NCBI GenBank assembly: GCA_016219175.1
Contig: JACRCD010000088.1
Location: 1-36,235 of the forward strand
Origin: Deltaproteobacteria bacterium
GTDB lineage: Bacteria > Desulfobacterota > Desulfobulbia > Desulfobulbales > SURF-16
Direction: 5' to 3'
Length of the DNA stretch: 36,235 nucleotides
Under the pieces are notes generated by a model, which searched no databases, had not been told where the DNA came from, and was given only the letters and a program-made list of their open reading frames with translations. The position numbers and the translations under genes were made by a program. Shown here piece by piece: positions 1 through 36,235 of the stretch. Within the stretch, counting starts at the first letter, position 1. The number at the start of each line of letters is the position of its first letter.

Positions 1-285
1 TACAGCAACAGCAACCCAACGCTTGCGGCAAAACTGCGCCTGCTGCTGCAACAGCTCTACCGGAGCTTTGGCTGGCAAACCAGACTCTATGCGCCCACGG
101 TGGGCCGTTATATCCATTTTGCCATGCAGCGGGAGGAAAAACGGCTGGTCCAAGGCTGGTCCCCGGAACCCGCCACCTTCTGCGAGAAAAAAGCTGCCCG
201 GCAGACCGGCATCGCGGTCCAGGCAACGGCGGCAAGGGAGCAGGGGGTGGAGCAACTGGTTGAGCCCCCGCTGCTTTGTTCGTAG
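1..285 (+). CDS. 3' end of an unrecognised protein (5' end outside the window)
   Basis: Reading frame 1 is open from the first base to the TAG at 283-285 and gives 94 residues. The part seen is basic and probably helical, with the stretch IHFAMQREEKRLVQGW near the middle and a cysteine-containing end (PPLLCS). I do not recognise the family. No start, signal or domain can be judged because the gene is cut by the window edge. A gap of about 70 bases without a clear hairpin separates it from the convergent minus-strand ATPase gene. The frame is chosen because it is open to the edge, whereas the overlapping plus-strand frame needs an internal start and gives a low-complexity, arginine-rich product. 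Confidence 0.5.
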   Translation, partial: YSNSNPTLAAKLRLLLQQLYRSFGWQTRLYAPTVGRYIHFAMQREEKRLVQGWSPEPATFCEKKAARQTGIAVQATAAREQGVEQLVEPPLLCS

Positions 286-357
286 GGGGCGGGAGGAGAC
301 ACTTTTTGGTAAGATGGGGTGTTGTCTTTGACGTGCGTGCTGTCCCGGGTCCCTGAC

Positions 358-1596
358 TCAGATGAAATTGAAAGGTATCTGGATGGTTTTGTCCGTGAGC
401 AGCTCCACCCTTTTCCCCCGGTTAATCAGGATACCATAGGGCGCCCCGGTGTCGGCCATGAAACCTTCCAGTCCCCGTAAAGAGGGGCGCTTTGCCAGAG
501 AGCCGAGCTTGATTGCAAAGGGAACAAGGCCGAAGGGGCCTTCCACCACCAGGTCAACCTCGGATTTGTCAATGGTTCTATAGTATGTGTAGTCAAGCTG
601 GGTAACCATGGTTGCCTGGAGTCCCCGGATTATTTCTTCAATGACAAAACTTTCAAGGGAAAAACCGGCGACCGGGTGAATCTGCAGCCTGTCCGGGTCG
701 GATATTTTGAGAAAGTAATGCAGCAAACCCTGGTCCCGGAAAAATCCTTTTTTCGCCTTCTGCACCTTTTTCAGCGGATTCTTGGTATAAGGCGGCAGGT
801 TGCGCCACAGGAATGTCTGGTGAATGATGTCCAGATAATCCTTTACCGTGGATACGCTTACTTCAAGGGCCCTGGCCATATCGCTCATATTGAGCTGGTG
901 TCCCGAAAACTGGGCCAGGAGGGTAAGAAATCTCCTGAAATGATAAATATTCAACCTGGGGAAGAGCATCCTGATATCGCGGCCGACATAGTCAATGATA
1001 TAGTTTTCCATCCATTGCTGGTAAAAGAGAGCATTTCCTTCACCCTCGATGAGTGGTTCCGGAAAGCCTCCCTTGAGCCAGACATTCATGCTCTGCTTCG
1101 CCGGCAGGACCGGTTGCAGCTCAAGAAAATCCCGCGGGCGGGCAGCACCGGTAATGAGCATTTCATAGATAGCCGGCAGCGGTTTTTCATACAGTTCGTT
1201 CTGCTTGAAAGGCCACAGTTCGACGGTGGCGATTCGCCCAGCCAGGCTTTCAGTAATCCCCTTGACGATTTCCGGTGAGCTCGAACCGGTCAGTATAAAT
1301 CTGCCTTTCCGCTTTCTGTCCGCATCAACAACCCCCCTGAGCACCTTGAACAAGTCCGGGTACTGCTGGGCCTCATCAATGATTACCTGATCCGTGTTCA
1401 GGCTGAAAAAGGCAACAGGGTCGCTGCTGATAAGCTGATAGTCGTCCGGACTTTCAAGGTCATAGTATTTCCAGTCGCCCCGTAAGCCGCGGACCAGGGT
1501 TGATTTTCCGCATTGCCGCGGCCCGATGACCGCAACCACCGGAAACATATCGAGCAGCCGGTTGATTTTTTCGGTAAGAACCCTTTTTTTGTCCAT
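358..1596 (-). CDS. AAA ATPase with C-terminal DUF4143 domain
   Basis: The product has 412 residues, the usual length of the AAA_14/DUF4143 family. The N-terminal half is a P-loop ATPase with Walker A GPRQCGKST at residues 25-33, a Walker B-like strand (QVIIDEAQ) near 70-77 and a sensor strand (FILTGSSS) near 100. The C-terminal half is DUF4143, in which a helical region (YIIDYVGRDIR) leads to a PD-(D/E)XK-like fold. At that site the protein has EVDLVVE followed by FAIKLG, where relatives usually have an EVK triad, so the catalytic glutamate appears to be alanine. Members are common but poorly understood, and are often single genes that may act in defence, toxin-antitoxin-like or DNA-associated roles. 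Here it stands alone, next to a decayed toxin-antitoxin remnant. The family is clear; the cellular role is unknown. Confidence 0.85.
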   Translation of the reverse strand: MDKKRVLTEKINRLLDMFPVVAVIGPRQCGKSTLVRGLRGDWKYYDLESPDDYQLISSDPVAFFSLNTDQVIIDEAQQYPDLFKVLRGVVDADRKRKGRFILTGSSSPEIVKGITESLAGRIATVELWPFKQNELYEKPLPAIYEMLITGAARPRDFLELQPVLPAKQSMNVWLKGGFPEPLIEGEGNALFYQQWMENYIIDYVGRDIRMLFPRLNIYHFRRFLTLLAQFSGHQLNMSDMARALEVSVSTVKDYLDIIHQTFLWRNLPPYTKNPLKKVQKAKKGFFRDQGLLHYFLKISDPDRLQIHPVAGFSLESFVIEEIIRGLQATMVTQLDYTYYRTIDKSEVDLVVEGPFGLVPFAIKLGSLAKRPSLRGLEGFMADTGAPYGILINRGKRVELLTDKTIQIPFNFI

Positions 1597-1656
1597 GATA
1601 TTTACAACCTACTCGTAAAATTCATGGGTGCCAACTTCCGGGTCCTTTTTCGTTTT

Positions 1657-1818
1657 ATGGATTACCGTTTCGTGAAGCACAAGAAAAAGCGGCCGACGAA
1701 AAAGAACATCATCAAGCTCCAGGGTATTTTGCAAGGCTATGATGTTGATTTCGGGGAATTAAAGAAATTCGAACAAGAGAGTTGGAAACATCTGGAAGAG
1801 GAAGTCGGGAATGAATAG
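1657..1818 (+). CDS. Small antitoxin-like protein
   Basis: A 53-residue frame starts at ATG 1657; an in-frame ATG at 1624 would add 11 residues. The product is lysine-rich at the N-terminus (KHKKKRPTKKN) and acidic at the C-terminus (EQESWKHLEEEVGNE). It contains KLQGILQGYDVDFGELKKF, which resembles the toxin-binding tail of small VapB-like antitoxins. Its last codons overlap by 8 bases an ATG that opens a PIN-like frame, which is typical of toxin-antitoxin pairs. Because the toxin partner is broken, this is probably the surviving half of a decayed module. The identification rests on context and composition rather than a strong motif. Confidence 0.35.
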   Translation: MDYRFVKHKKKRPTKKNIIKLQGILQGYDVDFGELKKFEQESWKHLEEEVGNE

Positions 1819-1867
1819 CTTTGTTACCGACACACAGGCCCTGGTCAAATTCATGATGGGCCGCAAC
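1811..1867 (+). pseudogene. Truncated PIN-domain (VapC-like) toxin start
   Basis: The frame opening at ATG 1811 begins MNSFVTDTQALVKFMMGR, which matches the usual first strand of PIN-domain toxins, with the first catalytic aspartate in VTDT. After about 18 residues the similarity stops. The rest of the open frame to 2056 is arginine- and proline-rich, runs antisense over the next gene, and lacks the later acidic residues of the PIN active site. I read this as a toxin gene cut off by a deletion whose right edge is near 1865-1980. Only the first 18 codons are claimed. Confidence 0.4.
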
Positions 1868-1979
1868 TGCCCGGTCCATGGCGGAAGCAATGCTGATTTA
1901 AGGAAGGCAGGAGAAGAACCAATCCCCTGTTGTTTCAGAAAATTGCCGGGCAGGATAATGAGGCGGTCAGCGCTGCCGA

Positions 1980-2564
1980 TTACCAGTAGCGGACCCGTCC
2001 CACGTCGACATGCACGAAATTGGACTCCGGATAGTAGCCGACGCCGCCGCCTTTGAGATCGACGGCCGCGGTCAACAATGTTTTCAGGTTCCGGCCCGGA
2101 AGATAGATGTCCACCGCCTTGCCGATCGTGTGCAGACTGTTTTTCGCCACGCCCTGATGGCGTTGCCTTAGAAAGCTGTTTGTGCGGGCGGAGCGGTAGC
2201 CGGAAATGATGTGGAAGGGCGTGCGGCTGTCGAGTTTTCGATGGAGGACATGCAGCAGGTCGAGCAGGCTGGGGTCTATTTTTTTGACGTCGCCGGTGCG
2301 ATGATCACGCAGCAGGCGGTTAACCTCGACTAAGGCCTGGGGCACATATTTACCTTTGCTCCAGTAGACGGATTTCAGTTTTTCCCCGGTATGGGTGTTG
2401 TACAGGGAAAGAGATCTTTCCGAGGCCAGGGTTTTTTTGATGGCGCCGATGGCTTCATCCGGAATCATGTTGGCAACCGCGGTAAAAAGAGCAAAAGTCA
2501 GAAATCCTCTCCGGCTTATCCCCTGCTGAAAGGGGTTGAGATCTTTAAACAACCGCATGTGCAT
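1980..2564 (-). CDS. mepK: MepK/YcbK-like murein peptidase (DUF882, M15 family)
   Basis: The product has 194 residues. It starts with a twin-arginine signal (SRRGFL, Arg18-Arg19, followed by a hydrophobic stretch), so export by Tat is expected. The rest is the DUF882/peptidase M15 fold. Zinc-site residues are visible as His145 and Asp152 in SLHTIGKAVDIY and His185 in FVHVDVG. ISGYRSARTN is the conserved substrate-side loop. In E. coli the family member MepK (YcbK) is an endopeptidase that cuts 3-3 (L,D) cross-links in peptidoglycan. The gene lies 122 bp downstream of the L,D-transpeptidase gene on the same strand. The two are also neighbours in E. coli (ycbB-ycbK), which supports the assignment. 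The function is taken from the family. Confidence 0.85.
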   Translation of the reverse strand: MHMRLFKDLNPFQQGISRRGFLTFALFTAVANMIPDEAIGAIKKTLASERSLSLYNTHTGEKLKSVYWSKGKYVPQALVEVNRLLRDHRTGDVKKIDPSLLDLLHVLHRKLDSRTPFHIISGYRSARTNSFLRQRHQGVAKNSLHTIGKAVDIYLPGRNLKTLLTAAVDLKGGGVGYYPESNFVHVDVGRVRYW

Positions 2565-2686
2565 TGGTTCGACTCCAGATTTGTTACGAGGTTATCGGAT
2601 GATTAAAAAAGTAGCTGTTCAGGTCAAGAGCCTGCAAATCATCATTTCTTATAACAGAATATTTCCGGTTTATGAAGAAAATTTTC

Positions 2687-4396
2687 TCATTGCCCGGGAA
2701 GATGGCCTTCTGAAAGGGCTTCATCAAGCAGGGCATCCCTTTCGTAGATATCGTCACGGAACTGCATGATATTGTTTTCATCAACCCAGGCGGTGAGATA
2801 GAGAAGATGCACGGGAACGGGCCGGGGCAGGCGAATCGTTTTCTTTTCCCCGTTTTTTATGGTCTGCGCTATGGCGTCACGGTTCCACTTCGGATCATCG
2901 CGCAACAGGTATTCGGCAAGTTCAACGGGCTTTTCGATACGGATGCAGCCGTGGCTGTATGCCCGGATATTCCGCTGAAAAAGGTTCTTATTGGGCGAAT
3001 CGTGCAGGTAAATATCGTGTTGGTTGGGAAAAACGAATTTGATGCTGCCCAGGGGATTCTTGGGACCCGGGTTCTGTTTGAATTTGTAGGGGAAGTTATT
3101 TATTGACAGGCGTGACCAGTTGATCTGTTGCAGCGCTTTGCCGTCCAGGGTGGCGCCGTTCTGGGACACCTTGATATCTTGCCGGTCCAGGTAGCCGGGA
3201 TCCTTGCGCAGCTTGGGCAGAATCTCCTCAAGGGCGATGCTCTTCGGGATATGCCAGGGCGGGTTCAGGACGAGATAGGTCATTTCCTCGCTGAAAACAG
3301 GGGTGTTCCAGAAAGGTTTTCCCACTACGACCCGCATGGAAAGAACCGGGGAGCCGTTTTCAATGACCTCCAGACCAAAATTTGCAATGTTGACCAGGAT
3401 ATAGCGCGGACCGGGATTTCTGAGGCTCCAGCGCAGCCGCTCCATGTTGAGCTCTATCTGGCGGATCCGTTTTTGCGGGGAAATATTGAGGGCCTGCAAT
3501 GTTTTGGGGCCAATGACCCCGTCAGCCGTAAGCCCGTGTCTTTGCTGGAAACGCTGCACCGCCTCCGCGAATCTTTCGTCAAAGAGCTCAGCCGTCATGT
3601 TTTCCCCGGCGGCCAGATCGCCGAGAACAGCGAGGCGCTGCCGCAGGGCGGGAATCCTCTTGTCCTTATCATTCTGGCGCAGTTTCGGGCCATCAGCAAT
3701 AACGGACCATGTCTCCTTCGCGGCTTTTTCGCGATACTGCGCCAGGGCCTGTCTCAGTTTTGGGTAGAAACCCTCCCGGGGGGCAAGGGAATCAAGCGAT
3801 TCCTTGACGCGATTTTCCTGCAAGGCCTTTTCCAGAACCGCGGGCACATCCATTTTTTCATTGCCGGCAAACCATTGGGCCTCCAACATGAGCGGGTTGA
3901 TGCAGCCGTTTGCAAGATGGCAGCTCAAGAGGAAAAAGGAGTCGGTGAGCAGCACGTCAAGGTCGGCCAGCAGGGCGTAATCAGGCGTTGTTTCTTGGCC
4001 TTGCGCTGTTTGCAGTTTGGCCAGGGATGATTCAATAGCCTTGAGATGATAATATTCGGGAACCAGCCCGTCGCGGGAAACCTCCCGGATTGCCTTGATG
4101 AGAGCAGCGGGCCGCGGGAATTGCCCGTTCAGGCCGAGCCAGGCCGGCTGGAAATCCCTCCGCTCGTAGAATTTTGCCGTCATTTTCAGGGAATGGACAA
4201 ATTCTCCCAGGATTTTCGCCTCGGCAGGCAATTCGGCGGCTGTCAGTCGCTTTTTTAGCTGATCCCGCACCATGGGCAGGCGCGGTTGTTCGGCGGCTGC
4301 GGGCCGGGGTGAAGCGAGCATGTTCAGGAGCAGCAGGAAAGCCATCAGGGCCTGTAAAAGAGGGAATAAACCGTTACGCACGCGATGTCCTTTCAT
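2687..4396 (-). CDS. ldtD: L,D-transpeptidase, YcbB/LdtD type
   Basis: The product has 569 residues (E. coli LdtD has 615). In order it shows a signal peptide with a leucine-rich core ending near PAAAE at about residue 36, an N-terminal scaffold domain (about 45-240), a peptidoglycan-binding domain around RFQQRHGLTADGVIGPKTL, and a YkuD catalytic domain. The catalytic motif is SHGCIRIE, with His482 and nucleophile Cys484, preceded by the conserved IYLHDSPNKNLF stretch. The enzyme forms 3-3 cross-links between meso-diaminopimelate residues in the periplasm. The start codon lies 23 bases inside the end of the upstream histidine-kinase gene, so translation may be coupled to it. The MepK-like gene follows. 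Family assignment is firm; the exact substrate role is inferred. Confidence 0.92.
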   Translation of the reverse strand: MKGHRVRNGLFPLLQALMAFLLLLNMLASPRPAAAEQPRLPMVRDQLKKRLTAAELPAEAKILGEFVHSLKMTAKFYERRDFQPAWLGLNGQFPRPAALIKAIREVSRDGLVPEYYHLKAIESSLAKLQTAQGQETTPDYALLADLDVLLTDSFFLLSCHLANGCINPLMLEAQWFAGNEKMDVPAVLEKALQENRVKESLDSLAPREGFYPKLRQALAQYREKAAKETWSVIADGPKLRQNDKDKRIPALRQRLAVLGDLAAGENMTAELFDERFAEAVQRFQQRHGLTADGVIGPKTLQALNISPQKRIRQIELNMERLRWSLRNPGPRYILVNIANFGLEVIENGSPVLSMRVVVGKPFWNTPVFSEEMTYLVLNPPWHIPKSIALEEILPKLRKDPGYLDRQDIKVSQNGATLDGKALQQINWSRLSINNFPYKFKQNPGPKNPLGSIKFVFPNQHDIYLHDSPNKNLFQRNIRAYSHGCIRIEKPVELAEYLLRDDPKWNRDAIAQTIKNGEKKTIRLPRPVPVHLLYLTAWVDENNIMQFRDDIYERDALLDEALSEGHLPGQ

Positions 4397-6920
4397 CCAG
4401 AACCTTTCTGACCAGTTCGGCCAGCTCGCTTCTTTTAAATGGTTTCATGGCCAGGTACTTTATGCCCATGGCCAAAGCGGTCTCCGCGTCCAACACAGCG
4501 CTATAGCCCGTGCACAGGATGACGGGGATATCGGGCCTGATTTGCAAAATTTTTTCGGCAAGTTCCGTGCCGGGCATGTCAGGCATGGTCTGATCGGACA
4601 ACAGCAGGTCGAAGTTTTCCGGACCTGTCCTGAAGGTTTCCAAGGCCTCGGCGCCGCTTGTCTTGGCGATCACCTCATAGCCCAGCCCCTCCAGGACGAA
4701 TTTCTCAAACTCGACAATAGTCCTTTCATCGTCAACAGCCAGAATCCTTTCGTGCCCTGTCGGCGGTTCTTCCCGCGCCCCCCCTGCCGGCTGGGAGACC
4801 GGCCCGCGAATAAGGGGAAAATAAAGGCGGAAAGTTGAACCTTTGCCCACCTCGCTGTCAACCTTGATTATGCCGCCGCATTCGCGCACGATGCCGTGCA
4901 CGACGGACAGACCGAATCCCGTGCCTTTGCCGAATTCCCTTGTTGAAAAGTAAGGCTCGAAAATGCGGGCCATGGTGCTCTGATCCATGCCATGCCCGTT
5001 GTCGCTTACCGCAAGTTCGACAAAAGATCCGGGGGCGACGTTGAGTTCGCCTTGCAGGTTATCGGCGCCCAGCTCCTTTTTGATCAGCGACACGCTTAAA
5101 ACTCCCTGTTCATTTTCCATGGCCTGGACGGCATTGGTGCAGAGATTCATCATCACCTGATGCAGTTTGACCGGATCGGCCAGGATGCTGCCGCAGCTTT
5201 TGTCGATGTCCTGCTTGATATCTATTGTCGCCGGCAGCGAGGCGCGCAGAAGCTTGAGGGATTCGTTGACGATGAGGTGCGGCTCGAGCGGCATGATCTG
5301 CGTTCCCTCCTTGCGGCTGAAGGCCAGAATATGCCTGACGAGATCACGGGCGCGAAGGGCCCCCTTGATGACCTCGTCAATATCCCCTGTGACGGGATGC
5401 CCGGCTTTAATGCCATCCTTGGCCAGATCGGCATAGCCAAGGATGGCTGTGAGGATGTTGTTGAAGTCGTGGGCAATGCCTCCGGCCAGGGTGCCGATGG
5501 CCTCCATCTTCTGGGCTTGCAGCATTTGCCTTTCGAGCCTTTCCTTCTCTTTCTGGTCCTTGCGGGTATTGGTCAGGTCGTGGATGATCACCAGGATGCT
5601 GACCGGATGTCCGCCTTTGTCGCGCACCATCTTCACCGTTATTTCGATGGGCCGGCCGGCGGGATTATCCGGATGGTCCTTTTCCAGGGTGATAACGGCG
5701 TCGCGTTTGTCCTCCTGGGCCTGGCAGACGGGGCATAATCCGATCTCAGCCCGGGGATGAAGAATATCCGCAATATGGCGGCCCATGGTGGACTGGGGAT
5801 TGCTGCCGGTCAGGCGGAAGAAGGTGCTGTTGGCGCGGACCAGATGACGGTCCAGGTCCAGGATATAGATGGCGTCATCAGAGGCGTCCATGGCGGCAAC
5901 CCATTCCATTTCCGCCTGTTCCATGGCCTGTCTGGCGTGGATGCGTTCGCTGATGTCAATGACCACGCCGGTTCGCATCAACTGGTGGCTGTCCAGCTCC
6001 CGGGGGCTGGATTCGAAATGCAGCCATTTTGTCTGGCCGTTGATGAGCATGCGTCCCTCCCAGACAAAGGGGGTCATGGTCCTGTTGGCCTCTTCGTTCA
6101 AACGGATGAAATCAGGGTAATCATCGGCATGGACCTGCCGCAGCGTTATGCCGGGATCGGCAAACAGTTCCTCCCTGCCGGTCCCCATGATTTCACAGTA
6201 TCTGTCGCTGACAAAATCATAGGTAAAGGCTGTCTCCGCCGTGGAGTGGCGGGGAATGATTTTCGGTTCACGGACTCGATAAATACCGGCATTCTGGCTG
6301 GCGATGAGTCCGGCATGGAGGGCATGACTTTCCTGCAAGGCCTGTTCGGCATGGAACCGTGATTCCCGGTCGAGCAGGACAATGCAGACCAGGAGGGTGC
6401 CCAGGGGATAAACGATCAGGATCGGGGCAACCAGCTGCCGGATGATTTCCGGGCTGCTGCTCCCGAGCAGGTTCACCAGCAGGAGAAGCATGGGAAGGTG
6501 GACCAGGAAGCCGAAGGCGAGAAGATGCAAGGGGCGCACCGAATCAGGCCTGCGGCGGCGCAGATAATGATAGGCGAGACCGATGAGGGCGGAACTGATA
6601 ATAACGGCAACCCCGGTGGGCATGCCGGACCCGCCCCGCCAGATCCGATAGGTTGCGCTCATCATGACCGTGATCAGGGCGCTGACCGGGCCGCCGATAA
6701 AGCCGGAAATGGCAATGATGATGGACCGGCCGTCAAAGATGACGCCGGGGGCCATTTCCACGGCGTTCATCATGGCGATGACGGCGACACCGCCGAAAAG
6801 AAGGCCGGAAACACCCTGCCTGGATGGGCTTTGCGGCGCCCACCTGCGGATAATGAGGCTATAGAGAACACTCAGGGCGATAACAAGGGTTATGTTGTTG
6901 AGCAGGGTAAAAAAAACCAC
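4374..6920 (-). CDS. Hybrid sensor histidine kinase (5TM-LytS type, two PAS, C-terminal receiver)
   Basis: The product has 848 residues. The first 200 or so carry several hydrophobic helices of the LytS/YhcK five-helix receptor type, with the conserved GRSIIIAISGFIGGP and a following YRIWRGG segment. Two PAS domains follow (about 205-330 and 340-460); the second contains a CPVC pair. The HisKA domain has GGIAHDFNN with phospho-acceptor His484. The HATPase domain carries DNGHGMD, IFEPYFST and GKGTGFGLS. The receiver domain at about 725-845 has Asp776 in LLLSDQTMPD as its phospho-acceptor. No DNA-binding partner is adjacent. The 3' end overlaps the ldtD start by 23 bases, linking this sensor to wall remodelling genes. 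The ligand is unknown; LytS-type receptors in other bacteria respond to cell-envelope or metabolite signals. Confidence 0.92.
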   Translation of the reverse strand: MVFFTLLNNITLVIALSVLYSLIIRRWAPQSPSRQGVSGLLFGGVAVIAMMNAVEMAPGVIFDGRSIIIAISGFIGGPVSALITVMMSATYRIWRGGSGMPTGVAVIISSALIGLAYHYLRRRRPDSVRPLHLLAFGFLVHLPMLLLLVNLLGSSSPEIIRQLVAPILIVYPLGTLLVCIVLLDRESRFHAEQALQESHALHAGLIASQNAGIYRVREPKIIPRHSTAETAFTYDFVSDRYCEIMGTGREELFADPGITLRQVHADDYPDFIRLNEEANRTMTPFVWEGRMLINGQTKWLHFESSPRELDSHQLMRTGVVIDISERIHARQAMEQAEMEWVAAMDASDDAIYILDLDRHLVRANSTFFRLTGSNPQSTMGRHIADILHPRAEIGLCPVCQAQEDKRDAVITLEKDHPDNPAGRPIEITVKMVRDKGGHPVSILVIIHDLTNTRKDQKEKERLERQMLQAQKMEAIGTLAGGIAHDFNNILTAILGYADLAKDGIKAGHPVTGDIDEVIKGALRARDLVRHILAFSRKEGTQIMPLEPHLIVNESLKLLRASLPATIDIKQDIDKSCGSILADPVKLHQVMMNLCTNAVQAMENEQGVLSVSLIKKELGADNLQGELNVAPGSFVELAVSDNGHGMDQSTMARIFEPYFSTREFGKGTGFGLSVVHGIVRECGGIIKVDSEVGKGSTFRLYFPLIRGPVSQPAGGAREEPPTGHERILAVDDERTIVEFEKFVLEGLGYEVIAKTSGAEALETFRTGPENFDLLLSDQTMPDMPGTELAEKILQIRPDIPVILCTGYSAVLDAETALAMGIKYLAMKPFKRSELAELVRKVLDERTSRA

Positions 6921-7077
6921 AAGTGCTCCTGGGCTGTTGCCGGGGTATCAGGCAGGTTTAGTAAAGATTCTCAATTTTATTATTCAGCACTCTCTTTGCA
7001 TTTATAGCGTGTCTGAAGCCGTTCTGTCAATGGCGCAGCGTGGTGATTGCCGGGCTTGCCCCATTATCGTCTTCCGC

Positions 7078-7107
7078 TTGACAGGAGCGGAAAAAACAAG
7101 ATATTGT
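7078..7107 (+). promoter_or_regulatory. Sigma-70-like promoter with overlapping inverted repeat, for the molybdenum hydroxylase operon
   Basis: TTGACA at 7078-7083 is a perfect -35 box. TATTGT at 7102-7107 matches four of six -10 positions after an 18-base spacer. An inverted repeat, AAAACAA (7093-7099) and TTGTTTT (7104-7110), straddles the -10 box and could be an operator. A second pair, GCGGAAA/TTTCCGC, brackets it. Transcription would start near 7114, about 58 bases before the ATG at 7172. The assignment is based on sequence only. Confidence 0.45.
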
Positions 7108-7171
7108 TTTGGAGTAAATTTCCGCTTCTGTTTTTTTCAATCCTGACATCTGTCCAGCAAAGGAGGACATT

Positions 7172-7636
7172 ATGATTTCTCTCAATATCAACAGCAGAAA
7201 TTATCAGGTGGAAGTAGAAGATGACACCCCGCTGCTGTGGGTCATCCGGGAACATATCCAGCTCACCGGCACCAAGTTCGGCTGCGGCATCGGCGAGTGC
7301 GGGGCCTGCACCGTCCATATCGACGGGGAAGCCGTCTCCTCTTGTCAGGTCACGGCCAAGGAGTCGGCAGGCAAGAAAATCACCACCATAGAAGGGTTGG
7401 CGGAAAATGATGCCTTGAAGAATGCCTGGATCGAGGATGATGTGCCCCAGTGCGGTTACTGTCATTCCGGGCAGATCATGCAGGCCGCGGTGCTGCTGGC
7501 CAAAAACCCGCAGCCCTCCGACGGTGACATTGATGAGGCCATGGGCGCTAACCTCTGCCGCTGCGGCACCTACCAGCGCATTCGCCGGGCCGTGCATCGC
7601 GCCTCCGACTTAATGGGGCAGGGAGGCAAATCATGA
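7172..7636 (+). CDS. iorA: 2Fe-2S small subunit of a molybdenum hydroxylase (IorA-like)
   Basis: The product has 154 residues, the full length for this family. The plant-ferredoxin-type 2Fe-2S site is Cys38, Cys43, Cys46 and Cys58 ([16 protein letters not shown]). The second, helical 2Fe-2S site is Cys94, Cys97, Cys129 and Cys131 (QCGYCHSGQ and CRCGTY). The subunit carries electrons from the molybdenum centre of the partner subunit to an outside acceptor. It has no signal peptide of its own. A strong ribosome site (AAAGGAGG) lies eight bases before the start. The last codons overlap the large-subunit start in an ATGA, as expected for a 1:1 complex. The symbol follows isoquinoline 1-oxidoreductase, but the true substrate could be any aldehyde or N-heterocycle. 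Confidence 0.9.
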
Positions 7637-9813
7637 AACACATCATTAATATCAGCCGCCGCGATTTCTGTAAAGCCGGGGCTCTGTTCGGCGGCGGGCT
7701 GGTTCTCGGCTTTCATGTTGACGAAACCCATGCCGCCCCCGGTCAGTACACCGAAGCTCCCACCGTGTTTGCCCCCAATGCCTTTATCCGCATCGGCAGC
7801 GATGATACGGTAACCATCATCGTCAACAAGTCGGAAATGGGGCAGGGTGTCTATACCTCGCTGCCCATGCTCATTGCCGAGGAGCTTGAAGTGGACTGGC
7901 GGAAGATCCGCATTGAAGCCGCCCCGGTTGATGCGGCCTATAATCACACCCAGTGGGGAGTGCAGGGCACCGGCGGCAGCACCAGTATCAGGTCGTGCTG
8001 GGACCAGTTTCGCCAGGCCGGGGCCGCGGCCCGGCTGATGCTGGAAAAGGCGGCGGCCGTGGCCTGGAATGTCGCCCCTGACACCTGCCGGGCGGAAAAC
8101 GGCTTTGTTACCGACACGGCCAACAACAAACGGCTCTCTTTCGGCGAACTGGCCGCCGGGGCGGCCCGCCTGGAAGCGCCGCGGGATCCGCCTTTGAAAA
8201 AATCACATGAATTCAAGGTGCTGGGTAAATCGCGAAAACGGCTTGACACCCCGGACAAAACCAACGGCAGGGCGATTTTCGGCATCGATATCATGCTGCC
8301 CGGCCTGCTCACCGCGGTCGTCGCCCGGCCGCCCGTGTTCGGCGGCGCGGTCAAAAGTTTTGATGAGGCGGCCGCCAAAAAGATCGCCGGGGTCAAGGCT
8401 GTGGTGCGGATTGAGCGCGGCATTGCCGTGGTGGCCGATCATTTCTGGGCGGCCAGCCGGGGCCGGCAGGCCTTGCAGGTCAGCTGGGATGAGGGGCCGC
8501 TGGCTGGTCTGGACAGCGTTGAGCAGAAAAAACAATACGGGCAGCTGGCCGAACAGCCGGGGCTGATCGCGGCGCAACGGGGGGATGTGGCCTCGGCCCT
8601 GGCTGGCGCGGCCAAAAAAGTCGAGGCGGTCTATGATGTGCCCTATCTGGCCCATGCGCCCATGGAGCCCCTCAACTGCGTGGCGGATGTGCGGCCGGAC
8701 AGCTGTGAAATCTGGGTCGGCACCCAGCTGCAGACCTATGACCGGGATGCGGCGGCCGGGCTCACCGGTCTGCCGAAGGAAAAGGTGCAACTGCATACCA
8801 CCTATCTTGGCGGCGGCTTTGGCCGGCGGGCGGTGGGGGATTCCCATTTTGTCAAGGAAGCGGTGCAGATCTCCCAGGCGGTCAAGGCGCCGGTCAAGGT
8901 CATCTGGACCCGCGAGGATGATATTCAGGGCGGGTACTACCGGCCGGCCGCCTATAATAAATTGATCGCGGGCCTGGATGACAAGGGGGCTCCCCTGGCC
9001 CTGCGCCATACCGTGGTCAGCCAGTCCATTGCCAAGGGCACGCCCTTTGAGGGCGGCATGATCAAGGACGGCATCGATAACACAGCGGTGGAAGGGGTTG
9101 CCGATTCACCCTACGAGATCCCCCATCTGCTGGTTGATTATCATATGGCCCCCGCCGGGGTGCCCGTGCTCTGGTGGCGCTCGGTGGGCCACTCCTATAC
9201 GGCCTTTGTCAAGGAGGGGTTCATGGATGAGCTGGCCGTGACGGCCGGCCAGGATCCTTACGACTACAGGCGCAAACTGCTGACCGCCCATCCCCGGCTG
9301 CTGGGGGTGCTGGATCTGGCCGCCGAAAAGGCCGGCTGGGGCAAAGCGGCAAGCAAAGGAATTTCCCAGGGCATCGCCGTGCATGAATCCTTTGGCAGCT
9401 TCATTGCCCAGGTGGCGGAGGTCACCGTGGCAAAAAGCGGACGCATCAGGGTGCACAGGGTGGTCTGCGCCATTGACTGCGGCCAGGTGGTCAATCCGGA
9501 CACCATTGAGGCGCAGATGGAATCAGCCGTGGCCTTTGGCCTGACCGCCGCCCTTTATGGACGCATCACCTTTAAAAACGGCCGGGTGGAACAGAGTAAT
9601 TTTCATGATTATCCGCTGCTGCGCCTGCCTGAAATGCCCCGGGTGGAGGTGCATATCATGAAAAGCACGGCCCCGCCGGGCGGGGTGGGTGAGCCGGGGG
9701 TGCCGCCCGTTGCTCCGGCCGTGGCCAATGCGGTCCATGCCGCCACCGGCCTGCGGCTGCGGACCCTGCCCATGGATCCCGCCGCCTTGCAGGCCGCCGG
9801 GCTCAAGGGGTGA
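7633..9813 (+). CDS. iorB: Molybdopterin-binding large subunit of a xanthine-oxidase-family hydroxylase (IorB-like), Tat-exported
   Basis: The product has 726 residues. It opens with a twin-arginine signal (SRRDF, Arg9-Arg10) and a hydrophobic stretch ending near ETHAAPG, so the folded complex is probably exported with the small subunit carried along. The body is the aldehyde oxidase/xanthine dehydrogenase molybdopterin-binding fold with [24 protein letters not shown] and the C-terminal [10 protein letters not shown], where Glu687 is the expected base. This is the IorB-type, single-chain arrangement that lacks a separate FAD subunit. The electron acceptor is therefore likely a periplasmic cytochrome. 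XdhC and MocA follow directly, supplying cofactor maturation. The substrate cannot be read from the sequence. Confidence 0.9.
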
Positions 9814-9822
9814 TGATCCGTC

Positions 9823-10635
9823 ATGGATGATCTGCATCTTTACGAGGAAATAGTGCGGCTGAAAAAAGCTCGTCTGCCCGGCGCCCTGGCCACGATCGTC
9901 AAGGCCGTCGGCTCATCGCCCCGCAAGACCGGGGCCAAGATGCTGGTCTATGGAGACGGCGCCATCTCCGGCACCATCGGCGGCGGCAAGACGGAGGCGG
10001 AAACCATCGCCGCCGCGCTCCAGGTCATGGGCAGCGGCGCGCCGCGTTCCCTCTCCTTTGCCCTGACCGAAGAGCATGGCCACGTCTGCGGCGGCAATGT
10101 CACCATTTATCTTGAACCGGTCACTGTCTCGCCTGTCGTTTTCGTTGTGGGCGCGGGCCATGTTGGCCGGGCCGTGGCCCGGGCCGCCGGCGAGGCCGGC
10201 TTTCTTGTCACCCTGATCGACACGGCGGGCGGAAAAGCGGAGTTTGCCGCGGCTGACGAGGTGCGGCGCTGTGCAACCAGCGCTGAACTGACCACCCTGT
10301 TTCGTGACGCGCGGGCGGATGGCCACGCCTTTATTTTTATCAGTACCAGCGATCACCAGGAGGATTTTACCGCCGCCGCCGCTTCATTGGCCACCACGGC
10401 TGGTTATATCGGCGTGCTGGGCAGCGCCAGAAAGCGGCAGGCCATGGAGCTTTATCTTCAGGGAAAAGGGTTCGGCGGGGAGGATATCAAAAGGATCATC
10501 TCGCCGGCCGGCCTGGACATCAAGGCCGAAACCCCCGAGGAGATCGCGGTCAGTGTGGTGGCGCAGATGATTTTACACAGGAGGTCGGCCCATGCCGCCC
10601 ATTGCCGCGATCGTGCTGGCCGCGGGTCAGTCTAA
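9823..10635 (+). CDS. xdhC: XdhC/CoxI-family cofactor insertion protein
   Basis: The product has 270 residues. An N-terminal XdhC/CoxI domain ([38 protein letters not shown]) is followed by a Rossmann-type C-terminal domain starting with [13 protein letters not shown] at about 107 and a conserved [11 protein letters not shown]. Proteins of this family bind the molybdenum cofactor, support its sulfuration and hand it to xanthine-oxidase-type apoenzymes. The gene begins nine bases after the large-subunit stop. Its last 44 bases overlap the mocA start, so the final 15 residues (rich in H, R and A) are encoded over that start and are probably not functional. Family and role are secure; direct action on this enzyme is inferred from the operon. 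Confidence 0.88.
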
Positions 10636-11188
10636 AAGGATGGGGCGCAGCAAGCAGCTGCTGTCCTATGGCGGCAAACCCGTCATCCGTCACTGCCTTG
10701 ACGCCCTGCTGGCCGGCGGGCTTGAAAAGATTGTCGTGGTGCTGGGCTCGACCGGCGCCGCCATCGAGCCGGTTATTGGTAATCTGCCGGTAACCGTGGT
10801 CTGGAACAGGGCAGCGGCAAGCGACATGGCGGATTCCGTGCGCGCCGGCCTGGCAGCCCTGGCCGGGGATGTGGCCGGGGTCCTTGTCTGCCTGGCCGAT
10901 CATTTCCTGGTCAAGGTTGCGACCCTGCAAACCATCATGCAAGCCCATGCGGAGCATCCGGATAAAATTATCATCCCCGTCTGCCAGGGCAGAAAAGGGC
11001 ATCCCACCCTCTTTCCCCGCCCGGTGCTTGAAGAAATTACCACGCTCCCGACCCTGCGGCACATTATCAACAGTGAGAGCGGGCGGACCCTGCTGCTTGC
11101 GGTTGGTGATCCGGCCGTTACGCTGGACATGGACACCCCGGAGGATTTCCGGAGGATTGTGGCAGGCGGGAGTGCGGGAAAATGGTGA
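10592..11188 (+). CDS. mocA: MocA-like molybdenum cofactor cytidylyltransferase
   Basis: The product has 198 residues with the NTP-transferase fold. The nucleotide-binding loop is [17 protein letters not shown] at about residues 7-23. The C-terminal half has GRKGHPTLFPR and DMDTPEDF, typical of MocA. Where relatives commonly have GDQP, this protein has LADHF: the metal-binding aspartate is kept but the next residues differ. MocA attaches CMP to Mo-molybdopterin, giving the dinucleotide form used by xanthine-oxidase-family enzymes, which fits its place as the last gene of the operon. A GGAGG ribosome site lies inside the end of xdhC. The gene is convergent with the next minus-strand gene and 22 bases from it. 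Confidence 0.88.
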   Translation: MPPIAAIVLAAGQSKRMGRSKQLLSYGGKPVIRHCLDALLAGGLEKIVVVLGSTGAAIEPVIGNLPVTVVWNRAAASDMADSVRAGLAALAGDVAGVLVCLADHFLVKVATLQTIMQAHAEHPDKIIIPVCQGRKGHPTLFPRPVLEEITTLPTLRHIINSESGRTLLLAVGDPAVTLDMDTPEDFRRIVAGGSAGKW

Positions 11189-11210
11189 GCCGTTAGGTGG
11201 TTTTGTCGCG

Positions 11211-12248
11211 TTAGGAATATTCCGGATAATGCTCTTGCATGCATTGGGGGCAGACGCCGTGGCTGATGTCAGCCTGGGAGTGTCTGTGGATGTAAGAGTC
11301 GACCTGTTCCCATTCCCCTTTGTCATTACGGATTTTCTTACAGAATGAACAGAGGGGCAGTATGCCCTTCAGGGTTTTGATCTCCTTGAAAGCGCTTTGC
11401 AGTTCGCCAATGAGTTTTTCACGCTCCTGCTCTGTTTTTTTACGGACCTCGATTTCGGTCAGCAAATTTTTGTTGACGCTGTTCAGCTCCCTGAAGATCA
11501 GATTGTAGGGATGTTCGATGCCGGTGACAATGACTGCCTCATAAATGTAAAGAAAGGAAAAGATCTTGAAGTAGTGGCCCACCAGGTTGGGGAATCCGTA
11601 GTTGCTGAGGTAGAAGGTGAAGGCCAGTTCGGAAATGATGGTGCAGCATATCGACAGCATGAGCAGGGGAAAAACTCTTTTCTCAAATCTTTCCCTGTTG
11701 CGGATTAACAGGTACAGGCACGCCAGCAGGATGGCGCAGATGAGATATTCGCTGTTTTTCTTAAAAGGGGTCAGTCCGCTGCCTTCCACAAAACAGACGG
11801 GAAAGATTCGCCAATAAAAGATAGCGGCAATGAGCAGCGCGGTGACCACTCCATAGGCGGTCAGGACGAAGTAGGGCCTGAGCAGTTTATCTTTCTGCAG
11901 AAAGATAAAGGCCAGCAGCAGGGAGAGGCTTTCCAGGTAACGGGCCGCGATCCACAGCTGATTGGCGTAATAGTCGTAATCGGTGAATATGGACATGCCC
12001 TTGTAGGCGAGGGTGTGGAGCAGGTCGATGGCGCCGATGAAGAGATAGGCAAGGCCCACGAACAGCAGGTATGGGTTCTTGATATACTGACGGGAATGCC
12101 AGGCGATCATAAAAAGGGAGAAGGCGACCACAATGCTAAATATTTCGGCCAGGCTATGGAAAAGAAGATAGTTTTTCAGGCTGGTGAAATAGAGTCCCGT
12201 GCAAAGGGCGGCAACGAGGAAGTAACGGACTTTTGTCTCTGTCATCAT
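11211..12248 (-). CDS. MASE3 membrane sensor with C-terminal four-cysteine module, no output enzyme
   Basis: The product has 345 residues. The first 240 or so form a seven-helix MASE3 sensor (YLLFHSLAEIFSIVVAFSLF, GAIDLLHTLAYKGM, NQLWIAARYLES). A coiled coil follows (about 245-293). The last 50 residues form a compact module with CSFC (Cys300, Cys303), a KGEWEQV segment, SHG and CPQC (Cys333, Cys336). MASE3 is normally joined to kinase or diguanylate-cyclase domains, but none is present here. The stop directly follows the module, so the gene does not look truncated. The same module ends the sensor at 14699-16084, with 44 of 68 positions identical by eye. The module is likely a metal-binding or redox element, but this is inference. 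The start is ATG 12248; no strong ribosome site is visible. Confidence 0.85.
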   Translation of the reverse strand: MMTETKVRYFLVAALCTGLYFTSLKNYLLFHSLAEIFSIVVAFSLFMIAWHSRQYIKNPYLLFVGLAYLFIGAIDLLHTLAYKGMSIFTDYDYYANQLWIAARYLESLSLLLAFIFLQKDKLLRPYFVLTAYGVVTALLIAAIFYWRIFPVCFVEGSGLTPFKKNSEYLICAILLACLYLLIRNRERFEKRVFPLLMLSICCTIISELAFTFYLSNYGFPNLVGHYFKIFSFLYIYEAVIVTGIEHPYNLIFRELNSVNKNLLTEIEVRKKTEQEREKLIGELQSAFKEIKTLKGILPLCSFCKKIRNDKGEWEQVDSYIHRHSQADISHGVCPQCMQEHYPEYS

Positions 12249-12651
12249 AATGTCCGGCGGGGAGAATGGTCAGGCAAAATTATTATAAACACTCTTTGTC
12301 ATGAATGGCGCGATAAACGAGGGCTTGCGTTTCAAACCCTTATCCCCGCAAATTATCTTTTCCGAAGTTCACGCTGAAGTCAAGCCGAGATTGCGAGCTT
12401 CCGGGCCACGCCGCCCGGGCGTGACCCCCCCCTTGCCGTGTCCTTAATGCCGCAGCCAGGGGCCGGGCTGGGCAAAGGCTGATTCTCCCCATCCTCTTTG
12501 TCAAAATGGCAATGTTTTCTGCCAGTTTGGCAGGAAGCACAAGGTTGTTTCTTTGTAATTGCCCGTAATTGTTTAATTTGTTTCGGTGGCATGGAAATGG
12601 CATTAATGCCAGGCAAAGGCAAAATAAATAAATAACCCTAAGGAGGACGCC
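12249..12651. other. 403-base intergenic region between divergent genes
   Basis: No convincing gene is visible. The region holds a GC-rich inverted repeat (CACGCC at 12407-12412 and GGCGTG at 12418-12423), a small perfect inverted repeat CTGCCA/TGGCAG near 12519-12533, and a 12-bp palindrome GGCATTAATGCC at 12599-12610. A sigma-54-like site is listed separately. It must contain the promoters of both flanking genes, but I see no clear sigma-70 pair. Confidence 0.6.
12586..12603 (+). promoter_or_regulatory. Possible sigma-54 (-24/-12) promoter for the 73-aa protein
   Basis: The sequence GTGGCATGGAAATGGCAT has GG at 12588-12589 and GC at 12600-12601 with exactly ten bases between, as sigma-54 promoters need. 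The -24 block TGGCATG is close to the consensus TGGCACG. The -12 block TGGC departs from TTGC by one base. The expected start point near 12613 is about 40 bases before the ATG. No activator site was recognised. Confidence 0.3.
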
Positions 12652-12873
12652 ATGAATACAGATAGAGCACAGATTAAAACAAGAACACAGAACCGAGCGG
12701 GAATTAATGTTGCAGCCGGGGAGGAATATTCACGGGGAGCATTGGTAGCGGTAGGTGTTATCCCCACCTTGGCCGGATTGTGGTCAGGCGCCTGTCTTAT
12801 CAGCGCCATGGTGGCAAGCGGCGGCCCTTTGGCGCTGATAAAAAGCTGGTTCATGGCGGTCGGCGGTTTCTGA
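12652..12873 (+). CDS. Small membrane protein of unknown function
   Basis: This is a 73-residue protein with a strong ribosome site (AAGGAGG, five bases before the ATG), which makes the start firm. The first 30 residues are polar. The rest is hydrophobic and glycine-rich: VAVGVIPTLAGLW and SGACLISAMVASGG form one or two membrane helices, and the protein ends in WFMAVGGF. I recognise no named domain. Small proteins with this general pattern (a glycine-rich helix pair, then a short aromatic end) occur as hypothetical proteins in related bacteria, but I cannot assign a role. A large hairpin follows 14 bases after the stop, so the gene is probably a single transcription unit. Confidence 0.65.
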   Translation: MNTDRAQIKTRTQNRAGINVAAGEEYSRGALVAVGVIPTLAGLWSGACLISAMVASGGPLALIKSWFMAVGGF

Positions 12874-12887
12874 TCGGGTTTTGTTGC

Positions 12888-12980
12888 AGAAGCCAGAAGC
12901 CAGGAGACGACATTGAGCGGGAAATTCACCAGTTATGGGCATTCCCGTCTCTCCTGGATTCTGGCTTCTTGTTTTTCCCC
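12888..12980 (+). terminator. Long hairpin followed by a T-rich stretch
   Basis: The left arm at 12888-12909 (AGAAGCCAGAAGCCAGGAGA and on) pairs with the right arm at 12946-12969 (the complement reads AGAAGCCAGAATCCAGGAGA and on) with only a few mismatches. A 36-base loop separates the arms. The right arm is followed by TGTTTTTCCCC. This would terminate the 73-aa gene and lies directly after the stop of the convergent metallophosphoesterase gene, so it could serve both. The long arms are also compatible with a small inverted-repeat element. Confidence 0.55.
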
Positions 12981-14383
12981 TATTCTCCCTCCATCCCTCT
13001 TCTCAAGGTAATCAAGGTAATCTCCCCCGGACAATGAAAGCGGAGGGGTACGCTGGAAGCCCCGGCTCCCCTGCTCGTATACCCCGTCATCCCCCGGTAT
13101 TGCCAGTTGCCGGCCGCGGTAAAGCGCGGCGCCCTGCTGTTGGTCAGAACGGGCTTGCCGTCGGGCAAACAGATCTGGCCGCCGTGGGTATGGCCGCAGA
13201 GATAGAGATCGGCCCCATGCTCCGCCGCAGTTTGATAAGCCTCTGGGGAGTGGGCCAGAAAGATCGTGAAATCCTCTGCCCTCACATCCCGGAAGGCCTG
13301 TTCAGCATTGTGCGTCTTATAGTAGTGCGGGTCATCCACTCCCACCAGCCAGATTCGTTCTTCCCCTTTATCAATTCTCCATGAATCGTTGATAAGCATG
13401 ATGAGCCCGGCTTCCTCGAAATCAGGGGTCATTTCAATGCAGTCGTGATTGCCCAGTATGCCCAAGGCGCCGTGACGGCTCCGTATATGGGGCAGGAGAC
13501 GGCGCAGCTGCCGCATGCACGGCGCTATGGGGCCATAGGTTTGCATGCGGATATCGCCCCCCACCAGGCAGAGGTCAACCTCGATGTTCGTGAGTCTCCT
13601 GATTAACTCATCCGTCAGTCCGGCCAAACCGTCCAGATGCAGGTCCGTCAGCAGCAGCAGGCGAAAATGGTCAAAACGTTGCGGCAGGGAGGCAAAACGG
13701 AATGTTTTTTCTTCAAGCCGGATATCCAGGGTATTGCGCACCCCTTTTTCATAAAGGCCGGTTATCTTAAAAAACGAGGTGAGAAATAACTGGTTTGAAA
13801 GAAAGCTGGTCAGATTGCACAGTGCTTGCCAGCGGGCCAGCGGCACATGGCATGAACGCCATTCCCGCAAACGCACCGTTGAGTGGATCAGGCGCGGATA
13901 ACCATCCAACGGCGGACGGTAGAGGATATAATTCCAGAACAGGGAACCGCAGTGGGCGATGGGGATGAAGCACAGCAGAATCATTAAGGCCTGGCCGGCG
14001 CCGAGCGGCAGCACCCGGGCCAGGAAAAGAACGGGAAACAGGCACTCAAAGAGCTGGTCGAGAAAGACGATGGCCTTGCCGCTGGCAATATTGAGGCGGC
14101 GTTTGATGAAGCTGCTCAACAGGTCGCCGGCCATGGCCAGCAGGGCGGCGACCGCGCCGACCCACCAGGGCAGGCCGGAGAGAAGGAAAACCGCGGCCCC
14201 GCCCGGCAGGCTGACCAGGATGCCGCGGATGGTCTTGTGACTGCCGAAAATGGGCCGCCTGTCAAACCACAGCCTGCCGCCGTCAACCGGGTATCTGTAG
14301 CGGTTGCCCCAGATGAGATCCGCCAGCGGTGGGAAAAAATTGACACATAACAGCAAGGTAACAACCTGGATAATGACCGGCAC
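12980..14383 (-). CDS. Fusion of a CarS/DUF46-like membrane domain and a calcineurin-like metallophosphoesterase
   Basis: The product has 467 residues. The N-terminal 160 or so are a multi-helix membrane domain of the CDP-archaeol synthase (CarS)/DUF46 type, with PVDGG at 32-36, RPIFGSHKTIRG at 43-54 and GDLLSSFIKRR at 86-96. A linker with a few hydrophobic segments leads to a complete metallophosphoesterase: TDLHLD (Asp247, His249), GGDIR (Asp277), GNHD (Asn312, His313), AHSPE (His378) and GHTHGGQ (His398, His400). CarS-type enzymes activate lipid phosphates with CTP, and the phosphatase domain resembles YaeI/LpxH-type enzymes that hydrolyse phospholipid or nucleotide-lipid bonds. A role in lipid-head-group turnover at the inner membrane is therefore a reasonable inference. 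It is not established. Confidence 0.8.
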   Translation of the reverse strand: MPVIIQVVTLLLCVNFFPPLADLIWGNRYRYPVDGGRLWFDRRPIFGSHKTIRGILVSLPGGAAVFLLSGLPWWVGAVAALLAMAGDLLSSFIKRRLNIASGKAIVFLDQLFECLFPVLFLARVLPLGAGQALMILLCFIPIAHCGSLFWNYILYRPPLDGYPRLIHSTVRLREWRSCHVPLARWQALCNLTSFLSNQLFLTSFFKITGLYEKGVRNTLDIRLEEKTFRFASLPQRFDHFRLLLLTDLHLDGLAGLTDELIRRLTNIEVDLCLVGGDIRMQTYGPIAPCMRQLRRLLPHIRSRHGALGILGNHDCIEMTPDFEEAGLIMLINDSWRIDKGEERIWLVGVDDPHYYKTHNAEQAFRDVRAEDFTIFLAHSPEAYQTAAEHGADLYLCGHTHGGQICLPDGKPVLTNSRAPRFTAAGNWQYRGMTGYTSRGAGASSVPLRFHCPGEITLITLRRGMEGE

Positions 14384-14559
14384 GGGCAGGCTCCTTTTCG
14401 CATATCAAATCAAGATCGCTGCACGGTAATTGCGGCGTGGGATTTCTCAAATTATAGCAGATGAGCGGGGCTTACTGAATACCGTAAATGCCGGACCGGT
14501 AATTCCGTGAGGAACTTGCTCAGTGCTTGCGATGTCATAATATTATATGGCATGATATG

Positions 14560-14588
14560 TTGACAAGCAGCCTGGGGCAATGTAACCT
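14560..14588 (+). promoter_or_regulatory. Possible sigma-70 promoter for the following sensor gene
   Basis: TTGACA at 14560-14565 is followed after 17 bases by TAACCT at 14583-14588, which matches only three of six -10 positions. It lies in the 315-base gap (14384-14698) between divergent genes, just after an AT-rich palindromic stretch (TAATATTA near 14539). Apart from these signals I see nothing in the gap. Confidence 0.25.
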
Positions 14589-14698
14589 CCCGGCTTCTTA
14601 ATAATGAACCTCGCGGCATCCTTCAATGTTGCCTTGACGCTGATGTGGGACAACCTGCCGGTTTTGGCCTATGGAACAGAAAATTTTCCCCGGAAATT

Positions 14699-16084
14699 AT
14701 GTTTAATATTAATTATCTGCGAGTCTATGTCTTTCTGTCGTTAGCCGCGGTTCTTCTGCTGCCCTCCTATATTTATTTTTCCCTGTCGCCGCAATTCGCC
14801 AAGTTGATTGTCAAGAACGCCGAAAGAGAGGCCGAGCGTGTCACAAATCATCTGATCGCCATGTTTCTTGCCGATGAGCCGGACCTGTCCGACAATGGGG
14901 TGCTGGAGGAAATGACCCGCGCCGAGGAAAGAGTCATGCGTGATTTCCAGCTGGAGAAGCTCAAGCTCTTTTCCGCGAACGGCGAGGTTGTCTACTCTTC
15001 GGATAAAAAGGATATCGGCGCCAGGAACACGAACGGTTATTTTTCCGAGGTGGTCGCCAAGGGGAAGCCCTTCGCCAAGCTGGTGAAAAAGGGGAGGGAG
15101 TCACTGGAGGGGATGACGGTGCCGGTTGATGTTCTGGAAATTTATATGCCGGTGATGAGGGCGGGGAAATTCGTCGGCGCCTTTGAAATTTATTACGATG
15201 TCACCGAGGCCCAGGATACCCTCCACCGCTTGATGTCCCGCGTCTATGGCGTCCTCTTTCTTATTTCAGCCGGTCTGATGTGCGCCGTGGTTTTTATTTA
15301 TTTCCGGGCCAGCCGGAATATGGCTAAACAGCGCGAGCTGGATCAGGAAAAAGAGAGAAATTACCAGGCGGAGGCCATTCTCAACAATCTGCTTGAGCTG
15401 TCGCTGGTCACTATTTCTCTGCAGGAAATCCTGGAGATTTTCATTCACCAGATAAGCTCCATTCCCTGGCTTGATGTTGAGCCCAGGGGCATGGTTTTTC
15501 TGGTCGGCGCGGATCGGGCGGTGCTGGAACTGGCAGCGCAGCGGGACATGGATGAAGCGACGCTGTCTCGATGCGCGCGGGTAGCGGTCGGCACCTGCGT
15601 CTGCGGCCGCGCGGCCGCCACGGGTGAATGCCATTTTTCCAGCTGCACCGGGGAATTCCATGACATCATCTACGAACCCATGGCCCCGCATGGTCATTAC
15701 TGCGTGCCGATTCTTTCCTCAAAAGGGGTGGTGCAGGGGGTCATTACCCTCTATACCCGGGCAGGGGTGAAACGGAATCAAAGGGCGGAGGCGACCCTGC
15801 TGGCCGCGGCCAATCTGCTGGCCGCCATCATTGAACGCAAAAGGGCGGAAGAGGACCGGGAAAAGCTGATCAGCGATCTGCAGCAGGCCTTGACAGAGAT
15901 CAAGGCGCTGCAGGGCATCATCCCCATCTGCTCGTTCTGCAAGCAGATCCGGGATGACAAGGGCTACTGGCAGCAGGTTGAGCAGTATATCGGCAAACAC
16001 TCGGCGGCGCAGTTCAGTCACAGTATCTGTCCGCAGTGCATGAAGGAAAAATATCCGGAACTGGCGAAAGAAGATCCCGCCTAA
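14699..16084 (+). CDS. Membrane sensor with periplasmic domain, GAF domain and C-terminal four-cysteine module
   Basis: With the ATG at 14699 the product has 461 residues. An ATG at 14645 would add 18 but would place polar residues before the first membrane helix. In order: one membrane helix (VFLSLAAVLLLPSYIYF), a periplasmic cache-like domain of about 150 residues, a second helix (GVLFLISAGLMCAVVFIYF), a coiled coil, a GAF domain with several cysteines (GTCVCGRAAATGE, SSCTGEFHD, HYCVPI), a second coiled coil and the C-terminal module with Cys411, Cys414, Cys444 and Cys447. There is no kinase, cyclase or receiver. The coiled-coil-plus-module end is shared with the MASE3 sensor at 11211-12248. 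The signal and partner are unknown. Confidence 0.85.
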   Translation: MFNINYLRVYVFLSLAAVLLLPSYIYFSLSPQFAKLIVKNAEREAERVTNHLIAMFLADEPDLSDNGVLEEMTRAEERVMRDFQLEKLKLFSANGEVVYSSDKKDIGARNTNGYFSEVVAKGKPFAKLVKKGRESLEGMTVPVDVLEIYMPVMRAGKFVGAFEIYYDVTEAQDTLHRLMSRVYGVLFLISAGLMCAVVFIYFRASRNMAKQRELDQEKERNYQAEAILNNLLELSLVTISLQEILEIFIHQISSIPWLDVEPRGMVFLVGADRAVLELAAQRDMDEATLSRCARVAVGTCVCGRAAATGECHFSSCTGEFHDIIYEPMAPHGHYCVPILSSKGVVQGVITLYTRAGVKRNQRAEATLLAAANLLAAIIERKRAEEDREKLISDLQQALTEIKALQGIIPICSFCKQIRDDKGYWQQVEQYIGKHSAAQFSHSICPQCMKEKYPELAKEDPA

Positions 16085-16090
16085 GCAACC

Positions 16091-16126
16091 AGCGCGGTAG
16101 ATCGAATTTTTTTTACGACGCCATCA
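16091..16126. repeat. Partial copy of the 162-bp inverted-repeat element at 18448-18609
   Basis: These 36 bases contain GTAGATCG, a T-run and TTTACGACGCCATCA, matching one end of the larger element with a few changes. They lie in the short gap between the convergent sensor and rlpA genes, where the T-run may help termination. This shows that the element is dispersed. Confidence 0.6.
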
Positions 16127-16129
16127 ACA

Positions 16130-16945
16130 TTAACGGGCCACCACAAAGGCATCGGGATAGCCGTTGCTGTTGAAGACCTCTTCCATGCTGCGCGCGGCAG
16201 TGAGGGTTGTCCCCGCGCGCACCTGGACCCGGTAGAAAAGTTTGTCACCCCGGTCAAACTCGGCAATCACGGCTGTTTTGCCCTGCTGTTTCATCTTGTC
16301 CCGCAGATTATCCGCGTTGAGCCGGCTGGTGAAAGAGCCGATCTGCACATAAAAATCACCTTTCTGGAAATCCTCGTGGGGCAGGAAACGATCGACCTCC
16401 CTGCCTCCCTGCCGGTACGTCCGCGCCTCGCCAAGGGCGGTCAGTTTCACCGTTGCCGTGCCGTTGTCGACAATATCCAGCTGTTGCGCCACTGTCAGGC
16501 TGAGGTCAATGATTCTGCCCTTGACAAAGGGGCCGCGGTCATTGATCCTCACCACCATCTCCTTGCCGTTTTCCTGATTCCGCACCAGCACCATGGTGTG
16601 CATGGGCAGGGTTTTATGGGCCGCGGTCTGCCCATACATGTCGTAGGTCTCTCCGTTGCAGGTCTTGCGGCCATGGAACTGACCGCCATACCAGGAGGCA
16701 ATGCCCTGTTCCTCGTAGCCTTCCGCGCTTGGCAGGGGGTAGTAGGTTTTGCCCATGATTTTGTATGGCCGCTGGGTGGGGGGAATGTAGCCCGGAACGG
16801 CGGGGGTGATGCGGGGCGGAACAGACTCCGGCGCCGGAACTTCCTTGGTCGCGCAGCCATGGAGAAAAAGGATGAGAAGCAGCAGGGGACAGATGCATAA
16901 TCCCGGCCGGCCGGGTCTCTTGATTAAGGAAGACAATGACTTCAT
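16130..16945 (-). CDS. rlpA: RlpA-family septal ring lipoprotein with SPOR domain
   Basis: The product has 271 residues. It has a lipoprotein signal with lipobox LHGC and lipidated Cys31. The double-psi beta-barrel domain (about 75-165) shows GIASWYGGQFHGRKTCNGE, AAHKTLPMH and RINDRGPF. These carry the acidic residues and histidine used by RlpA enzymes, which cleave glycan strands lacking stem peptides during cell separation. The SPOR domain at about 195-270 (FYVQIGSFTSRLNADNL) binds denuded septal glycan. The ATG overlaps the stop of the cytochrome gene by four bases, so the two are translated together although their roles seem unrelated. The family is certain; lytic activity is inferred. 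Confidence 0.92.
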   Translation of the reverse strand: MKSLSSLIKRPGRPGLCICPLLLLILFLHGCATKEVPAPESVPPRITPAVPGYIPPTQRPYKIMGKTYYPLPSAEGYEEQGIASWYGGQFHGRKTCNGETYDMYGQTAAHKTLPMHTMVLVRNQENGKEMVVRINDRGPFVKGRIIDLSLTVAQQLDIVDNGTATVKLTALGEARTYRQGGREVDRFLPHEDFQKGDFYVQIGSFTSRLNADNLRDKMKQQGKTAVIAEFDRGDKLFYRVQVRAGTTLTAARSMEEVFNSNGYPDAFVVAR

Positions 16946-18447
16946 GGCGTTGGGGGAATTTCCTGATTCTTTTCCAGATTGAGGGGGGCTTTGACCAGGT
17001 CAGTGTTTTCGCGCAGCCGGTCCGTGAAAAAGGCGCCGGCCTTGCCGATGGTATGAGGCGTATAGGGCCGCAGTCCTTGTTCCCGCCCGCTTTGCGGGGC
17101 AATGGCATCAAAAACGGTTTCCCCCTTCTCGTTGACATAGCTCAGGTGCAGGTCGAGCAGGGGGCGGCAGACCCGCAGCATGCCCCTGTCGTCCTTGCAG
17201 ATGATGGGGAACTCCCAGCGCCGCAGTTCGTAACCTTTCAGCCACAGGCCGGAATAGAGTTCGTCCGTGATCTTGTCGGTCATGAAGACGTATTCATAGG
17301 AGTCGTCCCCGTACAGGGCGTTGATCAGCTGCTCTTCCACCTCGGAACTGCCCTGGATGTACAGGGCGCTCCACGGTTCGAAATCCTTGGTGTCAAGGCG
17401 CAGGAGATGCGTGCCTTCATCGCTGAAACTCCACTGGGCATGGCAGACGGCGCAGTCCGCCTTGTTTTGGTAGCGTTCATGGGCCGGGTGGCTGAGGCGG
17501 GGCACGGCTCCGGTGTTTCTGTCGCCGAGACGGCGGGTCAGGATAAGGGAGCCGTTTTCCTCCTTGAGATTATCCAGGGGGATTTTGTCCCCCGGCTGCC
17601 AGAGATGGCAGGAGGCGCAGGTGATTTTTTCATCCGTCATTCCCATCAGCTCCCTGCCTGAATGGCAGTCGACACAGGAGAGTCCGGCCTGCTGGTGCAC
17701 GTCCGGGGCCAGCTGGTGGTATTCCACCCCGTAGGGCCGGGCTGCATTCCCTTCCTTCGGGTAGGGGGTGCGGTAGTCCCAGTGATAATCATGTTCGAAG
17801 CGGCCGTGGTAATCGGCGCCGACGAAGTTAGCGTAGTGGCAGTGCAGGCACTGGCTGTCGGGAACGGTTTTGACAAAGGCATGGGAAACGGCCTTGCCGT
17901 TGCCGAACTCCATATGGCAGGCGGCGCACCCCGTGCCGTGTCTCGTTTCCGCATACCGGTCGCCCTCGTAGTAGAGATGACAGCGCAGGCAGCGGCGTCT
18001 GAGCAGATCGTCAGCCAGCTCAAGGGGTGAGCCGACCTCCTCATGCTGGGGGATATCAAGCAGGGATTCCACCTCCCCGCCGGCGCCAAAGGCCAGGCGC
18101 ACAGCGTTGACCTCTTGTTTCAGGGTGAAATGGAGGGAGTTTCTGACCTTGGCCAGCTGGCCGGCATGGCAGGCGCCGCAGTTTTTTTCCATATGCCGCG
18201 GATGGGCGGGCTGCTTCACCAGACCCTGATGGGCTGTTTCAGCGGAAGGGGCCGCATCCTGTCCTGCGTGGCAGGTGGTGCAGGGGATCGCCTCATGCCT
18301 GGCATCCAGGGCAACTTCATGACAGTGGCGGCAGGAAAATTCCCGGGCCGCGGCGGCCCGGGCGGGCGGCTGACTTTTTTGCTCGGGCGGATCGGGGTTG
18401 CAGCCGGCGCACAAAAAAAGCAGGCAGATAAGCAGACAAGAAATCAT
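16942..18447 (-). CDS. Nonaheme c-type cytochrome lipoprotein
   Basis: From the ATG at 18447 the product has 501 residues. It begins MISCLLICLLFLCAGCNPD, a lipoprotein signal with lipobox CAGC. Nine CXXCH heme sites follow: CRHCH, CTTCH, CGACH, CRHLH-like sites excluded, then CLRCH, CAACH, CLHCH, CVDCH, CASCH and CAVCH. All lie in the first two thirds. The last 170 residues have no heme site and end with a TPHTIGKAG segment. In related multiheme proteins such a segment often precedes one more CXXCH, so a terminal heme may have been lost. The protein would carry electrons at the periplasmic face. A longer open frame exists upstream to 18696, but it runs through a repeat element and is not used. 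No ribosome site precedes the ATG, which sits directly at the element's edge. Confidence 0.85.
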   Translation of the reverse strand: MISCLLICLLFLCAGCNPDPPEQKSQPPARAAAAREFSCRHCHEVALDARHEAIPCTTCHAGQDAAPSAETAHQGLVKQPAHPRHMEKNCGACHAGQLAKVRNSLHFTLKQEVNAVRLAFGAGGEVESLLDIPQHEEVGSPLELADDLLRRRCLRCHLYYEGDRYAETRHGTGCAACHMEFGNGKAVSHAFVKTVPDSQCLHCHYANFVGADYHGRFEHDYHWDYRTPYPKEGNAARPYGVEYHQLAPDVHQQAGLSCVDCHSGRELMGMTDEKITCASCHLWQPGDKIPLDNLKEENGSLILTRRLGDRNTGAVPRLSHPAHERYQNKADCAVCHAQWSFSDEGTHLLRLDTKDFEPWSALYIQGSSEVEEQLINALYGDDSYEYVFMTDKITDELYSGLWLKGYELRRWEFPIICKDDRGMLRVCRPLLDLHLSYVNEKGETVFDAIAPQSGREQGLRPYTPHTIGKAGAFFTDRLRENTDLVKAPLNLEKNQEIPPTP

Positions 18448-18609
18448 GATGGCGTCGTAAAAAGTCCGATCTACTGCGTTGTAGGTTTTTGACAGGGACT
18501 CGACATACCGTATGTATAGTCGAGCCCCTGTCAAAAACACTACGCCTTGTATATCAAACTTTTTACTTAGCCATCTGGGAGCTGCGAGGTGACTTTTTAC
18601 GAGATCATC
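18448..18609. repeat. 162-bp MITE-like inverted-repeat element
   Basis: The ends match as imperfect inverted repeats of 19 bases: GATGGCGTCGTAAAAAGTC on the left, and the complement of the right end reads GATGATCTCGTAAAAAGTC. A second, inner inverted repeat has arms with GTTTTTGACAGGG and CCCTGTCAAAAAC around a short central part, giving a long hairpin. There is no coding capacity. A 36-base partial copy lies at 16091-16126. Dispersed elements of this kind are frequent in Desulfobacterota. This copy separates the cytochrome gene from whatever leader it once had. The rest of the gap, 18610-18768, holds nothing I recognise. Confidence 0.75.
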
Positions 18610-18768
18610 AATCATGAGAAAAGATAACCTGAAAGTGGGAAAGAGTGCAAAAAAAAAGTGGCCGGGAGGCTTTGCCGGCCGCAGGGAATCCATCATGGAG
18701 TATGCGATAAGTCAGTCCCGGCGGGCATGATCGCCTTCAGTCCAACCACCTGAAAACCTCTCTTTTTT

Positions 18769-18801
18769 TTGTTGGAAATTACCCCCCAGTTGCTATATAG
18801 T
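18769..18801 (+). promoter_or_regulatory. Possible pyrG promoter close to the start codon
   Basis: TTGGAA at 18772-18777 (or TTGTTG at 18769-18774) is followed by the overlapping -10 candidates TATATA (18794-18799) and TATAGT (18796-18801). Transcription from these would begin at about 18806-18809, almost on the pyrG ATG at 18809, giving a leaderless or near-leaderless message. This fits the absence of a ribosome site there. Confidence 0.35.
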
Positions 18802-18808
18802 GACCTGC

Positions 18809-20464
<1,656 letters not shown>

Positions 20465-20497
20465 GGATCCTTCCTGCCCGGTTCCAGTGAGAAAAAA

Positions 20498-20759
20498 ATG
20501 AAAGTCAGTGCCCCCCGAGGGATGGATATGGTTGAAAAGCTTTTCCAGGCCGCCATCAGCCATAATGCCAACGACATTCATCTGGCCGCGGGCGTTGCCC
20601 CGGCCCTCGGGACCGGCGGCAAACTTGCGCGCATGAAGGCGGATCCGTTCACATCCGAAGATATTGAGCAGATGCGCCGGCAAGGTGGTTGACTATCAAG
20701 AGGCGGTCCGTTTTTCACGGGAGCCGGCAACGTTTAAAACCAGGCTGGAGAAGAAATGA
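20498..20759 (+). pseudogene. Frameshifted remnant of a PilT/PilU N-terminal domain
   Basis: The first frame (20498-20692; alternative ATG at 20528) gives MVEKLFQAAISHNANDIHLA and then GVAPALGTGGKLARMKADPF. This has the pattern of the N-terminal domain of PilT-type motor ATPases, which typically have SDIHL and an R-x-D-G-x-L strand. It stops at MRRQGG. In the next frame the sequence goes on as KVVDYQEAVRFSREPATF and ends at TGA 20757-20759, so a one-base change near 20676-20686 breaks the gene. No ATPase core follows. The final stop overlaps the kdsA start, so the remnant is still part of the operon. Confidence 0.5.
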
Positions 20760-21583
20760 TGGATAGTGTGAGTGTGCGGGATTTTTTTCGGGTCGGTCCC
20801 GGAAATCCCCTGCTGCTGATTGCCGGTCCCTGCGTGCTGGAGTCCGAGGAGGTCGCCCGGAGTATCGCCGCCCGGGTGAAGGAGGTGGCCGGACGGTTGG
20901 GCGTCTCGTTTGTCTTCAAGGCCTCGTTTGACAAGGCCAACCGGACCTCTCTTGGTTCCTACCGCGGACCCGGGCTGACGGAAGGCTTGCGTATCCTGGC
21001 CGCTGTCAGGCAGGAATTCGGGGTCCCTGTCATCTCCGATGTGCATGATGTCAACCAGGTTGAGCAGGCGGCTGAGGTGCTTGATATACTGCAAATCCCC
21101 GCCTTCCTGTGCCGGCAGACGGATCTGCTGGTCGCGGCGGCCCGCAGCGGCAGGGTGGTCAATGTCAAGAAGGGGCAGTTCCTGGCGCCCTGGGATATGG
21201 AACACGCCGTGGGCAAGATCAGGGCCAGCGGCAACAGCAACATCCTGCTGACCGAAAGAGGGGTAACCCTGGGTTACAACAATCTGGTGGTGGATATGCG
21301 TTCCTTTCCCATCATGCGTTCCCTGGGCTGCCCTGTTATCTATGACGCCACCCACAGTGTCCAGCTGCCGGGCGGGGCCGGAGGCAGCTCCGGCGGCCAG
21401 CGGCAGTTTATCGCTCCGCTGACCCGCGCGGCCGTGGCGGCCGGGGTGGACGGTCTCTTTCTGGAGGTGCACCCTGATCCGGACAAGGCCCTGTGCGACG
21501 GCCCCAATTCATTGCCCCTTGATCAGCTTGAGCCGCTGCTGAAAACCATTCTGGCCATTCACCGCATGGTTGATGGCTCATAG
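20756..21583 (+). CDS. kdsA: 3-deoxy-8-phosphooctulonate synthase (Kdo-8-P synthase)
   Basis: The product has 275 residues, full length. Conserved blocks include LLIAGPCVLES, FKASFDKANRTS, GPGLTEGLRIL, PVISDVHDV, NVKKGQFLAPWDM, LTERGVTLGYNNLVVDMRS and YDATHSVQLPGG. The enzyme condenses arabinose-5-phosphate with phosphoenolpyruvate in Kdo synthesis for lipopolysaccharide. Cys26 in AGPC is the metal ligand of the metal-dependent class; E. coli KdsA has Asn there and needs no metal. Two ATGs in a row start the gene. kdsC follows after about 50 bases, a stretch that contains a short GCTCAT repeat. Confidence 0.97.
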   Translation: MMDSVSVRDFFRVGPGNPLLLIAGPCVLESEEVARSIAARVKEVAGRLGVSFVFKASFDKANRTSLGSYRGPGLTEGLRILAAVRQEFGVPVISDVHDVNQVEQAAEVLDILQIPAFLCRQTDLLVAAARSGRVVNVKKGQFLAPWDMEHAVGKIRASGNSNILLTERGVTLGYNNLVVDMRSFPIMRSLGCPVIYDATHSVQLPGGAGGSSGGQRQFIAPLTRAAVAAGVDGLFLEVHPDPDKALCDGPNSLPLDQLEPLLKTILAIHRMVDGS

Positions 21584-21597
21584 CTCATGGCTCATGG
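21573..21597 (+). repeat. Short GCTCAT repeat over the kdsA stop
   Basis: ATGGCTCATAGCTCATGGCT and the following CATGG give three GCTCAT units in 25 bases spanning the kdsA stop codon. It looks like local slippage and may have changed the last codons of kdsA. Confidence 0.5.
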
Positions 21598-21635
21598 CGG
21601 TATAGCTGTTGCCGTGGGCTTATGCGTCAGCAGTT

Positions 21636-22334
21636 ATGGACGAATCGCACTGCAAAGATCTGAAGAAGGAAGCATCACTCCCCATGCAAGAAAACGACAC
21701 CTGTTCCCCTCATCATAGAGATGGGGATTATCCCGGTGATTGCGAGTTCACCCGCTCCCTTTTGGAAAAGGCTGCCGCCCGCACGGAAAATCAGGAAAGG
21801 GGCTATGCCTGGCGTATGTGTCTGCCCAAGGCCAGGGAGGTGAAGCTGCTGTTGCTTGATGTGGATGGCGTTCTCACCGACGGCTCCATTGCCTACACCG
21901 ATGAGGGCAGCGAGATAAAGACCTTTCATGTGCGGGACGGTTTCGGCATGAATCTTCTCCGCCAGGCCGGCGTGGAAATCGGCCTTATCACCGCCCGCAG
22001 CTCAAAGGCCCTGGAAAGGCGGGTGCGGGACCTCAATCTCACCCATGTTTATCAGGGAAAAAGACAGAAGGTGGAGGTCTTTGCCCAGCTGATCAAGGAG
22101 TTGCAGCTTGCCCCTGCCCAGGTGGCCTATATGGGCGATGACTGGCTTGATCTCCCCTTGCTGGCCCGGGTTGGGTTCTCGGCTACCGTGGCGGACTCCG
22201 CCCCGGAGGTGCGGGAGATTGTCGATTATGTGGCCAGGCGTCCGGGCGGCCGAGGGGCGGTCCGGGAGATCTGCGATCTCATCATCGACGCCAAGGGGCT
22301 TTATCAGGATCTGCTCGGCCGTTACCTGTCATGA
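21636..22334 (+). CDS. kdsC: 3-deoxy-D-manno-octulosonate 8-phosphate phosphatase (HAD family)
   Basis: The HAD phosphatase core starts at about residue 60 with KLLLLDVDGVLTDGS (nucleophile and acid Asp in DVD). ITARSS is motif II, a Lys-rich stretch QGKRQK follows, and MGDDWLDLPLL is the metal-binding motif. The protein removes phosphate from Kdo-8-P, the step after KdsA. KdsC proteins are usually about 170 residues and begin just before the core. Here an N-terminal extension of up to 60 polar residues is open. Possible starts are ATG 21636, ATG 21684 (with AGAAGGA upstream) and ATG 21816 (product beginning MCLPKAREV). I cannot choose firmly. The last codon overlaps lptC in ATGA. Confidence 0.9.
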   Translation: MDESHCKDLKKEASLPMQENDTCSPHHRDGDYPGDCEFTRSLLEKAAARTENQERGYAWRMCLPKAREVKLLLLDVDGVLTDGSIAYTDEGSEIKTFHVRDGFGMNLLRQAGVEIGLITARSSKALERRVRDLNLTHVYQGKRQKVEVFAQLIKELQLAPAQVAYMGDDWLDLPLLARVGFSATVADSAPEVREIVDYVARRPGGRGAVREICDLIIDAKGLYQDLLGRYLS

Positions 22335-22894
22335 TGTCCGGACTGCGCAATCTTCTCTGGCTCCTGCCTTTACTGGCGCTGGCGGCCACTCCTCTGTGGA
22401 AACCCCTGGTAACGGAATTTCTTGCTCCCCATGATTTTCTCAAGGTGACAGCCTCTGATGCGGCGCCGGATAAAAGCATTCTCCTGACCGGCGTGCAGCT
22501 GATGCGCTATGAAAACGGCCTGCCCAGCATGCGGCTGGACTCCGACAGGGTGCGGAGCGGCCGGGCAGGCATGGACACGTTTCTGCTGCAGGGCGTTGAC
22601 GTCCTGCTCTTTGATAAAGGAAAAGAGCAGGCGCACATTGCCGGGGGCGAAGGATTCTATGACGTGGAAAAGGGGATTCTCACCCTGGCGGATGAGGTCG
22701 TGGTCGGGATCAGTAACCGCTTTGAACTGCGGGCCGAGGCCCTCCGTTATCTCATCCCCTACAAAACCTTGAAAACCGCCACCCCTGTCTCCTTTACCAG
22801 CAAAAACGGTTCGGTCAGCGGCGTCGGTATGCGTTATAACCTCGACAGCGGTGAATACCGGGTCGGCGGCCCCGTGGTGTGCGACGTGCAATGA
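22331..22894 (+). CDS. lptC: LPS export periplasmic protein LptC
   Basis: The product has 187 residues, typical for LptC. There is one N-terminal membrane helix (LLWLLPLLALAATPLW), then a beta-jellyroll periplasmic domain with LTGVQLMRYENGLPSMRLDS, HIAGGEGFYDVEKGILTLAD and a terminal VSGVGMRYNLDSGEYRV. LptC passes lipopolysaccharide from the LptB2FG transporter to LptA. The start overlaps kdsC by four bases, the usual kdsC-lptC linkage. lptA and lptB normally follow but are absent. The 232 bases to the next gene hold only a weak, unlike frame beginning at 22891. Confidence 0.88.
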   Translation: MMSGLRNLLWLLPLLALAATPLWKPLVTEFLAPHDFLKVTASDAAPDKSILLTGVQLMRYENGLPSMRLDSDRVRSGRAGMDTFLLQGVDVLLFDKGKEQAHIAGGEGFYDVEKGILTLADEVVVGISNRFELRAEALRYLIPYKTLKTATPVSFTSKNGSVSGVGMRYNLDSGEYRVGGPVVCDVQ

Positions 22895-23126
22895 GCCCGA
22901 GGAATGTCTCGTCCCGTAACGTCTCGGCAAAAATCGCCAGTATCTGCGTTACGGCCCGCCAGCTTCTGTTTATTTTCCCCTGGGTCCGTCTGACCTGTTC
23001 AAGACGGCGGACTATCCTTTCTCTTGCCAGATTCGTTTCCGTGATCCTTGAAGCCAGGCAGCAAAACGGCGTGCATGCTTTTTGCACGAAAGATAAAACC
23101 ATGAAGCTGCTTTACCGCCGTCATCC

Positions 23127-23927
23127 TCAAAGGGGAGAAGTCCGCAACAGCTCCGAGGCATTCTCCCCCAGGATTTTTTTTTCTCTCTCCTCGCCCAGGG
23201 ACAGAGCTTTGAGAAGCCTGATGGTGTTGCCCTGATCCGCCCAGGGCGAGTCGGAACCGAACAGGACTCTGTCCGGCGGATGGGCCAGGATAATTTTTCT
23301 GGCCAGCTCGCCTGGCAGATATTCCAGGGAAAAGGCGATGTCCAGATAGACATTTTTCCCCGCCAGTTCCCCATGCACTTCTTCCCACTGATCCCAGGAG
23401 CCGAGATGGGTGGCGATGAGTTTCAGTCCGGGATACTTTTTAATCACGCTGGCGATTTTGCGGGGATCGGCCCGCAGCTCCCTGGGGAAGCCGATGTCAA
23501 AGCCGGTGTGCATGACCAGGATCAGGCCGAGATCGGCTATTTTGGCAAAGAACGGCTCCAGTCGCGGCTCGTCGAGAAAAAAATCCTGATAAAAAGGGTG
23601 AAGTTTGATGCCTTTAAAGCCTGCCCGGTGGATCTCCTCAATTTCAGCAAGCGCCTGGAGGGACTCCGGGTGAAAGGAGGGAAAAGGGATGATGCGCTCG
23701 CCGCGGATGGAGGCGGACCACTCCAGGATGGCCCGGAACTGTTTCGGCCGGGTGGCGATGGAGCAGACCACGCTGCCGCTGATTCCTGCCCGGTCCATGG
23801 AATTAAGCAGGGAGTCGATCCTGCCGTCAAGGGCGGCGCGCACATTGCCTTGTTCCTCCAGGGCGGGCACGGTGGTCGCCGCCAAGGTATCGGGAAAGGC
23901 GTGGGTGTGGAAATCGATACAGCTCAT
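23127..23927 (-). CDS. Amidohydrolase (amidohydrolase_2 family TIM barrel)
   Basis: The start is taken as ATG 23927, giving 266 residues that begin MSCIDFHTHAFPD. The frame is open 30 codons further, but that would overlap the upstream gene and adds non-conserved sequence. Metal-site residues of the family are visible: HTH at positions 7-9, KLHPFYQ, LVMHTGFD, IATHLGSW and the late aspartate in LFGSDSPW. These enzymes hydrolyse or decarboxylate small cyclic or carboxylic substrates. The gene lies seven bases after the AMP nucleosidase stop, so the pair is one operon, though the substrate cannot be named. Confidence 0.85.
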   Translation of the reverse strand: MSCIDFHTHAFPDTLAATTVPALEEQGNVRAALDGRIDSLLNSMDRAGISGSVVCSIATRPKQFRAILEWSASIRGERIIPFPSFHPESLQALAEIEEIHRAGFKGIKLHPFYQDFFLDEPRLEPFFAKIADLGLILVMHTGFDIGFPRELRADPRKIASVIKKYPGLKLIATHLGSWDQWEEVHGELAGKNVYLDIAFSLEYLPGELARKIILAHPPDRVLFGSDSPWADQGNTIRLLKALSLGEEREKKILGENASELLRTSPL

Positions 23928-23934
23928 GGCGTCC

Positions 23935-24708
23935 TTAGCGGATGGGATAATTTTGTTTTTTAACTTCCTGGATGATTTTAACGGCGATATCCAGATGCTG
24001 CGCCGTATACGTTTCAAAGATGTCCGAAGCGCTGTCCTTGCTTTTGATTCCCCCCTTTTTCAGGGGCAGGTCCGAGACCAGCATGATGGCCGCGGTTGGG
24101 ACATTCAAGGCGTAGCCCACGGAAAAGATGGTGGCTATCTCCATGTCGATGGCGATGATGCGGTGCTTGAGAATGTAATCGATGAACTCCTTGTCAAATT
24201 CCCACATGCGGTAATCGGTGGTATGCATGATGCCTGATTTCGGCACTTTGTTGAATTCTTTTTTGATGACCTCTTCCGCCACCCGGTTCATCCCGAAGGT
24301 CGGCAGGGCCGGGACGTCCTTGGGCAGGTAATGGGCGCTGGTGCCCTCGTCCCGGATGCTGGCGGTGGGCAGCAGCAGGTCGCCCACATCCAGCGAGTCG
24401 TCAATGCCGCCGCACATGCCCAGCATGAGGACGCATTTGATCTCGTCCAGGAAGGAGAGACAGTGCATGACAATGCCGGCTGAAGGCGAACCCACCCCGT
24501 AATTGATGATGCTGATGTCCGCGTCATGGTCATGGACAACACTCCAGTTGTTTGACAGTATCGGTTTGCCGGTGATTTGGGAAAAGGATCTGATATAACG
24601 GTGGAAGTTGCAGATGAGAATGTGGGAGCAGAATTCCTTGATCGGAGAACCGGTGTAGCGTTCCAGGGTGTGCCGGGCATAATTGTCCGGGCGCAGAAGT
24701 GAAGTCAT
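23935..24708 (-). CDS. AMP nucleosidase (short, phosphorylase-superfamily type)
   Basis: The product has 257 residues with the PNP/UDP phosphorylase fold. Conserved segments are INYGVGSPSAGIVMHCLSFL, LMLGMCGGIDDSLDVGDLLL, AIDMEIATIFSVGYA (the Glu and Met ribose contacts) and VSDLPLKKGGIKSK. The length and the SDLPLKK segment match the short AMP nucleosidases, which split AMP into adenine and ribose-5-phosphate, rather than the 480-residue E. coli Amn. It is followed by the amidohydrolase gene. The family is clear; AMP as substrate is taken from close relatives. Confidence 0.8.
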   Translation of the reverse strand: MTSLLRPDNYARHTLERYTGSPIKEFCSHILICNFHRYIRSFSQITGKPILSNNWSVVHDHDADISIINYGVGSPSAGIVMHCLSFLDEIKCVLMLGMCGGIDDSLDVGDLLLPTASIRDEGTSAHYLPKDVPALPTFGMNRVAEEVIKKEFNKVPKSGIMHTTDYRMWEFDKEFIDYILKHRIIAIDMEIATIFSVGYALNVPTAAIMLVSDLPLKKGGIKSKDSASDIFETYTAQHLDIAVKIIQEVKKQNYPIR

Positions 24709-24797
24709 GGGCCTGCCTTCTCAAAAGATTGACGGAGATGAAAATGGTTTTTTTGCTTTTCAATTTCAGCCATTGCTGATTTGATGTATTATAGCTG

Positions 24798-24824
24798 TCA
24801 ATTATCAATTATCAATTATCAATT
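24798..24824 (+). repeat. Heptamer tandem repeat upstream of pyrF
   Basis: Three full TCAATTA units and one partial unit stand end to end, about 20 bases before the pyrF start. The AT-rich repeat lies where the pyrF promoter or ribosome-loading region should be, so a change in unit number could alter spacing. Confidence 0.8.
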
Positions 24825-24842
24825 GGTTTTTTTGGGTGAAAA

Positions 24843-25583
24843 ATGAAAAATAAAGATATCCCGCTGGAGGAACGCATCATTCTGGCCCTGGATGTCGCCG
24901 AGCCCGAACTGGCAAAAGAATGGGTCAGAAAGACGGAGGCGAAAATAGGTTTTTACAAGGTGGGACTGCAACTTTTTCTGGCCGGGTGGTTTGATATCGT
25001 GGACTGGATTATCGACCGGGGGCACAAGGTGATGGTTGATCTCAAGTTCTTTGATATCCCGGAGACGGTCAAACTTGCCATGATGCAGCTGCGGGACAGA
25101 GGGGTGACATTCGCCACGGTGCACGGTAATGATCCGATTATCCGCGCCGCCCTGGAGGCCGGAAGCGGGCGCGATGACGGCTTGAAGATCCTGGCGGTGA
25201 CCGTGCTGACCAGCTTCGGCGAGGAGGACATGCGGGCCATGGGCATGACCGGGACCATTGAGGAACTGGTCTACTTCAGGGCGAAAAGGGCGCTGGAGCT
25301 GGGTTGCGACGGGGTGGTCTCCTCGGGGCTTGAGGCCGCCCGTCTGCGTCAGGGGCTGGGCGACAAGCTGCTCATCGTCACCCCCGGTATCCGCCCCGGC
25401 GCCAATATAGAGGACAGCGGTGATGACCAGACCCGCATCATGACCGCGAGCCGCGCCATGGCCAATGGCGCGGATTATGTGGTGGTGGGCCGGCCCATCA
25501 CCAGGGCCGCGGAGCCGCTGGCTGTTATCTCCGGCCTGCAGGAAGAGATCGGCGTGGCCCTGCGGGCCGCATGTAACTCTTGA
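24843..25583 (+). CDS. pyrF: Orotidine 5'-phosphate decarboxylase
   Basis: The product has 246 residues. The active-site pattern is complete: Asp17 in LALDVAE, Lys39 in YKVGLQLF, and Asp66-x-Lys68-xx-Asp71 in VDLKFFDIPETV, with the phosphate loops VTPGIRP and VVGRPITRA at the C-terminal end. The enzyme makes UMP from OMP, the last step of pyrimidine synthesis. It is not linked to other pyr genes here except the more distant pyrG. The ribosome site is weak (GGTGAAAA). Divergent from AMP nucleosidase with a 134-base gap. Confidence 0.96.
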   Translation: MKNKDIPLEERIILALDVAEPELAKEWVRKTEAKIGFYKVGLQLFLAGWFDIVDWIIDRGHKVMVDLKFFDIPETVKLAMMQLRDRGVTFATVHGNDPIIRAALEAGSGRDDGLKILAVTVLTSFGEEDMRAMGMTGTIEELVYFRAKRALELGCDGVVSSGLEAARLRQGLGDKLLIVTPGIRPGANIEDSGDDQTRIMTASRAMANGADYVVVGRPITRAAEPLAVISGLQEEIGVALRAACNS

Positions 25584-25589
25584 TCTTTT

Positions 25590-25694
25590 GGCCACCCTTG
25601 TATCTTGGTGGCCGGTAGGGTGGACAACGTCTGTTTGTTATGCATGCGATTGAGACATTGCGGCCTAACCGGCGGGCACGATAAACCCGTGCCC
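25590..25694. repeat. Two hairpin-forming inverted repeats after pyrF
   Basis: The first is GGCCACC at 25590-25596 with GGTGGCC at 25607-25613, seven bases after the pyrF stop and possibly a terminator, though no T-run follows. The second is GGGCACG at 25674-25680 with CGTGCCC at 25688-25694. It resembles dispersed GTGGGCACG-type repeats found between genes in many bacteria. No gene lies in 25584-25744. Confidence 0.5.
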
Positions 25695-25744
25695 ACCCGG
25701 CAAGAAATTAGGCGTTACAGTGTCAATATTCCAATTGAGGTACT

Positions 25745-26962
25745 ATGAAACGGTCACTGAGCACTTCTTCCATCCTGCTGGCCCTGCTGATCTCTCCGGC
25801 CGCGACCGCTCCCCCCTGCCACGCCTTTGATCTCGGGGAATACCTCAGCATCAACGGGTTTTTATCCCAGGGCTATATTGATAGTCACGGCAACAACTAT
25901 CTCGGCGATTCCCAGGATGGTTCTTTTCAGTTAAACGAATTCGGGCTGACCCTTAATTCGGCCGTGACTGACAATTTTCGTCTCGGGATGCAGCTGCTGT
26001 CGCGCGATGTCGGCCAGGAAGGGGATAACGACGTGCTCATCGACTGGGCCATGGCGGATTATCGCTGGCAAGACTGGCTCGGGCTGCGTCTCGGCAAGGT
26101 CAAGCTGCCCATCGGTTTATATAATCAGGGCCGCGACTCCGATTTTCTGCGGCCCATGGTTTTTCTGCCGCAAAGCATCTACGACGAAGGCAAACGGACC
26201 CTTGTGGTCGCGGCCGTGGGCGGCAGCCTCTACGGCAATCTCTCCCTGGGTTCCAGCGGGGATCTCGAATATCAGGCCTATTACGGAAGCGTGGACTTTC
26301 GCTCGGATTCAGGACAGGCGCGCGGCATGGCATTACTGGCGGCCAGAATCGCCAAAATGAAAAAACTGGGGGCGGTTAATGATCTAACGGCCGACAACAG
26401 GTATGTGTACGGCGGCTCGCTGATTTATACCCCGCCCCTTGCCGGGTTGCGGGCCGGGGTGTCGTATTTTGCCGGGGAGTCGGATTTTGATTTTGATGTC
26501 GGGACGGGGCAGGGCGAGGCGCTGGGCGCCATGAAGGACTTTGTCGTGCTGTCCATGGAATACTCCCTGCAGAAAATGATCCTGGTTGCCGAGTACACAG
26601 AGCAAACCGGCGACCGGGAGGTGTTGGGATTCGATGTCCCTGACGGCCGTTCCCAGGGAGGGTATGTCCAGCTTTGCTATCATGCCCTGGAAAGGCTTGG
26701 TGTGTCGGCATTCTACGATGTTTTTTATGCGGACAAGAACGATCATGACGGCAGCGGGCTTGTCGCCCAGGGCCAACCCGATTTTCTCGGCTGGCGGAAA
26801 GACCTGGGGCTGGGGCTGCACTGGGAGATAACCAGTCAGTGGCTGGCCAAGGCCGAGTACCACGTAGTCGACGGGGCCGCGCTGCAACTGGCGATTTTTA
26901 ATCCCGAGGGGGTCGAGAGGTACTGGAACTACGTTGTCCTTAAGACCTCATTTAATTTTTAG
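25745..26962 (+). CDS. Outer-membrane porin-like beta-barrel protein
   Basis: The product has 405 residues with a signal peptide ending near PPCHA|FD (residue 28). The rest alternates short amphipathic strands rich in aromatic and glycine residues (YLSINGFLSQGYIDS, GLRLGKVKLPIGLYNQGRD, LVAEYTEQTGDRE). It ends in the terminal phenylalanine (LKTSFNF) expected for insertion by the BAM machinery. The RLGKVKLPIGLYN stretch resembles phosphate-selective or other general porins. A ribosome site (TGAGG) precedes the ATG. It is followed, after a gap with structured repeats, by a PstS-like gene. The transported substrate is unknown. Confidence 0.8.
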   Translation: MKRSLSTSSILLALLISPAATAPPCHAFDLGEYLSINGFLSQGYIDSHGNNYLGDSQDGSFQLNEFGLTLNSAVTDNFRLGMQLLSRDVGQEGDNDVLIDWAMADYRWQDWLGLRLGKVKLPIGLYNQGRDSDFLRPMVFLPQSIYDEGKRTLVVAAVGGSLYGNLSLGSSGDLEYQAYYGSVDFRSDSGQARGMALLAARIAKMKKLGAVNDLTADNRYVYGGSLIYTPPLAGLRAGVSYFAGESDFDFDVGTGQGEALGAMKDFVVLSMEYSLQKMILVAEYTEQTGDREVLGFDVPDGRSQGGYVQLCYHALERLGVSAFYDVFYADKNDHDGSGLVAQGQPDFLGWRKDLGLGLHWEITSQWLAKAEYHVVDGAALQLAIFNPEGVERYWNYVVLKTSFNF

Positions 26963-26982
26963 CAACTATTCAGGTTGATGGA

Positions 26983-27050
26983 CTGAAGGAAAGGCGCCAC
27001 AAAACTGGCGACAAGCCAGCACCGGCGGCCCTGTAGCCTTTAGTCTTCAG
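26983..27050 (+). ncRNA. Structured RNA-like element of unknown type
   Basis: The outer arms CTGAAG-ga-AAGGC and GCCTT-tagt-CTTCAG can pair. Inside are two smaller stems, GCCA/TGGC around CAAAAC and GCC/GGC around AGCACC, giving a three-way junction of about 68 bases. It lies 21 bases after the porin stop and about 195 before the PstS-like gene. No T-run follows, so it is not a simple terminator. It has faint likeness to c-di-GMP riboswitches but lacks their full consensus. Confidence 0.3.
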
Positions 27051-27065
27051 GGAACCTTAAAAATA

Positions 27066-27134
27066 CGTCATGCTCGCGAAGGCGGGCATCCATGTCGTTG
27101 ATTTTACTCGGCTCCCGCTTTCCAGGGGCGACGA
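27066..27134. repeat. Dispersed REP-like inverted repeat
   Basis: The left part CGTCATGCTCGCGAAGGCGG and the right part GCTCCCGCTTTCCAGGGGCG with ACGA form an imperfect inverted repeat. This resembles the common CGTCATTCCCGCGAAGGCGG repeats scattered between bacterial genes. It lies in the porin to PstS-like gap. The remaining bases to 27246 show nothing else clear. Confidence 0.55.
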
Positions 27135-27246
27135 AAACACAATTCTTCATAGGTTGTGACAAGAATATGCGCGTCAGACACCTGTATGACATTCAGCCGG
27201 CAAAGGCCTTATTCAGCTCGGCCGGGTCAGAAGAGAGGACCCGGTG

Positions 27247-27669
27247 ATGCCGTCACGCCGTTTGCTCCTGCTCTTGCTGCTGGTGCTGCCGTGGCCTGCC
27301 GCGGTTGCGGCCGCTGACTTCGTGGTGGTGGTCAACAAAGAGAACCCGGTTGAAACCCTGGACAGGTCAGAGGTCAAAAATATTTTTCTGGGCAAGAAAA
27401 CCTTCTGGCCCAATGGCCAGGTAATTGATGTGATTCTGCAGGATGAAGGTGAAGTTCACCAGGGCTTTGTTCTTGAAATTCTGCGCAAAACCCCGGCTCA
27501 GTTTCAGCTGTACTGGAAACTGGCCCTTTTTTCCGGGACAGGCATTCCCCCGGATCAACAACCGGACAGTCAGGCGGTGAAAGCGGCAATAGCCGCTAAT
27601 CCGAAGATGATTGGCTACATTGATGTTCAACAGCTCGATGACAGTGTCAAGAAAATTGAGTTGAAATAG
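27247..27669 (+). CDS. Small periplasmic PstS-like (phosphate-binding-type) protein
   Basis: From ATG 27247 the product has 140 residues, with an AGAGAGGA ribosome site upstream. A GTG at 27244 is also open. A leucine-rich signal peptide ends near AVAAA|DF. The mature part carries the short PBP-like fold seen in PstS relatives: VVVNKENPVETLDRSEVKNI, FLGKKTFWPNG, the ILQDEGEVHQGF stretch and PKMIGYID. It is much shorter than a true phosphate-binding protein. It probably acts as a sensor-side ligand-binding protein for the membrane cyclase encoded 15 bases downstream, an arrangement seen in other Gram-negative bacteria. The ligand is not known. Confidence 0.75.
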   Translation: MPSRRLLLLLLLVLPWPAAVAAADFVVVVNKENPVETLDRSEVKNIFLGKKTFWPNGQVIDVILQDEGEVHQGFVLEILRKTPAQFQLYWKLALFSGTGIPPDQQPDSQAVKAAIAANPKMIGYIDVQQLDDSVKKIELK

Positions 27670-27684
27670 CGAGGTTGGGATTCC

Positions 27685-29409
27685 GTGAGGCTGATCAACA
27701 CCATCCGCAAAAAAATCTGGCTCTGCGTCAACGTGGCCTTTGCCGGGTTTATCGTGGCGACCGGTTTTGCCCTTTATTCCAACCACCAGCTCAAAAATCA
27801 CCTCGTCCATATCCGTGACCTCGATTTTCACCTGGCCATGCACAGTAACGAGTTGCTGAATCAATTTGTTGTGCAGAAGGATTTTTACAAAGAGAGTTTC
27901 CTGTTCGGTCTGCCCGAGGCCGCTGAGAGCGGCAATGGGCTCTCCCCGCAAATCATCGCCAGCATAGCATCTCTTACGGAGACGAACCGCAGCCGCCGCA
28001 GTCTGCCTGCCGACAGAATCGACAGTCTGCTCACCCTGAAAGAAAGATATCGCAAATATTCAGAGGAGGCCGCCCAGCTCTATCCGGTCCTGGCCCAGGG
28101 CGATGACCCGGGCCAGCACATCAAAATCCTGCAGGATCTGGCCGCGATCCAGAGCGACATCCAGAACAATCTCGAATACTTTGCCGGCTTCTATCGGGAA
28201 TCCTTCAGGAATAACGTCACCGTCCTGATGGACATGACCAGCCGCAACAACCTCCTGCTTTCCGGTTTTTTTATAGCACTGCTGGCATTCATGACCCTGG
28301 CGGTGAACTGGGCAGCCGAGCGGACCCTGATCAAGCCGCTGGCCCATATCAAGGAGGCAGTGCGCGCCTTCGGGCGGGGCCAGCGCAATTTCCCCGCCTT
28401 GGAGGTGATGGATGGGAATGATGACATCGGCGAACTGGGAGCAGCCATTATTACCATGACAAAAGACCTGGTCAGGACCACGGTTTCCAAAGTCTATGTG
28501 GAAAGCATTCTGCACAACATGAACGACAGCCTCATCGTCACCTCCGACGATTTTCGCATCCGCAGTGTCAACCGGGCGACCCTCGATCTGCTCGGCTATG
28601 GCCAGGATGAATTGATCGGCCGCCATATCAGCAAGGTTCTCATGGCGTTTCCCGCGGGCGAAGCAGAGCCTGGTTCTGCCTGCGAGAGCAACTTTGCCGC
28701 GCACCTGTGCCGCAATGCGGAAAAAGCCTTCCTCACCCGGGACGCGCGGGAGATTCCGGTGCTGCTCTCCACCTCCCGGCTTAAAGATGGAGACAGCGTG
28801 GCCCAGGGGCTGGTCTATGTCGCCAAGGATATCACCGAACGCAAAATTGCCGAGCATAAACTCGAACAGATGGCCCTCTATGATTTTCTGACCGGGTTGC
28901 CCAACCGTCTGACCTTCCATGACCGGCTGCGGCAGACCTTAAAGCAGGCGCATCGCGAAAACCACCAGGCGGGGCTGCTTTTTGTCGATCTGGACCGCTT
29001 CAAGGAGGTGAACGACACCCTCGGGCATGCCTCGGGTGACGTTCTGCTCAAGTCTGTATCCCGGTGGCTCAGCGGGTGCGTGCGTGACTGCGACACCGTG
29101 GCGCGCCTGGGAGGGGACGAATTCGCCGTCATTCTCGACAACATCAGTCAGCCGCAGGATGCCGTCAATACGGCCACCCGTATCCTGGCCGCCTTTGCCG
29201 GGACGATCCAGCATGAAGGAAAGAAAATCTTCTCTTCGCCCAGCATCGGCATCGCCATCTTCCCCCTGGACGCCCGCAATAGCGAAGACCTGCTCAAGAA
29301 CGCCGACATGGCCATGTACCGGGCCAAGCAGGGAGGCGGCAACGGTTTTTGTCTCTTTGCCGGCGCAAGCAACATGGAGCTCAGCGCGCCTGCCGGACCG
29401 GAGGCCTGA
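27685..29409 (+). CDS. Membrane-bound PAS-GGDEF diguanylate cyclase
   Basis: The product has 574 residues starting at GTG 27685, with GAGGTTGGGA upstream. In order: a membrane helix (10-30), a helical periplasmic domain, a second helix (LLLSGFFIALLAFMTLAVNW, about 192-211), HAMP (to about 262), PAS (about 268-390, ending VAKDITERKIAE) and GGDEF. The catalytic GGDEF is at 476-480 and is intact. The inhibitory site RDCD (467-470) lies five residues upstream, so feedback by c-di-GMP is expected. There is no EAL domain. The tight linkage to the PstS-like gene suggests that ligand binding in the periplasm controls c-di-GMP synthesis. Confidence 0.92.
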   Translation: MRLINTIRKKIWLCVNVAFAGFIVATGFALYSNHQLKNHLVHIRDLDFHLAMHSNELLNQFVVQKDFYKESFLFGLPEAAESGNGLSPQIIASIASLTETNRSRRSLPADRIDSLLTLKERYRKYSEEAAQLYPVLAQGDDPGQHIKILQDLAAIQSDIQNNLEYFAGFYRESFRNNVTVLMDMTSRNNLLLSGFFIALLAFMTLAVNWAAERTLIKPLAHIKEAVRAFGRGQRNFPALEVMDGNDDIGELGAAIITMTKDLVRTTVSKVYVESILHNMNDSLIVTSDDFRIRSVNRATLDLLGYGQDELIGRHISKVLMAFPAGEAEPGSACESNFAAHLCRNAEKAFLTRDAREIPVLLSTSRLKDGDSVAQGLVYVAKDITERKIAEHKLEQMALYDFLTGLPNRLTFHDRLRQTLKQAHRENHQAGLLFVDLDRFKEVNDTLGHASGDVLLKSVSRWLSGCVRDCDTVARLGGDEFAVILDNISQPQDAVNTATRILAAFAGTIQHEGKKIFSSPSIGIAIFPLDARNSEDLLKNADMAMYRAKQGGGNGFCLFAGASNMELSAPAGPEA

Positions 29410-29468
29410 TTTTAGCGCGGTTCCGCGAGCGCTCCTCTGATTTCAAGACAGCCGGGGGCAAGACCCTT

Positions 29469-30146
29469 TCAACCTATCCGCTTCAGCAGCTCGACAATCC
29501 CCGCATCGGTCTCGTCAAACCAGTTGCGGTAGGCGCTGGCCACGGCAAAGGAATAGGTGTCGCGGATATTGAGGCAATAGAGGCGGTCCGCCTGGGCGGC
29601 GACATTTTCAACCGTCTCCAGCAGGCCGGTCGGCACGGCTATGACAAGGCGGGCGGGGTTCCGGCGCCGGGCGAATTTTATTGCCGCCAGCATGGTAAAA
29701 CCCGAGGCCAGGCCGTCATCGACGATGATGATATTCTTGCCCGCGATATCGGGGAATAGGCGGCCGCCGCGAAACAGCTCATTGCGTTTTTCAATGGTGC
29801 TCTTGGTCTTTTGGATCTGGCCTTCCACCTGCTCTTCCGAAAGATGCAGGGCGTCGAGCAGCGGTTGATTGAAAAGCCGGTCACCGTCCATATTGATGGC
29901 GCCGAAACCGGCTTCCGTGTTCCAGGGAATCTGCACCTTGCGCACCAGCAACAGATCCAGAGGCCAGTGCAGGAAGGGTATCATGGCCGCCCCGACCGGC
30001 ACCCCGCCGGAGGGGATGGCCAGCAGCAGACCACCATTCCCTGCCTCTTCCCGCACCAGGCTGCCCAGCTGGCGCCCGGCATCCTCCCGGTCGGCAAAGA
30101 CGAACTCCTGGTTGCGCAACTCGTTCAATTCTATGATATTTTTCAT
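29469..30146 (-). CDS. Phosphoribosyltransferase-like protein
   Basis: The product has 225 residues. The PRPP-binding loop is IIIVDDGLASGFTM (about 138-151), preceded by the family's early LAIPSGGVPVG and LLVRKVQIPWNTEAGFGAI. This pattern matches the stand-alone phosphoribosyltransferase family often found near erythromycin-esterase- or hydrolase-type genes in environmental bacteria. The nucleobase is not known, and some members may not be enzymes of salvage. A good ribosome site (AGGAGGATGCC) precedes the ATG. The gene is divergent from the ATPase gene, with a 198-base gap that contains a CCTCT/AGAGG hairpin and a lone TATAAT at 30242. Confidence 0.82.
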   Translation of the reverse strand: MKNIIELNELRNQEFVFADREDAGRQLGSLVREEAGNGGLLLAIPSGGVPVGAAMIPFLHWPLDLLLVRKVQIPWNTEAGFGAINMDGDRLFNQPLLDALHLSEEQVEGQIQKTKSTIEKRNELFRGGRLFPDIAGKNIIIVDDGLASGFTMLAAIKFARRRNPARLVIAVPTGLLETVENVAAQADRLYCLNIRDTYSFAVASAYRNWFDETDAGIVELLKRIG

Positions 30147-30344
30147 GGCATCCTCCTGAAAATGTCAGCGTTCGCCATAGTCTCAGGGTGTAAACATCAA
30201 GGCGCGGCGCGAGGCAGCCGATCCTCTCTGCTGACAATGATGTATAATCTTACACCTCTCGCAGAGGTTCGCACTTTTCTGTTGTTTTTTTCCCTCTCTA
30301 TCAAATACTCTAAACAGTAAAGACACGGTTGCAACGGAGGGAGC

Positions 30345-31697
30345 ATGCAATTATTGCGCTGTAAGGTCGCCGGCCATTTTGTGCTGCAAAACAGCGACTG
30401 GTTCACCATTCATGCCAAGCGGACGACGATAACGGGGCCGGCCGGCAGCGGCAAGAGCACCCTGCTGAGCGCCTTGCGCTCCATCAATCCTCCCTTCTGC
30501 CATCCGGACCCGGCGCCCTTTACCGCCTTCCCGGATTTTGTCGCATCCGGCCACCAGGCCCGCCGGGTTATCCCCGCCAAAAAAACCGCGGCGATCGGGG
30601 TGTTCATCTGCGACAATACCCTGCGCAACACCCTGGCGGCTATTGATCCGCTCTTTATGGATACCGATCACATCGAGGTGGGCCGCAGGCTGGACAACTC
30701 CAGGTGGATCACCTATGTGGAGATCGCCGCTTCCAGCCGCTGGAGCGAACTGACTCCCGTCCTTAAGAAGCTGCGCGAAGCGTTGCCGGAATCAGGCGAT
30801 GACCGCGAAGTTGCCGGACTCTGGCAGGAGGGCGAAAGCCGGGAACCTGCGGAGAGGATCAAGGAAGAGCTTGCCGCGCGGCTCAACGCACTGCTCGACC
30901 GCTTAGCGGAAAGGGCCGGATGGCCAGAGGCGCGCGATCTGCTGCAACAGGCGCGCTTCATCGTTAACCGCGCGGCCCGCTTCAAGAAAGCCAGAGAGGT
31001 GACGAGCCGGTCCCTGCCGGTTTTTCTTTATCTGCATAAGGACAACCTGTTGTCCGCGACCATTGATGTGGACCGGCTGGCTGAAAGGCTGCGCCAGGAG
31101 GGAGAGAACTTCCAGCAGTGCCCGGATCTTTTTTTTCTGAAACTGCTGGGCATCGAGCCGGACTTTTTGCGGCAGGCGGCTGACCATGAAATTTCCGGCC
31201 TCCTGCGCCAGGATGGCCGGCGTTATGAAGCAGCCGCCCGCAAACTTGGCGAGCGGTTGGGCGCATATCTGCCGGGCACTATCCCGGAACTTTCCCTGTC
31301 CGGCGCCGGCGGCACATTCATGATCCGGGCGCGCAACAGCCGGGGCGACCATGCTCCGGCCGCGATTTCCGGCCATCAGCGCTGGATGCTCAGCTGCGCC
31401 GTCAGTACCTGGTATTTTTCTGAAAGACAAGAGCGGCAGCCCATCTTTCTGCTCGACGAGCCTGATGCCGGCCTGGGCCGGGAAGAGAAACGTGAACTGG
31501 AGACAATGCTGGGCCGCTTGAGCGATTCCTGTCAGGTGGTGGTCTGCGCCAGCGGAGAGGATTTCCTGGCGGACGCTAGTGGCCGGCGCTACCGGTTGCG
31601 GCAGGAGGAGGGCGGCGGCGTTTTCCTGCTGCAACCGAAAGAAAAAAAGGAGTGCGGCAAAGCAGGAGTGCCGAGAGGGTCAAATCTTTTTTTTTGA
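30345..31697 (+). CDS. OLD/RecF-like P-loop ATPase with altered C-terminus
   Basis: The product has 450 residues. Walker A is GPAGSGKST at 31-39, Walker B is IFLLDEP with Asp371 and Glu372, and SGHQRWMLSCAV stands in place of an ABC signature. This layout matches RecF/OLD-like AAA ATPases. The middle (about 150-300) is charged and helical, with no recognised domain. A ribosome site GGAGGGAGC leads the ATG. The last 10 or so residues (GVPRGSNLFF) are read from the border of a transposon-derived repeat beginning at 31677, so the native end was probably replaced by that insertion. The role is unknown; a partnership with the divergent phosphoribosyltransferase gene is possible. Confidence 0.75.
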   Translation: MQLLRCKVAGHFVLQNSDWFTIHAKRTTITGPAGSGKSTLLSALRSINPPFCHPDPAPFTAFPDFVASGHQARRVIPAKKTAAIGVFICDNTLRNTLAAIDPLFMDTDHIEVGRRLDNSRWITYVEIAASSRWSELTPVLKKLREALPESGDDREVAGLWQEGESREPAERIKEELAARLNALLDRLAERAGWPEARDLLQQARFIVNRAARFKKAREVTSRSLPVFLYLHKDNLLSATIDVDRLAERLRQEGENFQQCPDLFFLKLLGIEPDFLRQAADHEISGLLRQDGRRYEAAARKLGERLGAYLPGTIPELSLSGAGGTFMIRARNSRGDHAPAAISGHQRWMLSCAVSTWYFSERQERQPIFLLDEPDAGLGREEKRELETMLGRLSDSCQVVVCASGEDFLADASGRRYRLRQEEGGGVFLLQPKEKKECGKAGVPRGSNLFF

Positions 31698-31834
31698 TAA
31701 ATTATTCTCAACCGCGCTGATGACAAGGTTCAACCGCTTGTCTTTTTTTCGTTTTTCTTCCAATCTCTTGCGGTTCAGGCTCACCGTGCTGTAGTCAATT
31801 CCCTGCATCTCGCCGATCTCTCTGTTTTGACCCC
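31677..31834 (-). mobile_element. Deleted, non-coding relative of the RAYT element (3' part of the transposase only)
   Basis: From GGGTCAAATC at 31677 the sequence follows the 3' end of the transposase gene at 32516 closely for about 150 bases. It then jumps to TTTTGACCCC at 31825-31834, which matches the other outer end of the element family. It thus keeps both ends and a short part of the gene, but no reading frame for a whole transposase. It forms the last codons of the ATPase gene upstream. Confidence 0.7.
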
Positions 31835-31848
31835 GACTTCGCATTGTG

Positions 31849-32220
31849 TTATTTCTGGAAATAATTTACCCCTGGAATGTTTTTGAAGTCGACGTCTTGT
31901 GTCCAGAGGATGGCATCATACTGTTTTGCGATGGCAAGAATAATACTGTCAGCCATTGGCAACTTATGTTTCAAACTGAGCCTTGAAGCCGCTGTAGCTA
32001 AATTAATCGTAAAATCAACAACATTCCCTTTTTGCATTGCCGCAATTGCTTGTAATGCTTCATTCTCGCCAGACTCTCTCAGAACAACTTTGAAAACTTC
32101 GTATATTGTAATTACTGGCACGACAAGTGATTCAGTTGCCTGAATCGGGTCATGGAAATTGCCTGCCGACGGTTCATCCGCGAAATAGGACAACCAAGCT
32201 GAGGAATCAATGAGATTCAT
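31849..32220 (-). CDS. vapC: VapC-type PIN-domain toxin
   Basis: The product has 123 residues. It has the PIN-domain acidic set Asp5 (LIDSSAW), Glu41 (IYEVFK), Asp91 (MADSIILA) and Asp109 (TQDVDF), all intact, so it is probably an active RNase. VapC toxins cut specific RNAs such as initiator tRNA; the target here is not known. The start overlaps the antitoxin stop by four bases (ATGA), the standard vapBC layout. The pair sits between two RAYT-derived elements. Confidence 0.9.
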   Translation of the reverse strand: MNLIDSSAWLSYFADEPSAGNFHDPIQATESLVVPVITIYEVFKVVLRESGENEALQAIAAMQKGNVVDFTINLATAASRLSLKHKLPMADSIILAIAKQYDAILWTQDVDFKNIPGVNYFQK

Positions 32221-32423
32221 ACCCTATCATTCTCCCGATCGAAATCAGTGTTGATTCCCTTGAGGAACCCGCGAAGCTCGGAAATATCTCGGTCGGGTAT
32301 AAGTTCTATTCTGCCCTCATATTCTATAACCTGCATTTTTTGCCCTGGGCGCAGTTGTAACGATTGTCTGATTTCACGCGGTATTACCACCTGAAACTTA
32401 GGTGAAACAGTTACAGTTTGCAT
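32217..32423 (-). CDS. vapB: VapB-type AbrB-like antitoxin
   Basis: The product has 68 residues from ATG 32423, chosen because a strong ribosome site (GGAGGG) lies six bases upstream. An open stretch to 32519 adds non-conserved sequence. The N-terminal half is a SpoVT/AbrB DNA-binding domain (VSPKFQVVIPREIRQSLQLR, then PGQKMQVIEYEGRIEL). The C-terminal tail (LRGFLKGINTDFDRENDRV) would bind the toxin. Such antitoxins repress their own promoter. A candidate promoter upstream reads TTGCGC, then 18 bases, then TACCAT on the minus strand. Confidence 0.88.
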   Translation of the reverse strand: MQTVTVSPKFQVVIPREIRQSLQLRPGQKMQVIEYEGRIELIPDRDISELRGFLKGINTDFDRENDRV

Positions 32424-32493
32424 AGTAGCCCTCCATCGATATGCTTTTTGTATTATGGTATCATGATCGATCTGAGACGCGCAATATTTTTGT

Positions 32494-32513
32494 GTACCGA
32501 AGGGTACCGAAGG
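32494..32513 (+). repeat. Two tandem GTACCGAAGG units at the transposon edge
   Basis: GTACCGAAGG occurs twice in direct succession immediately before the GGTCAAATC end of the RAYT element. It may be a target-site or insertion scar. Confidence 0.6.
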
Positions 32514-33558
32514 GGTCAAATCTTTTTCTTTGATAAATTATTCTCAACCGCACTGATGACAAGGTCCAACTGCTTGTCTTTTTTTCGTTTTTCATTCAAT
32601 CTCTTGCGGTTCAGGCTTACCGTGCTGTAGTCAATCCCCAGCATCTCGCCGATCTCTCTGTTTTTCATGCCGCCGAGACGATAGAGCAGATCCATGACAA
32701 TCTGCCGGATCTCGCCTTTGCCGTGGACAACCTCGTCCACGCTCTTTTGTGTTGCCGCGGCAATCTGCGCAAGTATCTTCTCCTTGGCAAGATAGCTGTG
32801 CACCATGCCTATGGAGGGTTGTTCACGATCTTTGCCGCTTTGTAGAAAATTTTCTTCTACCCAGGCGACAAAGGGCGGGTCACCCAGAATGCTTTGTCCG
32901 ATCAACTTCTCTTTCATGGGGATTCCCTTGATCACATCCGCCTCAATCTGCCGGCGATACTCTTTTCTCCCCGCCGGATTATCGCCGCCAAATTCCCGTA
33001 GCACCACCCCGTACTCAACCCATTTGTTTCTCATTTTCGTGTTCGCAAAACCCGGCAGACTGCTCCACTGATAAGCATAGAGAAGGCGCAGCTTTTCAGC
33101 CGCTGGTTTGCTCAGCAGGTCGCTGACTTTTACCGGATTGAGGTGAATGTATTTTGACACGGCGGCAAGATAGGACTCCTTGTCGATCAGGACCGATTTA
33201 TAGCGGCCCTGGAAAAGATGCCCCACACGGTTGTGGCAACGGTTGAAATAAGAGGTGTAGGTGATGTTGAAATAACGCATGAATTCGGCAAGATTGCCGA
33301 GCGGCGTCTCGGCCAGCAGATGATAGTGGTTGGACATCAGCACAAAGCCGTGCATGATCACCTGATAGGTGTCGACGGACCGGGCCAGGATCTCCAGGAA
33401 TCGTTGGCGGTCGTTATCATCCCCGAAGATAGCCTTCCGCTCGTTGCCCCGGTTGGTGATGTGATAAACAGCCCCCGGATATTGGATGCGCAGTGGTCTT
33501 GCCATGTTTTCTTTTTACGTCGTCGTAAGGGAAAATGTCAAAGATAAAGATTTGACCC
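32512..33558 (-). mobile_element. Complete REP-associated tyrosine transposase (RAYT) element
   Basis: The element is bounded by GGGGTCAAATC at the left and GATTTGACCC at the right, which are inverted repeats of each other, and contains one transposase gene. Related truncated pieces lie at 31677-31834 and 35183-35332 in the same orientation. Confidence 0.75.
32516..33505 (-). CDS. RAYT family transposase (IS200-like Y1 HUH endonuclease)
   Basis: The product has 329 residues. The Y1_Tnp domain has PGAVYHITNRGNERKAIF near the start, the HUH motif His60-Tyr-His62 (MSNHYHLL), VGHLFQGRYKS, and the nucleophile Tyr119 in SKYIHLNPVK. A C-terminal region of about 100 residues carries a DnaA/helix-turn-helix-like segment (GMKNREIGEMLGIDYSTVSL) typical of longer RAYTs. 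All catalytic residues are present, so the enzyme may be active. RAYTs are thought to move or keep REP sequences rather than spread like classic insertion sequences. Confidence 0.9.
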   Translation of the reverse strand: MARPLRIQYPGAVYHITNRGNERKAIFGDDNDRQRFLEILARSVDTYQVIMHGFVLMSNHYHLLAETPLGNLAEFMRYFNITYTSYFNRCHNRVGHLFQGRYKSVLIDKESYLAAVSKYIHLNPVKVSDLLSKPAAEKLRLLYAYQWSSLPGFANTKMRNKWVEYGVVLREFGGDNPAGRKEYRRQIEADVIKGIPMKEKLIGQSILGDPPFVAWVEENFLQSGKDREQPSIGMVHSYLAKEKILAQIAAATQKSVDEVVHGKGEIRQIVMDLLYRLGGMKNREIGEMLGIDYSTVSLNRKRLNEKRKKDKQLDLVISAVENNLSKKKI

Positions 33559-33570
33559 TCCTGGTTGCTT

Positions 33571-35100
33571 TTAGTCGTCCTCAGGGTTTTTACCGCCGTT
33601 CAGTTTGCCAATTCCATCGAATTCGATGGAATTGTTTTCAACTCCCTTCTCATTTTGTTGTGCCCCGGAGTAATATTTTTGCTTCGGACTAGTCATTTTG
33701 CCGGGTGCTGCCGGATGCAGCAAACCTTGTTCCAGCAACGGGGTCAGGATTTCTTTTCTGAAGTATTCCCGGTGGCTGACGCCAATCAACGCCTGAATTT
33801 CTTCTCTCTTCCGGGGCGTCCGACAGAATTCCAGGATTTTTAGGGTCCGCTCGTCTTGCATGACAGCTTGCGCGGTGTCTTGCGCGGTGTCTTGCGTGGT
33901 ATCTTGCTCGGTATCTTGCGCGGTGTCTTGCAGGGCCAGCGGAATAATGATCTTGAAGATATCCTCTTCCAATAGCTGCGGATCGGCCCCGGAATAAATC
34001 CTGCCGTATTTGAAAAGTTTTCTGACCCCGGAGCCGAGTTCATCGGCCCGGCCGATTTCTTTAAACACCTTGGCAATGGCGGGGTTTTTGGGAAAGGGTG
34101 AAAAGTTTGCCGGGCTGATAGGGCCATGCCCATGCGGCTTGTTGCTGTTTTCCGTATAAACGCGGTGCGGCTCAATGATGAATTTGGCCGGAAAAGGGCT
34201 CAGGTATTCTCGATGGATCAGAATGTTGCCGGCCACTTCCCGGAAGATATGATCTCTGATGCTGATCCGCTGATCCTTTTCAAGATAAAACTTGTCCGGC
34301 AGATGCTTTTCGACAAAGGCCATGAGCCGATCATAGCTATCAATCAGATTTGTCCGGATGTCGTCCCGATCATCATACCGGTCAAGGTTTTCCCTTCTCA
34401 AAATCGCATCGGTGCGGAAATGCGGCAGCACCGAAAGGATCACCTCGTCTCTGCCGAACAGCAGGACCGCCGCCAGGGTGAACCCTAACTTGCCGGTTTG
34501 ATAATCTTTCCGGTGCAGTTGCGCGCTTTGCACAAGCTCGAAATCATCCATCTCCTGCCAGGGATGGCCAGGCCGTTGGATGCCGGCCATTTTTCTGACC
34601 CTGGCAATGACATCCTCCCGCAGGTCCTCGATAGTCACATACGGGTAGATTCTGTTTTCCGAATAACTGGTCTGCTTGCGGAGGAAAAGTTCCGACACCA
34701 GGGTGTTGTTGCCGGTGATATCAAAATCGCCGTCCTCGTTGCGGTCGAATATTTTGCCATTGCAGCGATGCACCTGGGAACTTTCGGGGATATAAATAGA
34801 GAGAATGGCTTTACCATCAATGATGACTTCTTCCATGGAAAGGTAACACGACGGACTGATCTTCTGAGGATTATTGATCGCGGTTGTAAAATCACTTTTG
34901 ATTTGCCGGATAAGTGATTCGTCGATGCCAGTGACGGTTCCGTCGTCGTCAACGCCAAGCAGCAGCTCACCGCCGGAACGGTTCAGGAAGGCGCATACCG
35001 TCTCGTAAATATCTTTGTTTAAGGCCGCCTGGCATTTTTTGAACTCAATGCGCAGCCCCTCGCCCTGCTTGAGCAGGGCTTGTATCTTCGACTCATTCAT
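33571..35100 (-). CDS. AlbA_2/Schlafen-type ATP-binding protein with C-terminal winged helix
   Basis: The product has 509 residues. The N-terminal AlbA_2 domain (about 13-130) has EGLRIEFKKC and FLNRSGGELLLGVDDDGTVTG. A middle ATP-binding region (about 260-390) has FREVAGNILIHREY and IGRADELGSGVRKLFKYG, as in the AlbA_2/HATPase_c_4 regulators. A linker of QDTA-like repeats follows, then a winged helix (VSHREYFRKEILTPLLEQGL). The last 20 residues include a stretch encoded by a perfect palindrome and look added. The start overlaps by four bases the end of a frame that is the remnant of an upstream partner gene. Relatives often sit with DNA methyltransferase or restriction genes. The function is not established. 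Confidence 0.85.
   Translation of the reverse strand: MNESKIQALLKQGEGLRIEFKKCQAALNKDIYETVCAFLNRSGGELLLGVDDDGTVTGIDESLIRQIKSDFTTAINNPQKISPSCYLSMEEVIIDGKAILSIYIPESSQVHRCNGKIFDRNEDGDFDITGNNTLVSELFLRKQTSYSENRIYPYVTIEDLREDVIARVRKMAGIQRPGHPWQEMDDFELVQSAQLHRKDYQTGKLGFTLAAVLLFGRDEVILSVLPHFRTDAILRRENLDRYDDRDDIRTNLIDSYDRLMAFVEKHLPDKFYLEKDQRISIRDHIFREVAGNILIHREYLSPFPAKFIIEPHRVYTENSNKPHGHGPISPANFSPFPKNPAIAKVFKEIGRADELGSGVRKLFKYGRIYSGADPQLLEEDIFKIIIPLALQDTAQDTEQDTTQDTAQDTAQAVMQDERTLKILEFCRTPRKREEIQALIGVSHREYFRKEILTPLLEQGLLHPAAPGKMTSPKQKYYSGAQQNEKGVENNSIEFDGIGKLNGGKNPEDD
33609..33634. repeat. 26-bp perfect palindrome in the 3' end of the AlbA_2 gene
   Basis: CAATTCCATCGAA is followed directly by its own reverse complement, with no spacer. 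In the gene it encodes NSIEFDGIG. It can form a cruciform or an RNA hairpin without a loop and is not part of the conserved domain. Confidence 0.9.
33867..33926 (-). repeat. Five 12-bp tandem units encoding QDT(A/E/T)
   Basis: CTTGCGCGGTGT and close variants occur five times in a row, followed by a partial unit. On the coding strand this gives a repeated four-residue linker between the ATP-binding region and the winged helix. A change in unit number would keep the frame. Confidence 0.9.
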
Positions 35101-35279
35101 ACCGTCACCCCGACAATTTTCATGGTGTCGTTGCCGAAGATATCGACTACCTTTCCCGCCACCTTGTAACGGCCCTTGGGGCTGTCGTTATCATCCCCGA
35201 AGATAGCCTTCCTCTCGTTGCCCCGGTTGGTGATGTGATAAGCAGAACCCGGATATTGGATGCGCAGTGGTCTTGCCAT
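35097..35279 (-). pseudogene. Hybrid frame: transposase N-terminus joined to the C-terminus of a lost gene
   Basis: The 60-residue frame begins with 32 residues of the RAYT transposase (MARPLRIQYPGSAYHITNRG and on to DDND). It then switches to KGRYKVAGKVVDIFGNDTMK and ends VGVTV. The second part is the tail of another protein whose stop overlaps the AlbA_2 start in ATGA, so that protein was the original operon partner. Tails of this type occur, as far as I recall, in DNA methyltransferase or helicase-like genes next to AlbA_2 proteins. That identification is tentative. The body of the gene is gone. Confidence 0.6.
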
Positions 35280-35332
35280 GTTTTCTTTTTACGTCGTCGT
35301 AAGGGAAAATGTCAAGGATAAAGATTTGACCC
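35183..35332 (-). mobile_element. 5' fragment of a second RAYT element
   Basis: About 150 bases match 33411-33558 with only a few changes. They include the first 32 transposase codons, the leader with TTTACGTCGTCGTAAGGG, and the outer end GATTTGACCCC. The rest of this copy is missing; its left edge is the joint at 35183. Confidence 0.8.
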
Positions 35333-35362
35333 CAGACTCGCAAGATTTGACCCCAGACTCGC
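35321..35362 (+). repeat. 21-bp direct tandem repeat at the element edge
   Basis: A 21-base unit with AAGATTTGACCCCAGACT occurs twice without a gap. The first copy is the outer end of the RAYT fragment, so the end was duplicated. Confidence 0.9.
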
Positions 35363-35406
35363 CACGAATTGCCCCGAATTGTGGAGGGGGACGATGCGGG
35401 GACGAT

Positions 35407-35498
35407 GGGACGGAGTTAGTTTGATAGTTTGTTCGCGCCTTATGTTATTAAACTAACTCCGTCCCCTAAGACCTCCTAACTCCGTCCCCTAAGACCTC
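35407..35498. repeat. Hairpin repeat with 23-bp tandem duplication
   Basis: GGGACGGAGTTAGTTT at 35407-35422 and its exact complement at 35450-35465 form a 16-bp stem with a 27-base loop. The right arm lies in a 23-base unit, CTAACTCCGTCCCCTAAGAC plus CTC, that is repeated once (35453-35475, 35476-35498). It resembles the end of a second, unrelated REP-type element. No gene lies in 35333-35528. Confidence 0.8.
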
Positions 35499-35528
35499 CT
35501 TCCCCCTTGTTCCCCCTTGGGATTGATT

Positions 35529-36089
35529 TTATTTTACGGGCATGTCTTGAAAGAAGTCCTTGGCAATAGATTCATACATTGATTCTATTGCGCTTGCAAT
35601 TATCTGATCGTTTTCATATTTTGTCGTGCCACTTTTTTTAGAATTTGCGGTTCCATTTGAACGCTTTAAGATTTCCCCTTGAACGTTAAGCAGCCTCACT
35701 TTATAGGTGAGTTGGCTGCTCACAACTACTGTTTTAACAGTTTCGCTTACTCGAAAAGGGTAAAGCTGTTGCTCTGATTGGCTCAAACTTGCCAGAGTCC
35801 GAGCTGGCGTTGCATCATAAATTCTAAAAATTAACTGTGCTTCGTCTTTTGTGTTAACAATATTAAATTCCTTGAAGGCACTATTAAAGCCGTTTCGCAA
35901 TGATGCTCGCCAGTTGGAAATCTCCAAAGGTTTAAGCTCCGAATGATATTCCCAAAATGTGTCTTGAACGCTCTCCTCGATCTCAAAAAATATCCGCTCT
36001 TTTATAGGGTTAATATCAACATTTGGAATTGGATTTATCTCCGCCATGTATATGTAGCGCATTCCGCCACAAGCTGGAAAAAACAACAA
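35529..36089 (-). CDS. Putative lipoprotein of unknown function, unclear start
   Basis: The frame from TTG 36089 gives 186 residues and starts MLFFPACGG, whose FPAC looks like a lipobox, but that leaves too short a signal peptide. The frame stays open nine codons further to an ATT at 36116 (IGVKLGLVCLLFFPAC), which would give a normal signal. No ATG, GTG or ribosome site is found there. The mature part is mixed alpha/beta with a polar C-terminus (SNGTANSKKSGTTKYENDQI), and I recognise no family. The gene is richer in A and T than its neighbours and lies beside repeats, which suggests transfer. Nothing is seen in 36117-36235. Confidence 0.6.
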   Translation of the reverse strand: MLFFPACGGMRYIYMAEINPIPNVDINPIKERIFFEIEESVQDTFWEYHSELKPLEISNWRASLRNGFNSAFKEFNIVNTKDEAQLIFRIYDATPARTLASLSQSEQQLYPFRVSETVKTVVVSSQLTYKVRLLNVQGEILKRSNGTANSKKSGTTKYENDQIIASAIESMYESIAKDFFQDMPVK

Positions 36090-36235
36090 GCATACTAACC
36101 CAAGTTTAACACCAATGAGAGGATTTTAACGATTTCTGCTCCATTTGCCCTCAAAAAATCTAATAATATCAATTGGTCTATTGTTAGAGGGGCTATGTAG
36201 TGCCATAAAATAAATGAGACATATTGACTTTTTCA

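Follow-up and report, generated by a model that had tools for sequence, protein, structure and literature searches.

Coiled-coil-coupled effectors and outputs with two CxxC motifs

Linkers that differ in length by multiples of seven residues are a hallmark of coiled-coil-driven effectors. In the receiver-GGDEF enzymes DgcR and WspR, the stretch between the receiver KP motif and the effector varies in steps of seven residues, with an axxdexx coil repeat in the linker (PMC8041772); for YF1, a PAS/LOV coiled-coil kinase, heptad dependence is described (PMC6798134). A small output with two CxxC motifs is HalOD2, a response-regulator output described from a few halobacteria with a HalX-like predicted first part and CxxC motifs 20–25 residues apart, for which a DNA- or RNA-binding function is predicted (PMC5847659).

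The module analyzed here lies at the C-terminal ends of two sensor proteins of the window (the whole 36,235-nucleotide stretch of DNA). It resembles DgcR, WspR, and YF1 in that its linkers follow heptad steps with a hydrophobic pattern similar to axxdexx, and differs from them in lacking a catalytic domain, the effector being a finger of about 45 residues. Like HalOD2, it would be a response-regulator output with two CxxC motifs; however, 29 residues separate the pairs in both window modules, which sets them apart from HalOD2 as described.

Two window sensors share a C-terminal four-cysteine finger

The first gene (11211..12248, minus strand) encodes, according to its open frame, translation, and Pfam matches, a kinase-less sensor of 345 residues composed of MASE3, a coiled coil, and a C-terminal finger. 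An earlier note on this DNA had placed the gene at the right coordinates, and its strand is corrected here to minus, the frame running from 12248 to 11211 and the plus-strand frame containing stops. The integral-membrane MASE3 domain (residues 23–247; 11508..12182, minus strand; PF17159, E 1.1e-91) is followed by a linker at about residues 268–289 (11382..11447, minus strand), for which the hydrophobic pattern, the spacing to the finger, and a modelled helix suggest a coiled coil. The four-cysteine finger, delimited by conserved columns and the AlphaFold2 model, occupies about residues 298–343, with its first Cys at 300 (11220..11357, minus strand).

The second gene, which the translation places at 14699..16084 on the plus strand as previously noted, encodes a kinase-less sensor of 461 residues with a periplasmic domain, GAF, a coiled coil, and a C-terminal finger (translation and Pfam). 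Its probable periplasmic region (about residues 31–177; 14789..15229, plus strand) is flanked by hydrophobic segments in the hydropathy profile and is Cache-like at best, the Pfam match to dCache_3 being weak (0.0038) and below the curated cut-off. The GAF domain (residues 240–379; 15416..15835, plus strand; PF13185, E 5.1e-8) had been regarded as periplasmic. It is preceded by a strong hydrophobic segment (178–205) and should therefore be cytoplasmic, the periplasmic part being another domain; a marginal hydrophobic segment (231–249) overlaps the GAF start. The following linker (about residues 379–400; 15833..15898, plus strand), in which ERK occupies positions −32 to −30 relative to the first Cys, presumably forms a coiled coil and is in phase with the 'D-I-T-E-R-K' linker of PAS proteins, these being common residues at those offsets. 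The finger extends over about residues 409–454, with its first Cys at 411 (15923..16060, plus strand), as defined by alignment and conserved columns.

A gapless alignment of the two ends gave 44 identities in 68 positions, the same number as had been counted by eye; its score was 281, whereas shuffling one sequence 1000 times never gave more than 59. CSFC, KGxW, SH, and CPQC are each seen in both modules. Also in agreement with the earlier note, neither sensor has a kinase, cyclase, or receiver among its listed Pfam and NCBIfam families; matches to NCBIfam kinase models either run through MASE3 (residues 18–278, with scores well short of the cut-off) or are weak, as for AtoS (0.1). Membership in the histidine kinases or diguanylate cyclases was rejected, because neither protein carries HisKA/HATPase_c or GGDEF.

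Distribution, conservation, and predicted fold of the module

The earlier note had proposed a profile search of genomes, a tabulation of fused domains and neighbours, and a fold prediction, and had held that loss of the cysteines in homologues, or a known output always following the module with both window proteins truncated, would speak against its reading. The profile search revealed a widespread module, found in many output-less sensors and with its cysteines retained: 13 matches in the source genome, occurrence in 89 of 198 genomes of the phylum, and named records from many further phyla, with numerous records bearing (in the title only) the names of sulphate reducers. The module was not found in phages and matched plasmids at one weak place; PADLOC gave two weak matches, the finger being in neither. 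A search of open-licence PMC literature found nothing describing the module among the papers listed.

Both CxxC pairs were kept in 252 of 254 distinct copies (sequence E ≤ 1e-10; 83 of the 277 raw matches came from loci fetched by a pattern requiring the first Cys pair, and the count omits most MASE3 loci and those retrieved for free-standing fingers, ClpX, or DksA). Among 118 modules, the first, second, and fourth Cys were present in all 118 and the third in 117, and several non-cysteine positions were conserved to the same degree: His52, Lys26, and Tyr41 (117 each), Arg29 (116), and Trp35 (114).

The AlphaFold2 model of the module (mean pLDDT, 89.7) places Cys22/25 before strands 27–29 and 35–37, an extra helix (38–46), and helix 56–62 with Cys55/58. 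This order resembles the treble-clef layout of a Cys knuckle, a β-hairpin, and a second Cys pair at a helix start, and metal binding by the putative finger fits the CxxC/CxxC pattern together with the predicted secondary structure. The module had no convincing match in Pfam, NCBIfam, or PDB; searches of its model against PDB folds with Foldseek and a second aligner gave no significant match, and the best hit of a PDB sequence profile search (E 0.016 over 25 residues) was judged to be chance.

Two known C4 zinc fingers were considered and rejected. The module shares a CSFC knuckle and a second CxxC with the finger (PF06689) of the ATPase ClpX, but the local profile match is weak (54% probability), PF06689 was not above cut-off (a single module among the 13 matched, at E 0.052), and the spacing of the pairs differs by 11 residues, ClpX having fewer. 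The DksA/TraR finger (PF01258) reached a profile probability of 6.9% over 12 columns.

The module stands in the place of an output domain

In 115 of 121 module proteins, including both window proteins (the set contains redundant members, such as L058 and L117 with identical modules), the tail C-terminal of the module is at most 30 residues long. Because these proteins stop shortly after the module, the possibility that they are truncated kinases was rejected. Nor is the module always followed by a known output. Longer tails in the other six comprise two weak SpoIIAA-like matches, a third resembling those two, two winged-helix-like matches under the cut-off, and one GGDEF-like domain.

The input domains joined to the module are MASE3, Cache, CHASE, PAS, GAF, and receivers. 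Neither HATPase_c nor HisKA occurs among the families listed for the 121 proteins (all but three single-member families), and GGDEF occurs once; HisKA_7TM, also listed, represents a sensor region and was not counted as a kinase. When 30 of 57 MASE3 matches were scanned, MASE3 was combined with HisKA (13), HisKA_2 (1), HisKA_3 (1), GGDEF (4), or the module (5, leaving out L125, with MASE3 and module in separate frames), outputs being undercounted because 14 of the 30 frames run past the fetched stretch. These results show that the module occupies the place of a kinase or GGDEF behind MASE3.

Receivers are connected to the finger by a helix of quantised length

The profile-anchored distance from the receiver Lys to the first Cys was 34, 41, 48, 55, or 62 residues, or 42 or 49, in 47 of 49 receivers, the exceptions being 56 and 58. 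Relatedness had been only partly removed from this set, and the count leaves out 15 receivers at least 90 residues away as well as one with a gap at the Lys column. L191, one of two receivers with a distance of 41, contains a proline in its linker and may fit the ladder by chance. In the 38 receivers lacking an RYAIER-type helix, a step of seven gave a χ2 of 201 versus at most 108 for other steps from 4 to 11; as a control, the tail length behind the finger was flat modulo 7 (n = 245, χ2 3.9). The phospho-Asp was kept in 63 of 65 receivers and the Lys in 61. In the AlphaFold2 model of a receiver-module protein (mean pLDDT, 90.5), helix 5 continues without a break as far as residue 140, and the first Cys lies eleven positions further on. 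Positions −21, −20, −17, −14, and −13 before the first Cys are hydrophobic in 70, 75, 94, 87, and 91%, respectively, and the upstream a position (−24) in just 30%. Receivers are thus shown here for the first time to be connected to the finger via a helix of quantised length. A rod whose length steps by seven suggests that the finger passes the signal on.

For PAS domains, the distance to the finger was exactly 35 residues in 71 of the 87 measured among 97 matches (anchors partly regex-based, with seeds selected for having the motif between 15 and 80 residues upstream of the first Cys). Other lengths were 21 (two), 28, and 42 (one each), and, off the ladder, 74 (seven), 46, 207, and 26 (one each, the last misanchored). 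The step of seven in PAS proteins hence rests on few cases: because one length dominates, the set fails to single it out, steps 9, 10, and 11 scoring a higher χ2. The constant length of 35 may reflect the spread of one PAS-module cassette. The MASE3-to-finger length was 53 five times and 46 once (n = 6), and, in a small sample of kinases, six of ten PAS-to-H-box distances were multiples of seven.

Neighbouring genes

The common partner supposed in the earlier note was not found among neighbouring genes. The sole recurring cluster, two-component-like proteins (named from one member), occurs at 44 of 121 loci; at 20 of 116 it lies immediately beside the module gene in the same orientation, both as raw counts. 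Within flanks of 1.5 to 5 kb, shorter at contig ends, no other family occurred at more than four of 121 loci, which speaks against a dedicated neighbour gene.

Proposed mechanism and alternative readings

We consider it fairly likely that the module is its own output (transmitter) domain, a coil with a Cys4 finger that would signal by a register change leading to partner docking; judged from sequence, the finger is probably the output itself and would dock a conserved partner. The recurrence of the module, its conserved cysteines and near-terminal place, the exchange behind MASE3, and the quantised helix favour an output role as earlier suggested, whereas the accompanying idea of a redox-linked role gained no support. 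Presumably, the short coiled coil ends in a treble-clef-like Cys4 finger that very probably holds a metal, most likely zinc. In the manner of receiver-GGDEF enzymes and PAS kinases, the input domains would alter the register or twist of a dimeric coil; the change in the coil would re-orient two fingers, and the re-oriented fingers may then bind a conserved partner protein or let it go.

Protein binding is favoured over nucleic-acid binding, because sensor-borne fingers have a mean net charge of −1.4 (n = 118) and 62 of 121 module proteins contain TM-like segments. On the same grounds, it is rather unlikely that the finger is a nucleic-acid-binding output, in which the coil switch lets two fingers bind DNA or RNA, even though HalOD2, with its two CxxC motifs, is predicted to do so (PMC5847659) and a winged-helix-like tail (under cut-off) lies behind the finger in two copies from one Anaerolineae genome. 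The same reading could also draw on free-standing fingers of ~60 residues (ICCxC..W..SHGYCPxCY), which are homologous to the module (profile-profile probability, 97.7%) and, unlike module proteins, lack a sensor domain and are basic, with a mean net charge of +3.9 (n = 29).

The module might instead be a mere dimerising cap, the proteins acting as decoys by pairing with those kinases or cyclases that carry like input domains. MASE3 is indeed combined with kinase, GGDEF, and module, and a small end domain could stabilise a coil; however, many polar positions are conserved across phyla, seemingly beyond the needs of a cap, and the receiver linker is quantised right up to the finger, making this reading improbable. 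It is very improbable that the four cysteines form an extra input, a C-terminal thiol or metal sensor with the output elsewhere, since, against the many records titled after sulphate reducers and the fact that CxxC pairs can be redox-active, receiver-module and MASE3-module proteins have no other listed output (one GGDEF apart), the module replaces kinase or GGDEF behind MASE3, and non-cysteine positions are conserved as strongly as the cysteines.

If the finger is the output, it might be a third common output of bacterial sensors besides kinase and cyclase: in one genome, as many as about sixteen sensors and receivers, unrelated to each other, might act on it through a register-switching coiled coil, and the finger on a single partner kept across phyla. 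We regard this as possible but somewhat doubtful; such a partner might belong, for example, to the machinery of transcription, proteolysis, or the cell wall. Many seemingly output-less sensors and receivers may own an output absent from the libraries searched. The sequence alone predicts a metal, a dimer, and heptad dependence of the linker, and the finger offers a single bait for the partner of orphan sensors. Were the partner common, a signalling layer of sulphate reducers, Nitrospira, Chloroflexi, and others would open to study.

As a separate observation, the gene for the free-standing finger sits between murD and murG in 16 of the 30 loci fetched.

A shared four-cysteine C terminus in two sensor proteins

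The MASE3 gene (12248-11211, minus strand) and a gene for a probable periplasmic domain followed by GAF (14699-16084, plus strand) encode the same C-terminal unit, in which two CxxC pairs stand behind a putative coiled coil (hereafter designated the module, or finger). The likeness of both ends claimed in the earlier note was reproduced, with 44 of 68 positions identical in a gapless alignment and an alignment score of 281 versus at most 59 across 1000 shuffles. Pfam and NCBIfam scans of both proteins gave no weighty match reaching the finger, the sole library match touching it being a Leptospira family (E 0.12). Weak matches only were obtained with Pfam for 13 module pieces (commonest, DUF3039 in 10 of 13; best, 0.0027), and NCBIfam gave three single matches for 118 pieces (best, 0.0033); a description of the module was not found in the searched domain libraries, Pfam and NCBIfam among them, or in the non-subscription papers searched. 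Modular effectors that end a signalling coil are already known; here the effector would be a Cys4 finger, present across many phyla and behind inputs of many kinds. By reading, genes for a molybdenum-hydroxylase large subunit, an XdhC-like protein, and a MobA-like protein adjoin the MASE3 gene in a row (7633-11188, plus strand), and a long frame rich in CxxCH motifs (16942-18696, minus strand) likely encodes a multihaem cytochrome.

Linker lengths and domain exchange point to a probable signalling output

The distance from the conserved receiver Lys (profile-anchored) to the finger's first Cys was measured in 49 proteins with a receiver directly before the module. The lengths were 34 (3 proteins), 41 (2), 48 (19), 55 (11), and 62 (1), with a separate series of 42 (7) and 49 (4) in receivers whose helix 5 is of the 'RYAIER' type; two of the 49 (56 and 58) fell outside both ladders, and one of the two 41s (L191) has a proline-containing linker, so that its fit may be by chance. 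For 38 receivers of the first type, chi2 was 201 at step seven versus 20 to 108 at steps 4, 5, 6, 8, 9, 10, and 11, and with like sequences collapsed (30 receivers left) it was 153 versus 10 to 68, while the control, tail length behind the finger, was flat (n = 245, chi2 3.9). Of 65 receivers, 63 retain the phospho-Asp and 61 the Lys. These receivers obey the same step-of-seven rule as is known from receiver-GGDEF enzymes (PMC8041772), with the finger in the effector position; kinase control in YF1 also depends on heptads (PMC6798134). The heptad rule implies a defined rotational phase between input and finger, which the input would require in order to drive the finger. In the AlphaFold2 model of a receiver-module protein of the window genome, receiver helix 5 extends as far as residue 140, eleven residues short of the first Cys.

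What follows MASE3 was examined in 30 of 57 MASE3 matches from 96 genomes of the order, picked blind to the following domain and including the window gene. These loci, in 14 of which the frame extends past the fetched stretch, contained HisKA (13), HisKA_2 (1), HisKA_3 (1), GGDEF (4), or the module (5; L124, L128, L129, L134, and L135). L135 and L121 are one gene, which is probably also among the four GGDEF proteins. Because MASE3 proteins carry a kinase, GGDEF, or the module, the module occupies the place of the output. The linker rule together with this exchange provides the strongest evidence here for the module as a probable output.

The main rival reading takes the finger as a nucleic-acid binder, a role predicted for HalOD2 (PMC5847659). 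Since the fingers average a net charge of -1.4 (n = 118) and TM-like segments are common in module proteins (62 of 121), protein docking would be favoured over nucleic-acid binding. Module neighbourhoods were uninformative, the presence of two-component-like proteins at 44 of 121 loci being a raw count.

Distances were also measured for other inputs. For PAS, counting from the D of its terminal D-I-T motif to the first Cys, 71 of 87 lengths were 35, with 21 (2), 28 (1), 42 (1), and 49 (1, anchor doubtful) besides; off the ladder were 74 (7), 46 (1), 207 (1), and a misanchored 26, and the one protein at 168 has another domain in between. Because one length dominates, the PAS data do not set step seven apart: chi2 was higher at steps 9, 10, and 11, and the distinct lengths, with 6 of 10 in one class, are the sole PAS count favouring seven. 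The MASE3-to-finger distance was 53 in five proteins and 46 in one, and the linkers of both window proteins are in the PAS phase, residues -32 to -30 from the first Cys being VRK or ERK. The linker helix is hydrophobic at -21 (70%), -20 (75%), -17 (94%), -14 (87%), and -13 (91%), a pattern of two overlapping faces. In a small kinase comparison, 6 of 10 PAS-to-H-box distances were multiples of seven.

Architecture of module proteins

Architecture was surveyed in 121 full-length proteins, of which named records supplied 80 and the window genome and its relatives 41, with redundancy left in. That such proteins are not mere truncations, a point raised in the earlier note, was upheld by 115 of 121 having at most 30 residues behind the module. 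Pfam inputs before it were PAS, receivers (7 + 14 + 17 proteins), HAMP, CHASE, MASE3, Cache types, Tll0287-like, VUPS, GAF, periplasmic binding domains, and others. HATPase_c, HisKA, EAL, HD-GYP, and the MCP signalling domain were absent from the Pfam families listed for the 121 proteins, a listing of all but three single-member families; the one HisKA_7TM and the one 4HB_MCP_1 in it belong to sensor regions, and the single GGDEF protein was taken as L121 from its tail. The six long tails were one GGDEF-like, three of about 110 residues (L009, L104, and L108; SpoIIAA-like in two at E 0.007-0.009, below the cut-off, the third resembling them by reading), and two winged-helix-like ones of about 65 residues from one Anaerolineae genome (L051 and L086; matches weak, under the cut-off). 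A Calditrichaeota receiver protein (L185) carries two modules in tandem.

Conservation and predicted fold

Among 254 distinct copies collected at a sequence E-value of 1e-10 or better, a limit that would miss far-diverged copies, 252 had both Cys pairs intact; of the two exceptions, one has a Cys changed to Arg and the other is truncated where its locus ends. Loci L016-L095, whose scan required the first pair, contributed 83 of the 277 raw matches. Across 118 aligned modules, Cys22, Cys25, and Cys58 were invariant, and Cys55, His52, Lys26, and Tyr41 (117 each), Arg29 (116), and Trp35 (114) were nearly so, the polar conservation beyond the cysteines suggesting a conserved contact surface. AlphaFold2, given the window module and the 118-row alignment, predicted helix 2-11, strands 27-29 and 35-37, helix 38-46, and helix 56-62 (mean pLDDT 89.7, pTM 0.62). 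The predicted order, a knuckle, then a hairpin, then the second pair where a helix begins, is that of a treble clef plus one extra helix; PDB fold searches gave no significant match.

Of 58 genomes from the order, 24 encode free-standing fingers of about 60 residues that are homologous to the module (97.7% profile probability). The window genome has such a finger (L014 1447-1650, contig C26, minus strand). In 16 of 30 fetched loci (L014, L202-L231) the gene lies between murD and murG, a slot usually occupied by ftsW; an open-licence literature search found no paper on this finger. The ClpX finger matched the module profile weakly (54%), and the DksA finger was unmatched (7%).

Distribution

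The window genome has 13 module matches and one short free-standing relative. In a set of 19 made up of the window genome and its relatives, 18 genomes had the module (maximum, 17 matches per genome); phylum-wide, it was present in 89 of 198 (maximum, 16), and a named-genome scan confirmed at least 581 places. By record title, the best 80 of these were mostly Desulfo- and Deltaproteobacteria, with Verrucomicrobia, Spirochaetes, Ignavibacteriae, Chloroflexi/Anaerolineae, Calditrichaeota, Lentisphaerae, Nitrospira, Acidobacteria, Cloacimonadota, and others; twelve such named genomes, picked for having the module, held 1 to 12 matches each. One Ignavibacteriae locus (L184; genome G295, contig C85) encodes four module proteins, each 548 to 1197 residues long, within about 15 kb, and a further two frames of just 53 and 137 aa hold module pieces that resemble duplication remains.
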